From contig NZ_CP084472.1 of NCBI RefSeq assembly GCF_020405225.1, positions 1,736,001-1,800,000 on the forward strand: 64,000 nt of DNA. The letters run 5' to 3'. A program made the position numbers and the translations under genes. Below, piece after piece: positions 1 through 64,000 of the stretch. The stretch's first letter is position 1. Every line of letters begins with the position of its first letter. The stretch comes from Natrinema sp. DC36. GTDB lineage: Archaea; Halobacteriota; Halobacteria; Halobacteriales; Natrialbaceae. The notes below the pieces were generated by a model. That model saw nothing but the letters and a program-made list of their open reading frames with translations, ran no database searches and was not told where the DNA came from.

Positions 1-1040
1 GCGTCGACCCCCAGATCGCCGTGGACGCGATCGTTCAATCCGGGCTCGAGGCGACGGCGGTCGATCCCCAGGAGATGCACGTCGGACTCCCGACGTCGTA
101 CTCGACGCCGGTGGGGATGAGCGCAGTCACGATCGGCGTCGGCCTCGTCGCGTTCCCGTTCTACGGACGCATCCACGACGTCGTTCGCGGAGTCGTGGGT
201 GCGACACCACAGATCCGCCCGAACTGGTGGTACGACGTGATCGTCGAGGGGCTCTCCGACGAGGGCCGGTCGTTCGCCGAGTACGTCCACGACGGCCACC
301 TTCGGACCTACGCCTCGTGGACGCTGGGTGCGACCTGCGCGCTGGCTCTCACCGGGTTCGTCGCGGCCGGGGCCATCGCACCGACCGAGTTCGGCCTCGA
401 GGCCACCGTCCCCATCGCGCTCGTGTTGCTCGTCGCGGTGATCGGCGCGGTCGCGGTCGCGCGCTCGGACTCGCACATCGCGGGCGTCCTCACCCTCTCG
501 ATTCTCGGGTTCATGATCGCCATCTTCTACATCCTCGCGAGCGCGCCCGACCTCGCGCTGACCCAGCTCGTCGTCGAGACGCTCGTGCTCGTTATCTTCC
601 TGCTCGTGATCGAGGAGATCCCCGAATCCTACGAGATCGGGATCGGAAACGTCGGGACCGTCGTCCGCGACGCCGTCCTCTCGGTCGCCGTCGGCGCGAC
701 CGCGTTCGTTACGGTCCTCGTCACGACCGGCGCGCGCCCGGACGGCGCGAGCAATATCGCCCGCTACTACGCCCAACGGGCCGTTCCAGAGGGCGGCGGC
801 ACCAACATCGTCAACGTGATCCTCGTCGACTTCCGCGGCTTCGACACGCTCGGCGAACTCGCCGTGGTCGCACTCGCCGCGATCTCGATCCTGACGCTGA
901 TCGTCATGCGGGATCGCAGCGAGGGCGACGCACTCACTGATATGCCGGACGGGAACAACGAACTAACCGACGACGAACCGACCGACGACGAACCGGACGG
1001 AACCCGTCGCGGGGGCAGTTCCGGAGGTGCAGACGAATGA
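1..1040 (+). CDS. mnhA: Mrp-type Na+/H+ antiporter subunit A, C-terminal part (5' truncated by window edge)
   Basis: The reading frame is already open at base 3 and runs to the stop at 1038-1040, so the start lies outside the window. The visible ~345 residues are membrane segments plus the tail of MrpA: a DUF4040-like block (residues around ILASAPDLALTQLVVETLVL) and a final block ending in FRGFDTLGELAVVALAA, followed by an acidic hydrophilic tail with repeated TDDEP. In Mrp complexes subunit A forms a proton/cation path in the cytoplasmic membrane. The stop overlaps mnhB by 4 nt, so translational coupling is likely. The same two blocks occur as a free-standing 180-residue protein in the second Mrp locus (63244-63786). 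Confidence 0.85.
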   Translation, partial: VDPQIAVDAIVQSGLEATAVDPQEMHVGLPTSYSTPVGMSAVTIGVGLVAFPFYGRIHDVVRGVVGATPQIRPNWWYDVIVEGLSDEGRSFAEYVHDGHLRTYASWTLGATCALALTGFVAAGAIAPTEFGLEATVPIALVLLVAVIGAVAVARSDSHIAGVLTLSILGFMIAIFYILASAPDLALTQLVVETLVLVIFLLVIEEIPESYEIGIGNVGTVVRDAVLSVAVGATAFVTVLVTTGARPDGASNIARYYAQRAVPEGGGTNIVNVILVDFRGFDTLGELAVVALAAISILTLIVMRDRSEGDALTDMPDGNNELTDDEPTDDEPDGTRRGGSSGGADE

Positions 1041-1501
1041 CGACGGTCATCATGCGGACGACCGCTCGAGCGATCGTCCCGATCATTCTGGTCGTCGCGA
1101 TTTCGCTGTTCTTCGAGGGGCACAACCTCCCCGGCGGCGGGTTCATTGGCGGCGTCCTCACGGTGACGGCCTTCGCGATCGTCTACATGGCCTTCGGGCT
1201 GGATTTCCTCGAGCGGGGGGTCCTCGGCCGCGACGTCGATCCCGGCAAGGGGGCCTCTCGGGATCGCGTCGTGGTCGCCTACCGCCGGCTCTTCGCATAC
1301 GGGTTCGCGATCGCGGTCGCCAGCGGCCTCGTGCCGCTGCTGTTCGGCCGGCCGTTCCTCACGCAGACCTACGAGCCGCTCGAGGGAATCCCGATCTACG
1401 ATTATCTCGGGATCGCGAGCGCGCTGGCGTTCGACTTCGGCGTCTACTGCGTGGTCGTCGGTGGACTGCTCACGATCCTCTCGGTGGTGGGAGCAGAATG
1501 A
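1037..1501 (+). CDS. mnhB: Mrp antiporter subunit B
   Basis: A 154-residue membrane protein with about four hydrophobic segments and the MnhB signature F-E-G-H-N-L-P-G-G-G-F-I-G-G near residues 25-40. MnhB is a small integral subunit of the multisubunit cation/proton antiporter. The ATG at 1037 sits in an ATGA overlap with the mnhA stop, and the next gene overlaps the stop in the same way. This continuous chain supports the start. It is paralogous to the larger MnhB at 62711-63244, which shares the P-G-G-G-F-x-G-G core. Confidence 0.88.
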   Translation: MTTVIMRTTARAIVPIILVVAISLFFEGHNLPGGGFIGGVLTVTAFAIVYMAFGLDFLERGVLGRDVDPGKGASRDRVVVAYRRLFAYGFAIAVASGLVPLLFGRPFLTQTYEPLEGIPIYDYLGIASALAFDFGVYCVVVGGLLTILSVVGAE

Positions 1502-1851
1502 CGGCGGTCGTCCTCGCGGCCACGGTCGGCGCGCTGTTCGCCATCGGGACTTTCCTGCTCTTGCGGCGGGATCTGATCCGGGTCGTCTGGGGGCTGGCGA
1601 TCATCAGCCAGGCGGCGAACGTCTACCTGCTGTCGATGGGCGGGATCGCGCCGGCGACCGCCGACTCGGTGCCGATCCTCGCCGGCCACGGCGAGCACGT
1701 CCCGCAGACGGCCGACCCGCTGGTCCAGGCGCTCGTGTTGACCGCCATCGTCATCGGGTTCGGGATGACCGCGTTCGCGCTCGTCCTGTCGTATCGGGTG
1801 TACGAGGAACACGACACGCTGGACGTCACGGAGCTGGGTGATCGCGAATGA
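1498..1851 (+). CDS. mnhC: Mrp antiporter subunit C (NuoK-like)
   Basis: 117 residues with three hydrophobic segments and the NuoK/MnhC layout: a first helix, a second helix L-I-R-V-V-W-G-L-A-I-I-S-Q-A-A-N-V-Y-L-L, then DPLVQALVLTAIVIGFGMTAFAL. The motif D-P-L-x-Q-A-L-V-L-T-A-I-V-I is typical of MnhC. The ATG at 1498 overlaps the mnhB stop (ATGA). A longer reading of the same frame from 1027 would only translate mnhB out of frame, so the internal ATG is preferred. It acts in the membrane arm of the antiporter. Confidence 0.88.
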   Translation: MTAVVLAATVGALFAIGTFLLLRRDLIRVVWGLAIISQAANVYLLSMGGIAPATADSVPILAGHGEHVPQTADPLVQALVLTAIVIGFGMTAFALVLSYRVYEEHDTLDVTELGDRE

Positions 1852-3500
1852 CGACGGCACCCGTCGGGACGGACACGCTCGTGATCGCGCCGATGCTGGT
1901 CGTGCTCGTTGCGGCCGTCGGAACGCTGCTACTCGGCAGACGACCGCGGGCGCGTGCGACCGTGAGTCTCGCTGCCGGCGTGGCGTACGCCGTCGCAGTC
2001 GCGGCCATCGACTGGTACATCGTCCTCGCACCGGACGCGCCGGGGATCGCGACCTACCAGGTCGGCGACTGGCCGGCACCGTTCGGCATCACGCTCGTCG
2101 CCGACGGCCTCTCGGCGTTCATGCTGACCATGGTCGCGGTGCTGGGAGTCGGGTCGCTGATCTTCTCGACCCGGCACCTGCCCGGCGGCGAGGAGCGAAG
2201 CTACTACTTCCCGCTCTTTCACTTCCTCGCGCTGGGCGTCACCGGGGCCTTCCTCACCGGCGACCTGTTCAACCTCTTCGTCTGGTTCGAGGTCATGCTG
2301 ATGGCCAGTTACGTCTTCGTCGCCTACAGCGGCGGCCCCCAGCACACGCGCGCCGCGTTCTGGTACGTCTCGCTCAATCTGCTGGCCAGCGCGATCTTCC
2401 TCCTGGGCGTCGGCGGCATCTACGCGACGACGGGAACGCTCAACATGGCCGATCTCGCCCAGCGTCTCGCGGAGCCGGCGGCCTACGGTCTCGAGCCCGT
2501 GCCGGTCGTCGGCCTGCTCGGCTTGCTCCTGTCCGTGTTCGCGATCAAGGCCGGCCTCGTCCCCTTCCAGTTCTGGATTCCGACCGCCTACCGGGCCGCG
2601 CCACCACAGATAACGGCGCTGCTGGCCGGCGCAACCAAGAAGGTCGGGATCTACGCCATCATCCGCCTCTCCTTTACCGTGTTCGCCGGCGCGGAGGTCG
2701 CCGTCGACCTCCCGCTCCCGCTGGTGGACGTGGCGGTCACGGGCAACTCGCCGCTGCCGTTCGTCGGCGCGGCGCTGTTCGTCATGGCTACCGGCAGCAT
2801 CCTCGTCGGCGGCATCGGGGCCGTCGGCCGCGACTCCATGGAGGGCGTCTTCGCCTACTCGAGCATCGGTCAGGTCGGGTTCATCGCGATCCCCGTCGCG
2901 ATCGCGGCGACGGCGACGGCTCCGGGCCTGCGGAAGTTCGCCATTATCGCCGCGCTGGTGTATGCGCTGAATCACACGCTGGCGAAGGGGCTACTCTTCC
3001 TCGCCGTCGGGACGGTCAAGTCGGCGACGGGAACGAGTCGGTTCGCCGATCTCGGCGGGCTGGCGAGTCGGTCGCCGCCGCTGGCGATCGCCGTCTTCGT
3101 CGGTTCGCTCGCCCTCGTCGGTATTCCGCCGCTCTCGGGCTTCTTCGGCAAGTTCCTCGTCTTCGACGCCGCGGCTCGAGCGAGGGCCGGCCCCGTGATC
3201 GTCCTCCTGCTCGTCGGGTCGCTGCTGACCATCGCCTACACGACCCGTCTATGGAATCAGAGCTTCTGGGGTGCGCGGACGCCGGCCGTGGAAGCGGCGA
3301 CGGTCGATTCCGTCCAGGTGGCCGTCCTCGCGGTACTCGCGGCGGCCATCGTCGCGGTCGGCGTCGGCTTCGAGCCGGTCTACGACTTCGCGGAGGCCGC
3401 CGCGGAGGCCGCACTCGACACCGAAGGATACGTCGAGGCCGTCGATCCCCAGGACGCGAGCGAACTGACCGACTCGAACGCCGGCGGGGGTGACCACTGA
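1848..3500 (+). CDS. mnhD: Mrp antiporter subunit D (NuoM/NuoN-like proton-conducting subunit)
   Basis: 550 residues with about 14 membrane segments and the Proton_antipo_M core: F-L-T-G-D-L-F-N-L-F-V-W-F-E-V-M-L near residues 135-155, the conserved lysine in LSVFAIKAGLVPFQFW (about 230-245), and SSIGQVGFIAI further on. These correspond to the TM5 glutamate and TM7 lysine of antiporter-like subunits. The C-terminus ends in an acidic soluble tail. The ATG overlaps the mnhC stop by 4 nt and the stop overlaps mnhE by 1 nt. The closest relative in the window is the 521-residue subunit at 60789-62354. Confidence 0.9.
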   Translation: MTTAPVGTDTLVIAPMLVVLVAAVGTLLLGRRPRARATVSLAAGVAYAVAVAAIDWYIVLAPDAPGIATYQVGDWPAPFGITLVADGLSAFMLTMVAVLGVGSLIFSTRHLPGGEERSYYFPLFHFLALGVTGAFLTGDLFNLFVWFEVMLMASYVFVAYSGGPQHTRAAFWYVSLNLLASAIFLLGVGGIYATTGTLNMADLAQRLAEPAAYGLEPVPVVGLLGLLLSVFAIKAGLVPFQFWIPTAYRAAPPQITALLAGATKKVGIYAIIRLSFTVFAGAEVAVDLPLPLVDVAVTGNSPLPFVGAALFVMATGSILVGGIGAVGRDSMEGVFAYSSIGQVGFIAIPVAIAATATAPGLRKFAIIAALVYALNHTLAKGLLFLAVGTVKSATGTSRFADLGGLASRSPPLAIAVFVGSLALVGIPPLSGFFGKFLVFDAAARARAGPVIVLLLVGSLLTIAYTTRLWNQSFWGARTPAVEAATVDSVQVAVLAVLAAAIVAVGVGFEPVYDFAEAAAEAALDTEGYVEAVDPQDASELTDSNAGGGDH

Positions 3501-4105
3501 TGCGAGTACGCACCTGGCCGGCGGCCGGCGTCGTCTTCGCGATTCTGTGGGTGTTCGTCGTCGGACAGGCACTCACGCCCGTCTCGCTCCTCCGAGGATT
3601 TCTCGCGGGACTGATCGTTGGACTTCCCGTCGCGTTCGTCTTCAGACGACTGTACGGGAAGTACGTCGACCTCGGACACGGCGTCCGGGTACTTCCCTAC
3701 GCCGGGCTCTATCTCGGCGCGTTCACCTGGGAACTCCTGCGAGCGAACCTCGACGTCGCCTATCGGGTGCTCTCGCCCGGCATGCCGATCGAACCCGAGG
3801 TGATCCTGGTGCCGCTCCGGGTCGAATCCGATATCGCGATCACCGTCATCGCGAACAGTATCACGATCACGCCCGGAACGGTGACGCTGGACTACGACGA
3901 GGAGACGAATTCCCTCTACGTTCACGGCGTCAACGGCCGCGATCCCGAAGCGATCGCCGAACCGATCCGAACCTGGGAGAACTACGCCCTCGAGCTGTTC
4001 GACGAGGACGCGTCGCCGTCCGATCCGCCGCCGGACATCGTCGTCTCCGGCGGGGAAAGAGACAGTACCGCGGACCCCCAAGGCGGAGGTGTCGACGATG
4101 ACTGA
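3500..4105 (+). CDS. mnhE: Mrp antiporter subunit E
   Basis: 201 residues. Three N-terminal hydrophobic segments (about residues 8-90) are followed by the cytosolic MnhE domain containing I-A-I-T-V-I-A-N-S-I-T-I-T-P-G-T-V-T-L-D, a strong MnhE signature. MnhE is needed for assembly of the antiporter. The start is a TGATG overlap with the mnhD stop. The C-terminal tail is unusually long and acidic for MnhE and overlaps the first bases of mnhF. Confidence 0.88.
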   Translation: MRVRTWPAAGVVFAILWVFVVGQALTPVSLLRGFLAGLIVGLPVAFVFRRLYGKYVDLGHGVRVLPYAGLYLGAFTWELLRANLDVAYRVLSPGMPIEPEVILVPLRVESDIAITVIANSITITPGTVTLDYDEETNSLYVHGVNGRDPEAIAEPIRTWENYALELFDEDASPSDPPPDIVVSGGERDSTADPQGGGVDDD

Positions 4106-4388
4106 GAGCGATCCCGCCGTCCTCGAGACCGCGATCCGCGGCGCGCTGATTCTCGTTAGCGGGCTCTGTGTCCTCTGTGGCTATCGCGTCATTCGGGGAC
4201 CGACGAACCCGGACCGCGTCGTCGCGCTCGACGCCATCGCGACGAACGTCGTCGCGATCGCCGTCCTGTTCGCGCTTCTGACCGGGCGCGGGCTCTTCAT
4301 CACCGTGAGCCTCGTGCTCGCGATCATCGGCTTCATCGCAACAGTCGCCGTCGCCAAGTTCGTCACCGACGGCGAGGTGATCGAGTGA
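4098..4388 (+). CDS. mnhF: Mrp antiporter subunit F
   Basis: 96 residues and three membrane segments with the MnhF pattern: R-G-P-T-N-P-D-R-V-V-A-L-D-A-I after the first helix, then I-G-F-I-A-T-V-A-V-A-K-F near the end. A GTG at 4089 could add three residues. I prefer the ATG at 4098 because GGAGGT at 4085-4090 then lies 7 nt upstream as a ribosome-binding site. The gene overlaps the end of mnhE by 8 nt, and its TGA overlaps the GTG of mnhG. Confidence 0.87.
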   Translation: MTESDPAVLETAIRGALILVSGLCVLCGYRVIRGPTNPDRVVALDAIATNVVAIAVLFALLTGRGLFITVSLVLAIIGFIATVAVAKFVTDGEVIE

Positions 4389-4795
4389 TCCACACCGCCG
4401 TCGTCGTCACGCTGGTCGTCGTCGGGACGTTTTTCCTGACCGTCGGCACCATCGGCCTGCTCCGCCTGCCGAACGTCTACAATCGGATGCACGCCACGAG
4501 CAAGCCCACGACGCTCGGAACCGCCGCGATCTTTCTGGCCGGCTTCGTTCACTTTGGCCCCGGGGGAGAGGGGCTGACCGCGCTGATCGGGATCGTTTTC
4601 CTCTTCCTGACCGTCCCGACCGGCTCGCACATGATCGCTCGGGCCGCCGAGCGAATCGGGATCCCGTTCCTCGGGAGCGTCACCTGGCCCGATCCGAACG
4701 CGGTCGAGCGACCGGAGCGATCCGAAGAATCCGAGCGCGTCGATCGGGCCGACCGCACCGAGCGATCGGACGAGACCGAACCGACCGACGACTGA
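4385..4795 (+). CDS. mnhG: Mrp antiporter subunit G
   Basis: 136 residues starting at a GTG that overlaps the mnhF stop. It has three membrane segments with the MnhG signature G-L-L-R-L-P-N-V-Y-N-R-M-H-A-T-S-K near residues 23-40 and T-L-G-T just after. The last ~35 residues are a charged tail of E/R/D repeats. It is the last gene of this operon. The next gene (4804-5310) is on the opposite strand with its end 8 nt away, so the two transcripts converge here. Confidence 0.88.
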   Translation: MIHTAVVVTLVVVGTFFLTVGTIGLLRLPNVYNRMHATSKPTTLGTAAIFLAGFVHFGPGGEGLTALIGIVFLFLTVPTGSHMIARAAERIGIPFLGSVTWPDPNAVERPERSEESERVDRADRTERSDETEPTDD

Positions 4796-4803
4796 ACTTT
4801 CCC

Positions 4804-5310
4804 TCAGCGTTCGTACTCGAAGTCTCGATCTCCGTCCCGTGATCGGTCGCCGTCCCGATCCCGTTCTCGATTCCTCTCTCGAGTCCACTCCTCGGCGTCC
4901 TCGAGCGTCTCCGTATCCAGTAGCCGCTCGAGTTTGCGCTCGAACTGGTCGTCGGTCAGTTCGCCCGCGGCGTAGCGTTCGCGAAGCGTCTCGAGGGCGT
5001 CACGTGTGCTTGTCTCGGAGTCGGTCGCCGTCGTCTCGGATTCCGAAACCGTCTCCGATTCGTCCGTGCCCGCGTAGTCGTCGGCCCACTCGCGCTGATC
5101 CTCCTCGTCGCCGAACAGTATCGCGACTAACGGGACGATAGCGATGTAGCCGACGAGCAACGCCGCGAGCCACCACGACTGGCCCGTGAACATCGCGCCG
5201 AGCCAAAACGCCGTCACGAGCAGCGATGCGATTCCGGTCGCGTTCTCACGAAGGCGGGTTACCGGGGTGTCCGCGTCGCGCTCGCGATCGGGGCCCTCGA
5301 TCGCATCCAT
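4804..5310 (-). CDS. SHOCT-domain membrane protein
   Basis: 168 residues. Two hydrophobic segments at about residues 25-65 are followed by an S/T/E/D-rich linker. A SHOCT motif follows (ALETLRERYAAGELTDDQFE near 105-125), then an extremely charged C-terminus of repeated R-D/R-E pairs. SHOCT modules are short helical hairpins often found at the ends of bacterial and archaeal membrane proteins and are thought to mediate oligomerisation. No specific role can be assigned. It converges on mnhG with an 8-nt gap and no obvious separate terminator. Confidence 0.75.
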   Translation of the reverse strand: MDAIEGPDRERDADTPVTRLRENATGIASLLVTAFWLGAMFTGQSWWLAALLVGYIAIVPLVAILFGDEEDQREWADDYAGTDESETVSESETTATDSETSTRDALETLRERYAAGELTDDQFERKLERLLDTETLEDAEEWTRERNRERDRDGDRSRDGDRDFEYER

Positions 5311-5423
5311 AGGGACTCATCGTTCGGCTATCAGAAATACGTTATCGGCTCGAGGTGTTGATGACTCGATTTCGACACAGCGGCGCAGCTATCCGATTCG
5401 GTGGACGACGGGAAGGAACGAGT

Positions 5424-7718
5424 TTACGCGAGCGTCTCGCCGAGCGCCTCGAGCGCGGCTTCGCGCACCGCATCGCGTGCGCCGGGCAGGAACTCGACGT
5501 GACCGTCGCGGCCGCCGACGACGCTGACGCCGCCGTTGGGAACCGCCTCGGCGATCGCGTCGCCGATATCGCGCACGTTCACGGCGTCGGTCGCGCGGAC
5601 GTGCAGCTCGTCGTCGCCGACGCCGAGCGTGACGTACGGCGGATCGACTCGATCGCGCTCGCTGCGGTGGAGCGCGTCCAGCAGCAGGATCGTCGTCGGG
5701 AAGTTGTACTGGTGCGTGAACGCGTCCGTGTCGAGCACGGAGACGGTTACACCGTTGACGCCGCGAACCGAGAGATTCTCGCGGGCCGTCTCGAGTTCGA
5801 TCTCGAGCTTGTCGCGGAACTGCTCGGAGACGTGGGCAGCCAGATCGCCGTCTCGAGGCCGGTCCGACTCCTCGTCGCCGAACAGCAGGTCGATCACGAG
5901 TTCGCGCTTGTCCTTGTAGGACTGGTAGTAGGCCTCGAGCGCGATGGCTTCGCGGCGTTCCGAGACGCCGGTTTCGTCGTAGCCGGCTTCGGTCGCCAGT
6001 TCGAGGTACTCCTCGGGTGTGTCCTCCCAGTAGCTGACCGCGGGGAGGTGCTCGAGGTCGGCGCGGACGTCATCGTTGACGTGCGCGGCGACGTTGGTCG
6101 CCAGCGCGGTCGAGGTCACGTCCGCGACGTCGGCACCGGCGAGCGACGGCGCGACGGCGACGTCGACGGCCTCGCCGACCTCGTCGTCCGCTCGACTGTC
6201 GTCGACGACGACCGAATCGGCGTCGTACAGCGAGAGCAGCTCGTAGCCGTCGGTGGACTCGATCGTCGAGCCGGCGTCGACCAGGACGACGAGCGGGAGT
6301 TGCTCGCCGTGACGGTCTCGAGCCTGAAGCATCGAGGTAACGTCGCTGGTGGCGGCGTCCATGTCGTAGACGCGGCCGTCGAGCGGGCGGCGCTCGAAGT
6401 AGTGGTACTCAGCGTCCTTGCGAGTGTGTTTCTCGCGGATCAGCGGAAGTACGGCGCGCTCGATGGCGGCACCGGCGACGTAGCCGTCGGCGGTCGCGCC
6501 GTGGCGAACGATGACCGGGCGCGCTTCCATGACGGCGCGGCGGATCGCGGTCGCCGCGTCTGCGATCTCGTCCTCGACGGCCGCCACTGCCTCGTGGTCG
6601 GCCAGCGGCGCAACATCGGCGGGACGGGCCTCGCGCTCGATCGCGCTCTCGAGGCGGTCGACGATCGTCTCGCACGCCTCGTCCTCGAGAATCTCGAGGG
6701 ATTCGGTCTCGACCTGCAGGTCGCCGTGGTGGCGTTCGACTTCGCCCTCCAGTGCGACGATGTCCTCGAGTTCGACGTCGGGGTAGGCGCGAACGCCGGC
6801 CTCCTCGAACGCCGCACACTCGACGGTTCCGGTCTCGTCGCGCAGTTCGAAGACCGTCGGACCGCTAGTCTGACGAACGCCGGTGATTTCGCCCTCGAGG
6901 CGGACGACGCTGCCGACCTTGTTCTCGATGGACTCGATGGTCGTTCGCGTGAGAGCGGGTTCCGACTCGGACTCGGGTTCGGGTTCGGGTTCGGGTTCGG
7001 GTTCGTCGGTCGCCGGCGTCGATGCGGCGGCGGACTCGGTTGCGACGGAACCGCTGCTCGCCACGGCACCGGCCGCTTCTGCTGCCGCGGGTTGCCCGTC
7101 GTCGACGGATTCCGTCTCCGGTTCCGTTTCGGGCTCGGTATCCTCGGGAGCCGCCTGCAACTCGCCCGCCTTCGCCGCTCGGTCGTCGGTGAGCGCTTGC
7201 TCGCTCTCGCCGCTCGTCGCGGTGGACGACTTGTCAGCCGTCTCGGTTGACGAGTCGTCGGTCGTTTCGGTCGTCGTCTCGGCGGACGACTCATTGGCGT
7301 CAGCGGACGCCCCGTCGGCGTCGGTGTCGTCCTCGAGCTCCTCGGGACGGTATTCGTCGTCAGCAGTCTCGATCAACTTGCCGCGGAACTCGCGCTCGCG
7401 CTGGCGGATCGACCAGCCGAGGTCGACGTTGCCGTTGTCTCGGACGTCGAGCACCTGGACGAAGACATCGTCCCCTGGCTCCCAGTCGAGACTCTCGAGT
7501 CGCTGGTCGAGTTCGCTTCTGTGCAACAGGCCGGTGACGTGGTCTCCGATGTCGACGAAGACACCGAAGTCGGCGTAGCCGTCGACGGTTCCCCGATAGT
7601 AGCGATCGGGGGTGAGCTGCGAGGCGGTCGTGCCGCGAAATTCGAAAACAGCATCCTCCTCGTGGCTCTGACAGATCTCGCCGTCAACGGGTGTGCCGCA
7701 GATGATACAGTTACCCAT
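5424..7718 (-). CDS. Archaeal RecJ-like DHH-family protein with Zn, S1 and OB domains
   Basis: 764 residues. Order of parts: an N-terminal zinc-binding knot (C4, C7, C16, H19); an S1 RNA-binding domain at about 38-115 (F-G-V-F-V-D-I-G-D-H-V-T-G-L); a long acidic S/T/E/D and E-P linker at about 120-260; an OB fold at about 262-345; and a DHH-type phosphoesterase region from about 390. The first phosphoesterase motif reads R-H-G-A-T-A-D-G-Y near 409. The place where canonical RecJ has DHH reads V-V-V-D-D-S-R-A-D-D-E near 507. Relatives are archaeal RecJ-like proteins tied to DNA replication/repair or RNA turnover. The altered motifs leave nuclease activity uncertain. The ATG at 7718 precedes the Cys knot directly. 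Confidence 0.8.
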   Translation of the reverse strand: MGNCIICGTPVDGEICQSHEEDAVFEFRGTTASQLTPDRYYRGTVDGYADFGVFVDIGDHVTGLLHRSELDQRLESLDWEPGDDVFVQVLDVRDNGNVDLGWSIRQREREFRGKLIETADDEYRPEELEDDTDADGASADANESSAETTTETTDDSSTETADKSSTATSGESEQALTDDRAAKAGELQAAPEDTEPETEPETESVDDGQPAAAEAAGAVASSGSVATESAAASTPATDEPEPEPEPEPESESEPALTRTTIESIENKVGSVVRLEGEITGVRQTSGPTVFELRDETGTVECAAFEEAGVRAYPDVELEDIVALEGEVERHHGDLQVETESLEILEDEACETIVDRLESAIEREARPADVAPLADHEAVAAVEDEIADAATAIRRAVMEARPVIVRHGATADGYVAGAAIERAVLPLIREKHTRKDAEYHYFERRPLDGRVYDMDAATSDVTSMLQARDRHGEQLPLVVLVDAGSTIESTDGYELLSLYDADSVVVDDSRADDEVGEAVDVAVAPSLAGADVADVTSTALATNVAAHVNDDVRADLEHLPAVSYWEDTPEEYLELATEAGYDETGVSERREAIALEAYYQSYKDKRELVIDLLFGDEESDRPRDGDLAAHVSEQFRDKLEIELETARENLSVRGVNGVTVSVLDTDAFTHQYNFPTTILLLDALHRSERDRVDPPYVTLGVGDDELHVRATDAVNVRDIGDAIAEAVPNGGVSVVGGRDGHVEFLPGARDAVREAALEALGETLA

Positions 7719-7808
7719 CTACTCGAACCAAGCAGTTTCGCCCTAAAACGGTTGTCGGAATGCGTTCGCGACAGAAGTTGCGATCGCGACCGCGGTATCG
7801 GGCCGCCG

Positions 7809-8072
7809 TCAGTCGAAAACCGGCGATTCATCCTCGAGCGCCTCGATATCGTCGACGATCTTCCGAACGTCCTCCGGGAACAGCGAGATCTGGATCTCGT
7901 TGTCGTCCTCGTCCTCGAAGACGAGCTTGACTCGCTTGTCGCCGAACTCCCTGGCCTCGGCGTCGTCGACGTCGAACAGCTTGACCGTCGCCGCCTTGTT
8001 GTTCGGACCGACGTTCTTGATCGCGCCGTCGTTCAGCTCTACCATGAACTCCTCGAGCGTAAGTGCGAGCAT
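7809..8072 (-). CDS. Conserved haloarchaeal hypothetical protein, small and acidic
   Basis: 87 residues beginning MLALTLEEFMVEL. It has an acidic alpha/beta composition, no membrane segment and no cysteine. Longer upstream starts in this frame (to 8255) add a basic, low-quality stretch and run through likely promoter DNA, so the ATG at 8072 is preferred. I do not recognise a functional family. The regular alternation of beta-like stretches (DKRVKLVFEDEDDNEIQISL) suggests a small folded domain. It lies 90 bp upstream of the RecJ-like gene on the same strand and could be co-transcribed. Confidence 0.65.
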   Translation of the reverse strand: MLALTLEEFMVELNDGAIKNVGPNNKAATVKLFDVDDAEAREFGDKRVKLVFEDEDDNEIQISLFPEDVRKIVDDIEALEDESPVFD

Positions 8073-8492
8073 AGTCGGGATACGGGCCGGGGGTAAAAAA
8101 CGACACGGCATTGCCGTAGTGGAGTGCTGTCGGACCGTTGCCGCAGCGTCCACAGTGGTCAGTGGCCGCTGATCGTCGCGGATCGACTGGAAATCGCAGC
8201 GGAACCGTCGACCGCGGTGGAAGACGATCGAACGGAATGCGATCCCAGACCGCATGCGTGGTGTGTCAGTTCGCGTGCGGCTTTTTCTCGTTTCAGAAAC
8301 GGACGTATAAACGTTGATGATCGTATACGCTCGCTACGGGCGGTCAACAAGCTACTGACTGTCATCTCCCCGGACCGGGAATCGGCTTCCGGGACGGCAA
8401 TCGATAGATCGATCGCGGATCGAGCCACAACGGAGTACGCATCGTTCGCTTGCCCACTTTTAAGTCGTCATCGGACGAACGGCTCGAGTGGT
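8073..8492. other. Intergenic region with divergent promoters, no gene seen
   Basis: About 420 bp between two divergently transcribed genes. I see no credible coding frame on either strand. A TATA-like CTTTTAAGT at 8457-8465 lies 28-36 nt upstream of the ATG at 8493, as expected for a leaderless haloarchaeal transcript. A run TTTTTTACCC just upstream of 8072 (minus-strand reading) may be part of the leftward promoter or a terminator-like tract. Confidence 0.5.
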
Positions 8493-9221
8493 ATGGAACT
8501 CACCTGGCACGGCCACTCGACGTGGCACGTCACCGTTGGGGAAACGACGCTACTGATCGATCCGTTCTTCGACAACCCGAAGACGGACCTCGAACCGACC
8601 GACGTCGAGACGCCGGATTACGTGCTGTTGACCCACGGCCACGCGGATCACATCGCCCACGCCGGCGAGTTTTCGGCCGCGACGCTGGTCGCCACGCCGG
8701 AACTGGTCTCTTACTGCGAGGAGGAGTTCGGCTTCGAGGACGCCGTCGGCGGGATGGGCATGAACCTCGGCGGGACCGTCGAATGTGGCGACGCCTACGT
8801 CACGATGGTTCGCGCCGACCACACGAACGGAATCATGACCGAGAACGACGCGAGCGGCGGGATGCCCGCCGGCTTCGTCGTTTCGGATACGAAGCCCACG
8901 CAGGTCAGCGACGAAGAGTCGACGGCTTTCTACGACGCCGGCGACACCAGTCTCATGACCGAGATGCGCGAGGTCGTCGGCCCGTACCTCGAGCCCGACG
9001 CCGCCGCGGTGCCGATCGGCGACCACTTCACCATGGGACCCTGGCAGGCCGCCGTCGCCGTCGACTGGCTCGACGTCGATCACGCCTTCCCGCAACACTA
9101 CGACACCTTCCCGCCGATCGAGCAGGATCCCGAGGAGTTCGCCAGCGAAGTCAAAGCGACCGGCAGCGACGCCGAAGTCCACGCCCTCGAGGCCGACGAG
9201 CCGTTCGAACTCGAGCCCTGA
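8493..9221 (+). CDS. Metal-dependent hydrolase, metallo-beta-lactamase fold (UPF0173-like)
   Basis: 242 residues. The N-terminus [13 protein letters not shown] and the motif T-H-G-H-A-D-H-I near residues 50-57 are the metal-binding HxHxDH of the metallo-beta-lactamase fold. Further ligands appear as A-D-H-T-N-G and the late P-Q-H-Y-D-T. The length and overall layout fit the UPF0173/UlaG-like family of hydrolases of unknown substrate. The upstream in-frame ATG at 8124 is rejected because it would read through promoter DNA. The TATA-like box at 8457-8465 supports the ATG at 8493. Confidence 0.85.
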
Positions 9222-9390
9222 TCCGGCGGCTACGACCGATCGAACGGCCCGATAGTCGGGAGGGGAACCGCACCGTCGACCGCTCGCCTTCGGTTCCGTC
9301 GACCGCTCGCCGCCGGTCTCGTCAGCCGGACGGATCGTCGCGCCCGCGAGAACAATATTTACAGCGCCGCCCGTGGACGACTCGAGTGCC

Positions 9391-9786
9391 ATGGCGAAAC
9401 AGGTCACCACCGTCTCCGAGGAAGGGTACAGCGCCACGAACGAGATCCGCGACTTCGAGACCACGATCGACGCCAACGGCGAGGACGCTCCCGACACGCT
9501 CGAGGCGCTGCTTGCCGCCTACGGCTCCTGTTACGTGCCGGCGCTGCGCGTCGGCGGCCAGCAACGCGGGGCCGACGACCTCGGACGGATCGAGATCGAT
9601 ATCAGCGGCGAACTCAACGACGACGACAAACTCGAGTCGGTCCACTTCGACGTCAGCGTCGAGGCCGACGTCGACGACGACACCGGCGAGGAGATCATCG
9701 AGCGCGCCTTCGAACTCTGCAAGGTCCACGACGCGCTGAAGGACAGCCTGCACGCCGACACGAGCTTCGAGGGGAGCGCGTTCTGA
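9391..9786 (+). CDS. OsmC/Ohr-family protein
   Basis: 131 residues of the OsmC fold. It has the two conserved redox cysteines of the family in A-Y-G-S-C-Y-V-P-A-L (about residue 50) and E-L-C-K-V-H (about 110). OsmC/Ohr proteins detoxify organic peroxides with a thiol partner. Some archaeal members have unknown substrates. A GTG at 9373 would add six residues, but the TATA-like ACAATATTTA at 9352-9361 places the transcript start downstream of it, so the ATG at 9391 is chosen. It is followed 59 bp later by a small DUF3006-like gene on the same strand. Confidence 0.82.
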   Translation: MAKQVTTVSEEGYSATNEIRDFETTIDANGEDAPDTLEALLAAYGSCYVPALRVGGQQRGADDLGRIEIDISGELNDDDKLESVHFDVSVEADVDDDTGEEIIERAFELCKVHDALKDSLHADTSFEGSAF

Positions 9787-9845
9787 AATCGACCGGAAAT
9801 CTCTGGAGTCACAGCACTCGCAGGACACGATCTGAGTCTGACCAC

Positions 9846-10127
9846 ATGCGTGAAACCCACACTGCGGTCCTCGACCGCATCGTCGACGGGACGACGGCAG
9901 TGCTCCTGCTCGAGGAAGACGGGACCGTCGTCGACGAACTCGCTCTCGCCGTCGAGGAACTGCCCGCTGACGGCCGGCACGAGGGAGCGGTCTTCGACGC
10001 AATCGTGGACCGTGACGCGGGGGAATTGCTCGAGGCGACGTACCGCGAGGAGGTCGAACGGGATCGACGGGAATCGACGCGGGAGCGATTCGATCGACTC
10101 TCCGAACGATTGTCCGACGAGGAATGA
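9846..10127 (+). CDS. DUF3006-like small protein
   Basis: 93 residues: TAVLDRIVDGTTAVLLLEEDG then a short acidic middle and a charged helical tail rich in E/R/D. The N-terminal beta-hairpin pattern (A-V-L-D-R-I-V-D-G-x-x-A-V-L-L-L-E-x-D-G) matches the DUF3006 family, found in Firmicutes and haloarchaea, often beside secreted nuclease or MBL genes. No function is known. The frame is clean, and the ATG at 9846 is the first possible start after the OsmC gene. Confidence 0.72.
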   Translation: MRETHTAVLDRIVDGTTAVLLLEEDGTVVDELALAVEELPADGRHEGAVFDAIVDRDAGELLEATYREEVERDRRESTRERFDRLSERLSDEE

Positions 10128-10552
10128 GGGCAGCGGGGGCGGATGGAGAGTACGAAAGGGGATACCGAACTGTGGGTGGTTCGGGGGGATGACATGGCGT
10201 CACGACGCGATCCAAATGGATAGTACCGTGTCGCCACTATCGGGTTTCACGGACTCCGTATTAGCCATGATGCCAAATTATATCGGTAGTGCGCGGAATC
10301 GCGTTCCACCAACAGGAGAGAGACTCGAACCGAACGGAGAGGGACGCTACTGTCGGCGAGCCAGTTCGGCCGTTCGACTATGTGTGGCCGACCACCGTGC
10401 GGTCGAGTTACACGACCACCTGTAACCCGGCCGCACGATCGACGACTATACAACGAAGACTGCCACCACACAGCCTCCACGGTTCACACAGCCTACGACG
10501 GGCGTCGGATCCGATGGGTACCTTCAAGACGGTTCTCGAGACAGGAACGGAC
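10128..10552. other. Intergenic region, nothing convincing
   Basis: About 425 bp without a supported gene. Codon-position bias disappears here, and the overlapping open frames on both strands are short and basic. I see no tRNA, clear palindrome or repeat. It may be the decayed remains of a gene, but I recognise no protein in it. Confidence 0.4.
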
Positions 10553-11056
10553 ATGCTACGATCGTTCGACGGGACTGAACCACAGGTCGCCGACTCCGCG
10601 TACGTCGACGAGACCGCGGTCGTCATCGGCGACGTCGTCATCGAGGACGAGGCCAGCGTCTGGCCGAACGCCACCCTTCGCGGCGATCACGGAACGATCG
10701 TCGTCGGCGAGGGAGCCAACGTCCAGGACAACGCCGTCCTCCACGAGACGGCCGAACTCGAGCCCTACTCGACGGTCGGTCACAGCGCAATCGTCCACGA
10801 CGCGACCGTCGCCGAACGCGCGCTGGTCGGGATGAACGCGGTGGTCCTCGACGGCGCCCACGTCGGCGAGGGCGCGGTCGTCGCCGCCGGCAGCGTCGTC
10901 ACGGAGGACACCGAAATCCCGCCGTCGACGCTCGTCGCCGGCGCGCCAGCGGAACCGAAGACCGAGATCGACGATCCAGGCCTCGAGGCGACGGCCGACC
11001 GGTACGTCGAACTCTCGAGAGAACACGCGGAGACATCCGAACGGCTCGACTACTGA
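10553..11056 (+). CDS. Gamma-carbonic-anhydrase-like hexapeptide protein
   Basis: 167 residues of left-handed beta-helix hexapeptide repeats. Residues of the gamma-CA family are in place: L-R-G-D (Arg, Asp), N-V-Q-D-N (Gln), and three zinc histidines in V-L-H-E and V-G-H-S-A-I-V-H-D. This arrangement fits the archaeal Cam/CamH or YrdA group, and genuine carbonic anhydrase activity is plausible but not certain. The ATG at 10553 starts directly before the conserved F-D-G-x-x-P. An in-frame ATG at 10514 would add 13 residues. Confidence 0.82.
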   Translation: MLRSFDGTEPQVADSAYVDETAVVIGDVVIEDEASVWPNATLRGDHGTIVVGEGANVQDNAVLHETAELEPYSTVGHSAIVHDATVAERALVGMNAVVLDGAHVGEGAVVAAGSVVTEDTEIPPSTLVAGAPAEPKTEIDDPGLEATADRYVELSREHAETSERLDY

Positions 11057-11064
11057 CAGTCGGC

Positions 11065-12120
11065 TCAGCTGAGTTGACTGGCGCTCTCGTCATCAGCGTC
11101 CGAGCCGTAGACGACCTCGCGAACGTCGTCGACACCGGCGCGCCGAACTACGGCCCGGACCGGATCCCGCGCGCCGGCGAGGTTGTCCGAGTCGCCATCG
11201 AGTACCAGCAGGCGAGCCTCCCGTCCCGGCTCGAGCAGGCCGTACTCGAGGTCCGCGATCTCGGCACCGTTGATCGTCGCCATTCTGAGAATTTCGGCGG
11301 CCGGTAGCTCGGAGAGCTTCGCGAGGAACTCCATCTCGCGGAACATCGACGGCGAGTTGAGCATCACGTTGTCCGTCCCGAGCGCGAGCGTCGTCCGCTC
11401 GTTCAGGTCCTCGTAGGGAGACAGCCCCACGTCGGTGACGAGATTCGAGCGCGGGCAGACGACGATCGGAATTTCGCTGTCCGCGACCCGATCCAGATGG
11501 ACCGGCTTCGGGTGGACCATGTGGACCAGAAAGTCCGGCTCGAGGTCCAGCGCCGGGTTGATATCGCTCTCGTCGACCTCGCCGGCGTGGATGCCGAAGG
11601 GTTTGCCCGCCTCCCGAGTCGCGGTTCGTTCCGCCTCGAACGACGCGTCGTTGGCCCCGCTCGCGCCGAAGCCGTCCCCCGCGCGCATCGCGTCGACGGA
11701 GCCGCGCGCGAACGAGAGCGCGTCGATCTCGCGGCCACCCGCGGCCGCCTCGAGCATCCGAACACCTTCGACGCCGCCCTCGCGAAAGTCCAGACAGGCC
11801 GCCGTGCCGGCTCGTTGCATGTATCCCAGCGACCGCTCCATCGCACTCACGAGGTCGTCGCGGGAAGCCGCCCGGAGCAGCCGGTGTTTCAGCCCGTCCG
11901 GCGGGGCGACGAGTTCCTCGAGCGAGAGGCCGCCGCCGGCCTCCTTGGCGATCGAATCGCCGATGTGGGTGTGGGCGTTGACGAACGCCGGGAGGACGAT
12001 ATCGTCGCTCTCGACCGGCGTTTCCTCGATGGCCTCGATGCGGCCGTCGTCGTCGATGACCACCCGTCCCTCGACGGGGTCGAACTCGCGACCGCGGAGA
12101 ATCGTACCCGTTCGTTCCAT
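11065..12120 (-). CDS. Amidohydrolase (cytosine deaminase/chlorohydrolase-like)
   Basis: 351 residues of the amidohydrolase superfamily. Metal-binding motifs are visible: N-A-H-T-H-I-G-D near residue 50, G-I-H-A-G-E near 175, a histidine in V-H-M-V-H-P-K near 200, and the late aspartate in L-G-T-D-N-V-M near 250. The family hydrolyses C-N bonds in nucleobases and related rings, but the substrate cannot be read from sequence. The C-terminus carries the usual composite-domain strand (G-L-L-E-P-G-R-E-A-R-L-L-V-L-D). It converges with the carbonic-anhydrase-like gene, 8 bp apart. Confidence 0.83.
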   Translation of the reverse strand: MERTGTILRGREFDPVEGRVVIDDDGRIEAIEETPVESDDIVLPAFVNAHTHIGDSIAKEAGGGLSLEELVAPPDGLKHRLLRAASRDDLVSAMERSLGYMQRAGTAACLDFREGGVEGVRMLEAAAGGREIDALSFARGSVDAMRAGDGFGASGANDASFEAERTATREAGKPFGIHAGEVDESDINPALDLEPDFLVHMVHPKPVHLDRVADSEIPIVVCPRSNLVTDVGLSPYEDLNERTTLALGTDNVMLNSPSMFREMEFLAKLSELPAAEILRMATINGAEIADLEYGLLEPGREARLLVLDGDSDNLAGARDPVRAVVRRAGVDDVREVVYGSDADDESASQLS

Positions 12121-12266
12121 ACGGACCAGTTCGGGGCCAGTGCCTTCAACGGCAACGGTTCGGGGTGGGACGGGGCCCGAGAAATGGACGGGCTGCTATC
12201 AGCGTGTCCCGGCGCACCCGTATCGCGAGTCGCGGGTGCGTCGTCACTGACTGATAGGACTCCGTC

Positions 12267-13499
12267 TCAGTCGACGAACTGATCCAGCGTCGCGTCCATC
12301 CCGTCCCGGACCTCGCTGACCAGTGCGCCGTCGATATCCAGCCCGAGCACGTCGACGGCGGCTCGACCGACTCGATCGCGGAGTTCGGGCGGCGAGTAGA
12401 CCCCGAGTCGCCACTGGGAGTACTGCGCCGCCCGCAGGGCCTCGACAAGTGGCGACTGCTGTCCCAGCCGTCGGATTTCGCCGTTGACCATCACGCGCGT
12501 CGTCGACTCCGTCATCGAGGGCCGACTCGGCACGTCGAGGATGGCGTGTGCCGGATCGATATCTGCCCGATCGGCGACCTCGCGTTCGAACTCTCGGATC
12601 GTCTCGTGGTCGGCCTCGATGATTCCCCCCGGAACGTCGTCGATTTCGGCCCACACCGCACGCTTGAACAGGTCGCGCTGATCCAGTCGCCGGGAGAACT
12701 CGTCGGTCACCTCGCACGAACGCAGCGCGACGATCAGGTCGTGATCGTCCATCCGCTGGAGCGTGTCGGCGTCGACGTCAGCCGCGGGCGTATCCAGCAG
12801 CCGCTCGCCGGCCCGCCGCAACATTGCCTTGCTGATCCGGGCGACGCTGTGACTGTAGACGGTCGGATTCATGAGCGCTCGAGCGACCAGCAGGCTCTCG
12901 GCGGTCTGGACGTTCCCCTCGTCGAGGACGAGTTCGCCGTCGGCGAACGTCAGCTCCCGAACGAGACGGCCGTGATCGATCGTCCCGTAGGGAACCCCCG
13001 TGTGGTGGGCGTCCCGCACCAGGTAATCCATCCGGTCGACGTCGAGTTCGCCCGAAACTATCTGACCGAACCGGCCCTCGCCGGCGACCAGGTCCGCTAC
13101 CGTGGCCGGCTCGAGATCGTGCTCCCGTAACACCTCGCCGACTGTCCCATCCGCGAGTAGTTCGTGAACGTCGTCGTGGTATCGGCCGGTCCGCCGGTAG
13201 GTCAGCGACTCGAGGTTGTGGCTGAAGGGGCCGTGGCCCACGTCGTGAAGCAGGGCCGCGGCGTGGACCCGCGCGGCTTGCTTTCCGTCGACGCTGAGAT
13301 GCTCGAGCGCTTCGCAAGCGAGGTGGTAGACGCCGAGACTGTGTTCGAAGCGGGTGTGGTTGGCCGAGGGATAGACCAGCGAGACGGTTCCGAGCTGACT
13401 GATATTCCGGAGCCGCTGTACCGCGGGCGTATCGAGCAGGTCGCGAGCGACGCCGTCGACCTGGATGTGGTCGTGGACGCTGTCCTTGATGACCTTCAT
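12267..13499 (-). CDS. HD-domain phosphohydrolase (SAMHD1/dNTPase-like)
   Basis: 410 residues starting MKVIKDSVHDHIQVDG, the typical beginning of the family. The HD metal site is complete: T-R-F-E-H-S-L-G-V-Y-H-L, then L-L-H-D-V-G-H-G-P-F-S-H, then a later D in D-V-D-R-M-D-Y-L-V-R-D. Members related to SAMHD1 hydrolyse dNTPs. Archaeal ones are largely uncharacterised. The frame is open upstream to 13793, but that part lies over the divergent promoter and the next gene, so the ATG at 13499 is chosen. Confidence 0.85.
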   Translation of the reverse strand: MKVIKDSVHDHIQVDGVARDLLDTPAVQRLRNISQLGTVSLVYPSANHTRFEHSLGVYHLACEALEHLSVDGKQAARVHAAALLHDVGHGPFSHNLESLTYRRTGRYHDDVHELLADGTVGEVLREHDLEPATVADLVAGEGRFGQIVSGELDVDRMDYLVRDAHHTGVPYGTIDHGRLVRELTFADGELVLDEGNVQTAESLLVARALMNPTVYSHSVARISKAMLRRAGERLLDTPAADVDADTLQRMDDHDLIVALRSCEVTDEFSRRLDQRDLFKRAVWAEIDDVPGGIIEADHETIREFEREVADRADIDPAHAILDVPSRPSMTESTTRVMVNGEIRRLGQQSPLVEALRAAQYSQWRLGVYSPPELRDRVGRAAVDVLGLDIDGALVSEVRDGMDATLDQFVD

Positions 13500-13610
13500 T
13501 GGTCGCAATTGGGCCGGTTCGTACAAAAACGGTCGTTCGAGCGACGGGTGCCGAGTTGCGTATACCGGCTCAAATACTACCGGCGTGGCCCCACTACGCT
13601 CTCGGACACG

Positions 13611-13859
13611 ATGACTGACCTGAACATTCCCCAGGACGCCGACGCGGAGCAGGCCAAAGCACTCGTTCGAGAACACTTCGAGATCGGCGACGTCGTCGAG
13701 GTTCGCGACGCGGAACGAACGGAGGATCACCAGATGGACACCACCGGCGAGGTAACGGGCTTCGAACCCGACTATCTCGAGATCGACGACCAACCGGTCG
13801 GCGAGGGCAGCGCCCGATACGAGGAGATTCAGTCGGTCGCGAAAATCGAGTCGGAGTAG
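13611..13859 (+). CDS. Conserved haloarchaeal hypothetical protein
   Basis: 82 residues, acidic: MTDLNIPQDADAEQAKALV, then a beta-rich part F-E-I-G-D-V-V-E-V-R-D-A-E-R, ending in I-Q-S-V-A-K-I-E-S-E. The second half looks like a small SH3/Sm-type barrel. No functional family is recognised. A TATA-like T-C-A-A-A-T-A-C-T patch at 13570-13578 lies about 35 nt upstream of the ATG. The gene is divergent from the HD phosphohydrolase. Confidence 0.65.
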   Translation: MTDLNIPQDADAEQAKALVREHFEIGDVVEVRDAERTEDHQMDTTGEVTGFEPDYLEIDDQPVGEGSARYEEIQSVAKIESE

Positions 13860-13949
13860 CCGACCGGCGGTCCGTCTCGGTGACGTCGACCGTGCGGTCT
13901 CGAGTCGGCTCCGATCGGCTGCAATAGCGGGCAGACCGAGACGCGACGC

Positions 13950-14942
13950 TCACTCGTTGACGAGCAAGAGCTTTCCGCGGAAGTCTCCGTTCTCGCCGCG
14001 TCGGTGTGCGTCGGCGGCCTCGCCGAAGGCGAAGCGCTCGTCGATATGTGGTGCGACCGCGCCGTCGTCGACGAGGCTCGCGATCTCGGTGAGTTCCTCT
14101 CCGATGCGCTCCTGTCGATCGCCGAGGAGGACCGGCAAGATAACGAGCACGACGCCGAGTTCGAGCGAGTTCGCGTGCATGGGCGAGAGATCCAGTCCCT
14201 CGGCCGCGCTCGACTCGGTCGTCACGACGCTGCCGTAAGGCCGGACCGCCTCGAACGCCGTCTCGAGGTGGTCGTCCCCGACCGGATCGACGACGACGTC
14301 GAAGCCGGCTCCCCCGGCGTGCTCGTCGACGTACGTCTCGACGTCGGTCGTCGTGTAGTCGACGGTCGCGTCGGCACCGAGCTCCGCGGCGAGGGCACGC
14401 TTTTCCTCGCTCGAACCCGTCGCGGTCACGGTCGCGCCGAACGCATCGGCCAGCTGGACGGCGATGTGCCCGACGCCGCCGCTGCCGCCGTAGACGAGCA
14501 CGTCCTCGCCGCCATCCACGCTCGCCTTATCGGTGAGCAGTTCCCACGCGGTGAGCGCGACGACCGGGAGGGCGGCGGCCTCCTCGAGCGGGATCGACTC
14601 GGGCGCGTCGGCGAACGTCTCGGCGTGGCCGACGACGTAGTCGGCGAGCGCGCCCTGTCGGCCCGCGCCGCCGGGCATGCCGTAGACCTCGTCGCCCGCT
14701 TCGAAAGGCTCGACGTTCTCGCCGACCGCGTCGACGACGCCCGACACGTCACAGTGGAGCGTCGCCGGGAACTCGGGGGCGAAATCGGGCAGCGCGCCCT
14801 GCCGGATCTTGTAATCGACGGGGTTGAGGCTGGACGCGACGACCTCGACGCGGATCTCGTCCGGGCCGAGCTCGGGGACCTCGCGGGTCGTCTCCGTGAA
14901 GACATCCGGATCGCCGTACTCCTCGATCACGTAGGCGGTCAT
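13950..14942 (-). CDS. Zinc-independent MDR-family NAD(P)H:quinone oxidoreductase
   Basis: 330 residues of the medium-chain dehydrogenase/reductase superfamily. The N-terminal GroES-like domain has S-S-L-N-P-V-D-Y-K and C-D-V-S-G-V-V but lacks the catalytic and structural zinc cysteines. The nucleotide-binding fold is marked by Y-G-G-S-G-G-V-G-H-I-A-V-Q-L-A near residue 150. This fits quinone reductase/enoyl-reductase-like MDRs that use NADPH. A start at 14954 would add four residues. The ATG at 14942 gives the usual start M-T-A-Y-V. Confidence 0.85.
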   Translation of the reverse strand: MTAYVIEEYGDPDVFTETTREVPELGPDEIRVEVVASSLNPVDYKIRQGALPDFAPEFPATLHCDVSGVVDAVGENVEPFEAGDEVYGMPGGAGRQGALADYVVGHAETFADAPESIPLEEAAALPVVALTAWELLTDKASVDGGEDVLVYGGSGGVGHIAVQLADAFGATVTATGSSEEKRALAAELGADATVDYTTTDVETYVDEHAGGAGFDVVVDPVGDDHLETAFEAVRPYGSVVTTESSAAEGLDLSPMHANSLELGVVLVILPVLLGDRQERIGEELTEIASLVDDGAVAPHIDERFAFGEAADAHRRGENGDFRGKLLLVNE

Positions 14943-15077
14943 CTCGGAAGGCATAGCGGTCCCGGCTTGGGTCGCCGGCCGGGAATACTCGGCGCTTTCG
15001 GCAGCCCGCGATCGCGACGACCGTCGGCCGCGACGCCACCGACGGACTCCGGCCCCGCGGGACGGCGACGGCCGGCG

Positions 15078-15305
15078 TCAGGTCGGTTCCGCGAGGTCGG
15101 CCTCGAGTCCCTCGCGCAGCGAGTCGGGGATCGACGTCGGGCCGTCCGCGTCGACCGCGACCGCTACCGTCGTGACCGTCGCGGCAGCCGCGTCGCCGTT
15201 CCGGAGTTCGTACTCGAGGGTATAACTCGTCTCGCCGACGTCGGTCACGTCGACGGCGACGGTGACCGGCGCCAGTGACGTGAGTGCCCGCTCGTAGTCG
15301 ATCCA
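15078..15305 (-). pseudogene. C-terminal fragment of a 4HBT (hot-dog) acyl-CoA thioesterase
   Basis: Reading leftwards from 15305 gives W-I-D-Y-E-R-A-L-T-S-L-A-P-V-T-V-A-V and so on through GETSYTLEYELRNG to a stop at 15078-15080, about 75 codons. This matches the second half of haloarchaeal 4HBT thioesterases, which are usually about 130-140 residues. The catalytic N-terminal half is missing. A stop codon (15306-15308) lies immediately upstream, and no start codon precedes the conserved part. The homology ends about 36 bp from a dispersed repeat (15342-15476), suggesting loss by insertion or deletion. Confidence 0.7.
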
Positions 15306-15341
15306 TCACGTCTACTTCCCAACAGAGCAGTTGATACCGAC

Positions 15342-15476
15342 GTTTCCTACTATCGTGGCAGCAGGGAATAGCCACACCCTCCCCAACCGATTCGCTCGCT
15401 TCGCTCGCTCATCCCTCGCGCAGTGTCGTCGATCCGCCCTCACTGTCGTTCGGACGGATCGACAGCGCGCGCCACC
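15342..15476. repeat. Dispersed repeat, copy 1
   Basis: The segment from 15342 shares a near-identical ~75-bp block with 56752 onward, including GGGAATAGCCAC and CCCTCCCCAACCGATTCGCT, then CTCGCTCATCCCTCGC. A divergent middle follows, then an exact 14-bp match CAGCGCGCGCCACC at 15463-15476. By hand count about 65 of the first 74 positions agree. It contains no open reading frame of its own. It looks like the end of a mobile element or a non-autonomous derivative. The orientation is the same in both copies. Confidence 0.7.
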
Positions 15477-15570
15477 GCAGTCGGCTGTGTCGGTCGGGAC
15501 CGGAACCCGACTCGTCCGTCTCGAGGTCGATCGCCTCCCGAATCGCGCGAGGGAACAACCACGACCGAAC

Positions 15571-16695
15571 TCACTCGAGCGCGACCCATTCCCCGCCGTC
15601 GTCGCTGCGTTCGATCGCGTCGAGGACCCGCTGGGCGGCCAGTCCGTCCGCGAAACTCGGCGCGAACGACTCGCCGCGCGCGACGGCGCCGAGGAACTCG
15701 TAGTTCTCGTGGACGAAGGTGTGTTCCCACCCCAGCACGTGGCCCGGCGGCCACCAGTGGTCGAGGTAGGGATCGTCCGCGTCGGTCACGAGGACCGTCT
15801 CGTACCCCCGGTCGCCCTCTCGAAGGACCTCGAGTTCGTTCAACCGCTCAAGCGAGAACCGCAGGCTCCCCTTCGAGCCGTGGATCTCGATGGTGTGGTC
15901 GTTCTTGTGGCCCGTCGCGTAGCGCGAGCCCTCGAGGGCCCCCATCGCGCCGTTCGCGAACTCGAGTTGGGCGGTGTAGGCGTCGTCGACGGTGACGGGG
16001 CGGGTCTCGCTCCCGTCCTCCACCGGTCGCTCGTCCACGAAGGTCTGCAGGTGGCCGCTGACCCGCTCGATATCGCCCGCGAGGTCGTCATCACCGACCA
16101 GGAACCGAAGCAGGTCGACCGTGTGCGCGCCGAGATCGCCCAGCGCGCCGGAGCCGGCCATTTCTTCGTCGTTGCGCCACGACCACGGCGCGTCGGGGTC
16201 GACCAGCCAGTCCTGTAAGTAGCGCCCGCGGACGTGACGGATCTCGCCGAGGTCGCCGGCCTCGAGCAGTCCCTTCGCGTACCGAATCGCGGGGACGAAC
16301 CGGTAGTTGAACGCACAGCCGGCGGGCACGTCGTCGCCCGCTTCCCGAGCCGTCTCGGCCATCACGTCTGCTTCTTCGAGCGTCGGCGCGAGCGGTTTCT
16401 CGCAGAAGACCGGCGTCCCCGCCTCGAGGGCGGCGACCGACGGTTCGCAGTGGACGTGGTTCGGCCCGAGGTTGTAGAAGGCGTCCACGTCGTCGACGAC
16501 GTCTCTCCAGTCCGTCGCGATCGAGTCGAAGCCGAGCCGCTCGGCGGCATCCGACAGCGCCGATTCGTCACGACCGATGAGCACGCGCCGTTCGATCTCG
16601 GGCGCGTCCGGAAAGAACATCGGCAGCCGCGCCATCGCGTTCGCGTGCGCTTTACCCATGAATCGATAGCCGAGCACACCGACCTCGAGGGTCAT
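15571..16695 (-). CDS. Gfo/Idh/MocA-family oxidoreductase
   Basis: 374 residues. The N-terminal Rossmann motif G-V-L-G-Y-R-F-M-G-K-A-H-A-N-A is at about 6-20, and the family signature C-E-K-P-L-A is near 100. The C-terminal alpha/beta domain contains G-D-L-G-A-H-T-V-D-L with the expected catalytic D/H pair. Members are NAD(P)-dependent dehydrogenases or isomerases of sugars and inositols. The substrate is unknown, and the neighbours do not form an obvious pathway. The ATG at 16695 gives M-T-L-E-V-G-V-L-G-Y directly before the dinucleotide-binding loop. Confidence 0.86.
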   Translation of the reverse strand: MTLEVGVLGYRFMGKAHANAMARLPMFFPDAPEIERRVLIGRDESALSDAAERLGFDSIATDWRDVVDDVDAFYNLGPNHVHCEPSVAALEAGTPVFCEKPLAPTLEEADVMAETAREAGDDVPAGCAFNYRFVPAIRYAKGLLEAGDLGEIRHVRGRYLQDWLVDPDAPWSWRNDEEMAGSGALGDLGAHTVDLLRFLVGDDDLAGDIERVSGHLQTFVDERPVEDGSETRPVTVDDAYTAQLEFANGAMGALEGSRYATGHKNDHTIEIHGSKGSLRFSLERLNELEVLREGDRGYETVLVTDADDPYLDHWWPPGHVLGWEHTFVHENYEFLGAVARGESFAPSFADGLAAQRVLDAIERSDDGGEWVALE

Positions 16696-16829
16696 GGATC
16701 CTCGTTCATCGGCCCGGTAGTTAGCGCTTTGGCGTGATCGTCGATCGATTCCGATCGCACCGATCAGTTTCGTGGTATACGATACCGTTTCACGCTTGTA
16801 GCACCTCCAGCGACGTACTGGGGAAACTA

Positions 16830-17423
16830 ATGACCATCACGATCGATCTCGACGAAACCGAGAGTATCCACCTGACTGATGCCCTCGATCGACGGCCGCC
16901 CGATCGGCTTGAACTCGCCATCGAGGGAAGTCTCACCGTGACCGAATCGCTGCTCGCCGAGTTCGAGGGTGCGACCCTGGATCCCGTCCGCATCGCGGTG
17001 TCGACCAACGACTCGGACCCCGTCGAAATCGATCTGACGGGACCCGCGACGCTCAGACTCGAGAACGCCGACGTCGGCGTCGCGACTCCGGATGCGGACG
17101 ACGTTCCCACCAGTCTCGACGCGCTTCGCACGTCGGCAGGTGACGACTTCGGATCGGTCAAATCGCCGCCCGACGTGATCGCGTTTACTATCGAGGGCAC
17201 GATCCGGGACGTGCCGACTGCGACGCTCGAGGCGATTGCGGACGACTCCGCCGAGATCGAGTCGGTGACGTTCGCCGTCGAAGAGTCGGTCAGAAGCGAC
17301 GGCGGCTCGGACGACGACGTGATCTTCGACCTCGCGCTGTTCGGCTACGGCATCCTCGTTCGCCGCGACGGGACGGTCGTCGTTGGGAGCGCCGGATCAC
17401 TGCCCGGTATCGACCGTTCCTGA
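16830..17423 (+). CDS. Hypothetical acidic protein
   Basis: 197 residues, MTITIDLDETESIHLTDALD, with alternating beta-type stretches and no membrane segment, cysteine or recognisable motif. Two similar halves may exist: P-D-R-L-E-L-A-I-E-G-S-L near residue 25 and D-V-I-A-F-T-I-E-G-T-I-R-D-V near 115 both lead into T-x-x-L/A repeats. This suggests an internal duplication. No function can be assigned. An upstream in-frame start at 16734 reads through promoter-like DNA and is not preferred. Confidence 0.6.
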   Translation: MTITIDLDETESIHLTDALDRRPPDRLELAIEGSLTVTESLLAEFEGATLDPVRIAVSTNDSDPVEIDLTGPATLRLENADVGVATPDADDVPTSLDALRTSAGDDFGSVKSPPDVIAFTIEGTIRDVPTATLEAIADDSAEIESVTFAVEESVRSDGGSDDDVIFDLALFGYGILVRRDGTVVVGSAGSLPGIDRS

Positions 17424-17480
17424 CTGCGACGCTCGGGACGGCAACGCTCGCTCGAGGTGGGGGACGGCCGTGCGGGCGGA

Positions 17481-20042
17481 CTACCTGTGCGGAGGGGACC
17501 GCTTCCCGACGTGGCCGCGTCGCTTGAGTCGGCGGTAGAGCGCCATGACGTCCTCGAAGTCCTCGCTGCCGTCGTTATCGATGTCGTACCGGCCGGGTCG
17601 TGGCTCGGGGTCGGTGATCGACGCCGCGTTTCTGACCGTCAGCGTCGTCGACTCGTCGCCTATCGAGAGTTCGTACTCGCCGGCCTCGACAACCTTCGCC
17701 CGATCACCGGGCACGTCGCCGGGAACGACCTCGAGCGTCGCGAGGTCGAGTTCGATTTCGACGGTTGCGGACTCGCCGGGGCCGAGCGCGACTCGCTCGA
17801 AGCCCATCAGCCGGCGGTGGGGCTGGAGCACCGACCCGTAGAACTCGGTGTTGTACACCTCGACGATGTGCTCGCCGGCCCGTTCGCCGGTGTTCTCGAC
17901 CGTTACTCGAGCCGTGACGGGCGGGTTTCGAGCGGGGTTGCCGACGGTGTCCCGCGAGAGCGAGAGGTCCGAGTACTCCCAGTCGGTGTAGGAGAGCCCG
18001 TGCCCGAACTCGTACTGGACCATCCCGCTCTCCGCGCCGACGGACTGGCGCGGCGGGTAGTCGTCGTAGAAGAGAGGGACGTGGCCGACGTTGGCTTCCC
18101 AGGTAAACGGGAGCCGTCCCGACGGGTTGTGGTCGCCGAAGAGTGTGTCGGCGACGGCGACGCCGGTGTCGCTACCGGGCTGGCCACCGAACAGGACGGC
18201 GTCGAGGCGGTCGAACGTCTCCGCAGTCCCGCGCGGGCTCCCGGCGAGGATGACGCCAACGAGCGTGACGTCGTCGGCGACCTCCTCATCAACCAGTTTC
18301 ACGAGGTCCCGCTGTGCCTCGGGGAAGCGCATCTTGTCGCGGTCGCCGAACCCCTCGTTGTGCGGCCCCTCGCCGAGCACGACGACGACGGCATCGGCCG
18401 CGTCGGCGGCGTCGACGACCGCCGCCTCCTGCTCGTCGGTCACGTCGAAGAACCCGTTGTCGAAGTTCTCGTAGATGCTCTCGTAGGGCGCGGCCTCGAA
18501 CTCGGTCGGGACGTGCGCGAGTCGGTCGCCGAGTCGGTCCGATAGCTCGCCCGCGATGGTGTTCTGACGCGGTCTTGGCCCGTCCTCGGTCAGGGTGCCG
18601 TCCTCGATCCCCTGCCAGCCGAGCGTCCAACCGCCGTGTTGCATCAGGAACCGGTTGGGCGTTCCCGCCTCGATTCCGGGACCGGTCAGCAACACGTCCT
18701 CGGCCCCCTCGAGCGGAAGCGCGTCCGTTTCGTTCTTCAACAGGACCAGCGACTCCTTGGCGAGTCGCTCGGAGACGTCCCGCGCGCCGCCGACGAGACC
18801 GCCGATCTCGTCCTCGGGGACGGTGGGCCGGTCGAACAGTCCGAGGTCGCACTTGAGCTCGAGGATGCGACGGACCGACTCGTCGATACGGTCCTCCGAG
18901 AGGTCGCCGCGCTCGACGAGGTCGATCGTCGTCTCGATGAACTCCGTCGGCGCCGTCTCCCCACCGCACATGTGCATGTCGATCCCGGCCTCGAGGCCCT
19001 GCCTGACGGCCTCGCGCCACCCCTCGTCCGTATCGGGACGGAACTCGTGGTTCGAGATCATCCGCTTGAAGTCGTCCCAGTCGGTGAGGACGACGCCGTC
19101 GAACTCGAAGCGCTCCCGCAGCACCTGCGTCAGCAACCACTGCGAGGCGTGGACGGGCATTCCGTTGACCGCCCCGCTGTTGACCATCACCGTGTCGGCC
19201 TCCTCGAGCGCTCGCTCGTAGGCCGGGAGCTGTCTGGTGCGAAGATCTCGCATCGACGTGCGGGCGTGGGCGCGGTCCTTTCCGGTGTTGGGCGTCCCGT
19301 ACCCGGCGAAGTGTTTGACCGTCGCCGCGACGCGACCGTTCCGCTCGAACCCGCGGGCTCGCGCCTTCCCCAGTTCGCCCAGCAGCATCGAGTCCTCGCT
19401 GTGGCCCTCGAAGTACCGGCCCCAGCGCATATCCCGGAGCACGTCGACCGTCGGTCCGAAAATCCAGTGGCCCCCCATCGCGGCGATCTCGTTCCCGGTG
19501 TGGGTCGCCGCCGCCTCGACCAGGTCGACGTCCCGGGTCGCGCCCATGTTGAGCCGCTGTGGGAAGCTCGTACAGCCGTCGAGCAGCGTGTTCCCGTGGA
19601 GCGCGTCACAGCCCCAGATGAACGGAATCCCGGCGGCCGTATTCTCGACCGTATACCGCTGGAGCCGGTTGAGCCCCGCGACGAACTCCTCGCCGTCGAA
19701 CGTCGGTCCCGTCGCCCCGCCGTTGAGGATCGACCCGACGTGAAGCTCCGTGAACAACTCGCCGAGCGTCTCCACGTCGTCGTGATCGTTGAACGCGGTC
19801 TCGGGACCGAACCCCTCGCCGAGATCATCGATCGCGACCTGCGTCATCTGGCCCACCTTCTGCTCGAGGGATAACTCGTCGATCACGTCGTCGAGATCCG
19901 TTCCGGTTCGCTCGGCCGCGGCGGTACTCGCGCCGACGCCGACCGCGGACGCCGCCGTCGCCGCACCGGTCGTCTTCATGAACGTTCGCCGCGATTCGTC
20001 GATCGCTTTCGATTCGCGTTCCGATGGTTGATCGTCTGACAT
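17481..20042 (-). CDS. Secreted glycoside hydrolase family 3 (beta-glucosidase-like) with dockerin-like tail
   Basis: 853 residues. A Tat signal S-R-R-T-F-M-K at 17-23 is followed by a hydrophobic A-rich stretch. The GH3 N-terminal barrel includes K-H-F-A-G-Y-G and the nucleophile aspartate in V-L-T-D-W-D-D near 320. The GH3 C-terminal domain has L-V-L-L-K-N, and a fibronectin-III-like domain contains GHGLSYTDWEYSDLSLS. The last ~35 residues, Y-D-I-D-N-D-G-S-E-D-F-E-D-V, look like one EF-hand/dockerin-type calcium loop. It probably hydrolyses beta-linked glucosides or xylosides outside the cell. The start at 20042 is chosen over 20054 because the TATA-like sequence is then about 30 nt upstream. 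Confidence 0.87.
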   Translation of the reverse strand: MSDDQPSERESKAIDESRRTFMKTTGAATAASAVGVGASTAAAERTGTDLDDVIDELSLEQKVGQMTQVAIDDLGEGFGPETAFNDHDDVETLGELFTELHVGSILNGGATGPTFDGEEFVAGLNRLQRYTVENTAAGIPFIWGCDALHGNTLLDGCTSFPQRLNMGATRDVDLVEAAATHTGNEIAAMGGHWIFGPTVDVLRDMRWGRYFEGHSEDSMLLGELGKARARGFERNGRVAATVKHFAGYGTPNTGKDRAHARTSMRDLRTRQLPAYERALEEADTVMVNSGAVNGMPVHASQWLLTQVLRERFEFDGVVLTDWDDFKRMISNHEFRPDTDEGWREAVRQGLEAGIDMHMCGGETAPTEFIETTIDLVERGDLSEDRIDESVRRILELKCDLGLFDRPTVPEDEIGGLVGGARDVSERLAKESLVLLKNETDALPLEGAEDVLLTGPGIEAGTPNRFLMQHGGWTLGWQGIEDGTLTEDGPRPRQNTIAGELSDRLGDRLAHVPTEFEAAPYESIYENFDNGFFDVTDEQEAAVVDAADAADAVVVVLGEGPHNEGFGDRDKMRFPEAQRDLVKLVDEEVADDVTLVGVILAGSPRGTAETFDRLDAVLFGGQPGSDTGVAVADTLFGDHNPSGRLPFTWEANVGHVPLFYDDYPPRQSVGAESGMVQYEFGHGLSYTDWEYSDLSLSRDTVGNPARNPPVTARVTVENTGERAGEHIVEVYNTEFYGSVLQPHRRLMGFERVALGPGESATVEIELDLATLEVVPGDVPGDRAKVVEAGEYELSIGDESTTLTVRNAASITDPEPRPGRYDIDNDGSEDFEDVMALYRRLKRRGHVGKRSPPHR

Positions 20043-20052
20043 ACGCAGCTGC

Positions 20053-20079
20053 ATTACTACTCGATATGTAATAAATATT
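20053..20079 (-). promoter_or_regulatory. Promoter patch of the GH3 gene with inverted repeat
   Basis: An AT-rich island just upstream of the GH3 start. ATAAATATT at 20071-20079 reads as a TATA box on the minus strand, about 29-37 nt upstream of the ATG at 20042. An inverted repeat ATTAC-N10-GTAAT (20053-20057 and 20068-20072) lies between the box and the coding region and could be an operator. No regulator gene adjoins it. Confidence 0.45.
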
Positions 20080-20340
20080 TTCTACGCAATCAGATAGGGA
20101 TAACTGCAATAGAACGTGCCAATGGAACGAGGCAACGGAACGAACGATACGCCGAACTCGCCGACGGCAGCTGTCTCGAGCGCACTATGAGTTGCGCCGA
20201 GTCTCGAGGGAGGGGACCGATCGTTCGATCCATCGTCGACGCGCGCCGTCGTCGCTGTCGACGACGGATGCGAAACGGAACTCGAGGAGAGACCAATCGG
20301 ACGAGAGAAAAACGGATGCGCGGTGTATCGGTGAACCGAA

Positions 20341-21414
20341 TCAGTCGTCGGCCGGCGTCGGCGCACCGGGCTCGACATCGATCTCGCCCGCATCGAGGTC
20401 CGCCTCAACGTTCCGGGCCGCCTCGACCATGTTCGCCATCTTGCCGTAGGCGACCTCGCGGGGCAGCAGCTTCACGCCGCAGTCCGGCGAGACGACGAGC
20501 TGTTCCGGCGGGACGACCTCGAGCCCCTTCTTGATGTTCGCCTCGATCTGCTCGACGGACTCGACCTCGGCGACGTGGGCGTCGCAGACGCCGAGCGCGA
20601 GATCCTTGGAGAACTCGGGGTCCTTGAACACGTCGAGCTGCTCGTAGTCGCCGTTCGCGAGTTCGAGATCGAACTCGTCGACCGGGAACTCGAGGATCTC
20701 GGGGTAGATGCGGGAGTAGTCGCCGTAACAGACGTGGAGGCCGATGCGGACCTCCTCGGGGATGTCGGCGACGATGTGCTCTAAGGCCTCGCCGACGATG
20801 GCGTGGTCGTCGGGCGTCGTCGCGAGCGCGGGCTCGTCGATCTGGATGTAGCGCGCGCCGGCGTCGACGAGTTTCTCGATCTCCTCGTTGACGAGGTCGG
20901 CGAGCTCGAGGGTGAGTTCGTCGTCGTCATCGTAGGCCTCGTTGAACGACCAGTTCGCTAGGGTGTAGGGTCCAGTGATCGGGACCTTGACCGGTCGGTC
21001 GCTGGCGGCCGCGGTGAACTCGTACTCGTCGACGAGCCAACTGTCCTCGTACTCGACCTCGCTGACGACGCTCGGCTTGTCGAAGTAGTTGTGGCCCCAG
21101 ACCTTGACGGGGCCGTTGAACTCGTAGCCCTCGATTCGGTGGGCGAAGAACTCGACCATCTCGTTGCGCCGCATCTCGCCGTCGACGACGACGTCGAGAC
21201 CGGCACGTTCGTGCTCGTTCGTGATAAGACGGGCCGCGTCGTCCTTCGCCTCCTGATAGTCGTCCTCGTCGAAGCCGTGATCTTCGTCCTTGTAGAGTTC
21301 CTTCGCGCGGTTGAGCCACTTGGGCTTGGGATAACTGCCGACGACGGTCGTCAGCAGGAAGTGGTCGTGCTCGTGATCCGGCTGTCGGAACTGATCTTTG
21401 TTCTCGTTCGTCAT
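20341..21414 (-). CDS. metE: Methionine synthase, cobalamin-independent core type (catalytic)
   Basis: 357 residues, matching the C-terminal catalytic domain of MetE without its N-terminal duplicate. Zinc ligands are visible: H-V-C in R-I-G-L-H-V-C-Y-G-D near residue 227, a following glutamate in D-L-E-L-A-N-G, and the last cysteine in S-P-D-C-G-V-K-L-L near 311. The enzyme transfers a methyl group to homocysteine to form methionine. In archaea the methyl donor of such core enzymes may be a methylated corrinoid protein rather than a folate. The start is an ATG overlapping the stop of the upstream gene (ATGA), arguing for coupled translation. Upstream in-frame starts reach 21561 inside that gene. 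Confidence 0.85.
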   Translation of the reverse strand: MTNENKDQFRQPDHEHDHFLLTTVVGSYPKPKWLNRAKELYKDEDHGFDEDDYQEAKDDAARLITNEHERAGLDVVVDGEMRRNEMVEFFAHRIEGYEFNGPVKVWGHNYFDKPSVVSEVEYEDSWLVDEYEFTAAASDRPVKVPITGPYTLANWSFNEAYDDDDELTLELADLVNEEIEKLVDAGARYIQIDEPALATTPDDHAIVGEALEHIVADIPEEVRIGLHVCYGDYSRIYPEILEFPVDEFDLELANGDYEQLDVFKDPEFSKDLALGVCDAHVAEVESVEQIEANIKKGLEVVPPEQLVVSPDCGVKLLPREVAYGKMANMVEAARNVEADLDAGEIDVEPGAPTPADD

Positions 21415-22415
21415 GCTGCTTTCACCTCCGCGAGGTCCGCGGCTTCCGCGAGTACCTCGAGTTTCTCCACGTACTTGCCGTAGGGCAGGTAGAACGGTTC
21501 CGTGTTCGTCGTCAGGTAGACCGTCTCGAACTCGGTGACGCCGAGTTGCCCCTCGACCCACTCGGTCCGCTCGCGGATCGCCTCGGGATCCTCGACGAGC
21601 GTGTTCTGGCCGTCAGCCAGGCCCAGCGCGACATCGTCGGGTGCGCCGTACTCCTGAATGTTGTAGAGGTTGTCGTCCTGGTTCGCGACGAAGTCGAAGC
21701 CGACCGCGTCGATGTCCGCGTCGAGCAGGTGCGCGTAGACCTTCTCCTCGAGTGCGCCCCAGTAGGGCTGGACGACGACGTCGGCGTCCGTCGCGCTCGC
21801 GACTCGATCGATCGCCTCGCTTGCGCGCTCATCGTCGCCGTCCGCGGGCGCGTTCTCGACCAGCGACGGCTCGAGCAGGAACAGGGTCTCGTGCTCGGGA
21901 AAGGCGTCGACCTCGCCCTCGAGGAACTCGGCGATCGCGCCGAGGAACTCCGCATCGTCGCCGTACTGTTCGTCGGTTGCAAGATCGGCCAGCGAGTACG
22001 GGCCGGGAAGGACGGCCTGCAGGTCGTCGCCGTCGATCAGTTCCGCAGTCGCCTCGAGTTCGGCCGCGATGTCGCCGGTGGGCTCGAGATCGTCCTGCAC
22101 GACCGGCTCTCGATAGAAGTTGTTGTTGTCGTAGTAGCGGACGATCCCGCGGGTCTCGACGGCGTCGGCGACGGCCAGCGGGTGGGCGAGCATGTCGTCC
22201 CAGCGCAGTTGGCCTTCGACGATTCGGTCGAGTCCGGCGTCCTGCTGGACCTCGATCACTTCTTCACGGGCTTCCTCGTAGGCCGCAGTGATTTCTTCAC
22301 CCTCGTCGCCGCTGATGAGGTCGTGTTTCTGGTGCCCTTTGAGGTCCGAAAGGTCGTCTTTCGCCCAGTCCGGGAGCGGATACAGCCCCGGCGTGGTCGA
22401 AACGTACTCAGTCAT
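21411..22415 (-). CDS. MetE-like paralogue lacking zinc ligands
   Basis: 334 residues of the same UROD/MetE barrel as the following gene (P-G-P-Y-S-L-A-D-L-A near residue 130, T-N-T-E-P-F-Y-L-P-Y-G-K near the end). It contains no cysteine at all. Positions where the catalytic paralogue has H-V-C and D-C-G read V-V-V-Q-P-Y-W-G and T-T-N-T-E. It is therefore unlikely to be a zinc-dependent methyltransferase itself and may be a binding or regulatory partner, or correspond to the N-terminal half of full-length MetE. The ATG at 22415 is chosen over 22532 because a TATA-like box at 22443-22458 lies between them. Confidence 0.8.
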   Translation of the reverse strand: MTEYVSTTPGLYPLPDWAKDDLSDLKGHQKHDLISGDEGEEITAAYEEAREEVIEVQQDAGLDRIVEGQLRWDDMLAHPLAVADAVETRGIVRYYDNNNFYREPVVQDDLEPTGDIAAELEATAELIDGDDLQAVLPGPYSLADLATDEQYGDDAEFLGAIAEFLEGEVDAFPEHETLFLLEPSLVENAPADGDDERASEAIDRVASATDADVVVQPYWGALEEKVYAHLLDADIDAVGFDFVANQDDNLYNIQEYGAPDDVALGLADGQNTLVEDPEAIRERTEWVEGQLGVTEFETVYLTTNTEPFYLPYGKYVEKLEVLAEAADLAEVKAA

Positions 22416-22442
22416 CGTGTCCCCAGCTAGGCTATACCGACG

Positions 22443-22458
22443 CTTAATATTTTCCATC
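22443..22458 (-). promoter_or_regulatory. Promoter of the metE pair
   Basis: On the minus strand the sequence GGAAAATATTAAGC is an AT-rich TATA-like element in otherwise GC-rich DNA. It lies about 30-43 nt upstream of the ATG at 22415. It would drive both overlapping metE-type genes. Confidence 0.5.
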
Positions 22459-22644
22459 CGTTCTAATACACTCCAGTAATTTCGACGGGTTTCGGCGGAT
22501 TCCGGGTTCGATTTCGAGACGTGAGTGAACAAGCACCACGCGGCTGCTACCCGACGAACAGCTGTCGGCCCGAAACCGAGACGGACCGCTATCGATCAGT
22601 GGGTCTGCTCGGGTGTACGAGACTCCGCGGTGGGATTGGCAGAA

Positions 22645-23856
22645 TCACTCCAGTGCCAGCAGGGCGTCGGTCTCGTCATCGACCCGCGCGACGACGTAGA
22701 TCGTGCCGTCGTCGAGGACCGGCCCCGGCCCGACCCGTCCCGCGAACTCGCGCTCGAACCGGAGCGTGGGACCCCCGCTCGGACTGTCACCCGGCGTCGG
22801 GTCCAGTGCGCGGAGGCGATCGCCGCCGACGAAAACGGTGTCGCGACCGTACGCCGGCGCGGTGTGTCGCCAGTCGCCGATGTCGTGTTTCCAGTGTCGA
22901 TCACCGAATTCGGTATCGACGGCGTGAAGCTCCTGACCGTTTGCGACGAGAACGAGCCCGTCGGCCACGGCAATGCCGTGGTCGGCCCAGCCGGAATCGG
23001 CCGTCCAATTGCGCGTCGGGTTCGATATCCCATCGTCCATCAGCGCGTACGTCGTTCCGTCTCTGCAGTTGACGTAGACCAAGTCAGTGTCCGCGCTGGG
23101 TGGAGCCGTCGGCTCGGCAGGTAGTTGCCACCGCCGTCCACCCATTCCGTCCCTGTCCAGCAAATACACCATCCCGGCTCGAGTGGTGATGACGAACCAG
23201 TACGCCATGAAGACGGCAGGATGGTCCTGGACCTGTCCGAAGTCCTCGCGGTCCCACCGAACCGTCCCGTCGGCGGGATCGAGCGCGACGACTCGTTCCC
23301 CTGCGCCACAGACGAGTTGCTCACCGGCGCGCGTCGCCGGCGTCGTCACCACACCGGGCGTCTCGAGTTTCCGTTCCCACAGCTGTTCGCCCGTCTCGGC
23401 CTCGAGCGCGAGAATCGCGTTCCCGGTCGAAACGTAGGCGACGTCGTTCCAGAGCAGCGGCACCCGCTTGACGTCCTCGGCCGTCCACAGTTCCGTCCCC
23501 TCCGCGGCGTCGAGAACTCGAAGGGTGTCCACGTCAGGCTGGTAGACGCGCCCGCCGGCGACGACCGGTGCCTGATAGGTGAGTTGTGAGACCTCGACCC
23601 GCCAGCGCTCGGTGACACCGTCGACCGGGGCCTTGCCGTCACCGATCTCGCGGGTGTTGGCCGCATTGCAGCCGAACGTCGACCACTCGCCGTTGGCCCC
23701 GCGGGCGCTGTTCCCGGGATCCGGTAGACGTTCGACGCCCGACGGCGGCGGCTCATCTGGACCTCTGCGCCGCGAGAGTAGTGAACAGCCCGCGAGCGCG
23801 ACGCTCACACCAGTCGCGCCGACGCTCGTCAGTAGCGTTCGTCGAGTGGAGGGCAT
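22645..23856 (-). CDS. Tat-exported lipoprotein with PQQ-type beta-propeller repeats
   Basis: 403 residues. It starts MPSTRRTLLTSVGATG with the lipobox L-A-G-C at 21-24, a combined twin-arginine and lipoprotein signal. The mature part has repeated W-x-x-x-V and G-x-x-x-W/A-L-D/E-A-x-x-G-x-x-x-W blades (for example L-A-L-E-A-E-T-G-E-Q-L-W-E-R), the pattern of PQQ-like/outer-surface propellers. It is probably a cell-surface scaffold or sensor, and quinoprotein activity is not shown. An upstream M (23877) gives a less typical signal peptide, so the ATG at 23856 is chosen. Confidence 0.82.
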   Translation of the reverse strand: MPSTRRTLLTSVGATGVSVALAGCSLLSRRRGPDEPPPSGVERLPDPGNSARGANGEWSTFGCNAANTREIGDGKAPVDGVTERWRVEVSQLTYQAPVVAGGRVYQPDVDTLRVLDAAEGTELWTAEDVKRVPLLWNDVAYVSTGNAILALEAETGEQLWERKLETPGVVTTPATRAGEQLVCGAGERVVALDPADGTVRWDREDFGQVQDHPAVFMAYWFVITTRAGMVYLLDRDGMGGRRWQLPAEPTAPPSADTDLVYVNCRDGTTYALMDDGISNPTRNWTADSGWADHGIAVADGLVLVANGQELHAVDTEFGDRHWKHDIGDWRHTAPAYGRDTVFVGGDRLRALDPTPGDSPSGGPTLRFEREFAGRVGPGPVLDDGTIYVVARVDDETDALLALE

Positions 23857-23925
23857 CACTCGGAACCTCCAACTCATCCGAAATTAATCTTCGGGTGACG
23901 TATTCCGGAACTCCAATCTGGGCCG

Positions 23926-24498
23926 CTATCGGAGCAACTCGAGGACGGTCAGCGTCTCGAAGGGGAACGACTCGTCGGCGACGGCGACGGCGCTGAAGCC
24001 GTGCTCGCCGGCTTCTTCAACCACCTCGTCGACCCCCGTCAGGCTGCTGACCAGCAGGAAGACGCAGCCGCCGGGAGCGAGTACCCGACCGACGTTCGCG
24101 AGGAACGGGTCGATGACGGCCCGACCGTCCTCGCCGCCCGACAGCGCGTGTTCCATCCAGTCGTCCCACTCGTTTTCGGGATCGGTCGGCAGGTACGGCG
24201 GATTGAAGACGACCGCGTCGAACGCGCCGTCCCGAAACGGCGAGACGAGATCTGCCTGCACCGTCTCGACGCCCGCCGACCGAGCCTGACGAACGGCGTG
24301 GGGGTTCAGGTCCGACGCGATCACGCGAGCCCCCGTTCCGTCGGCGATCTGTCGGGCGACGTAGCCCGAGCCGGTTCCCACCTCGAGCACGAGATCGCTC
24401 GCCTCGAGTCGCTCGCAGGCCGCCTCGGCCAGCAGGTGCGAGTCCTCGGCGGGCTGGTAGACGTCCGGTTCCTGCGCGCGTCTGTCCTCGAGTCCCAT
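23926..24498 (-). CDS. HemK2/PrmC-family protein methyltransferase
   Basis: 190 residues. SAM-binding motif L-E-V-G-T-G-S-G-Y-V-A near 38-48 and the catalytic N-P-P-Y (F-N-P-P-Y-L-P-T-D) near 98. The short length without an N-terminal recognition domain fits the archaeal/eukaryal HemK2 (Mtq2) group, which methylates the glutamine of the GGQ motif in release factor aRF1. It starts at the base next to the mscS stop codon, and both lie downstream of ksgA on the same strand, so this is probably one transcription unit. Confidence 0.83.
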   Translation of the reverse strand: MGLEDRRAQEPDVYQPAEDSHLLAEAACERLEASDLVLEVGTGSGYVARQIADGTGARVIASDLNPHAVRQARSAGVETVQADLVSPFRDGAFDAVVFNPPYLPTDPENEWDDWMEHALSGGEDGRAVIDPFLANVGRVLAPGGCVFLLVSSLTGVDEVVEEAGEHGFSAVAVADESFPFETLTVLELLR

Positions 24499-25686
24499 CT
24501 AGTTCTCCTCCGGTGTCGTCATCTGTTGTTCGCGCGCGTTGTCGTCAGCCGTCGCGTTCTCAGCCGTCGCGTTCTTCGCGGCGGGCGTCGCCTCGCTCTC
24601 GTCGGCGATCCGGAAGCCGCCGGTTTCGGCGCGCCCCGAGAGTTCGCGTTGCGGGTACGGGATCTTGATGTCCTCGGCCTCGAACGCCCGCTTGATGGCG
24701 TTGATCGCGGCGGTCCGGGCCTTCCAGTGGCGTCTGGCGCTCGGCTTGTCGATCCAGAACCGGACGCCGAGCACGACTGCCGAGTCCCCGAAGGACTTCC
24801 CGACGACCTGCGGCGACGGCGCGGCGATCGCCTCGTCGACCTCGTCGATCGCGTTTTCCGCGAGGTCGGCGGCGCGTTCGACGTCGGTCCCGTAGTCGAC
24901 CCCGACCTCGACCTCGAGTCGCAGGCGACCTCGCTTCGAGCGGTTCGTCACCATACTCGAGGCGATGACGTCGTTCGGGATCATGATGTACTCGCCGTCG
25001 AACGACCGGAGCTGGGTGTTCACGATCGAGATGTCGGTGACGATCCCCTCGTTGTCTTCGACTTCGATCCAGTCGCCGATTTCGAAGGGGCGGGCGAACA
25101 TCAGGACGAACCCCGAGAGCATCGTCCCGAGGGTCTGGCGGGCGGCCATCCCGAGGACGATCCCGAGGAAGCCGGCTCCGACCAGCAGGCTACCGAGATC
25201 CTCGATCCAGATACCCAGAACGACCACGATCGAGACGGACCAGATGATCACCTGCGAGAGTCGGTGTGTCACCTTGCGCTGGTGGGCCGTCACTGCCGTC
25301 GACGAGTTGAAGACCTCCTCGATCAGCCGGGCGACGAACCGGGTGACGATGACCGTCACGACGAGCAGGAGAAACGAAAAGAGTGCACGCGCCACGGCGT
25401 CGCTGCTCAAACCGAGATCCAAATAGAGCCGCTGAATCTCGTCTGTGCGGCCCCAGACGCCGGTCATAACGGCGATACTCGCGAGGCAACTGACGATGAG
25501 CAGCGACATCGAGACGATGTCCGCGTACAGCGGCCTCGCCCGCTCGCAGAGCCACGCGTGGAGCCGACGGTAGGAGAGAAGCACGGCGATCACGGTCCCG
25601 ACCGCCGCGAGAGACACCGCGAGTTTGAGCTCGGTCGTCGGAATCGCCTCCGACAGCCAGTCGAGCTCCGTCAGTAGTTCGAACAT
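24499..25686 (-). CDS. mscS: MscS-family mechanosensitive ion channel
   Basis: 395 residues. Three to four N-terminal membrane segments, then the MscS pore/beta-domain signature G-A-G-F-L-G-I-V-L-G-M-A-A-R-Q-T-L-G-T-M and F-A-R-P-F-E-I-G-D-W-I-E-V. This is followed by a cytosolic alpha/beta vestibule and a hydrophilic tail rich in A/T/E. It releases solutes on hypo-osmotic shock. The start at 25686 (M-F-E-L-L-T-E-L) is chosen over 25746, which would add a charged stretch before the first helix. The stop abuts the hemK2 start. Confidence 0.85.
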   Translation of the reverse strand: MFELLTELDWLSEAIPTTELKLAVSLAAVGTVIAVLLSYRRLHAWLCERARPLYADIVSMSLLIVSCLASIAVMTGVWGRTDEIQRLYLDLGLSSDAVARALFSFLLLVVTVIVTRFVARLIEEVFNSSTAVTAHQRKVTHRLSQVIIWSVSIVVVLGIWIEDLGSLLVGAGFLGIVLGMAARQTLGTMLSGFVLMFARPFEIGDWIEVEDNEGIVTDISIVNTQLRSFDGEYIMIPNDVIASSMVTNRSKRGRLRLEVEVGVDYGTDVERAADLAENAIDEVDEAIAAPSPQVVGKSFGDSAVVLGVRFWIDKPSARRHWKARTAAINAIKRAFEAEDIKIPYPQRELSGRAETGGFRIADESEATPAAKNATAENATADDNAREQQMTTPEEN

Positions 25687-25806
25687 GCGTTCGTCTCGCC
25701 GATCTGTCGTTCGCGCAGCTTTGAGTATCCGTTGGTTGGTTCGCACCGTTCAGTGGTTCGACGCGAGTCGAGGCTGTCTCGCCGCTCGAGCGCTCGTCGA
25801 CCGATA

Positions 25807-26646
25807 TTAGTCGTCGGTCGGCTCTCCGACGTCCCGCGCGAGCTGGGCCAGCGCGGCGAACTCCGCCGGTGCCATCGCGCCGGCCCGCTTCCGGAGCACG
25901 TCCTCGTCCGCCGCGTCGACGACCGCCTCCGGCTCCGAGAGTCCGGAGATGTGACCCGTGTTCCTGATCGCGTTCCGGATCGTCTTCCGGCGCTGGGTGA
26001 ACAGGGCCTTGACGAATCGCAGGAAGAACTCCTCGTCCTCGACCGCGTAATCGGGTTCTCGCGGGACCGCTCGAACCACCGCGCTCTGGACGGCCGGCGG
26101 CGGCGAAAACGCCTCCTTCGGGATCGACTCGACGAGTTCGATATCCGCGTAGTGCTGGCTCGAGACCGAGAGCCGGCCGTACTCCGACGTGTCGGGCTCA
26201 GCGACCATCCGCTCGGCGAACTCCTGTTGGAACATCAAGACCAGCGGCTTCTTCTCCGGAAACAGTCGGAAGGCGATCTGGCTCGAGACGCCGTAGGGGA
26301 GGTTCGACACCGACGCGGTAAACTCGGGGAGGTCGACCTCGAGCGCGTCGCCCTCGATGACGGTCAAATTCCCGGCGTCGATCTCGTCGGCGAACTCCTC
26401 GCGCAAGAATTGGACGAGTTCGCGGTCCCGCTCGATGACTGTGGCTTCATCGCCGACCGCGAGCAATCGGTCGGTCAGCGCGCCCGTTCCGCCGCCGATC
26501 TCGAGCAGGTGGCTCGTGTCGGCGTCGATCTCAGTGAGGTAGGTTGGCAGCCGATCCAGCACCCGGTCGTCGACGAGGAAGTGCTGGTCGCGGTCCGGAT
26601 CGCCGCGGACGCCCGCCCGGGCGATCAGTCCGTCTGGATCTCTCAT
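25807..26646 (-). CDS. rsmA: 16S rRNA dimethyladenosine transferase (KsgA/Dim1)
   Basis: 279 residues with the full KsgA pattern: D-Q-H-F-L-V-D near the start, SAM site L-E-I-G-G-G-T-G-A-L-T near 50, the catalytic N-L-P-Y near 110, and the C-terminal helical domain with A-L-F-T-Q-R-R-K-T-I-R-N. It dimethylates two adjacent adenosines in helix 45 of 16S rRNA. It heads the block ksgA-mscS-hemK2. The genes that usually precede ksgA in haloarchaea (from memory: rpl21e, rpoF, DUF655) are absent, and a hairpin-rich gap lies there instead. Confidence 0.9.
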   Translation of the reverse strand: MRDPDGLIARAGVRGDPDRDQHFLVDDRVLDRLPTYLTEIDADTSHLLEIGGGTGALTDRLLAVGDEATVIERDRELVQFLREEFADEIDAGNLTVIEGDALEVDLPEFTASVSNLPYGVSSQIAFRLFPEKKPLVLMFQQEFAERMVAEPDTSEYGRLSVSSQHYADIELVESIPKEAFSPPPAVQSAVVRAVPREPDYAVEDEEFFLRFVKALFTQRRKTIRNAIRNTGHISGLSEPEAVVDAADEDVLRKRAGAMAPAEFAALAQLARDVGEPTDD

Positions 26647-26714
26647 TGCCGGCGCTTCGGCTGGGGTGCGTGTAAACGCACCGTCTCAGACGTCCCTTTT
26701 TGCTGCGGGTTGCT

Positions 26715-26946
26715 GAGAAATCGGAGATTTCTCGCATCAAGCGAAGCCTTCGGTTTCGCGGACATCGCGAAGTCTAGCGGGACATACGTCCCGATGACCT
26801 CGCGGGAACTTCGTTCCCGCTTAGCTCCGCTTCGCTCAGTCACAAAAGGGCAGAGCCGTTTTGAACGACCTCGCTCCCTACGGTCGCTCGAACCGCTCGG
26901 CGCAAAAAGCTACACTAAAAAGGCTACCTTCGCGGGCTTCGCCCGC
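26715..26946. repeat. Cluster of short perfect hairpins (non-coding)
   Basis: This 495-bp gap (26647-27141) has no credible gene. It contains at least five close inverted repeats: 8 bp at 26715-26722/26726-26733; 8 bp with one G-U at 26741-26748/26752-26759; 6 bp at 26778-26783/26788-26793; 8 bp at 26802-26809/26813-26820; and 6 bp at 26932-26937/26941-26946. Three of them share the same 3-nt loop TTC. They could form serial hairpins in RNA or single-stranded DNA. No function is known. Confidence 0.65.
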
Positions 26947-27141
26947 TCCGCCGGTGAACTGCTCACTTCGTTCGCAGATGCTCGTCGCGATAACGCCTTC
27001 GCCTATACTTAGCGTGGTTTTCACGGATAATTCTGACTAAAGAAATCGTAGTGCTAACTACTGGCAACTAACTCGATTCTACAGTACTAGGCCGGAAGAC
27101 GCTGGCCAGACCTATTTCGGCCTCGTTGCCGTCTCTCAGGT

Positions 27142-27945
27142 ATGACGAACATCGCGATCACCGGTGCGGCGGGGAACGTCGGCCGGGAAGCCATCGACGC
27201 GTTTCCGGACGACCACGATCTCACGCTCTTTTCCCACAGCGAGACCGAGGATCTGGACGCGACACCCCTCGAGATCACCGACCGCGAGGCGTTCGTCGAC
27301 GCGCTCGAGGGCCAGGACGTGCTGATCCACCTCGCGGCCAACGCCTCGCCGCGTGCGTCGTGGGACGAGGTGCGCGGGCCGAACGTCGACGGCCTCTGCA
27401 ACGCCTTCGAGGCCGCAGTCGAGAACGACCTCAAGCGGGTGGTCTTCGCGAGTTCGAACCACGCGGTCAACATGCGAAACACCGTCTCGGCGATCCGGCC
27501 CGAGTCGACGGTCGGGAGCCCCGAGATCGTCCGGCCGAGCGATTCGACCGATCCGGACACCTTCTACGGCGTCACGAAGGTCTTCGGCGAGGCGATGGGG
27601 TCGTACTACGCCAAGCGACACGGGTTCGAGGTGGTAAACCTCCGGATCGGCTGGCTGCTCACCCGCGACGAACTCCGCCAGGAGTGCGACGAACGCGACG
27701 GTGCCGGCGAGCGCTACGCCCGCGCGATGTGGCTAAGCCCCGACGACTGTCGGCGGCTGCTCGACGCTGCTGCGACGGCGACGCTCCCGGAGTCTCCCCT
27801 GATCACCCACGGGATCTCCGACAACTCGGAGCGGTTCCTCTCGCTCGCAGAGACCATGCAGGCCCTCGAGTACCGGCCACAAGACGACGCTGAGGCGGTC
27901 CTGAGCGACGAGTCGGACGGCCATGACGGACTCGAGACGACGTGA
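27142..27945 (+). CDS. NAD-dependent sugar dehydrogenase/epimerase-like SDR (Azf-like)
   Basis: 267 residues of the extended short-chain dehydrogenase family: T-G-A-A-G-N-V-G at 7-14, H-L-A-A-N-A-S-P near 63, F-A-S-S-N-H-A-V-N and catalytic Y-G-V-T-K near 150. The pattern F-A-S-S-N-H-A-V plus a late H-G-I-S-D-N-S-E-R resembles the haloarchaeal NAD-dependent glucose-6-phosphate dehydrogenase Azf and its paralogues, so hexose or uronate oxidation is likely. The exact substrate is not determined, and several paralogues exist per genome. Confidence 0.75.
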   Translation: MTNIAITGAAGNVGREAIDAFPDDHDLTLFSHSETEDLDATPLEITDREAFVDALEGQDVLIHLAANASPRASWDEVRGPNVDGLCNAFEAAVENDLKRVVFASSNHAVNMRNTVSAIRPESTVGSPEIVRPSDSTDPDTFYGVTKVFGEAMGSYYAKRHGFEVVNLRIGWLLTRDELRQECDERDGAGERYARAMWLSPDDCRRLLDAAATATLPESPLITHGISDNSERFLSLAETMQALEYRPQDDAEAVLSDESDGHDGLETT

Positions 27946-28044
27946 TCGCCTAACTCGTGGCGACCGCTGAGACGGGCCCGTTCGTTTCCTCGAGGGACCC
28001 ACGGATTCGAAAGACGGAATAGCGCCACGTTCGTAGCGTCGCAC

Positions 28045-28371
28045 ATGTCAGTCAAGGTGTCCGAGTCATCGGGCTACGGGCCGAACACCCAGATGTCCCT
28101 GTTCGGCTATATTATGGGTGCAGTACTCGTAATCGTTCTCCTCCCGTTAATCCCCGTTCTCATCCCCGTGTGGATTCTCTGGAAAGTGTTCGTCTCCGAG
28201 GAGGAGTTCGACCACAGCTTCGAGACCTGGCGACGCGAATCCGGCCACACTGGCTCCGACCGTCTCGAAGCCGCCGAATCCGAACCCGAAGACGCGGACA
28301 CTGAAGATACCGAGGCCGAAGACGCCGAACCGGCAGACGCGGACGCCGACCAGACGGCAGCCGAATCCTAA
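28045..28371 (+). CDS. Small haloarchaeal membrane protein
   Basis: 108 residues. A hydrophobic segment at about 20-50 (IMGAVLVIVLLPLIPVLIPV) is followed by W-I-L-W-K-V-F and a very acidic tail made of repeated E-D-A and T-E/A-E. It belongs to a conserved haloarchaeal group of unknown function, judging from the N-terminal half. The low-complexity tail probably varies between species. It is a single-gene unit between the Azf-like gene and the convergent GST-like gene. Confidence 0.65.
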   Translation: MSVKVSESSGYGPNTQMSLFGYIMGAVLVIVLLPLIPVLIPVWILWKVFVSEEEFDHSFETWRRESGHTGSDRLEAAESEPEDADTEDTEAEDAEPADADADQTAAES

Positions 28372-28409
28372 CGCCGCCGTCCCGTCGTTCTCTGCAGGAC
28401 GAGTCCTCG

Positions 28410-29420
28410 CTAGTCGTCGGCGTTCGCGGCCGCGACGAGGTCGGACGGCGGGCCGCCCGGCAGCTCGTCGCGGTCGTGGGGTGCCTCGAACTCGAGGGCG
28501 GGTCCGCGGGCGACGATTCCGTGGGGGTTCACGTCGGGGTGGGTCGTGTAGTAGTGTTCCTTGATATGATCCATGTTTACCGTTTGAGCGACGCCTGACG
28601 TCCCGTAGAGGTCGCGAAGGTACGGCCAGAGGTTGTCGTACTCGCGAACGTACTGGACGTTACACATGAAGTGCGTATGGTAGACGTTGTCAAATCGGAC
28701 GAGCGTCGTGAACATCGCGATATCGGCCTCAGTAAGCCGATCACCGGCGAGATAGCGCTGGTCTGCCAGCACCTCGTCCCAGTGATCGAGCGCCGCGAAG
28801 AGGTCGTCGACTGCCTCGTCGTAGGGCTCCTGTTTCGTCGCGAAGCCCGCACGATAGACGCCGTTGTTGATCGGCTCGTAGATCTCGTCGATGATCCGGT
28901 CGACCTCGTCTCGATAGCCCTCGGGGTAGAGGTCCACGTCTCGCGAAGCGGTCTCGTGGAACTCAGTGTCGAGCATCCGCATGATCTCTTCGGACTCGTT
29001 GTTGACGATGGTGTCCTCCTGTTTGTCCCAGAGCACCGGCACCGTCACGCGACAGGTCGCGTCCGGATCCGCGCGCACGTACAACTCCCGGAGGAAATCC
29101 GCTCCGTGGACGTGATCCGGCGTACAGCCCGCCTTCTCGGGGGTGAACTGCCAGCCGTCCTCGTCGCGGTAGGGATCGACGACCGAGACGGAGATCGCGT
29201 CCTCGAGTCCCTTCAGCGCCCGCGTCACTAGCGTCCGGTGGGCCCACGGGCAGGCGGAGGAGACGTAGAGGTGGTACCGACCCGCCTCGGGCTGGAATCG
29301 AGCGTCGGGATCGTCTCGAATCTCGTTCCGAAAGTTCGTTTCCTGGCGTTCGAACGAGCCGTCGTCGTCGGTGTACTCACCCGCGTCGGTCCGCCACTCG
29401 CCGTCGACGAGCATGTTCAT
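28410..29420 (-). CDS. Glutathionyl-hydroquinone-reductase-like protein (ECM4/YqjG family)
   Basis: 336 residues. The motif Y-H-L-Y-V-S-S-A-C-P-W-A-H-R-T near 65-80 contains the catalytic cysteine of the Xi-class GST/glutathionyl-hydroquinone reductases. The C-terminal all-helical GST domain includes L-A-G-D-R-L-T-E-A-D-I-A-M-F. Bacterial relatives reduce glutathionyl-hydroquinones. Haloarchaea are known for gamma-glutamylcysteine rather than glutathione, so the thiol partner is probably different. The ATG at 29420 gives M-N-M-L-V-D-G-E-W; an upstream M at 29447 is less likely. Confidence 0.83.
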   Translation of the reverse strand: MNMLVDGEWRTDAGEYTDDDGSFERQETNFRNEIRDDPDARFQPEAGRYHLYVSSACPWAHRTLVTRALKGLEDAISVSVVDPYRDEDGWQFTPEKAGCTPDHVHGADFLRELYVRADPDATCRVTVPVLWDKQEDTIVNNESEEIMRMLDTEFHETASRDVDLYPEGYRDEVDRIIDEIYEPINNGVYRAGFATKQEPYDEAVDDLFAALDHWDEVLADQRYLAGDRLTEADIAMFTTLVRFDNVYHTHFMCNVQYVREYDNLWPYLRDLYGTSGVAQTVNMDHIKEHYYTTHPDVNPHGIVARGPALEFEAPHDRDELPGGPPSDLVAAANADD

Positions 29421-29521
29421 AGTCGAACGAAGGGCCCGGAACGACAAAGGCTCTCGCTAACCCTCGTGTCACCGGGGTTCCACGACGGACGGAGTCGACC
29501 GATATCCGGTCGACCAACGGC

Positions 29522-30505
29522 TTAGAACACCAGACTCGCGACCGAGTACCCCGCTCCGAGGATCACGAGAGCGACGCCCTCGAGTCGGGTCAGCCACCGC
29601 CCGGTCGCGAGTACGACCGTCGCGAACGCGGTCAGTGCGGCCAGCCACGCCAGCGCGACGAAGACGGCCGGGTCGACGGTCAGCGGTCTGACGACGGCGG
29701 CGATCCCCAGCACGCCGACGACGTTGAACACGTTCGATCCGATGACGTTCCCCGCGGCGATACTCACGTCGTCTCCGCGTGCGGCCACGACGGAGGTCAC
29801 GAGTTCCGGTATCGAGGTCCCGGCCGCGACGACCGTCGCGCCGATCGCCCACTCCGAGACCCCGGCGGCGAGGGCGAGTCCCACCGCCGAGTCGACCAGT
29901 ATGCGTCCGCCGACGATCACGAGAAGCAGGCCGGCGAGGACGCGCCCGGCCTCGAGACCGAACCGGACCTCGCGTCCGTCTTGACCGTCGGGCGGGAGCG
30001 TCGCTCCGTCGGTCGCCTCGGGTCGCCTCTTATCGCCGTCACCAGCGGTATCCCTTCGAATCGCGACGGCGAGCGCGCCCAGATAGCCGACCAACAGTGC
30101 GAGCAGGATCGCGCCGTCGAGCCGCGAGACGACGCCGTCGGCGAGGACGGCGGCCGCGACGATCGTCGATGCGGCCATCGCGAGCGCGTCGCGGCGGAGC
30201 AGCGTTTCCGCGACGCGAAACGGCGAAATCACGGCGACGAGGCCGAGAATCACGCCGAGGTTGAACACGTTCGAACCGACGACGTTCCCGACCGAGACGT
30301 CGCCTCGACCCTCGAGCGCGGCCTCGGTCGAAACGACGACCTCGGGAGCCGAGGTTCCGAAGGCGACGACCGTGAGGCCGACGACGAGCGCGGAGACGCC
30401 AGCCGCGCTGGCGAGACTCGAGGCACCGGTGACGAGCAGTCGCGCTCCGATCCACAGGGCGAGAACGCTGATACCGAACAGGACGACATCGCCGACGGGC
30501 ACCAT
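29522..30505 (-). CDS. Calcium/sodium:cation exchanger of the CaCA family (YrbG-like)
   Basis: 327 residues with about ten membrane segments and two inverted copies of the alpha-repeat: S-V-G-N-V-V-G-S-N-V-F-N in the first half and A-A-G-N-V-I-G-S-N-V-F-N in the second. The central hydrophilic loop (about 145-180) carries D/G/R residues. It exchanges Ca2+ for Na+ or H+ across the membrane. The start at 30505 (M-V-P-V-G-D-V-V-L-F) begins just before the first helix. An earlier M (30550) would place residues over a poly-A/T promoter patch. Confidence 0.86.
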   Translation of the reverse strand: MVPVGDVVLFGISVLALWIGARLLVTGASSLASAAGVSALVVGLTVVAFGTSAPEVVVSTEAALEGRGDVSVGNVVGSNVFNLGVILGLVAVISPFRVAETLLRRDALAMAASTIVAAAVLADGVVSRLDGAILLALLVGYLGALAVAIRRDTAGDGDKRRPEATDGATLPPDGQDGREVRFGLEAGRVLAGLLLVIVGGRILVDSAVGLALAAGVSEWAIGATVVAAGTSIPELVTSVVAARGDDVSIAAGNVIGSNVFNVVGVLGIAAVVRPLTVDPAVFVALAWLAALTAFATVVLATGRWLTRLEGVALVILGAGYSVASLVF

Positions 30506-30624
30506 CGATAGCAGATCCGTTCGAAGGGCAGCGTAAAAAACGGCGGGCAAGCGGAAAGGGCGATCGACCCGACCGTTCGACCGGAGGCACGGGTGTTTAA
30601 GCGATCCGAGTGAGCACTCGAGGT

Positions 30625-31725
30625 ATGGCAGACGACGGCGACCGGCACCGCCAGAGCCGCCTGTTCACGGACGACGACGGCGAGTTCGACGCCGACCGCG
30701 CGCGGGAGGAGTCCCTACCGGTCGAGGACGGCGAGGTGATCGATACCGACGACCTCGCGGATCACCAGTGCTACGTCGAAGACAGAGGGATCTACGACGA
30801 GCGCAACCGGGTGAACGACCTCACGGGCAAGGAGTGGAAGTACGCCACCAAGTCGGTGATTCCCGAGGGCTATCCCCCAGCCGTCCAGCACGACCTGCGC
30901 AGCGAACACGGCGGCCAGAAGCCCCCGCGACTCTGCGCGGAGCTGATCGATCGATTCAGCAAGGCCGGAGACACCGTCCTCGATCCCTTCGCGGGCGTCG
31001 GCGGCACCCTGTTGGGCGCGAGCTTCTGCGAACACGAAGGCACCGGCCTTCGGGAGGCGATCGGCTTCGAGCAGACCAGACGATGGATCGAGATCTACGA
31101 GACGGTCCTCGAGCGGGAGAACGACGAACGCCGCGAGCGTGGTGAACCGCCGCTGGCCGAACAGGAGCTGCGCCACGGCGACTGCGCCGACCTGATCGAG
31201 GACGTGTCCGACGACTCGATCGGCCTCCTCCTGACCGACGTCCCCTACTGGCACATGGACGAACTCGAGCAGACGCGCAACGAACGCCAGACGCGCGAGA
31301 GCAAACTGGGCTCGTTCGATGGCGCTGCCGGCGCTCCCGACACACCAGACGCCGAAACCGATGGTCGCGATGCGACCGCCGATGCCGATTCGGGGACCAG
31401 TCCCGGCGATCGACAGACGAAAGCCGAGTGGCTCGACGATATGGCGGGCAAGTTCGACCGGTTCACCGACGCCGTCGCGCCGGACGGCCACGTCGTCGTC
31501 TTCATCGGCGATATGTACCGCGAACAGTCCTACGAGTTCCTCTCGGCGGATCTCGCGCGGGCGATCGAGTCGACCGCGCCGCTGACCCTCGCGGCGAATC
31601 TGATCTGGTACGATCCCACGAAGGACCTCCACGTCTACGGCTATCCGTTCTCCTTCGTCCCCTCGATGGTCCACCAGAACGTCCTCGTCTTCCGCCTCGA
31701 GGACGAGGACGAAAGCGACGACTGA
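30625..31725 (+). CDS. Lone N4/N6-type DNA methylase-like protein (possibly RNA-directed)
   Basis: 366 residues. A region P-P-R-L-C-A-E-L-I near 100 (motif X-like) precedes the SAM motif V-L-D-P-F-A-G-V-G-G-T near 120 and a catalytic-type motif L-T-D-V-P-Y-W near 210. The DPPY-class motif is changed to D-V-P-Y. A low-complexity D/A/T/G segment (about 230-262) separates the latter from the final strands. There is no restriction-enzyme gene nearby, so it is an orphan. It could methylate DNA, or tRNA like Trm-G10/Trm11 enzymes. A TTTAA at 30596-30600 lies 25-29 nt before the ATG at 30625. Confidence 0.72.
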   Translation: MADDGDRHRQSRLFTDDDGEFDADRAREESLPVEDGEVIDTDDLADHQCYVEDRGIYDERNRVNDLTGKEWKYATKSVIPEGYPPAVQHDLRSEHGGQKPPRLCAELIDRFSKAGDTVLDPFAGVGGTLLGASFCEHEGTGLREAIGFEQTRRWIEIYETVLERENDERRERGEPPLAEQELRHGDCADLIEDVSDDSIGLLLTDVPYWHMDELEQTRNERQTRESKLGSFDGAAGAPDTPDAETDGRDATADADSGTSPGDRQTKAEWLDDMAGKFDRFTDAVAPDGHVVVFIGDMYREQSYEFLSADLARAIESTAPLTLAANLIWYDPTKDLHVYGYPFSFVPSMVHQNVLVFRLEDEDESDD

Positions 31726-32150
31726 GCCGCTATCGTCGGCCGGCAGTGAGCGAGTTGGGGTCGTCGGCTGGCTGTGGGCGATGGATCGTCGGCTGGCTGT
31801 GGGCGATGGATCGTCCGCTGGTCCTGACGAGTCCGGTAACAGTTCCCGCCGAGAGCGCGGTCTGAGACGGATTTCCGTCCCGGTTTCCCGGCGCGATCGC
31901 GACCGCCCTGCAGGTGCACCGAAACCGGCTGACAGCAGTCCGTCTGACCGCCGTCAGTCGATCGTCTGACGCGGTTTTATTGGGTACCGGCGCGACGGAA
32001 GGAACAGGCGCGAGGCGGCCTCCCCACCCCTCCCCCACCCATCCGCCTGCGCGCCTGCTCCCGTTTCTCTCCCCCTTTTGTCGCGTCGACCAGCCTGATC
32101 GAGTCACAGCGGCTGGTTCGAGGGCCGATTCGAGCCCGGAGACGACCCGA
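31726..32150. other. Intergenic region, 3' ends of convergent genes, with a short tandem repeat
   Basis: About 425 bp between the convergent methylase and trkA genes. No gene is supported. It holds a 25-bp tandem repeat (separate entry), a region around 31930-31970 with several short CTGAC/GTCAG elements that could pair, and a C/T-rich tract 32019-32080. The last may serve as a terminator region. Confidence 0.4.
31761..31821. repeat. 25-bp tandem repeat, about 2.4 copies
   Basis: A 25-bp unit beginning TCGTCGGCTGGCTGTGGGCG occurs at 31761-31785 and identically at 31786-31810. A third partial copy (TCGTCCGCTGG, one mismatch) starts at 31811. It lies in non-coding DNA 35 bp after the methylase stop. 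The period is not a multiple of three. It is probably a slippage product. Confidence 0.75.
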
Positions 32151-32813
32151 CTATGCGTTTGCGGGCGACAACGTCGACCGAACCTCCTCGGCGCGATCCG
32201 CATCGGTGATGACCGCGACCTCGTCTCCGGCCTCGAGTTCGGTCCCCGGGAGCGGGATCGTCAGCGACTCCCGAGCGCGGCCGTGGGCGTAGATCCGCGC
32301 GGACTCGGGCAACTCGAGTTCGCTCATTCGTTTGCCGACCGCCGGCGATCCGTCCCGAATCTCGAGGACGGTCAACTGGAGGTTCTCGGCGAGATCGGCG
32401 ACGACGTTGAAGTCACCCCCGAGCAGGGCGGTCTTCGCGCCCGCAGCACCGAGCCGTTCGGGGTAGATGATCTCGTCGACCTCCTCGGCGTACTTCTCGT
32501 AGATGTCCTCGCGGTAGTCCTCGTCGATCCGGAGAACGGTCCGACAGCCGTGGTGGGTGCCGACCATACACGCGGAGAAGTTAACGTTGAGATCGGGCGT
32601 GAACGCGCCGATCGCATCCGCGGTTTCGATCCCTGCGTCGACGAGGACGTCTTCGTCAGCGCCGTCGCCGTGTACCGTCTCGAACCCGTCAGTAGTGGCG
32701 CGTTCGATCCGGTCCGTGTTCTCATCGACGATGCGGACCTCGTGGCCTTCCTCCGCGAGGATCGTCGCCGTCCGCGACCCGACCCGACCGTATCCCACGA
32801 TGACAAACCTCAT
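32151..32813 (-). CDS. trkA: TrkA-type K+ transport regulator (RCK N and C domains)
   Basis: 220 residues. The N-terminal KTN/RCK domain has the dinucleotide loop M-R-F-V-I-V-G-Y-G-R-V-G-S-R-T-A and H-G-D-G-A-D-E-D near 47. The TrkA-C domain from about 140 ends in L-E-A-G-D-E-V-A-V-I-T. It binds NAD(H) or ATP on the cytosolic side and gates a K+ channel or Trk/Ktr transporter. No transporter gene adjoins it here, so the partner must be elsewhere. A longer frame to 32954 has no better start than the ATG at 32813. Confidence 0.85.
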   Translation of the reverse strand: MRFVIVGYGRVGSRTATILAEEGHEVRIVDENTDRIERATTDGFETVHGDGADEDVLVDAGIETADAIGAFTPDLNVNFSACMVGTHHGCRTVLRIDEDYREDIYEKYAEEVDEIIYPERLGAAGAKTALLGGDFNVVADLAENLQLTVLEIRDGSPAVGKRMSELELPESARIYAHGRARESLTIPLPGTELEAGDEVAVITDADRAEEVRSTLSPANA

Positions 32814-33072
32814 GGTATCACGGTACGCGCCCCGTAGTGAAATACGTTGGTCCCGCCCGCGAGAACTCCCGTTTCGACCGCGATGGGTCCCCCTTCGGCC
32901 GCGATGGACCCTCGCCTCGCTCACGAGGGTTTCGTCCGATCCCCCGACCGCCACGAGGAATCGAGTGAAATAAATGTGAAATTTTCGACGATACCCACGT
33001 CCGTGCCCAAAAACTGGCCGATTCGGACAAGAACCTTTAACTAATCGGTGTTGTTATGCTCGAGCATCCAAT

Positions 33073-34509
33073 ATGGGGGCATTCGAGACACTCGCGGCGT
33101 ACTTCGGGTTCGACGAACACGATACCGACCTCGGGACGGAAACGGTCGCGGGAATAACGACGTTCCTCGCGATGTCGTACATCATCGTCGTCAATCCGCT
33201 CATTCTCAGCGAGGCGATCGCGCTCGAGGGCTACGATGCCGGCGAAGTCCAGCAGATGATCGCCGTCGCGACGATCCTCGCGTCGGCGGTCGCCATCTTC
33301 GTCATGGCGTTCTGGGCCAACAGACCGTTCGGCCTCGCGCCCGGGATGGGGCTGAACGCGTTCTTCGCGTTCACGGTCGTCATCGGCCTCGGCGTCCCGT
33401 GGCAGGTCGCGCTCGCGGCCGTTTTCGTGGAAGGGATTATTTTCATCGCGCTGACGGCGGTCGGCGCGCGGAAATACATCATCGAACTGTTCCCCGAACC
33501 CGTCAAGTTCGCGGTCGGGGCCGGGATCGGCGTCTACCTGCTCTTTCTGGGACTCCAGGAGATGCAGATCGTCGTGGACCATCCGGACACGCTCGTCACG
33601 CTGGGTAACGTCGCGACGAGCGCGGTCGCAGCGCTTTCGGTCGTCGGCCTCGCGCTGATGCTCATCCTTCACGCTCGTGGGACTCGCGGATCGATCGTCA
33701 TCGGAATCCTCGCCACTGCCGTCGCCGGGTGGGTACTGACCGTCGCCGGCGTCGTCTCCCCGGGAACGCTCGTTCCCGCCACCACCTACGATCAGATCTC
33801 CAGTGACGGGATCCTGAGTCTGATCGCGAACGTCCAGTACGACTTCACGCCGCTGGCCGCCGGCTTCGTCGACGGCCTCGGGATGATCACCGACGACCCG
33901 CTCGTGTTCGCGCTGGTCGTCTTCACGTTCTTCTTCGTCGACTTCTTCGACACGGCCGGGACCCTTATCGGCGTCTCGCAGATCGGCGGATTCCTCGATG
34001 AGGACGGTGACCTCCCCGAAATCGAGAAGCCGTTGATGGCCGACGCGATCGGCACCACCCTCGGTGCGATGGTCGGAACGTCGACGGTGACGACATACAT
34101 CGAATCGTCGACCGGCGTCGAGGAAGGCGGGCGAACCGGCTTCACCGCTCTCGTCGTCGGCCTCCTCTTCGTGCTCTCCCTGCTCATCGTGCCGCTGATC
34201 GGTGCCATCCCGCAGTACGCGTCGTACCTCGCGCTGGTCGTCGTCGGGATCATCATGCTACAGGGCGTCACCGACATCGACTGGCAGGATCCGGCCTGGG
34301 CGATCTCCGCCGGGCTGACGATCACGGTCATGCCGCTGACCGCGTCGATCTCGAACGGACTCGCCGCCGGGATCATCAGCTACCCGATCGTCAAAGCCGC
34401 GACGGGTGAAACCGAAGACGTCTCCGTCGGGCAGTGGGTGCTCGCCGCCGCGTTCATCCTCTACTTTGCCGTCTTCTTCGCCGTCGACGCTGGAATGGTC
34501 TCGTTCTAG
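33073..34509 (+). CDS. NCS2-family nucleobase permease (AzgA-like guanine/hypoxanthine/adenine)
   Basis: 478 residues, about 13 membrane segments. N-terminal F-G-F-D-E-H-D-T-D-L-G-T-E-T-V-A-G-I-T-T-F and M-S-Y-I-I-V-V-N-P are typical of the AzgA branch of NCS2. The substrate-site motif F-F-F-V-D-F-F-D-T-A-G-T-L-I-G lies near 285-300, and G-A-M-V-G-T-S-T-V-T-T-Y-I-E-S-S follows. It imports purine bases using the proton or sodium gradient. It is a single-gene unit. A T-T-T-A-A-C-T-A patch about 37-44 nt upstream may be its TATA box. Confidence 0.85.
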   Translation: MGAFETLAAYFGFDEHDTDLGTETVAGITTFLAMSYIIVVNPLILSEAIALEGYDAGEVQQMIAVATILASAVAIFVMAFWANRPFGLAPGMGLNAFFAFTVVIGLGVPWQVALAAVFVEGIIFIALTAVGARKYIIELFPEPVKFAVGAGIGVYLLFLGLQEMQIVVDHPDTLVTLGNVATSAVAALSVVGLALMLILHARGTRGSIVIGILATAVAGWVLTVAGVVSPGTLVPATTYDQISSDGILSLIANVQYDFTPLAAGFVDGLGMITDDPLVFALVVFTFFFVDFFDTAGTLIGVSQIGGFLDEDGDLPEIEKPLMADAIGTTLGAMVGTSTVTTYIESSTGVEEGGRTGFTALVVGLLFVLSLLIVPLIGAIPQYASYLALVVVGIIMLQGVTDIDWQDPAWAISAGLTITVMPLTASISNGLAAGIISYPIVKAATGETEDVSVGQWVLAAAFILYFAVFFAVDAGMVSF

Positions 34510-34641
34510 CGTCGACCGCCGATCTCCGTCGCCGACGGCTGTTCTTCCCCGATATGACCGCAGGTGCCCTCAACACCCTCGGTTCCGGCAACTGCCCGGT
34601 CGACCGGTGGGATAATACGTCTTCCGCAGCAATACGCTCGT

Positions 34642-34899
34642 ATGGCAGACATCACGATGTACGAGCTTCCCGGCTGTCCGTTCTGTGCGAAGGTCCGCTC
34701 AAAGCTCGACGACCTCGAGCTCGAGTACGATACCATCGAGGTGCCGCGCTCGCACGACGAGCGCACCGAAGTCGAGAACGTCAGCGGCCAGACCGGCGTG
34801 CCGGTCATCGTCGACGAGGCGAACGGCGTCGACGGGATGAGCGAGAGCGACGATATCGTCGCGTACCTCGAGGAAACGTACGGCAACGGCGCGGCCTGA
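34642..34899 (+). CDS. Glutaredoxin-like protein
   Basis: 85 residues: thioredoxin fold with active site G-C-P-F-C-A-K at 11-17, the cis-proline in G-V-P-V-I-V-D near 53 and a final helix D-I-V-A-Y-L. It is a dithiol glutaredoxin. In a haloarchaeon it likely works with gamma-glutamylcysteine or a thioredoxin-type reductase. The GGATAATACG patch at 34610-34619 lies about 25-30 nt upstream of the ATG at 34642, supporting that start over 34564. Confidence 0.85.
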   Translation: MADITMYELPGCPFCAKVRSKLDDLELEYDTIEVPRSHDERTEVENVSGQTGVPVIVDEANGVDGMSESDDIVAYLEETYGNGAA

Positions 34900-34958
34900 G
34901 TTCGGATACTCGATCGCAGTTCGCTCCCTCGAAGGTAGTTCGGCAACGATACCTGGAA

Positions 34959-35168
34959 TTACAGGTCCCACCAGAATCGGTTCGAAAGCAGGCTGAATAC
35001 CGTGAATACGAGGTAGCCGCCAACAACGTAGATGCCGCCGAACACCGCTGCATCGGCCGCCGTCGTGACGGTCGTCCCGTAGTTGAAGACGAGTCCGAGA
35101 ACTGCGAGGGTGAGAACGAGGAACGCGCGGTGCCGACTGACGATTGCGACGGTCCACTGGCCCTCCAT
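34959..35168 (-). CDS. Small membrane protein, two predicted helices
   Basis: 69 residues with two hydrophobic segments (about 15-30 and 40-60) separated by T-T-V-T-T-A-A-D-A-A and ending L-L-S-N-R-F-W-W-D-L. No motif or family is recognised. The short G-containing helices and clean codon bias argue that it is real. It sits alone between the glutaredoxin and the HTH regulator genes. Confidence 0.6.
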   Translation of the reverse strand: MEGQWTVAIVSRHRAFLVLTLAVLGLVFNYGTTVTTAADAAVFGGIYVVGGYLVFTVFSLLSNRFWWDL

Positions 35169-35229
35169 AGGTGTTCCTCGCGGTCAGTACTCGAAAAATT
35201 GTCGTTCGGCGTAAGTGTTTCCGACCGGA

Positions 35230-36195
35230 TCAGGCCGCTTCTTCGTACTCGGAGCGCTCTCGAATGACGTCTCGAAGCTCGTCGGTGTTCCGGAATTCCG
35301 CGAGTTCGTCGCGCTCGACCAGCGCGGTGCCGTCGACGGACTCCCGTTTCGCCCGGTCGACGACGTAGACGGATTGCGTGCGCGTGACCTGGCCGATCGA
35401 ACTCATGATCCGGGCGCGTTTCTCCGCGGCCTTCGTAAATTTCGAGTGGCCGGTGAGGACGATATCGCTGTCGTCCTCGTCCTCGCTGACGGCCGTAAAC
35501 GGCGACCGTGCCGTCGGATGGACGCTGTAGCCGGCCCTCGTGAGAACGGCGACCACCTGTTCGTCGTCCGGATCCGCGTCGGGATCGTCCGGCGTCGCCT
35601 CGCTCTCGTGGACGTCGTCGGCCCCCTCGAGTACGTCGACGGGGCTCGTGAGCGGGGCGTCGAACATCTCCTCGAGCGTCATCGCGACCTCGACGGAGGC
35701 GTTCATGCCGTCCTCGTACTTCGAGACCGTCCGCCGGGAGACGCCGAGTTCGCTGGCGAGTTGGCCGAGGCTCCAGTCGCGGTCCTCGCGCTCGTCGGCC
35801 AGCAGGTTGCCGTCGATGTTGACGTAGAGGCCGCCGGGGGCGGCGTAGATCAGCGGCGGGACTTCCTCGATGAACAGGTTGTACGCCGTATCGGGACTGA
35901 AAACCGGGACGCCGTGTCGGAAGTAGACGACGTCGGGTTTCAGATCTTCGTCGCGGCTGCGCAGGCCGATGACCAGGGGCGTCGCGTTGAGGTAGGTTCC
36001 CAGGCGTCGCATCTCCTGGCCGGTCGCCCGGTTGAACGCGTCGATATTCGCGAGGATTTTGACGAGGACGAGGTCCTCACCGCGTCGGGCGGCGATATCG
36101 AAACTCTTCGGTCGAATCGCACACCGATCACTCACCATGAATCCCGCGTCCTCTAACATCGCGGTCACGTTACCGACTAGTGCGGAGCGGGACAT
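35230..36195 (-). CDS. Archaeal HTH-type transcriptional regulator (COG1395-like)
   Basis: 321 residues. The N-terminal domain, [14 protein letters not shown], carries a nuclease-like fold pattern ([14 protein letters not shown]). A central XRE/Cro helix-turn-helix [18 protein letters not shown] lies near residues 133-150. The C-terminal domain contains I-V-L-T-G-H-S. This matches the archaeal putative HTH regulator family, of unknown targets. The ATG at 36195 has a TATAAG-type box (36219-36224) about 25 nt upstream. It is divergent from tiaS. Confidence 0.82.
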
Positions 36196-36218
36196 ACGGG
36201 GTTGTAAGCGATTCCTCC

Positions 36219-36293
36219 TATAAGACGTTTTCCCCGGGATGTCCGTGTCCCGTGTCGCGATTGCGGGTCGTATCGGGAGTATACTTATATAGG
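36219..36293. promoter_or_regulatory. Divergent promoter region between HTH regulator and tiaS
   Basis: Two TATA-like boxes are visible. CTTATAGG (minus strand, about 36217-36224) lies 22-29 nt upstream of the HTH gene start, consistent with a leaderless transcript. TATACTTATATAGG (36281-36294) is an extended AT-rich box about 65-80 nt upstream of the tiaS ATG, leaving a short leader for that gene. Confidence 0.5.
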
Positions 36294-36359
36294 TGATTAC
36301 GCGACTGCAGCGACGGAGATCCCGAAAGGCGTTACTCGACCGGCGTGCAAGCACGGGCG

Positions 36360-37757
36360 ATGACCGTCGTCGGGATCGACGATACCGACTCGCGCGAGCG
36401 GGGCATGTGTACGACGTACGTCGCCAGGGAGATCGCCGACCGGCTCCGGAACGCCGACTCGGCGAGCGTCTCGAGGCTCCTCCTCGTCCGGCTCAACCCC
36501 GCCGTAGAGTACAAAACGCGGGGAAACGCCGCGCTCGCGATTCACACAAATTGTGACCCCGACCACGCCTTCGAGATCGCTCGCGGGCGACTCGAGGCGC
36601 GTTCCGAAACCGACGACGAGCGGACGAATCCCGGACTGGTCGTGGCGGCGCACGATCCGGACGAAACCGTTCCCGCAGACGACGTGAGTCGATTCGCGCA
36701 CGCGGCGATCCGGGACCACCTCGAAATTTCCGACGCCACGGCCCTGATCGACCGGCACGGCTATCGGTCGTGGCACGCCGGCGACGGCCGCGGGCGGATC
36801 GGCGCGCTGGCCGCGATCGGCGCGTGGACGGCACTGGGGGAGTGGACCGACGAGCACATCGCCTATCGCGAGCCCGAGCGGTGGGGGACGCCGCGCGAGG
36901 TCGACCACGAGAGCGTCTTCGCGGCGGCGGAGTGGGGCTATCCCGACGTCTGGGACACGGTCGACCGCGACGAGAACGAGACCGTCTGCGTCCCGCACAC
37001 GCCCGGCCCGATCCTGTACGGGATCCGTGGCGACGAGACGGACACGGTTCGAGCAGTGGCCGACCGAATCGAGAGCGAACCCGTCGCCGCGAGCCAGCGC
37101 TTCGTGACCAATCAGGGGACCGACGTTCACCTGCAAGACGGCGCGATCGGAGACGTCGCGGACGGCCGAGCCTACCGGCTCGAGGGGTGGGTCGCGAGCG
37201 AACCCGAAACGCGACGCGGCGGACACGTGTTCGTTACTCTGGAGTCGCCAACCGGTGACAACGGGGCCACTGACGGTGCGGCCAACGATAATGCGGCTAA
37301 CAACGGTTCGGCCAACGACAATACGACTAACGGCGGTGTGGCCACTGACGAGACGACCGGTGACGAATCGGCGAACCGACTCGCGTGCGCCGCCTTCGAG
37401 CCGACGAAGCGCTTTCGGAATCACGTTCGAGCGCTACGCGTCGGTGACCGGATTACGGCCTGCGGCGAAGTGTCCAGCGGAACGCTCAAACTCGAGAAGT
37501 TCGCCGTCCGCGACCTCGTGCGAACCGAGCGGGTCACCCCGATCTGTCCCGGCTGCGAGCGAACGATGGAGAGCGCCGGCCGGAATCAGGGCTATCGCTG
37601 CCGGGATTGCGGGACTGACGCTGCGGGGAAAGCGGAACGATCGCTCGAGCGCGACCTCGAGCCGGGGTGGTACGAGGTGCCGCCGTGTGCGCGCCGACAC
37701 GTCGCGAAGCCGCTCGTCCGCGGCGGATTCGACGCGCCGACGCATCCCGAGCGGTAG
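36360..37757 (+). CDS. tiaS: tRNA(Ile2) 2-agmatinylcytidine synthetase
   Basis: 465 residues. It starts [11 protein letters not shown] and G-M-C-T-T-Y, the TiaS signature. The middle has the ATP/kinase-like region, then an OB fold, and a C-terminal zinc ribbon (C-P-G-C near 400, C-R-D-C near 417). It attaches agmatine to C34 of tRNA-Ile so that AUA is read as isoleucine. Unusually, a low-complexity insert of about 40 residues (N/A/T/D/G) interrupts the OB fold near 300-340. A start at 36345 adds five residues; the ATG at 36360 fits the family. Confidence 0.88.
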
Positions 37758-37832
37758 CTCGGTCCGATTTTCGCGGGACGAGTCCGAAACGGGCTGCAGA
37801 GCATGAGACGACGGCCGCTCGAAGCCGACGGA

Positions 37833-38036
37833 TCAGCGAACACTGATTCCGTGACGGGCGAGAAAGTCGCTCGCGGCTTTGATTTCGACGGGACTGCCGA
37901 TGATTCGGCAGTGGTCCTCGCCGTCCGAGACGACGGAGACCGTGAACTCGTCGTCGAGCTGCGCTTCGAGGCCCTCGAGCGTCTCCCGGGGGAGGACGAT
38001 CTGGGTGCTGTCACGCAGCTGCGACGCGTTTGACAT
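37833..38036 (-). CDS. Small haloarchaeal protein (VNG_1110C-like)
   Basis: 67 residues: LRDSTQIVLPRETLEGLEAQ, then D-D-E-F-T-V-S-V-V-S and a closing C-R-I-I-G-S-P-V-E-I-K-A-A-S-D-F-L-A-R-H-G-I-S-V-R. It resembles a short conserved haloarchaeal family known only by a locus name. The I-I-G-S-P-V-E-I-K helix-strand pattern looks like a small KH-like nucleic-acid-binding unit, but that is inference. It converges on tiaS with 75 bp between. Confidence 0.65.
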   Translation of the reverse strand: MSNASQLRDSTQIVLPRETLEGLEAQLDDEFTVSVVSDGEDHCRIIGSPVEIKAASDFLARHGISVR

Positions 38037-38208
38037 ACGGCACTGATTCCGCGCGCGCCGCTTATGTGTGTCGAAGTCCGTTGGTATTGGTAATGGTTCC
38101 GAGTGAGGGACCTCCGTGCACGAGCCTTCGGCATGGAAGTGTAGTCCCGGTACCTGACGGTCCCGCGGTCCCCGCTCGAGTGTCGAGCCTTGGCGATCGG
38201 TACTAGTA

Positions 38209-39855
38209 TCAGCCCGTTCCGTGGACTGTCACCGTTCGCCTGTCGCTCGCGTGGGGCGATCGCACTACTATCGGGAACGTGTCGTCGTTGGTCACGGGGT
38301 AGGTTTCGTAACCGAGCGCGAGCCGCTGGGACTGGCCGGGATTGAGGCTCACGCGAAGCGTATCGACCACCTCGGGCGAGCGGCCCACGACGAGTTTGGT
38401 GTCGTGTCTCCCGGGCGCACTCCCCACGTTCTCGACGACGGCAGTCACCGAGAGCCACTCGCCGCCGGTCACCGGCGCGTTCGTCCCGGTGATCGAAACC
38501 GCGAACGTCGCCTCGTCCCGTTCCCCGCCGTCGCCGTTCCCGTCCCCGCTTCGGCCGTAGACGAGCACCGACCGTGTGGCAGTGTCATCGCCCGTTTCGA
38601 CGGAGATGGGAAACTGGTCGTCGTTCTCGACGGGATAGGTCTCGTACCCCAGCGTGACGGTCGTCGTCTCGCCAGCGCCGACGGTTACCCCCCGCGTGTC
38701 GACCGTCGTCGGGTCGTCCCCAACGACGAGTTCGACGTCGCGGCTGGCCGGTCCGTCGCCGGAGTTATCGAGCGTCGCCGTCACCTCGAGCCGTTCCCCA
38801 CCCGTCACGGGCGCGTTCGTCTCGAGGTCGGTCACCTCGAGGTGGCCGTGACTCTCGGCGTCGTCGGTCCCGATGACGGTGACGTCGGTCTCCGATGCCG
38901 CGTGGCGCGTCTCGACGCGAACGGGGAACGTCTGCGTGTTGCGCACGGTCGCCGTGGTGAACTCGAGTCGGACCGTCTCGCTGTTCCCCGCGAACACCTC
39001 GACCGTTTCGCTGTCGACGCGCGTGGGGTCGTGGCCGACGATCAGTTCGGGCGTCGCTTCGACGAACGCGTGGTAGGTGGAGTCCCCGTCGATCGCGATT
39101 TCTGCGTCGACGACGAGAACCTCACCCGAACGGACCGGCGCGTTCGTCCCGGTGATCCTCACATCGCGCACCGCGGCGATCGACGGCCCCTTGGTGCGGG
39201 CGACCGACAGGCGGCCGTCGCGACAGGCGACCCACGCCATCATCGGATAGCCGCCGATGAACCAGATCGCGTCGCGACCGGCTATCGCGTACGTGACCGT
39301 CGCCGTCGATCCCGACAGCAAAGCGCTGTCGACGTACGTCGCGTTGCGTCCTTCCTGCCAGAAGAGCCGCCGAAGTGTCCCGGATTCGTCGGCGGCGGAC
39401 GCCGTCACTTCGACGTCGTCGCGTACCGTGATCGTGGCGTCCGGTCCCGGATCGGAGGTCGCGTCGACGCTCGGTGGCGCCGGCGCGTTCTCGGTGACCT
39501 CGACCGACCAGGTGATCGTCGTTCCGTCGACGGTCACGCTGACCTCGTGCGTCCCCGACTCGTCGAACTGACCGGAGGCGGCCGGATTGCCCGTGACGTA
39601 GGTGTAACTGTAAAACGGATCGTACGGCGTGACAGCGTCCCCGTCCGGGCCGTCGACCCGCCAGTCGGCCGCCTGCGGTTCGACACCGGGGGACGCCGCG
39701 GCTTCGAATCCGATGCCGTCGCCGGGTCGGACGGCCGTCGTTCGCTCCGCCGGGACGACTCGCTCGAGGGCGCTCGTCTGCGCACCCCCGACCCTCGTCG
39801 TCGCGATAGCACCCACGCTACTCCCCACTGCCGTAACGTATTCTCGCCGTCGCAT
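38209..39855 (-). CDS. Secreted CARDB-repeat surface protein
   Basis: 548 residues. An R-R-R-E-Y signal-like start is followed by a hydrophobic G/A/S stretch. A PKD-like region (W-R-V-D-G-P-D-G-D and D-E-S-G-T-H-E-V-S-V-T-V) comes next, then at least three CARDB-type repeats. Each repeat opens with I/V-T-x-T-N-A-P-V-x-x-G-E-x-L-x-V and closes with T-V-x-L-x-Y-E-T-Y-P-V-x-N-D-D. CARDB domains are adhesion modules on the cell surface. No catalytic domain is visible and no C-terminal anchor was seen, so attachment is unclear. Confidence 0.78.
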   Translation of the reverse strand: MRRREYVTAVGSSVGAIATTRVGGAQTSALERVVPAERTTAVRPGDGIGFEAAASPGVEPQAADWRVDGPDGDAVTPYDPFYSYTYVTGNPAASGQFDESGTHEVSVTVDGTTITWSVEVTENAPAPPSVDATSDPGPDATITVRDDVEVTASAADESGTLRRLFWQEGRNATYVDSALLSGSTATVTYAIAGRDAIWFIGGYPMMAWVACRDGRLSVARTKGPSIAAVRDVRITGTNAPVRSGEVLVVDAEIAIDGDSTYHAFVEATPELIVGHDPTRVDSETVEVFAGNSETVRLEFTTATVRNTQTFPVRVETRHAASETDVTVIGTDDAESHGHLEVTDLETNAPVTGGERLEVTATLDNSGDGPASRDVELVVGDDPTTVDTRGVTVGAGETTTVTLGYETYPVENDDQFPISVETGDDTATRSVLVYGRSGDGNGDGGERDEATFAVSITGTNAPVTGGEWLSVTAVVENVGSAPGRHDTKLVVGRSPEVVDTLRVSLNPGQSQRLALGYETYPVTNDDTFPIVVRSPHASDRRTVTVHGTG

Positions 39856-40089
39856 ACGATGACAGATGCATCACAGAACGGTATAGCTAACACAACCTTG
39901 GCGAACGGAACGCAATCGAGGAAACGAGTGTTCAGTTCGACGGGACGTCCGGGGACCGTCACTGGTCCGACCGATGTGGCCGTTCGAGTCGCTCGGAGCA
40001 CGGCGGGACTCGTTCGGACGTCGTCGCCTCGCGTGCTTCAACGCGTGTCTCGAAAGGGTTTTTCGGCGCGGCCGGTTGCATACTGACAA

Positions 40090-41202
40090 ATGGGGCTCGA
40101 GGACGAAATCGAGGAAATCGAGGACGAAATAGCCAATACGCCCTACAACAAGTCGACGGAGGCCCACATCGGCCGGCTGAAGTCGAAGCTCGCGGAGAAG
40201 AAGGAGAAACTCGAGACGCAGCAGTCCGGATCGGGCGGCGGCGGCGGGTATTCCGTCGAGAAGCACGGCGACGCGACGGTCGCGCTGGTGGGGTTCCCGA
40301 GCGTCGGCAAGTCGTCGCTGCTGAACTCGCTGACCAACGCCGAGAGCGAAACCGGCTCCTACGAGTTCACGACGCTGGACGTCAACCCGGGGATGCTCAA
40401 CCACCGCGGCGCGAACATCCAGCTGCTCGACGTGCCGGGGCTGATCGAGGGCGCGGCGGCGGGCAAAGGCGGCGGTCAGCAGGTGCTGGCGGTCGTTCGT
40501 AACGCCGACCTCATCATCTACATGCTCTCGGTGTTCGAAATCGAGCAATACGACCGGCTCCAGGAGGAGCTCTACGACATCAACATCCGCGTCGATCAGG
40601 AGCCCCCGCAGGTCACGGTCCGGCCGAAAATCAAAGACGGCATCAAGATCACCTCGAGCACCGACCAGGACTTGGACGAGGACACGATCAAGCAGGTCAT
40701 CCGCGAGCACGGCTACGTCAACGCCGTCGTCAACCTGCAAGAGAACGTCTCCATCGACCGGCTGGTCGACGGACTGATGGAGAATCGGGAGTACATCCCC
40801 TCGATCACCTGCGTCAACAAGGTCGATCTGATCGATCCCGATTACAAGGAGACGGTCGACGAGGAGTTACGTCAGCGCGACTTAGACCCCGAGGAAGTGA
40901 CGTTCATCAGCGCCGAGGAGGAGAAGGGCCTCGACGTGCTCAAGGATCGGATCTGGGAGCGACTCGGTCTCATCCGCGTCTACATGGAGAAACCCGGCCG
41001 CGGCATCGACTGGGAGGAACCGCTCGTGGTCGAGCGGGGAACCACTGTCGGCGAGGCCATCGAGAAACTCGGGGGTGAGATGGAAGAGCGATTCCGCTTC
41101 GCCCGGGTCACCGGCCCCAGCGCGGCCCACGATCAACAGCAGGTGGGGAAGGATCACGTCCTCGAGGACGAGGACGTACTGAAGCTGATTCTGCGACGGT
41201 AG
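40090..41202 (+). CDS. drg: DRG/OBG-family GTP-binding protein
   Basis: 370 residues. The N-terminal coiled segment E-D-E-I-E-E-I-E-D-E-I leads to the G domain: P-loop G-F-P-S-V-G-K-S-S-L-L-N near 66-77, D-V-P-G-L near 113, and N-K-V-D-L near 240. A C-terminal TGS domain follows (R-G-T-T-V-G-E-A-I). DRG proteins are conserved in archaea and eukaryotes, bind ribosomes or polysomes and act in translation. The G-rich linker S-G-G-G-G-G-Y between residues 48 and 56 is a typical feature. Confidence 0.9.
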   Translation: MGLEDEIEEIEDEIANTPYNKSTEAHIGRLKSKLAEKKEKLETQQSGSGGGGGYSVEKHGDATVALVGFPSVGKSSLLNSLTNAESETGSYEFTTLDVNPGMLNHRGANIQLLDVPGLIEGAAAGKGGGQQVLAVVRNADLIIYMLSVFEIEQYDRLQEELYDINIRVDQEPPQVTVRPKIKDGIKITSSTDQDLDEDTIKQVIREHGYVNAVVNLQENVSIDRLVDGLMENREYIPSITCVNKVDLIDPDYKETVDEELRQRDLDPEEVTFISAEEEKGLDVLKDRIWERLGLIRVYMEKPGRGIDWEEPLVVERGTTVGEAIEKLGGEMEERFRFARVTGPSAAHDQQQVGKDHVLEDEDVLKLILRR

Positions 41203-41266
41203 TCGGTTCGGCCCCACTCATACGTATCCGTCACCGCACTCACTTCTGAAAAGGATTCGTCGGAGA

Positions 41267-41324
41267 ATAATGCAAAATAGTATACATTATCCCGAGGAAT
41301 AGAGTATATAATGCGTTACATTAT
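41267..41324. promoter_or_regulatory. Candidate operator with two ATAATG inverted repeats
   Basis: Four copies of the hexamer ATAATG or its complement CATTAT lie in an AT-rich island. They form two inverted repeats: 41267-41272/41285-41290 (12-bp spacer) and 41308-41313/41319-41324 (5-bp spacer). The island lies about 95-150 bp before nhaC and just after the drg stop, and no gene overlaps it. Confidence 0.45.
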
Positions 41325-41386
41325 CAGTTCCCGACATCTCTCCACATAAAATGATTTATTTGACAGTATTCGGATCGGAACGGTGA

Positions 41387-41394
41387 AGAATATA
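41387..41394 (+). promoter_or_regulatory. TATA box of nhaC
   Basis: GAATATAC at 41387-41394 is 25-32 nt upstream of the nhaC ATG at 41419. This spacing fits leaderless haloarchaeal transcripts. The 41267-41324 palindromes lie further upstream. Confidence 0.45.
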
Positions 41395-41418
41395 CGACGG
41401 CCCGAAGACTAGGTAGGT

Positions 41419-43134
41419 ATGGCTGAATTCGGTGCACTCTCGCTGGCTCCGCCGCTGCTCGCGATCGTCCTCGCAATCTGGACGCGGCGACCGATCCTGT
41501 CGCTGTTCCTCGGGATCTGGTCGGGCGGAGTCATCGCCACCGGAAGCATCGGCATCGGACAAACGTTCGAGTGGATCGCCGCGGCGATCGCGGACGTGTT
41601 CCACGCGAATATCCTGGTGTTCACCCTGCTGCTCGGATCGGGCGTGGCACTGATCTGGCGACTCGGCGGTGCGACCGCCGTCCGCAACTGGGCGACGAGC
41701 CGACTCGAGACCCAGCGCAAGACCGGGCTGGCGACGTGGATACTGGGAATACTCCTGTTTTTCGACGATTACGCTAACACGGCGATCGTCGGCAGTACGA
41801 TGCGCGAGATCTCGGATCAGCTGCGCATCTCCCGGGAAAAACTCTCCTACATCGTCGACTCGACAGCCGCGCCCGTCGCGACGATCGGGCTCTCGAGCTG
41901 GGTCGCGTTCCAGCTGTCGATGATCGACGACGGATACACCGCGCTCGTCGAGAGCGACGACTACGCCGTCACCGCAGCTGACACGCCGGGCGTGTTCGAG
42001 ACGTTCGTCAGTTCGGTTCCGTTCAATACGTACTCTCTGCTGGCGATCGTCATGGTGGGCGTCATCGTCGTGTCACAGCGTGATTACGGAGAGATGCTCG
42101 ACGCCGAACACCGATCGTGGCAGACAGGAAAAGTAAACCGCGACGAGGCACAGCCCCTCCAGGAAGTCGAGAAGGATCTGGGTGCGCCGATCGAGGATCG
42201 ACCGATGCTCCGGACGTTCTTCGCACCGATCGTCGTACTGGTCGCGGTCACGCTCTCCGGGGCGTTCTGGACCGGCTATCAGTCGTGGCTCGACGAGCAG
42301 GCTGAGGCGGGCGCGACGACGTCGCTCGAGACCGCTCTCGGCAACGACAGCGTCGTACAGGTGCTGGTCGACGTCGTCGGCGCGGGCGACTTCGCCGCCG
42401 CGCTCGTCTGGGGCTCGTTCGCGATGGTCGCGACCCTGATCCTCATCGGTCTGGCCTACGACCTCTTCGATCTGGATGACGGTGTCGACACGATTCTCGA
42501 GGGATTCAATCTCATGCTGACCGCGGTGACGATCCTGGTCCTCGCCTGGTCGATCAGTGCGGTCGCGGAGGAACTCGGCACTGGAAACTACGTCGCCGGC
42601 GTCGCGGAAGGGGTCGTTTCGCCGGCCATTCTCCCGATCGTCGTGTTGCTCGTGTCGGCGTTCGTCGCGTTCACCATGGGCTCGTCGTGGGCGACGATGG
42701 GCATCGTCACACCGATCTCGATCCGCGTCGCCTACGAACTCACCGGCACGTTCGAACTCATGCCGGTGATGGTCGGGGCGGTGTTTTCGGGCGCGATCTT
42801 CGGGGACCACTCGTCACCGATTTCCGACACCTCGGTCCTCTCGGCGACGTTTACCGGGGCCGATCTCATCGATCACATCCGTACGCAGCTCTACTACGCC
42901 GGAACCGTCCTGTTCGTCGTGATCGTCTGTTACGCGCTCTACGGCTTCTTCGGTGTTCCGTGGATGGTCTTCCTCCCCCTCGGAGTCATCCTACTGATCG
43001 GACTCGTCTACGGGCTTTCGGAGATCGATGCCCAGCGCAAAGGCCTTGCTCCCAAGGCCTCCTCGGCCGACGTCGACCGCACCGGTCGAGAGCCCGAGGC
43101 CGAACCCGGATCCACCCCGGAAGACCTCGACTAG
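41419..43134 (+). CDS. nhaC: NhaC-family Na+/H+ antiporter
   Basis: 571 residues with about 11-12 membrane segments. Features include W-I-L-G-I-L-L-F-F-D-D-Y-A-N-T near 110-125, a repeated half, and the conserved G-D-H-S-S-P-I-S-D-T-S-V-L-S near 460-475. The last is the second Na+-site motif typical of NhaC transporters. A hydrophilic tail ends in P-E-A-E-P-G-S. It exports sodium using the proton gradient, or the reverse in alkaliphiles. It is a single gene with a clear promoter region and possible operator. Confidence 0.88.
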   Translation: MAEFGALSLAPPLLAIVLAIWTRRPILSLFLGIWSGGVIATGSIGIGQTFEWIAAAIADVFHANILVFTLLLGSGVALIWRLGGATAVRNWATSRLETQRKTGLATWILGILLFFDDYANTAIVGSTMREISDQLRISREKLSYIVDSTAAPVATIGLSSWVAFQLSMIDDGYTALVESDDYAVTAADTPGVFETFVSSVPFNTYSLLAIVMVGVIVVSQRDYGEMLDAEHRSWQTGKVNRDEAQPLQEVEKDLGAPIEDRPMLRTFFAPIVVLVAVTLSGAFWTGYQSWLDEQAEAGATTSLETALGNDSVVQVLVDVVGAGDFAAALVWGSFAMVATLILIGLAYDLFDLDDGVDTILEGFNLMLTAVTILVLAWSISAVAEELGTGNYVAGVAEGVVSPAILPIVVLLVSAFVAFTMGSSWATMGIVTPISIRVAYELTGTFELMPVMVGAVFSGAIFGDHSSPISDTSVLSATFTGADLIDHIRTQLYYAGTVLFVVIVCYALYGFFGVPWMVFLPLGVILLIGLVYGLSEIDAQRKGLAPKASSADVDRTGREPEAEPGSTPEDLD

Positions 43135-43182
43135 ACCGCCGCCTTCGCCATATTTTTGCCGTCCGCAAGTCAGTGGTAGCAT

Positions 43183-43971
43183 ATGGACGGAACGCTCGAT
43201 CACACGATGATTCGCGTCGCTGACCTCGAGGAATCGCTCGAGTGGTACCGGACCCATCTCGAGTACGAGGAGAAGGACCGCTTCGAGGGCGACGACTTCA
43301 CCATCGTCTACCTCGGGCCGGAAGCGATGCACGAGGACGGGGCGATGCTCGAGATTACCCACAACGAGGGCGAGGAGCCCGAGGTCGGTGATGCCTGGGG
43401 CCACATCGCGGTCCGGGTTCCGGAGGGCGAACTCGAGGACTACTACCAGCAATTGATGGACGAGGGCGTCGAGGACTACCGCGATCCCGAGTCCTGTGGC
43501 GGCCGGTACGCGTTCGTGAAAGACCCCGACGGCCACGAGATCGAGATCGTCCAGCGCGATCAGGGCGCGCTGTGGTCGCTCGATCACACCATGATCCGCG
43601 TCGAGGACGCCGACGAGGCGCTTGGCTTCTGGACGCGCAAGTTCGAGTACGACGAGGTCGGCCGCTGGGAATCCGACACCTTCGCGAACTACTTCGTCGA
43701 ACCCGAAGACGCCGCCCCTGAGGCGATGTCCGTCGAACTCACCTACAACTACGACGGCCGCAGCTACGAGATGGGCGACGCCTGGGGCCACCTCTGTCTC
43801 CGCATCGACGACCTCGCCGAGGACTGGGATCGGCTCATGACACGGGAGGCCGCGGACTACCGCGATCCCGAGAGCTGTGATAACATGTACGCGTTCACGA
43901 CGGACCAGGACGGCCACGAGATCGAACTCATCGAGCGCGACCTCGAGGCCGACTCGCTGTTCCCGTTCTAG
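43183..43971 (+). CDS. Two-domain VOC (glyoxalase-fold) protein
   Basis: 262 residues made of two homologous VOC modules. Each begins with L-D-H-T-M-I-R-V, carries a metal histidine in W-G-H and closes with D-G-H-E-I-E. The ligand pattern H/E/H/E is kept in both halves, so two metal sites may be formed. Glyoxalase I is one possibility; dioxygenase-type VOC members are another. TATTTTTGCC at 43149-43158 lies about 25-34 nt upstream of the ATG at 43183. Confidence 0.8.
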   Translation: MDGTLDHTMIRVADLEESLEWYRTHLEYEEKDRFEGDDFTIVYLGPEAMHEDGAMLEITHNEGEEPEVGDAWGHIAVRVPEGELEDYYQQLMDEGVEDYRDPESCGGRYAFVKDPDGHEIEIVQRDQGALWSLDHTMIRVEDADEALGFWTRKFEYDEVGRWESDTFANYFVEPEDAAPEAMSVELTYNYDGRSYEMGDAWGHLCLRIDDLAEDWDRLMTREAADYRDPESCDNMYAFTTDQDGHEIELIERDLEADSLFPF

Positions 43972-44109
43972 ACGGGATTCTCGTTCTCCGCTCGCTTGCG
44001 CCATCGATCGGTTGTCACTCGACTGCCCATCGATCCTCTCGATCGATTCGACGGCCCCACAGGAGTTGTGGTCAGCAGTAAAACGCACGTCTCGAGCGGC
44101 CCCACCGAG

Positions 44110-45663
44110 TCATATGCCCGTGGAGGGCAGCGTCTCCTGCGTGGGGGGCTCGTGGTGGTCGGGAACCGTGGCTGTTCGTTCGAACTCATCGAGCCCCTCG
44201 AGACTCGCACAGTTGTTGTAGCGATCGGCGGTATAGTCGGTGAACTCGCCGGATTCGAACGCGGTCCGGAGCTCCTGACAGTGGTCGCGGACGGTCACGT
44301 CGGCCTCATAGCCGAGCACGTCGGCGATCCGATCGAAGGCGACCCGATAACTTCGGTCGTCCGTCCGATCGTCGTGATACTCGATCCCGGCGTCGGGGAA
44401 ACAGTCGGAGACGATCGTCGCGAGTTCGTCGATCCGGTAGTTCTGTAGCGTCGATCCGACGTTGAAGACGGTATCCCCGACGTCCTCGATGGGCGCAGTC
44501 AGGCAGTCGACGTAGGCGCGTGCGGCATCGTCGACGTGGACGTTCGGCCGATACTGATCGCCGCCGAAGACGGGAACGACACCCTCGTGGTACGCCTTGG
44601 CGGGCAGCACGTTCCCGACCAGATCGAATCGCATCCGCGGCGATCGACCGTAGACCGTCGCCATCCGGAGGATCGTCGGCGAGAAGTTCCCGTCGGCGAA
44701 GGAGCGAAGCACTCGTTCGGACTGGATCTTCAACCGGGCGTACAGCGAGACGGGGTTGAGCGGCGCGTCTTCGGTGCAGTGTCCGGTATCGGCTTCGACC
44801 CTCCCATAGACGCTACAGGAGGACGCGAACAGGAAGCGATTGATCTGGTAGTACTTGGACAGCGACGCGAGCAACTGCGTCGAGTGATAGTTGTACTCGA
44901 GGGTCTTCCGCGGATCGAGTTCGGAAGCGGGGTCGCCGACGATGCCGCCAAGGTGGACGACGGCGTCGACTCCCGCGACCGCGTCGACGACCGTCTCCAC
45001 CGATCGAGCGTCGCCCCGGATCACCGAGAATCGGTCGCGCTCGAGGAGGTCAGCGATCCCGGAATCGCCGTACAACAGCGGATCGAGCACGCGGACGTCG
45101 AACCCGTCGTCGAGCAGTTGTCGGCAGAGAACGGATCCGAGATACCCCGCACCGCCGACCACGAGGACCGTCTGGACGGCAGTCGGGTCGATTCCCCCAT
45201 TGTGCGGTCGGTCGTCGTCAGCCACTACGGTCACGTCGACGCCGCCGTTCCCGCCGACGACCGGGACCACGGTGGAGCCGGTCCGATCACGTTCTATCGC
45301 GAATCCGATCCGGTCCCCCTTCGTTGCAGTGCCGATCCGATCCCCCGCCGTCGCGTCGGGTCGATCCCCACTCGCCGCGGACCCGTTTCGATCACCCCCA
45401 GTCTTCGAACTCAGTCGTCCGCCGGTCGGACGACTCGTTTCGTCCGCATCGATGACGGTCGGATCGTCGTTGACGACGGCCGATAGCGGCGTCTCCAGTG
45501 CGACCCCCGAACGAAGGTTCCGTCTGAGACGGTCGTTCGTCGCGGTCCCGACGAGCCGATTCTCCTCGTCGACAAGGACGATACCTCCCGATCCGGAGCG
45601 ATCCATCTGGGCCATCGCTTCGCGGATTGACATCCCTTCGTCTGCTGTGACTGGCCATCTCAT
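44110..45663 (-). CDS. CBS-domain/NAD-dependent nucleotide-sugar epimerase fusion
   Basis: 517 residues. Residues 1-70 resemble a CBS domain of the type found ahead of sugar nucleotidyltransferases (S-I-R-E-A-M-A-Q-M-D, I-V-L-V-D-E-E-N-R-L-V-G-T). Residues ~75-140 are a low-complexity G-D-R-x-G-rich stretch ending in V-V-P-V-V-G-G. From ~165 an extended SDR epimerase follows: V-V-G-G-A-G-Y-L-G, A-S-S-C-S-V-Y-G and catalytic Y-A-R-L-K. It probably makes or interconverts a UDP/TDP-sugar for surface glycans together with the DegT aminotransferase at 45844. A GTG at 45714 could add 17 residues. Confidence 0.78.
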   Translation of the reverse strand: MRWPVTADEGMSIREAMAQMDRSGSGGIVLVDEENRLVGTATNDRLRRNLRSGVALETPLSAVVNDDPTVIDADETSRPTGGRLSSKTGGDRNGSAASGDRPDATAGDRIGTATKGDRIGFAIERDRTGSTVVPVVGGNGGVDVTVVADDDRPHNGGIDPTAVQTVLVVGGAGYLGSVLCRQLLDDGFDVRVLDPLLYGDSGIADLLERDRFSVIRGDARSVETVVDAVAGVDAVVHLGGIVGDPASELDPRKTLEYNYHSTQLLASLSKYYQINRFLFASSCSVYGRVEADTGHCTEDAPLNPVSLYARLKIQSERVLRSFADGNFSPTILRMATVYGRSPRMRFDLVGNVLPAKAYHEGVVPVFGGDQYRPNVHVDDAARAYVDCLTAPIEDVGDTVFNVGSTLQNYRIDELATIVSDCFPDAGIEYHDDRTDDRSYRVAFDRIADVLGYEADVTVRDHCQELRTAFESGEFTDYTADRYNNCASLEGLDEFERTATVPDHHEPPTQETLPSTGI

Positions 45664-45843
45664 GGTTGCGTTATCGACTGCCGCACGTGGTCGGTCGGAC
45701 ACCGACGCCGACACGGCTTGTTCAGTCTACCCTGACGGTACCCCTTTGTTATGGATACGTTTTGGTGGCAGAACGGCCGCCAACGGATGCGCTTTCGGTT
45801 CGAATCGTCCGGAACGATCGAACCGCGCGAGCGGCGATCGCAT

Positions 45844-47037
45844 TCACTTCGACCGGGCGTCTCGAGCCTCGAGACTCGGCGCAGTAGAACGGCCGCGTTC
45901 GATGCCCGCGCGGACGCCGGCGACGATCCGATCGACCTCCGCGGGGCGCAACTCTGGGTGAATCGGGAGGGAAAGCACGCGACCGGCCACGTCCTCGGTG
46001 ACGGGCAGCGACGCCGACTCGTCGTCCTCATCGCTGTAGGCTTGCGTCTGATGGACGGCGGGTTCCCAGTAGACTTTCGACGCGATCTCTCGCTCGGTCA
46101 GGGTGTCGATAACGACCGATCGATCGACGTCCGCCCCGAGCGTGACCGTATACAGCTGATAGACGTGCCGGCCGCGACCGGTGGCCGTGTGCGGTTCGAC
46201 GCCGGGCACGTCGGCGAGCCCCGTCGACAGGCGGTCGGCTGCACGTCGTCGACCGGTGATGTTAGCCTCCACCTTCTCGAGTTGAGCGCAACCGATGCTC
46301 GCGACGAGATCGGACATCCGGACGTTCGTACCGACGCCGACGTACTCGCCGCTGTCGGCCGACTGGAAGTACTCGTCGGACGCGCGACCGTGTGATCGAT
46401 ACCGTTCGACCCGAGCCGCGATCTCGTCGTCGTCGGTGACGACAGCACCGCCCTCGCCCGTCGGGAGGATCTTGTTCTGACAGAAGCTCAACGCTGCGGA
46501 TTCCCCGAACGTCCCCAGGAGTTTCCCCTCGTAATCGGCCCCGAACGCCTCGGCCGCGTCCTCGATCAGCGGGATATCGGCGTCGGCGGCCAGCTCGGTG
46601 AGCGCGTCGATTTCACAGGAGGCACCGTAGGGGTGGACGGGGACGATTGCAGCCGTGTCGTCAGAAATCGCGTCGGCGACGGCGTCCGGATCGAGCCCGT
46701 AGGCCGCACGCTGGATGTCCGCAAATACCGGTCGTGCACCGACCTGGCGAACGGCGTTCGCCGTCGCGATGAACGTGAACGAGGGGACGATCACCTCGTC
46801 GTCCTCGCCCACGTCGTGAGCGGTCAGCGCGGCCACCAGTGCGGTCGTTCCCGAACTGACCGTCACCGCGTGTTCGACGCCGAGATACTCCTCGAGGCCC
46901 GCTTCGAACGCCTCGACGTACGGCCCGTTCGCCCAGTAGCTGCCTCGAGTGATAGAATCGACGGCGTTGGCCACGTCCCGCTGGTCCCACGGAATTTCGA
47001 ACAACGGTATCGAGTCGTTCATCGACTCGTCCGTCAT
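45844..47037 (-). CDS. DegT/DnrJ/EryC1/StrS-family sugar aminotransferase
   Basis: 397 residues. PLP fold with V-S-S-G-T-T-A-L-V-A-A-L near 60, an E-D-A-A-E-A-F-G motif (the conserved Asp) near 155-165, and the lysine in S-F-C-Q-N-K-I-L-P-T-G-E-G-G near 180. It transfers an amino group to a keto-sugar nucleotide, typical for S-layer glycan or polysaccharide synthesis. It lies 180 bp upstream of the CBS-epimerase on the same strand, so the two may act in one pathway. A second start at 47022 (MNDSIP) is also possible. Confidence 0.87.
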   Translation of the reverse strand: MTDESMNDSIPLFEIPWDQRDVANAVDSITRGSYWANGPYVEAFEAGLEEYLGVEHAVTVSSGTTALVAALTAHDVGEDDEVIVPSFTFIATANAVRQVGARPVFADIQRAAYGLDPDAVADAISDDTAAIVPVHPYGASCEIDALTELAADADIPLIEDAAEAFGADYEGKLLGTFGESAALSFCQNKILPTGEGGAVVTDDDEIAARVERYRSHGRASDEYFQSADSGEYVGVGTNVRMSDLVASIGCAQLEKVEANITGRRRAADRLSTGLADVPGVEPHTATGRGRHVYQLYTVTLGADVDRSVVIDTLTEREIASKVYWEPAVHQTQAYSDEDDESASLPVTEDVAGRVLSLPIHPELRPAEVDRIVAGVRAGIERGRSTAPSLEARDARSK

Positions 47038-47115
47038 CGACCGATGAATTAAGTAGACGTTCGTTACCGTCCGGAAGACTGTCGTTTCGTCGGCCCTCGA
47101 TCGACCGCTCGAGCG

Positions 47116-47499
47116 TCAGCTGTCGGGAATTTGGACGACGACGACCGGTCGGATCGCGTCCGCGAGGAGCCGTCGGGCGGTCGAGCCGAGTTCGTGCGTC
47201 GCATCGGGATCGCCGCCGTGTGCGCCGATGACGATTTCGTCGACATCGAACTCCCTCGCTGCCTCGGCGAGCGTGTCCGCGGGGGGACCGGAGCGACGCT
47301 CGGTCGCGACGTCACCGACGGTCGCGAGTCGAACGGGAGCCACGTTCAGCGCTTCGTCGCCGTCGCGGCGCGCCGTCGGATCGTCGGGCGGAACGACCGC
47401 GATCGCGGTCACGGTGTCGTCGCCCGTCGCTCGCTCGTCGAGATAGTCACAGATCGCCGCCGTCGTGTGGACGGAGTCAGTTCCCGCGAGATAGTGCAT
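47116..47499 (-). CDS. UspA-family universal stress protein
   Basis: 127 residues of the Usp fold. The end reads A-R-E-F-D-V-D-E-I-V-I-G-A-H-G-G then S-T-A-R-R-L-L-A-D-A-I-R-P-V-V-V-V, the C-terminal ATP-binding region G-(2)-x-G-(9)-G-(S/T). The N-terminal M-H-Y-L-A-G-T-D-S-V replaces the usual ATP loop and may bind adenylate weakly. Haloarchaea have many copies and no role is assigned here. The ATG at 47499 is the first sensible start. Longer frames run into non-coding DNA. Confidence 0.78.
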   Translation of the reverse strand: MHYLAGTDSVHTTAAICDYLDERATGDDTVTAIAVVPPDDPTARRDGDEALNVAPVRLATVGDVATERRSGPPADTLAEAAREFDVDEIVIGAHGGDPDATHELGSTARRLLADAIRPVVVVQIPDS

Positions 47500-47930
47500 A
47501 GCGGATCGACGCTGTCGATCTCGAAGAAAGCTCCGGAACGTGACGCCGAGGCCGCGGGGACGCGGTCGTTTCCGATCCGGACGGGACGCCGTATTTTCCG
47601 ACCCAGAAAACACACTCGTATAACTAATACAACGGCACTGTCACGAACGCATGGGGGACGAGAGAGGCCATCCCCACACGCCTTGGTGGTCCCCCGTGCT
47701 TCCCGTATCCGATCATCCCGGGGTCGCGACGCACGTCCCACGCAGTCCCGCGATTCCCCCTCTCGTGGGGCCGCGTTGCGTCGGCGGACCCCACTTGCTG
47801 CCGACAGGATTCGGTCGTCAGTGGATCGCTTCGGCCCGCTCCCGTCGCTAGCGGTACTGAAATTCCGTTGGCTCGGTTCGCTTTTCGACGCTGTCGTCCG
47901 CTGCTGGTGACCGTACTCTCGACGGTACCG
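47500..47930. other. Intergenic region with structured element, no convincing protein gene
   Basis: About 430 bp upstream of uspA. Small open frames occur on both strands (for example 47651-47851 on plus) but have no codon bias and no recognisable protein. It holds a promoter-like CGTATAACTA at 47618-47627 and a strong hairpin at 47651-47697 (separate entry). A TGGTGACCGTAC element is directly repeated near 47905 and 47935. Confidence 0.45.
47648..47700 (+). ncRNA. Candidate small RNA or structured leader with 10-bp hairpin
   Basis: CATGGGGGAC at 47650-47659 pairs with GTCCCCCGTG at 47689-47698: 9 Watson-Crick pairs plus one G-U, with a 29-nt loop. A TATA-like CGTATAACTA at 47618-47627 would place a plus-strand start near 47648, the base before the stem. 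The flanking DNA is not protein coding. The 3' end is unknown; the coordinates cover only the hairpin. Confidence 0.35.
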
Positions 47931-48242
47931 TCAATGGTGACCGTACAACGAATAGGTGATCGCAACCAGACCCAGCAGCCGACTCACGTTCTCGAGCAGC
48001 GCGATGACGACCTGCTCGGGATCGACCAGCGTCGTGACCGCGACGTTGAGCAGGAACGGGAACAGCGTCAACAGGAGGAGCCCGAGCGCGAGATACAGCA
48101 TGGACCGAGCATCGTTCCGGCGGTACCCACGGTAGGCCTGATAGGCGATGAGCGTCCCGAAGAGCGCGACGAGGAAGAGACTCGCGACGGTCAACAGCTC
48201 GAACACCGTCGCCTCGTCGATCCGCACGACGTTCCGACTCAT
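47931..48242 (-). CDS. Small membrane protein paired with HTH regulator
   Basis: 103 residues with three membrane segments (M-S-R-N-V-V-R-I-D then L-L-T-V-A-S-L-F-L-V and later L-Y-L-A-L-G-L-L-L-L-T). It belongs to a haloarchaeal family commonly found right after small HTH genes. Function unknown; a role as the signal-sensing partner of the adjacent regulator is a guess. The start overlaps the upstream HTH gene by ATGA, so the two are translated together. Confidence 0.7.
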   Translation of the reverse strand: MSRNVVRIDEATVFELLTVASLFLVALFGTLIAYQAYRGYRRNDARSMLYLALGLLLLTLFPFLLNVAVTTLVDPEQVVIALLENVSRLLGLVAITYSLYGHH

Positions 48243-48586
48243 CGCATCCCCTCCCACATGCGCGTAAACTTGTCGGCAACGTCTTCCTCGCGGTACGTCA
48301 ACTCCAGAGAGAACGAGCCATCATCTAGCGACAGTTCCAGCCGGTCAAGATTCGCACTGTAGACGCTGTAGTGGTTGCCGTCCGGGGCGAGTTCCGTCTC
48401 TTCGGTGACGAGGTGACACTCCTCGAGTCGGTCGAGTCGCCGATAGATCGTCGGGAGGGAGGCGTCACACCGTTCGCTCAGGGTACTGGCAGACATGGGT
48501 TCGACGCTCGTATGGGTGAGGATGTCCCGTGCGTACTCGTCGTCGAGCACCGCGAGCAGCGTCGACAAGTCGGTATCCTCACTCAC
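48239..48586 (-). CDS. ArsR-like winged helix-turn-helix regulator
   Basis: 115 residues. A winged HTH spans about 8-75: L-A-V-L-D-D-E-Y-A-R-D-I-L, then S-A-S-T-L-S-E-R-C-D-A-S-L-P-T-I-Y-R-R-L (recognition helix) and a wing with L-V-T-E-E-T. The C-terminal part is an acidic beta region that may bind a ligand or dimerise. It is the first gene of a two-gene unit with the overlapping membrane protein. Its targets are unknown. Confidence 0.78.
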   Translation of the reverse strand: MSEDTDLSTLLAVLDDEYARDILTHTSVEPMSASTLSERCDASLPTIYRRLDRLEECHLVTEETELAPDGNHYSVYSANLDRLELSLDDGSFSLELTYREEDVADKFTRMWEGMR

Positions 48587-48691
48587 TGGTATACCTGTTT
48601 GTTTCGGTATAACTATGAAAAGCCGTCCGGTTTTTCTGAGTGAGAAAAGACTCCCGAAAGTCGTCGTCTGAGAGACGTGATTTCGACGCGA

Positions 48692-51265
48692 TCAGGCGGC
48701 AGCGTCGGTATTCGCGTCCGCACCAACGTAGTCAGTGCGGAGTGCCCACACCGCGAGCAAACTCGGGAGGACGAGGATACTCGCGAGGAACGCGTATCCG
48801 ATCGCGACGCTCGTGACGAATCCGAACCGCTGGAGCGACGGAACGAGCGCGAACACGAGCACGCCGAACCCGGCCGCGGTCGTCACCGCGCTGGCCAGCA
48901 ACGCACCGCCGGTTCCGCGAACCGTCCGCCGAAGTGACGCGATGTGATCGCCGCCCTGGTATTCCTCGAGGAACCGTTCGCCGATGTGGATGGCGTAGTC
49001 GACGCCGATCCCGATCCCGATCGCGGCGATGATGGCCGTTTCGGGCGTGAACGCGATCCCCGCGAGGTACATCGTTCCGAACAACCACGCCTGCGAGAGC
49101 AAAACGGGGGCCATCACGACCGCGCCGAGCGTGAGCGTGCGATACCGGAGCCAGAAGATCAGCGTCAGGAACGCGACGATGACTCCGAACGTGATGAGGA
49201 ATCCCTGTACGAGCGTCGTGAGCAACCCTCGCTGGACGAGTTCCTCGACGATCGGCTGGCCGGTCGCAGTCACCGTCAGGTCGGACGCTTCCTCGATCGT
49301 CGTCGCGACCTCGCGCATCTCCTCCGTGATCGTTCTGGTATCCGCCCCGCCGGACACGCCGACGGAGAGACGAAGCGCGCGATACTCGCCGTCGTCGCGG
49401 TGGATCGTCGCCTCGGCCGCCTCCGAGTCGGCGGCGTAGACGGCGTCGTACACCGCGGTGAGGTTCTCATCGGGCACCCCGTCGCCGTCCGTATCGGCCT
49501 CGTCGACCACGGCGGCGACCGTCTCGTTGGTCGCGGCGACCGACTCGATCGTCTCCAGCGGCCCGGTCGCCTGCAGGCTCCCGTCGGCCAGTTTCACTGC
49601 GGAGGACGTATTCGACGCGTGCGCCTTGCCGTCCGCGATCCGCTCGAGCGTCGCCGGATCGGTGACCGGTCCCTCTATCAGGAACTCGGCCCGCGACTGG
49701 TCGTTCGACTGGGCGAAGTTCTCGTCGAGGTACTCGGCGTTCGCGCGGAGTTCGTAGTCGCTCGGCTGAAACGGTCCGGGGAGCGAGTCCATCCAGTCCG
49801 GCGAGTCCCGCGGGAGGAAATCCGTCCGGTCGAGCGACGTATCGATGTCGGCGGCGGCGGCACCGCCCGCGACGCTCAAGAGGACTGCGACGCCGATGAC
49901 GACGTACGGCGCTCGCCGGGCGATATCGGCCCCGACACTGAGAACGGTTCCCGCGATGCCACCTCGGCCGAACGCGGGCGACCGGCGAGAAAATCCGATC
50001 CGTCTGAGCAGCCCATCGACCTCGAGTTTCAGCGCGGGGAGCAACGCGCCGAAGACGAGAAACGCCGCGACGATCCCCGCGGCGCTGACGATGCCGAACT
50101 CTCGGATCGACTCGAGCGGACTGACCGCGTTCGAGAGGAAGCCGACGGACGTCGTGAACGTGGCCGCGCCGATGGCGATGACGACGCCGGTGAGACCGCG
50201 GCGCATCGCTTCTCGAGGCGTCGCGCCGGAATCGTCGAGTTGGGCCTCGCGATACCGCATCACCACGTGTAACGCGTAATCGATGCTCAGTCCGATCAAC
50301 AGGAACGGAACGGCGATCAAGATCTGCGTCACGCCGATCCCCGCCCATCCCATGAATCCGGCCATCCACGTGAGAACGAGCGCGACGCCGACCAGCCCGA
50401 GCGCGACGTCGACGATATCACGGTAGGCGACGCCGAGAACGACGAGAATCAACAGGAGCGCGATCGGTGAGATGATCGCGAAGCTCTCGCCGGTCGCCTG
50501 CGTGCTCTCCGCGTCGACGATCCCGGCACCGAAGACGAAGCTCTCGGCGGACTGGAGCTCGCTCGCGGAGAGGTCCCGCATCTCGAGTTGGGCGTCGACG
50601 ACGTCCTGGGGCAGGTCGTCGCCGGTCGCGTCGCTCGTGTCCTGAAACACGTACGTGACGCGTCCCGTCGCAGTCGTCGACCCCTGCTCGTAGTCGGTCG
50701 TCAACAGCGCGTAGGGGTCGACGGGCCCCCGAACGTCCGAATCGGGTGCCAGCACCCGTTCGACCGTCGCTTCGACCTCGCGTTCGGACATCGACTCGAG
50801 CTGTGAGATCTGTGTGCGAAGCGACGGCGTCGCAGACGGGCTCATATTACTCGCTGACTGCTCGGATCCGTTTCCGTCCGCGGACTGGCGAACGGCCGTC
50901 GTCGCGACGATATTCGAGAGGCCGACCGTCGGCCGGCGCTCTCGCAACGTCGCGTTCACGGCTGACTCGTTCGTCACGGCCTGCTGAAAGCGCAGCGTCT
51001 CGAGGAGCGACTCCTTCGAGAGGACGTTCTCGTCCCGGACCACGACCTGGACGACGGTCGTGTTCTCGCCCTCGGTCGTGAAGTTCTGCTGGAGCGCGTC
51101 GTACTTCTCGGCCTCCGTCGAGTCGCCCTCGAAATTCGCGATGGTCAGCCCCGAATCGACGTTTCCCGCTGCACTCCCGATGAGCACTGTCAGTACCAGC
51201 AAAACCGCGATAATGAGTTTGCTGTGGTCGGTCACGAACGCCGCGTACCGTTCGGCCGGATTCAT
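48692..51265 (-). CDS. RND superfamily (MMPL-type) exporter
   Basis: 857 residues. Two repeats of one N-terminal helix, a large extracellular domain and five helices. G-L-S-I-D-Y-A-L-H-V-V-M-R-Y occurs after about residue 340 and G-I-G-V-D-Y-A-I-H-I-G-E-R-F near 770, the proton-relay segments of MMPL/HpnN-type RND proteins. It probably exports lipids or hydrophobic compounds, or moves them across the membrane. It is divergent from a TrmB-family gene. Its ATG at 51265 has a TATA element (51291-51300) 26-35 nt upstream, so it is likely leaderless. Confidence 0.86.
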   Translation of the reverse strand: MNPAERYAAFVTDHSKLIIAVLLVLTVLIGSAAGNVDSGLTIANFEGDSTEAEKYDALQQNFTTEGENTTVVQVVVRDENVLSKESLLETLRFQQAVTNESAVNATLRERRPTVGLSNIVATTAVRQSADGNGSEQSASNMSPSATPSLRTQISQLESMSEREVEATVERVLAPDSDVRGPVDPYALLTTDYEQGSTTATGRVTYVFQDTSDATGDDLPQDVVDAQLEMRDLSASELQSAESFVFGAGIVDAESTQATGESFAIISPIALLLILVVLGVAYRDIVDVALGLVGVALVLTWMAGFMGWAGIGVTQILIAVPFLLIGLSIDYALHVVMRYREAQLDDSGATPREAMRRGLTGVVIAIGAATFTTSVGFLSNAVSPLESIREFGIVSAAGIVAAFLVFGALLPALKLEVDGLLRRIGFSRRSPAFGRGGIAGTVLSVGADIARRAPYVVIGVAVLLSVAGGAAAADIDTSLDRTDFLPRDSPDWMDSLPGPFQPSDYELRANAEYLDENFAQSNDQSRAEFLIEGPVTDPATLERIADGKAHASNTSSAVKLADGSLQATGPLETIESVAATNETVAAVVDEADTDGDGVPDENLTAVYDAVYAADSEAAEATIHRDDGEYRALRLSVGVSGGADTRTITEEMREVATTIEEASDLTVTATGQPIVEELVQRGLLTTLVQGFLITFGVIVAFLTLIFWLRYRTLTLGAVVMAPVLLSQAWLFGTMYLAGIAFTPETAIIAAIGIGIGVDYAIHIGERFLEEYQGGDHIASLRRTVRGTGGALLASAVTTAAGFGVLVFALVPSLQRFGFVTSVAIGYAFLASILVLPSLLAVWALRTDYVGADANTDAAA

Positions 51266-51290
51266 TGCTCGACCGTTGCAGTCCGACCAG

Positions 51291-51324
51291 CATAAATATT
51301 GTACGTTTCTACTAAATACGTACA
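51291..51324. promoter_or_regulatory. RND-gene promoter and candidate TrmB-family operator
   Basis: On the minus strand AATATTTATG at 51291-51300 is a good TATA box, 26-35 nt upstream of the RND gene start. Directly upstream is a 7-bp inverted repeat TGTACGT-N11-ACGTACA (51300-51306 and 51318-51324). The arms are perfect complements. The position next to the BRE/TATA of one gene and between two divergent genes, one a regulator, fits an operator that represses the exporter. Confidence 0.5.
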
Positions 51325-51425
51325 CAGGCAAATCCCCGTTACTGATAGGCCCCCTGAACCAAGGAGCCACAATCGGAGCGCAGAATCACGAGCGGATCAC
51401 GGGGTGCGAGCAACCGAATTTAGCT

Positions 51426-52184
51426 ATGAGTACACGAGATGCGGTCGCGGCGTTGAAACGACTCGGATTACCGAACTATCAGGCGCGCGTCTTCGTCGCG
51501 CTCCAGGAGCTGGGGGAGGGGACTGCCCAAGAGATCAGCGACGTCTCCGAGGTTCCGCGTTCACAGGTGTACGGCACAGCCGACGACCTCGTCGAGCGCG
51601 GACTCGTCGAACTGACCGAATCGTCGCCCAAGCGATATCGGCCGGTGAGCCTCTCGGCGGCCCGCGAACAGTTGACCGATCGCCTCGAGCGCGAACGGGA
51701 GCGAGCCTTCGAGAACCTCGCCGAACTTCGGACGACGCCGCCCGAACGCGCAGACGACGGGTCCGTCTCGACGCTTCGCGGCCGGCAGCCGATCGACGAC
51801 CGGATCGCGGAGCTGCTCGAATCGGCCGACTCGAGCGCCGTCTTCGTCGCGCCGTCGGAGAACGCAATATCCGAGACGATCGAAACGACGCTCCGAGAGC
51901 GGGCCGCGGAGGGAGTAGCCGTCACCGTCGTCACGGCCGAGGAATCGGGACGGGAGCGGTTCGCTGACAGTCCGATCACCGTGATCGTGATGGGCGAAGA
52001 CAACCCGGCCGATTTCGCCGGACGAACGCTCATGGTCGACGACAGCACCGTGCTGTTAGCAGTTGCGACGGACGGCGATACCGTCGCCGAAGAGGCGATG
52101 TGGACGGCCGGGAGCAGTATCGGCCGCATATTAGCGCAGTTCATGCAGTCCGGAATCGAGTCCGGCAAGAACCGGCACTCGTAG
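51426..52184 (+). CDS. TrmB-family transcriptional regulator
   Basis: 252 residues. The N-terminal TrmB HTH starts L-K-R-L-G-L-P-N-Y-Q-A-R-V-F-V-A-L (about 10-27) with a recognition helix V-P-R-S-Q-V-Y-G-T-A. A coiled segment L-E-R-E-R-E-R-A-F-E-N-L leads to a C-terminal phospholipase-D-like effector domain. Members sense sugars or other ligands. Divergent from an RND exporter, it probably regulates that gene and itself. The ATG at 51426 is chosen; an earlier frame start at 51060 runs through the exporter. Confidence 0.84.
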   Translation: MSTRDAVAALKRLGLPNYQARVFVALQELGEGTAQEISDVSEVPRSQVYGTADDLVERGLVELTESSPKRYRPVSLSAAREQLTDRLERERERAFENLAELRTTPPERADDGSVSTLRGRQPIDDRIAELLESADSSAVFVAPSENAISETIETTLRERAAEGVAVTVVTAEESGRERFADSPITVIVMGEDNPADFAGRTLMVDDSTVLLAVATDGDTVAEEAMWTAGSSIGRILAQFMQSGIESGKNRHS

Positions 52185-52264
52185 CGGGCGGCGTTCGCTC
52201 GAACGTGTGATTTTGTATATCGAAATATGGTTTATTAGAGTGGCCGGTGCCCGATCGAGCCGTC

Positions 52265-53002
52265 TCAGGGGCGACCGACTGCCCACTCGAGCCAGCCGAA
52301 CAGCCGCTCGAGCAACCGATCCTCGCCGTCCCGCGAGAATCGGTGGCCTTCGCCTGCGAATCGCTCGAGGAGGACGTCGGTCTCGAGTCGCCGGGCGGCG
52401 TCGAAGCTGTCGGCGGGATCGACGACGCCGTCGTCCCCACCGTGGACAATCGCGACCGGAACCGACAGCGTCGACGCGACGTCGTCGAACGGATACCGAT
52501 CGAGGTGGTCGAAGAACCGCTGGTCGAGGCGCTCGCCGGTGTCGAAGGTCACCTCACCCTCGCGTTCGATCGTCGCCCGATACTCGTCGAACGTCTCATT
52601 GGTTGTCACCGGCGCTCGCGTGGCAATCGCTTCGACTCGGTCGTCGGCTGCTCCGGCGTGGAACGCGACTTTCCCGCCGAAACTCGAGCCGAACAGGGCG
52701 TACGAGTCGGGATCGAAGTAGTCGACGACGCGACGGAGGTCGTTCAGTCGCGCCTCGAGCGTGGACTCGGCGAACTCTCCGTCCGATTCGCCACAGCCGC
52801 GACAGTCGAATCGAACCGCGTTGTAGCCGGCCGCGACCGCACGGCGACATCGCCGCTCGTAGCTGCCGGATTTGTCGCTCCGAAGGCCGTGACAGAAGAC
52901 GAGCCAGTCGTCGGACGGGGCCTCGTGATGGACGGCCGCGAGTTCCGGTGGCCTCCGTCCCGTCGCCGCGATCTCGATCCGGATTCGGTGTCGGTCTGGC
53001 AT
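52265..53002 (-). CDS. Alpha/beta-hydrolase
   Basis: 245 residues: W-L-V-F-C-H-G-L-R-S-D (oxyanion region), F-D-C-R-G-C-G-E-S near 70, nucleophile elbow G-S-S-F-G-G near 110, a late aspartate in H-G-G-D-D-G and the histidine in G-E-G-H-R near 222. The catalytic triad Ser/Asp/His is complete. The substrate is unknown; this group includes esterases and peptidases. The ATG at 53002 (M-P-D-R-H-R-I-R-I) is preferred over 53152, since upstream residues lack coding character. Confidence 0.83.
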   Translation of the reverse strand: MPDRHRIRIEIAATGRRPPELAAVHHEAPSDDWLVFCHGLRSDKSGSYERRCRRAVAAGYNAVRFDCRGCGESDGEFAESTLEARLNDLRRVVDYFDPDSYALFGSSFGGKVAFHAGAADDRVEAIATRAPVTTNETFDEYRATIEREGEVTFDTGERLDQRFFDHLDRYPFDDVASTLSVPVAIVHGGDDGVVDPADSFDAARRLETDVLLERFAGEGHRFSRDGEDRLLERLFGWLEWAVGRP

Positions 53003-53372
53003 TCGTCTCCCACTGACGGCCCCAGCTTCCTTGACAGCGGTGTTCCCGGGCGATACGACTGGACTGATCGAGGTTCGAGCGCATCGACCGTCGGCTCCCC
53101 TCGTGACGAACTGCGCGGATGACCTCGCGTCGAGGCGCGAGGAACAGCTCACACGCGGATGAACCCGGGGGTTGCGGCGTCCGAACCGTCAATCGAATCG
53201 AGTCTCGAGATCGCTGTTGGTGCTCCCGGCTCGTTTCGACGGACGGGGTCGGTCGTGGTCTTCCCGGAACGGCCACCGTCGGATCCAGCGGCGGGAACTC
53301 GCGCCCGACTCGTCAGCCGAGCTATTCTCTCGCGGCAAACCGTTTTTCCGATTCGAGAGAGTCGGTTCCGCC
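53003..53372. other. Intergenic region, no gene seen
   Basis: About 370 bp between divergent genes. Several open frames overlap on both strands with arginine- and serine-rich translations, typical of non-coding GC-rich DNA. No tRNA, repeat or clear palindrome was found. The AT-poor sequence offers no obvious promoter for the hydrolase gene. Confidence 0.4.
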
Positions 53373-53537
53373 ATGACCCGCACCACCTACCGGTGTGCGT
53401 GTGGCGCACGCCTCGAGTTCAAACAGGACCTCGAGAAGGAGTCCGGAACGACGACGCCGACCTGGAAGTGCACGGACTGCGGGACGCCGGTGCCGGGGAT
53501 GACCGCCGAAAAAATTCGCCATCAGGATCCGTCCTGA
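53373..53537 (+). CDS. Small zinc-ribbon protein
   Basis: 54 residues: M-T-R-T-T-Y-R-C-A-C-G-A-R then W-K-C-T-D-C-G-T-P-V-P-G. The CxC and CxxC pairs (C8/C10 and near C33/C36) form one zinc ribbon. Such short ribbons are common in haloarchaea, usually with unknown partners. The ATG at 53373 begins just before the first cysteine pair. The longer frame upstream has no typical protein content. Confidence 0.65.
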   Translation: MTRTTYRCACGARLEFKQDLEKESGTTTPTWKCTDCGTPVPGMTAEKIRHQDPS

Positions 53538-54046
53538 GAGAGGGTCGCAGTCGATGAGGTATCCGAAAGTGCCTTCGATCGCGACTCGTTTGTTGAGGTT
53601 CCTCGATCCGTAGCTGCGGCATTTCGTTCCGAGAACAGTAGATTGCGCTGCTCGCCGCGTCACCGTCTGCCAGCTTCCCGTGAGCCTCTCTCCGTTGTAT
53701 ATATTCTATAACGCTATATTAAATTCTCGTGCAGTGTGTGATCAGTGTGAATCTCCGTCTGTTCGTCGGCCCATATCGGAGAGCGACAAGGAGCGAGTGC
53801 GCTCAATCCACCGATCGAGGCGGTAAGACGGATTCAGAGAGTTCACAGACGTCTCGAGGCGGACGTCCTCTCCCAGGTTGGCCGGCCAGATCGATATGAA
53901 GGGGCTCGATACTACGCTCTGAGAGAGCGATCTCGGTCGCTGCAAGAAGCGATCAGTGAAAGACGTTCGCATGGGTATTTTCCAGTTCTGATATAGGCGG
54001 AAATTATAATCGGCTTTCACGTCAGTTAGTATTCCTGGACGTACAG
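53538..54046. other. Intergenic region, no gene seen
   Basis: About 510 bp. Base composition is uneven. An AT-rich patch at 53696-53730 (GTATATATTCTATAACGCTA) and another at 54000-54012 (AATTATAATC) stand out. The latter lies about 37-45 nt before the next gene and may be its promoter. A weak minus-strand open frame at 53742-54020 starts with a plausible M but has poor codon bias and is not called. Confidence 0.4.
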
Positions 54047-55111
54047 ATGTCCGATACCACTGACGAGAGGCGAACCGATCATCCGGACACGAGCGGCTCC
54101 GCGCTCCGCCGACGGTCGTTTATCGTCGCGGCGGGTGCGTCAGCGACGGGACTGGTCAGCACCGCCGGTGCATCCCCCGGTCACGGGACAGGACCTGGCG
54201 GTGCCGGCGATCGGCGAGGCGACGATCGAGACACAGATCGGTTCTTCGATCGTACGGGCGATCCGGATCTCATCGCTCACCGCGGGTTCGCCGGCCTGTA
54301 TCCCGAAAACACCGTTGGCGCTGTCGAGGCCGCGGCCCGCGGCGGACAATCATCGTCTGCGCCGTCCCGCGGTGCGGATATGATCGAGATCGATGTCGTC
54401 CCGACGGCCGATGGCGATATCGTCGTCTTTCACGACGACCGCCTCGCCGAACGCGACGGCGGCGACCGTGGACTCACGGACACTGCGGGCGTCGTCTGGG
54501 AGACGGACACGGAGACCGTTACGAGCGCCGATGTCCTCGAGAGCGGGGAAACCGTCCCTCGCCTTCGGACCGTGCTCGAGGCGATCCCGAGTCACGTCGG
54601 CGTCAACGTCGAACTGAAGAATCCGGGCTCGTTCGACGTACGGTTCGCCGAATCGCTTTCGGGCGACGACCTCGAGACGCAGAAAGCGATCTGGCAACCG
54701 TTCGTCGCGCGGGTGCTCACGGTCGTCGACGACTTCGATCACGAGTTCCTCTATTCGTCGTTCTACGAGGCGGCGTTGGCGACGACCCGCGACGCGTCCG
54801 ACTATGCGGTCGCACCGCTACTCTGGAACTCCGTTCGGGACGGCGTCGAGATCGCTCGACGGTACGACGCCGAAGCGATCCATCCGCCCTATCACATGAT
54901 CCGTGGGACGCCGTTCTACGCCGATCAGCACTCCGAGGACGACGCGGGCTGGTCCGATATCGACCTCCTCGATGTAGCCCACGAGGAGGACCGGACCGTG
55001 AACGTCTTCACGCTCGAGACGTGGTACCAGGCGGAGCGGCTCGCAGCGGTCGGCGTCGACGGGCTCATCAGCGATCACGCTGACGTCCTCCGATTCGGCG
55101 CGACAAACTGA
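54047..55111 (+). CDS. Tat-exported glycerophosphodiester phosphodiesterase
   Basis: 354 residues. A twin-arginine signal L-R-R-R-S-F-I-V-A-A-G lies near residues 21-31. The mature enzyme is a TIM barrel: L-I-A-H-R-G-F-A-G-L-Y-P-E-N-T near 77-91 (catalytic His, Glu), E-I-D-V near 113 and F-H-D-D near 126, and N-V-E-L-K-N near 185. It hydrolyses glycerophosphodiesters outside the cell, giving glycerol phosphate. The stop is only 6 nt before a perfect tandem repeat. Confidence 0.87.
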   Translation: MSDTTDERRTDHPDTSGSALRRRSFIVAAGASATGLVSTAGASPGHGTGPGGAGDRRGDDRDTDRFFDRTGDPDLIAHRGFAGLYPENTVGAVEAAARGGQSSSAPSRGADMIEIDVVPTADGDIVVFHDDRLAERDGGDRGLTDTAGVVWETDTETVTSADVLESGETVPRLRTVLEAIPSHVGVNVELKNPGSFDVRFAESLSGDDLETQKAIWQPFVARVLTVVDDFDHEFLYSSFYEAALATTRDASDYAVAPLLWNSVRDGVEIARRYDAEAIHPPYHMIRGTPFYADQHSEDDAGWSDIDLLDVAHEEDRTVNVFTLETWYQAERLAAVGVDGLISDHADVLRFGATN

Positions 55112-55502
55112 ATCTCGCGTCGTTGCATCGTTGAGCCGCTACGTCGTTGCATCGTTGAGCCGCTACGTCGTTGCATCGTTGAGCCGCTACGTCGTTGCAT
55201 CGTTGAGCCGCTACGTCGTTGCATCGTTGAGCCGCTACGTCGTTGCATCGTTGAGCCGCTACGTCGTTCATCGGTACCGTTCCGGATCCAGTGATCGATC
55301 CGTCTTTTTTCAGATTCCCCGTGACCGAAACACAGATTTAGGACGGAGGAGCAGTATCACACGAACGGATGATACGTGGTGTCGCCCCCGCGATCCGGTC
55401 TGAGCGTCCCGACGGGTCACTCGAGCGACCGGAAAGCGATCCGCGCCGGAACCGGCGACCGGCCGCGATCGCTCGAGCGGCTCGACGGCGGGTGATCGGC
55501 CC
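55112..55502. other. Intergenic region holding the tandem repeat
   Basis: About 390 bp. The first 150 bp are the 24-bp array. After it, a T-run at 55302-55307 (CTTTTTTC) could end transcription of the phosphodiesterase gene. The remainder up to the recombinase start shows no gene, tRNA or palindrome. Confidence 0.45.
55118..55268. repeat. Perfect 24-bp tandem repeat, six copies plus a partial seventh
   Basis: A 24-bp unit, starting CGTCGTTGCATCGTTGAG and ending CCGCTA, is repeated without change at 55118-55141, 55142-55165, 55166-55189, 55190-55213, 55214-55237 and 55238-55261. The first seven bases of a seventh copy follow. As 24 is a multiple of three, three frames remain open through the array on each strand, but these frames lack starts or signals of real proteins. 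It lies between the phosphodiesterase stop and the recombinase gene. Confidence 0.9.
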
Positions 55503-56624
55503 GTGACCGAGGTGGCGATCACGGACGCGGTCGACGCCTACCTGCAGCGAAAGGCCGTCGGCGATCCGGACGGCTCGGGTGCCGGAGCCTACGCGTCCAA
55601 CGCGGAATCGATCCTCCGCCGGTGGGCCGACTGGCTCGATCGGGATCACGGACTGACCTCCCTGTTCGCACTCGAGGTCGAACACATGCGCGCGTACGCG
55701 GAGGAACTCCGGCGCAAAACCGGTCGCGGCGAGTACACCGCCTCGACCGCCGGCACGTACTACGCGGTCGTCCGGGCGTTCCTCTCGTGGTGCGTCCGCG
55801 GCGGGATCCTCGCGGACAACCCCGCCGCGACCGACCGCGCTGAGGCCGCGCTACCAACCGCCGACGAGCGACCGGCGAGCGATTTCTGGACCGCGCGGCA
55901 GCGTCGCGAACTCGAGCGGTACGTCCGCGAGCGGGCGCTCGATACCGGTCGATCGATGCACGAGCGACGCGGCCGACTGCGCGAGTACGCGATGGTAGCC
56001 GTCCTCGCTCACTCGACGGTCCGCGGATCGGAGCTGTTCCGGGTCCCCGACGACGATCGCCGGACGGGTGCCACGTGGGACGATGTCGATTTCTACACGG
56101 GAACGATCCGCGTCCTCGGAAAGTCTCAGCGACTCGAGGACGTTCCCCTCCCCGCCCGCGCCCGGACGCCGTTGCGCCGCTACCGGGTCGTCCTCGATCC
56201 GCCGTCGAACGACTGGCCGCTGTTCCCGACGGCCCACGCGCCGTCGATCGCCGGTCGCGTGCGGTCCGTGCTGCGCGATCGAGGGTACGACAACGAGACG
56301 ATCGAATCCCTGCTCGAGGACGCGACGGCGACGGAACTCGCCCGTGAGCGCTCGATCGCGCCGCCGGCGATCACCACCGAAGGGGCACGGTCGGTGTTGC
56401 GGCGACTCTGCGAGGGTGCCGGGATCGACGTCGACGGCGACTATCTGACGCCGCGAGGCGTCCGTCGAGATCGATCGGGGGCGTCGTACCGACAGGAAGC
56501 GACGGAATCGAAGCCGACGCTTCGGGCGTCGGTGCTCGAGCAGTCGATCGTCGTTCCGGACTCCCGGTCCACGGTAGTAGATGCCGAGCCGGTCGAGGGC
56601 GACGAGTCGACGGATACGGACTAA
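55503..56624 (+). CDS. Degenerate tyrosine-recombinase/integrase-family protein
   Basis: 373 residues starting at GTG. An N-terminal SAM-like domain (I-T-D-A-V-D-A-Y-L, then A-E-E-L-R-R-K-T-G-R-G-E-Y-T and L-S-W-C-V-R-G-G-I-L-A-D-N-P) is followed by a catalytic domain with R near 174 (H-S-T-V-R-G-S-E-L) and K near 208 (L-G-K-S-Q-R-L). The box II motif reads T-P-R-G-V-R-R, where active enzymes have T-P-H-x-x-R-R. The last ~45 residues contain no tyrosine apart from S-Y-R-Q-E. It is probably catalytically dead, a domesticated DNA-binding relative. Confidence 0.75.
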   Translation: MTEVAITDAVDAYLQRKAVGDPDGSGAGAYASNAESILRRWADWLDRDHGLTSLFALEVEHMRAYAEELRRKTGRGEYTASTAGTYYAVVRAFLSWCVRGGILADNPAATDRAEAALPTADERPASDFWTARQRRELERYVRERALDTGRSMHERRGRLREYAMVAVLAHSTVRGSELFRVPDDDRRTGATWDDVDFYTGTIRVLGKSQRLEDVPLPARARTPLRRYRVVLDPPSNDWPLFPTAHAPSIAGRVRSVLRDRGYDNETIESLLEDATATELARERSIAPPAITTEGARSVLRRLCEGAGIDVDGDYLTPRGVRRDRSGASYRQEATESKPTLRASVLEQSIVVPDSRSTVVDAEPVEGDESTDTD

Positions 56625-56751
56625 ATGAAGGGTGACGATCGTTCTCTCGTGAACTTGTACTGTTCGCATTCGATGCTGTGATTTTCTTTCGAGTCGTACT
56701 CGATACAGCAGTGAACGGAACAGTGAGTTCTGAGGGGTTACATGAAAAGAA

Positions 56752-56883
56752 GTGACCTGCTACCGTGGCAACGGGGAATAGCCACGCCCTCCCCAACCGA
56801 TTCGCTCGTTCCACTCGCTCATCCCTCGCACGGCATCGAGTCGCGGTTCGTCAATGACTCACCGCGACCCAGCGCGCGCCACC
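56752..56883. repeat. Dispersed repeat, copy 2
   Basis: Shares the leading block (GGGGAATAGCCACGCCCTCC and CCCAACCGATTCGCTCG) and the closing CAGCGCGCGCCACC with the copy at 15342-15476, with similar spacing (132 versus 135 bp). It lies in the 335-bp gap (56625-56959) between the recombinase gene and the convergent Mrp operon. The rest of this gap carries no gene. Confidence 0.7.
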
Positions 56884-56959
56884 CCACGGTGGATATCCCG
56901 TCCGAAATGACAAATTTCCCACCTATACCCCACGTTGCCACTCTATCATTTCGACCGAG

Positions 56960-58789
56960 CTAAACCACTAACAGCCACAGGATCACCGTCAGGACGAGCG
57001 TCAGCAGAAGGATACTCGTCCCGATGCTCGTCCGGAGGTGGATCGTCGAAGGGCGGCCGCCGTCGGTCGGCTGGCGGTCGTCGACATCGACCAGCGGAAG
57101 CCGCCGTGCGACCGCGTCGACGGCGAGGACGGGGTTGTTCCCGACCCAGTAGCATCGTTTGACGGCTCCGACGACGGCGGCGTCGACGATGGCGTAGGCT
57201 CCCGTCACTGCGAGCATCGTCCACCGGCTGAGGTAGTAGGTCGCTGGGTAGACGACCGTTGCCGGGTCGCCGAGATCGAGTTTCGAGAGCGGTTTTTTGA
57301 CGACCACGAACGCGACGGCTGCGACCCCCGTGAGGATCCCGGCCGTCTCGAGGTGACCCGGACTGTAGGGGTGGAGGTGGCTCTCGCCGCCGGAGTAGGA
57401 GAACGCGAAGTCGCTCCCGTAGATCGTCGGCGCGAGGTCGGCCAACCCCTGCCACCAGACGCCGAAGAGGAGACAGGCACCGCCGAGGCCGAGCATCGCG
57501 ACCGTCTGGCCGGGTTTGGCGTCGGCGACCTCGAGGTCGCTCTCGCCGTGGAAGAAGACGTAGTAGCCGAGCTTGATAAAGGAGAGCAGCGTGCCGATCG
57601 CGCCGAGCCAGAGCAGCCAGTACAGCGCCTGGTACTCGGGCTGACCGTAGTAGTGGGGATTGGCAGCATCGAAGATCATTCCCTTGCTGACGTAGCCGTT
57701 GAAACCCGGAATCGCGGTGATCGAGAGCGCGCCGAGCCCGAAGCCGATCGCGGTCAGGGGCATCTCGCGCCAGAGGCCGCCGAGGTCGTACAGGTCCTCC
57801 TCGCCGGTCCGGTAGATGACGACGCCGACGGCCATGAACAGCAGGCTCTTGAAGAGGATGTTGTTGAACAGGTGGCTCATCGCGCCGGCGACGGCGAGGT
57901 TGGAGCCGATTCCGATCGCGGCGACGATGTATCCGAGCTGGGCCTGAATGTGATACGAAAGCAGCGCCCGCATGTCGTGTTGGAGCAGCGCGAAGGTCGC
58001 GCCGTAGACGGCCATCAGGCCGCCCATGTACGCGATGTATATCGAGAGGTCGCTCTCGCCGCCGACTGGGAACGCCCGGTAGAGGACGAACGCGCTCGTC
58101 TTCGTCGTATAGACGGAGAGGAACACCGAGGCTGCGATGTGCGGACGCGGGTAGGTGTCGGGCAGCCAGGTGTGGAACCCGATGAAGGCGACGTTGACGC
58201 CCATCCCGAGCACCGCGAGCAGCGCCGGAATCCCGTCGGCGATCCCGGCCTCGGTATAGACGAACGTACCGGTCTGGACGTAGTGAACGGCGACCGCCAT
58301 CATCACGAGCACCCCGCCGGTGCCGTGGAAGAGCGCGTACCGGAAGCCGGCCCGGACCGCCTCGCCGCCGTAGTGCCAGACCACGAGCGTACTGGTGACG
58401 GCCATCAGCTCCCACATGAACAGGAGCACGAGCCAGTCGCCCGCGAACGCCGCCCCGATCGACGAGGAGACGTAGACGAGCGCGAACGCGACGAGCGTTC
58501 GGCTCGCCTCGCTCGAGTACGCATAAATCACGCTACAGACGCCCAAAAAGCCGAGCCCGAGGCCGACCATCCGGGAGAAGTCGTCGACGTAGAACGGGAC
58601 GACTTCGAACCCGAGGAAGGTCCCGGCGAGGTGCTGGCCTTCGGGGGCGACCAGCGAGATCGCCAGCACCGCCGCGAGGCTGAGCGCGCCGACGGCGAAG
58701 CCGGCGATTCGCGGCAGGACAAGCACGAGCAGGGCCGCCGCGAAGACGATGAGCGGCGGGTACGCCAGCGACAGGAGTTCGAGCTCCAT
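56960..58789 (-). CDS. Mrp/NuoL-like proton-conducting membrane subunit (last gene of operon 2)
   Basis: 609 residues with about 14-15 membrane segments. Antiporter-like motifs: L-F-M-W-E-L-M-A-V-T-S near 125 (conserved Glu), F-H-T-W-L-P-D-T-Y near 200 and the K-S-L-L-F-M-A-V-G region near 310. The conserved lysine positions of Proton_antipo_M are present. The C-terminus carries a further cytosolic loop and a final helix ending L-V-V. It may serve as the terminal antiporter-type subunit of a second Mrp complex. Start TGATG overlaps the upstream stop by one base. Confidence 0.82.
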   Translation of the reverse strand: MELELLSLAYPPLIVFAAALLVLVLPRIAGFAVGALSLAAVLAISLVAPEGQHLAGTFLGFEVVPFYVDDFSRMVGLGLGFLGVCSVIYAYSSEASRTLVAFALVYVSSSIGAAFAGDWLVLLFMWELMAVTSTLVVWHYGGEAVRAGFRYALFHGTGGVLVMMAVAVHYVQTGTFVYTEAGIADGIPALLAVLGMGVNVAFIGFHTWLPDTYPRPHIAASVFLSVYTTKTSAFVLYRAFPVGGESDLSIYIAYMGGLMAVYGATFALLQHDMRALLSYHIQAQLGYIVAAIGIGSNLAVAGAMSHLFNNILFKSLLFMAVGVVIYRTGEEDLYDLGGLWREMPLTAIGFGLGALSITAIPGFNGYVSKGMIFDAANPHYYGQPEYQALYWLLWLGAIGTLLSFIKLGYYVFFHGESDLEVADAKPGQTVAMLGLGGACLLFGVWWQGLADLAPTIYGSDFAFSYSGGESHLHPYSPGHLETAGILTGVAAVAFVVVKKPLSKLDLGDPATVVYPATYYLSRWTMLAVTGAYAIVDAAVVGAVKRCYWVGNNPVLAVDAVARRLPLVDVDDRQPTDGGRPSTIHLRTSIGTSILLLTLVLTVILWLLVV

Positions 58790-60789
58790 CAGTCGTTCAC
58801 CTCCGTCACGAGTTCGTCGAGCGGAACGCCGCTCAGTTCATCGAACGGCATACCGAAGACCCCCTCGACGATCCGGGTCGCTAACTCGAGGAAGACCGCG
58901 TAGTCGGGGCCGATTCCGAGGACGACCGCGCCCGTCGCGATGACGGCGATCGGCGCGAGCATGAGCCACGTGCTCTCGGCGAACGGCGAGCGGCGTTGCC
59001 AGCCGTCTGCGGGCGGGCCGCCGGTGAGGTGATCGTCGTGATCGCCGTGATGGTCGACGGCGTCGACGGCGTCGCCGCGCTCGTCGTGACCGGGTTCGTC
59101 GCCGTCATCGGCGCGATCGGCGTGGTCACCGGCTTCGGACGCTCGAGCGTCGGTGGAGTGGCTCGTCGCGTCCGCTCCGTCGGCGGTCGTGTGATCGCTC
59201 GGGTACTTGTCGACGGCGTACTCGAACTCCTCCTCGGACGCGTTCTCCGCGTCTGCAGTGTCGGCCGTCTCCGTTCCGTCGGCCGGATCCCCGCCGTCAG
59301 CGGCGACGTGGTCGTCCGCGGTCCCGTAGGACCGCAACACGCCGCCCCGTGGGAACTCGAGGAGCGGTTTGGCGTCGTGGCGGTCCTCGCTCTCGAAGAA
59401 GGCCGTGTAGACGACCGGCCAGAAGTACGCGACGTTGAGCACGGCCGAGAGCAACAATGCACCGGCGAACAGCCAGTACTCGCCGCCCATGTAGCCGGCG
59501 CCGATCAGCATGTAGAACTTGCTGACGAAGCCGGCGATCGGCGGGAGCCCGGCCATACCGGCCGCGCCGACGGTGAAGGCGGCCATCGTCAGCGGCATGC
59601 GTTTGCCGATGCCGGCCATTTCGCTAATGTAGTCGGTGTGGGTCTCGACGTGGATCGCGCCCGCACAGAAGAACAGCGTGAGTTTCGCGAACGCGTGCGC
59701 GGGAATGTGGAACAGCGCCCCGACCATCGCATAGGGATGCAACATCGAGAGCCCGAGTACGATGTAGGACAGCTGTGCCGTCGTCGAGTACGCGAGCCGG
59801 CGCTTGAGGTGGTCCTTGCGCATCGCGATGATGCTCGCCGCGGTCAGCGTGAACGCGGCGACGATCGCAACCGGGATGTTCAGTCCGACCTCGCCGATAG
59901 CCGGAATATCCAGCGGAAGGTCGCGAATCAGTCCGGGACCGAAGACCTCGAGGATGACGCGAGCGATGCCGAACGCGCCGGATTTGACGACCGCCACGGC
60001 GTGGAGCAGTCCGGAGACTGGCGTGGGCGCGACCATCGCGTCGGCGAGCCACGAGTGCAGCGGCATCAGCGCGGCCTTGACGCCGAAGCCGGCGATGAGC
60101 AGGAAGAACGCGGCCTGTGCGTAGATCGGTTCCGCCTGCGCGGCCGTCGCGAGCGCCTCGATACCGCCCGCCTCGAAGGCGAGCGTCGGCCCCGAACTGA
60201 CCAGACTCGTGAGCCAGTAGATCAGGACGGTGCCGGCCAGCAGGAAGACGCCGCCGCCGAAGAACGTGTAGGTGAGGTACTTCCGGCCGGCGATGCGGGC
60301 CTCGCTGTCCTCGTTGTGGGCGACCAGCGGATAGGTGACCAGGGAGAGCAGTTCGTAGAAAACGAAGATCGTCACCAGGTTCGCCGCGAAGGCGATCCCG
60401 ACCGCAGCCGAGAGACTGGCCGCAAACGAGGCGAAAAACCGGGTCTGGGAGTGTTCGTCGAGTCCGCGCATGTATCCCGCGGCGTAAAACGACGTGAAGA
60501 TCCAGAGGAAACTCGCGAGGAGCGCGAAGAAGATCCCCAGCGGGTCCGCTCGCAGGGCGAAGTCGACGCCCTCGAGGAACCGAATCCCGGTCGACTCCGC
60601 GAGACTCCACCGGAAGACGGTGCCGTCCATGACCGCGGGGAGCATGCTGACGATGATGCCGAACTTCGCGAGGGCGGCCAGGACGGACCAGCCTTCCCGG
60701 AGGTTCGGCCGGCGATGCGACGCGACGATCAGGACGATGGCGACCGCCGACACCAACAGTGCGGCGAGCGGTCGGAGATCCGCGACCAT
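58789..60789 (-). CDS. Mrp/NuoL-like proton-conducting membrane subunit with Asp/His-rich insert
   Basis: 666 residues. The N-terminal two-thirds are Proton_antipo_M: F-V-F-Y-E-L-L-S-L-V-T-Y-P-L near 145-158 and G-V-K-A-A-L-M-P-L-H-S-W-L-A-D-A near 245-260. From about 478 to 598 a hydrophilic segment rich in D, H, A, E and T is inserted (D-A-V-D-H-H-G-D-H-D-D-H near 585), before a final helix region. No comparable insert exists in the other two large subunits. It is probably cytosolic, and a metal or pH-sensing role is conceivable. Stop and start overlap the neighbouring genes by one base. Confidence 0.82.
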   Translation of the reverse strand: MVADLRPLAALLVSAVAIVLIVASHRRPNLREGWSVLAALAKFGIIVSMLPAVMDGTVFRWSLAESTGIRFLEGVDFALRADPLGIFFALLASFLWIFTSFYAAGYMRGLDEHSQTRFFASFAASLSAAVGIAFAANLVTIFVFYELLSLVTYPLVAHNEDSEARIAGRKYLTYTFFGGGVFLLAGTVLIYWLTSLVSSGPTLAFEAGGIEALATAAQAEPIYAQAAFFLLIAGFGVKAALMPLHSWLADAMVAPTPVSGLLHAVAVVKSGAFGIARVILEVFGPGLIRDLPLDIPAIGEVGLNIPVAIVAAFTLTAASIIAMRKDHLKRRLAYSTTAQLSYIVLGLSMLHPYAMVGALFHIPAHAFAKLTLFFCAGAIHVETHTDYISEMAGIGKRMPLTMAAFTVGAAGMAGLPPIAGFVSKFYMLIGAGYMGGEYWLFAGALLLSAVLNVAYFWPVVYTAFFESEDRHDAKPLLEFPRGGVLRSYGTADDHVAADGGDPADGTETADTADAENASEEEFEYAVDKYPSDHTTADGADATSHSTDARASEAGDHADRADDGDEPGHDERGDAVDAVDHHGDHDDHLTGGPPADGWQRRSPFAESTWLMLAPIAVIATGAVVLGIGPDYAVFLELATRIVEGVFGMPFDELSGVPLDELVTEVND

Positions 60790-62354
60790 CAGTTGAACAC
60801 CTCCGTGATGAACGGCTCGAGCAAGTTGGCGAACGTCCCGCCCGCGAAGCCGAGTGCGACGGCGGCGAGCGCGAAGCCGACGACGACCGCGATCATGCCG
60901 ACCGAGACGGCGTCGGGGGTGGCGTTGCCGTGCGTGGAAGCGCCGGCGGAGCCGTCGTCAGCGTCGGCATTACCGCCGTCCGTCGCGATCGAGCCCGGCG
61001 CGTCCGCCGAACCGACCGAGAGCGGTGGTGTGAAGTACATCTTCTCGAGCAGGCGGGCGGCGTAGGCGAGGGTGAGCATAGTACTGAGGAAGATCACGGC
61101 AGCGACGGGCCACAGTTCCGACTGGACGGCACCGAGGGCGATGTACCACTTGCCGACGAAGCCGACGCCCGGCGGGACGCCGACCAGAACCAGCAGGAGG
61201 ACGGCCATCGAACCGGCGACGAACGGGCGTTCCCCGGCGAGTCCGGCGTACTCGTCGACGGTGCGAGCGCCGTAACTCGTCGCCACGACGGCGGCCGACA
61301 GAAAGAGGCCGGCCTTCAACAGCCCGTGACCGACGAGGTGAACGGTCGCACCGAGAAGCGCGGTCTCGGAACTGCCCGCGATGACGACCCCGTAGGCGGC
61401 GATGACGAGGCCGAACTGCGAGACCGAGGAATAAGCGAGCATCCGCTTGACCTCGGTCTGGATCACGGCCAGGACGGTGCCCGCGAGGACGCTCACGCAG
61501 CCGACGGTGACGACGATCGACGCCGCGTTCGGCATGGCGGCGAGATAGTCGACGCCGAAGACGGTGACGATGACCCGACCGAAGGCGTAGGCGGAGGCGG
61601 TCGAAACCAGCGCGGCGATCAGCGGCGTCACGCCGTCGGGAGCCCGCTGATAGGCGCTCGGCTGCCAGGTGTGCAGGGGCCACTGGGCGACCTTGACGGC
61701 GAAACCGACGACGATGAACGCGAAGCCGGCCCGAATCAGGACGGGCCGTTCGGCCGCCGGAATCGCGCTCGCGAGTTCGACCATGTTGAGCGTCCCCGTC
61801 GCCATGAAGACGAAAGCGACGCCGATCAGGTACATCGACGCGGCGACCGTCCCCAGGATCAGGTACTTCAGGGAGGCGACCGCTGCCTCCGGGCCGTCGC
61901 CGCTCGCGACGAGCGCGTAGGTCGCGATGCTCGTGATCTCGAGGAAGACGAACAGGTTGAAGACGTCGCCGGTCAGCGAGATACCGAGCAGGCCGGCGAC
62001 TAACAGCAGGTACGCGGTGTAGAACGTGTTCCCGCGCGGGCCGCCGCGACGCGTGTACGCGAGGACGCCGGTGGCGACGACCGTGACGAGCAGAACGATC
62101 AGCAGCGAGAACTCGTCGGCGACGAGTTCGATTCCGTACGTCCGGGGGTAGCCGCCGAGCGTATGGGTTACCGCTTCCCCACCGGTGTAGACGGCGCTCG
62201 CGAGGGCGAGGGCTCCGGCGAAGAGCCCGGTCGTCGTGACCGCGGCGACGGACCATCCGGTCCGGTCGTACCGCAGGCCGAGCGCGATCGGAAGCGTCGC
62301 GCTGATGATGGGGACCGCGATCAGCAGCGGCAAGAGCAGGTCGACGCTACTCAT
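60789..62354 (-). CDS. mnhD: Mrp antiporter subunit D-type (second locus)
   Basis: 521 residues, about 14 membrane segments. L-T-G-D-V-F-N-L-F-V-F-L-E-I-T-S near 130-145, F-A-V-K-V-A-Q-W-P-L-H-T-W-Q-P near 220-235 and Y-S-S-V-S-Q-F-G-L-V-I-A near 305 match MnhD. It is the closest relative of the MnhD at 1848-3500. A soluble insert rich in G/A/D occurs near 445-485. It overlaps the mnhC-like gene by 8 nt and the next gene by one base. Confidence 0.87.
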   Translation of the reverse strand: MSSVDLLLPLLIAVPIISATLPIALGLRYDRTGWSVAAVTTTGLFAGALALASAVYTGGEAVTHTLGGYPRTYGIELVADEFSLLIVLLVTVVATGVLAYTRRGGPRGNTFYTAYLLLVAGLLGISLTGDVFNLFVFLEITSIATYALVASGDGPEAAVASLKYLILGTVAASMYLIGVAFVFMATGTLNMVELASAIPAAERPVLIRAGFAFIVVGFAVKVAQWPLHTWQPSAYQRAPDGVTPLIAALVSTASAYAFGRVIVTVFGVDYLAAMPNAASIVVTVGCVSVLAGTVLAVIQTEVKRMLAYSSVSQFGLVIAAYGVVIAGSSETALLGATVHLVGHGLLKAGLFLSAAVVATSYGARTVDEYAGLAGERPFVAGSMAVLLLVLVGVPPGVGFVGKWYIALGAVQSELWPVAAVIFLSTMLTLAYAARLLEKMYFTPPLSVGSADAPGSIATDGGNADADDGSAGASTHGNATPDAVSVGMIAVVVGFALAAVALGFAGGTFANLLEPFITEVFN

Positions 62355-62718
62355 CGGCGCGCACCTCCCGAAGGGTGTCCTCGCGGAGCGTCCCGTACTC
62401 CGCGTAGATCCGGATGATCAGGGCCAGTCCGACCGCCGTCAGCGCGATGCCGACGACGATGGCGGTCAACACGATGACCTGTGGCAGCGGGCTCGCGACC
62501 ATGACCTCCCCCGGAACGCCCTCGTGAGGGACGATCGGTGCCGAGCCGCCCTCGATGTAGGCCATCGAGATGAAAAACAGGAAGATGGCCGACTGGAAGA
62601 GGTTCACGCCGATCAGCTTCTTCACGAGGTTCTCGCTGGCGATCACCATGTAGATCCCGAGACCCAGCAGGACGAACAACAGCACGTACGTGTAGTGGCT
62701 CGTCAGGAGATCAATCAT
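62347..62718 (-). CDS. mnhC: Mrp antiporter subunit C (second locus)
   Basis: 123 residues, three helices. G-I-Y-M-V-I-A-S-E-N-L-V-K-K-L-I-G-V-N-L-F-Q-S-A in the first half and S-P-L-P-Q-V-I-V-L-T-A-I-V-V-G-I-A-L-T near 75-93 are typical of MnhC/NuoK. Overlaps both neighbours by 8 nt. Longer in its N-terminal helix region than the MnhC at 1498-1851. Confidence 0.88.
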   Translation of the reverse strand: MIDLLTSHYTYVLLFVLLGLGIYMVIASENLVKKLIGVNLFQSAIFLFFISMAYIEGGSAPIVPHEGVPGEVMVASPLPQVIVLTAIVVGIALTAVGLALIIRIYAEYGTLREDTLREVRADE

Positions 62719-63244
62719 CGTCGCTCACCTCCGCGTTGGACGAATCGGGAGTCTCGGCGGCGTCGGCACGGCTGCCGCCACCGGTCCCGCTCGGTCGGTC
62801 GGGCGAGAATCCCGCTGCCATCGTAAAGAAGAGGCTGATGATGGTCCCGGAGACGATCAGCGAGATACCGGCGATCTCGACGGCCTCGAGTCCCCACTTC
62901 GGCTTGATGTGGAAGACCTCTTTGAGCATGGTAAACTCGAGGAAGTCCCCGCCGAGGGCGACCATCGCGAGGCCGATAGCGCCGAAGATGACGACGCCGC
63001 CGGTGACGAGGCCGGCGAGGAACGAGTTCCGGAGCCACTGTCGGGTCGGTTCGATGCCGAAGGCGAAGGCGAGCATGAGGACGGTGACGCCGACGATGGT
63101 TCCGCCCTGGAAGCCGCCGCCGGGGGCGTCACCACCGTGGAACGTCATGAACAGCCCGTAGGTGAGCGTAAACGGTGCGATGATCTTGACGGCGGTCATG
63201 ATCACCTGACTCTCGGTGTAGGTATCGTCGATGGATCCAGACAT
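62711..63244 (-). CDS. mnhB: Mrp antiporter subunit B (second locus)
   Basis: 177 residues. Four helices with the MnhB signature G-G-D-A-P-G-G-G-F-Q-G-G near 46-57, then I-I-S-L-F-F-T-M-A-A-G and an acidic/serine-rich tail. A longer frame runs to 63868, but the ATG at 63244 is in a TAATG overlap with the upstream gene's stop and gives the expected N-terminus, so it is chosen. Confidence 0.87.
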   Translation of the reverse strand: MSGSIDDTYTESQVIMTAVKIIAPFTLTYGLFMTFHGGDAPGGGFQGGTIVGVTVLMLAFAFGIEPTRQWLRNSFLAGLVTGGVVIFGAIGLAMVALGGDFLEFTMLKEVFHIKPKWGLEAVEIAGISLIVSGTIISLFFTMAAGFSPDRPSGTGGGSRADAAETPDSSNAEVSDDD

Positions 63245-63786
63245 TAGGCGAACACCTCGCGTTTCAGGACGAGCAGCGTCGAGACGCCGGCGGCGAAGAC
63301 GACGACCGCTTCGCCGAAGGTGTCGAAGCCACGGTAGGCGGCGAGGACGGATGTCACCGCGTTCTCGACGCCGGTTTGGCTGTACGTCTCCGTGATGTAA
63401 TGTTGGGTCACGTCCGGGTTCGACCAGACCGGCGTCTCCGTGCCGCCGACCGCGTACATCTCGGGCAGGACGGCGGTACAGAGCAGTAGGACGAACGCCC
63501 CGACGACGACGACCGCCGGAACGTGAATTCGTTCCGCGAGCCGATCCGTCGAGGGCCGCGTCGTTCGCGCGATCGTCAGCAGTAGCAACAGCGTCGTCAC
63601 GCCGGCACCGATCGCGGCCTCGGTCATCGCGACGTCGGGAGCCAACAGGAACGTGTAGAGGATCGCCATTCCGAGACTGTAGGCGCCGAAGACGATGATC
63701 ACCGAGAGCACGTCGCGGAACAGCACCGTCGCAACGGCCGTCACCAGAATGAACGCGACGAGGGTATACGCGAACAGACTCATCAC
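63244..63786 (-). CDS. Free-standing MrpA-tail/DUF4040 protein (MbhD/E-like)
   Basis: 180 residues, about five helices. The block L-L-A-P-D-V-A-M-T-E-A-A-I-G-A-G near 45-62 is the DUF4040 motif. The end A-Y-R-G-F-D-T-F-G-E-A-V-V-V-F-A-A-G matches the final block of MrpA (compare F-R-G-F-D-T-L-G-E in 1-1040). Such separate small subunits are found in membrane-bound hydrogenase-type and some archaeal Mrp operons. Stop shared with mnhB by one base, start overlaps the next gene by ATGA. Confidence 0.83.
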   Translation of the reverse strand: MMSLFAYTLVAFILVTAVATVLFRDVLSVIIVFGAYSLGMAILYTFLLAPDVAMTEAAIGAGVTTLLLLLTIARTTRPSTDRLAERIHVPAVVVVGAFVLLLCTAVLPEMYAVGGTETPVWSNPDVTQHYITETYSQTGVENAVTSVLAAYRGFDTFGEAVVVFAAGVSTLLVLKREVFA

Positions 63787-64000
63787 GGCTCACCGTCCGT
63801 TTCGGTAGCGGCCTCGGTTTCGTCCGTCTCCGCGCCCGCTCCCTCCTCGGCGAGGATCGGCTCGACACCGGTCTCCGCTGCAGATCGGGCGATCGCGTGG
63901 GCCGCGGTCGGGTTCGTGACGAACACGAAGAACAGCAGGAGGACGGTGTAGATCGCCCCGTGCTGCCAGCCGAACGCCAACGCGACGCCGGCGAGTGCGA
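63783..64000 (-). CDS. mnhG: Mrp antiporter subunit G (second locus), 5' truncated by window edge
   Basis: The visible 72 residues are the C-terminal part of MnhG: helix G-A-I-Y-T-V-L-L-L-F-F-V-F-V-T-N-P-T-A-A-H-A-I-A-R-S-A followed by an acidic tail ending E-T-D-G-E-P. The frame stays open to the window edge, so the start lies outside. The T-N-P-T-A-A-H-A-I-A-R motif is characteristic of the MnhG C-terminus and corresponds to T-V-P-T-G-S-H-M-I-A-R in the first locus. Confidence 0.78.
   Translation of the reverse strand, partial: ALAGVALAFGWQHGAIYTVLLLFFVFVTNPTAAHAIARSAAETGVEPILAEEGAGAETDETEAATETDGEP

Follow-up and report, generated by a model that had tools for sequence, protein, structure and literature searches.

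A probable young 24-bp minisatellite downstream of a phosphodiesterase gene in Natrinema sp. DC36

The spacer between a glycerophosphodiester phosphodiesterase (GDPD) gene and a degenerate recombinase relative in Natrinema sp. DC36 holds a perfect array of 24-bp direct repeats, which we read, with a probability of roughly 0.88, as a young non-coding minisatellite that arose in the GDPD 3' spacer by slippage or unequal recombination and is probably neutral. The array lies in a window of 64,000 nucleotides, the whole stretch of DNA that was analyzed (positions 1,736,001 to 1,800,000 of NZ_CP084472.1), and all coordinates are those of the window unless a contig is named. The initial annotation of this DNA had proposed a binding array, an iteron or simple slippage; the evidence favors slippage and leaves the other two unsupported. 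As a repeat, the array has little importance beyond that of a possible strain-typing marker and of a clean illustration of how a minisatellite turns over in a haloarchaeal spacer.

A perfect array at a single locus

The array was called by TRF at 55118-55273 with a period of 24, 6.5 copies, a 99% match and a score of 305. Its six identical units and partial seventh had been described correctly in the initial annotation, as had its placement: it starts 6 bp downstream of the GDPD stop codon, and the GTG start codon of the recombinase-family gene follows 235 bp 3' of the end of the partial unit. The observation that reading frames stay open on both strands also holds, simply because 24 is a multiple of three. 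Head-to-tail, near-identical units of about 10 to 100 bp characterize minisatellites, or variable number tandem repeat (VNTR) loci, and this array is built in just this way. Features of the locus are collected in Table 1.

Table 1. Coordinates of the array, its flanking features and a second spacer array in the window
Feature	Position	Strand	Evidence or remark
GDPD gene, twin-Arg-type N-terminus	54047..55111	+	PF03009, E 4.2e-24
Six identical 24-bp units, CGTCGTTGCATCGTTGAGCCGCTA	55118..55261	+	Sequence, TRF
Partial seventh unit CGTCGTT (55262-55268), 1-nt deletion relative to the unit, then CATCG	55262..55273	+	Sequence, TRF
T6 run	55305..55310	+	Recurs at the same position in most relatives
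BRE/TATA-like box, CGAAACACAGATTTA	55326..55340	+	One per genome, 28/29 genomes of the genus
45-codon leader ORF, TGA overlapping the recombinase GTG	55369..55506	+	Conserved overlap
Degenerate XerC/D-like tyrosine recombinase relative, conserved throughout the genus	55503..56624	+	XerC/XerD/XerA models, residue alignment
Second, weaker non-coding array with 3.5 copies at a period of about 25	31732-31821		TRF; begins 6 bp past a stop codon

The unit had 0 matches in 100 dinucleotide shuffles of the window. With up to three mismatches allowed, it was absent from the rest of its own 5.1-Mb genome and from 60 related genomes; the genome-wide search suggested in the initial annotation thus finds it nowhere else. 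A relaxed pattern, built from the units of this genome and of the related genome G018, had exact copies within the genus at this locus only, in those two genomes. The same pattern gave 0 matches in a scan of viral contigs and one match, in Mycobacterium, among all genome contigs, which we take as chance. Phage records yielded no match. When plasmid records were searched with a segment of the spacer, the matches were confined to the recombinase promoter region on two Haloterrigena plasmids and did not include the array.

The array is unusual in degree, because only one other array passed a threshold of at least four copies, at least 95% identity and a period of at least 10 in about 864 kb (the window together with 40 stretches of 20 kb, or 800 kb, of the same chromosome). 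That other array is coding and specifies a NATNET-type peptide repeat; the 24-bp array is the strongest near-perfect one with at least four copies in this sample. The second spacer array in the window (Table 1) corresponds to different, diverged copies at the same site in G018, which indicates turnover of such spacer repeats in these species. In a survey of prokaryotic satellites, most species have few, and the short-repeat satellites of Halobacteria appear to be predominantly coding, with periods that are multiples of three (PMC6749651). The array described here resembles the prokaryotic minisatellites and VNTR loci of that survey in its short, head-to-tail, lineage-specific repeats, in a copy number that differs among close relatives and in having no transposed copies, but it is non-coding despite its period of 24, whereas the short satellites of Halobacteria appear to be mainly coding (PMC6749651).

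Comparison with the sister species

We compared 30 fetched loci and 29 genomes of the genus, with one genome per species. GDPD lies directly upstream of the recombinase relative in 10 of the 30 loci. The nearest relative that shares the locus is the sister species represented by G018 (96% amino acid identity for the recombinase relative and 93% for GDPD), and GDPD is at the same place in eight other congeners. At the same site, G018 carries an array of 24-bp period with two diverged units and partials, its spacer reading ...CTCGCTG / CGTCGTTGCGCTGTTGAATCGCTG / CGTCGTTGTGTTGTTGAATCGCCC / CGTCGTTGCATCG..., and the spacers of the eight other congeners contain no array. The copy number at this site is therefore 6.3 here versus two full units plus partials in G018 and none in the eight syntenic congeners. 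Such variation between close lineages is typical of minisatellites. The initial annotation had named free variation between strains as one of the signs of neutral slippage; here the change in copy number is seen between sister species. Because the eight other spacers lack the array, the repeat would have arisen on the line leading to this species and G018, or else have been lost elsewhere. Among the compared loci, only that of this genome has expanded to six identical copies.

The units have changed faster than their surroundings. The two full G018 units match the unit of this species at 18 and 17 of 24 positions (75% and 71% identity), whereas the four-fold sites of GDPD and the recombinase gene, taken together, show 88% identity between these species, as does the spacer from the array end to the leader open reading frame (ORF). 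Divergence thus amounts to 25-29% in the units versus 12% at four-fold sites and 12% in the spacer just downstream, and the motif is, on this comparison, under no conservation. Within this genome, on the other hand, the units do not differ at all. If the array evolved neutrally and in a clock-like manner at the four-fold-site rate, about 0.065 substitutions per site on each lineage would give 9.4 expected changes in 144 bp on this branch, and 0 were observed (P about 8e-5). Because there are no differences over 144 bp, amplification or homogenization may be placed in approximately the final third of the branch.

These results are consistent with the following scenario. A 24-bp duplication would predate the split of this species from its sister; in the G018 lineage the copies would have remained few and diverged, and in this lineage one variant would recently have been amplified to six identical copies. 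We infer replication slippage or unequal homologous recombination as the route, a process that would also purge mutations. The site would tolerate length changes: the array is flanked by the GDPD stop codon on one side and, on the other, by a T-run where the GDPD transcript probably ends, and it stops about 55 bp short of the next promoter. On the other side of the ledger, a 24-bp-period array is found in two species, which implies some retention; CGTCGTTG is kept in the G018 units; and the array is the strongest of its kind in the sample.

Other readings of the array

The initial annotation had suggested a binding array for a DNA-binding protein, with the neighboring recombinase relative as a candidate, and such an array might regulate either the recombinase gene or GDPD. 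The array does sit upstream of the recombinase promoter, its units are perfectly identical, and CGTCGTTG is retained in both full G018 units and in the G018 3' partial. However, each of the 29 genomes of the genus has the recombinase gene and only two have the array, and the motif diverges faster than its neutral flanks; for these reasons the proposal is unsupported. The motif of a protein-binding array would be expected to be conserved in relatives or dispersed in the genome, and neither was found. Its dyad symmetry is at chance level, with 810 of 2,000 shuffles equally good. Moreover, the promoter-like box of the recombinase (CGAAACACNGATTTA) occurs in 28 of the 29 genomes, in a single copy each, whether the array is present or absent, and the array therefore lies outside the conserved control region of this gene. 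A recombinase-bound array is thus made unlikely by the species comparison, and we regard binding of any kind as improbable.

Quite improbable, too, is a role as a 3' untranslated element whose copy number would set the stability or termination of the GDPD mRNA. The T6 run downstream of the array is likely the archaeal transcription stop of GDPD, so that the array falls between stop codon and T-run, and the second spacer array likewise lies directly behind a gene. However, the RNA fold of the region is no better than that of shuffles (z 0.33), and the array is missing from most orthologous GDPD spacers. DNA folding showed nothing unusual, hairpins included, for the unit or the array relative to shuffles. 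We give just as little weight to a heritable switch, in which array copy number would tune GDPD read-through or the spacing to the promoter of the degenerate recombinase.

It is highly improbable that a small repeat-containing protein (reading SRYVVASL) is translated across the array. Starting at a TTG, the frame stays open for 90 codons, and it is open in G018 as well; however, it crosses the conserved promoter box, at most of the 30 loci it is closed within one codon of that box, and it encodes no peptide conserved elsewhere. The plus-strand frame across the array is not conserved in relatives, being closed in most, and on this ground the coding reading was rejected.

Iterons are direct repeats of about 20 bp, and the array resembles them and origin recognition boxes in form, but a replication origin or segregation site has next to no likelihood here and was rejected, since no orc1/cdc6 gene lies near the array (the nearest one that passes the family cut-off, at C1:2163845, is about 370 kb distant on the same contig), there is no adjacent initiator gene and no conservation, eight syntenic congeners lack the array, and it was found in none of the plasmid records searched, where the spacer segment reached only the promoter region noted above.

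The recombinase relative and its leader ORF

The protein encoded downstream matches XerC, XerD and XerA models with scores well under their cut-offs. R174, K207, R318 and R321 are invariant, but no His or Tyr is invariant in the C-terminal part, which should hold the last two residues of the tyrosine recombinase catalytic set (R, K, H/R-x-x-R, H/W, Y). The description "degenerate recombinase" therefore stands at the sequence level. Because these positions hold no invariant His or Tyr despite conservation of the gene in 29 of 29 genomes, we predict that the protein has probably been domesticated as a non-catalytic DNA-binding protein. Its AlphaFold model is poor (mean pLDDT 51).

The BRE/TATA-like box is likely the promoter of both the recombinase gene and the leader ORF that precedes it. 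In the loci examined, this ORF has 17-50 codons (45 here) and starts 25-29 nt past the TATA-like box, and at all 30 loci its TGA overlaps the recombinase start (GTGA or ATGA). Between close pairs, substitutions fall evenly on the three codon positions (49/43/41), and so the frame, not the peptide, seems to be kept; translational coupling of the leader ORF to the recombinase gene is likely. This leader ORF, conserved and overlapping the start of what is probably a domesticated recombinase, is a better study target than the array. The block of GDPD, the XerD-like gene and Na+/H+ antiporter subunit D is also present, with the same promoter box, on two Haloterrigena plasmids (loci L043 and L044).
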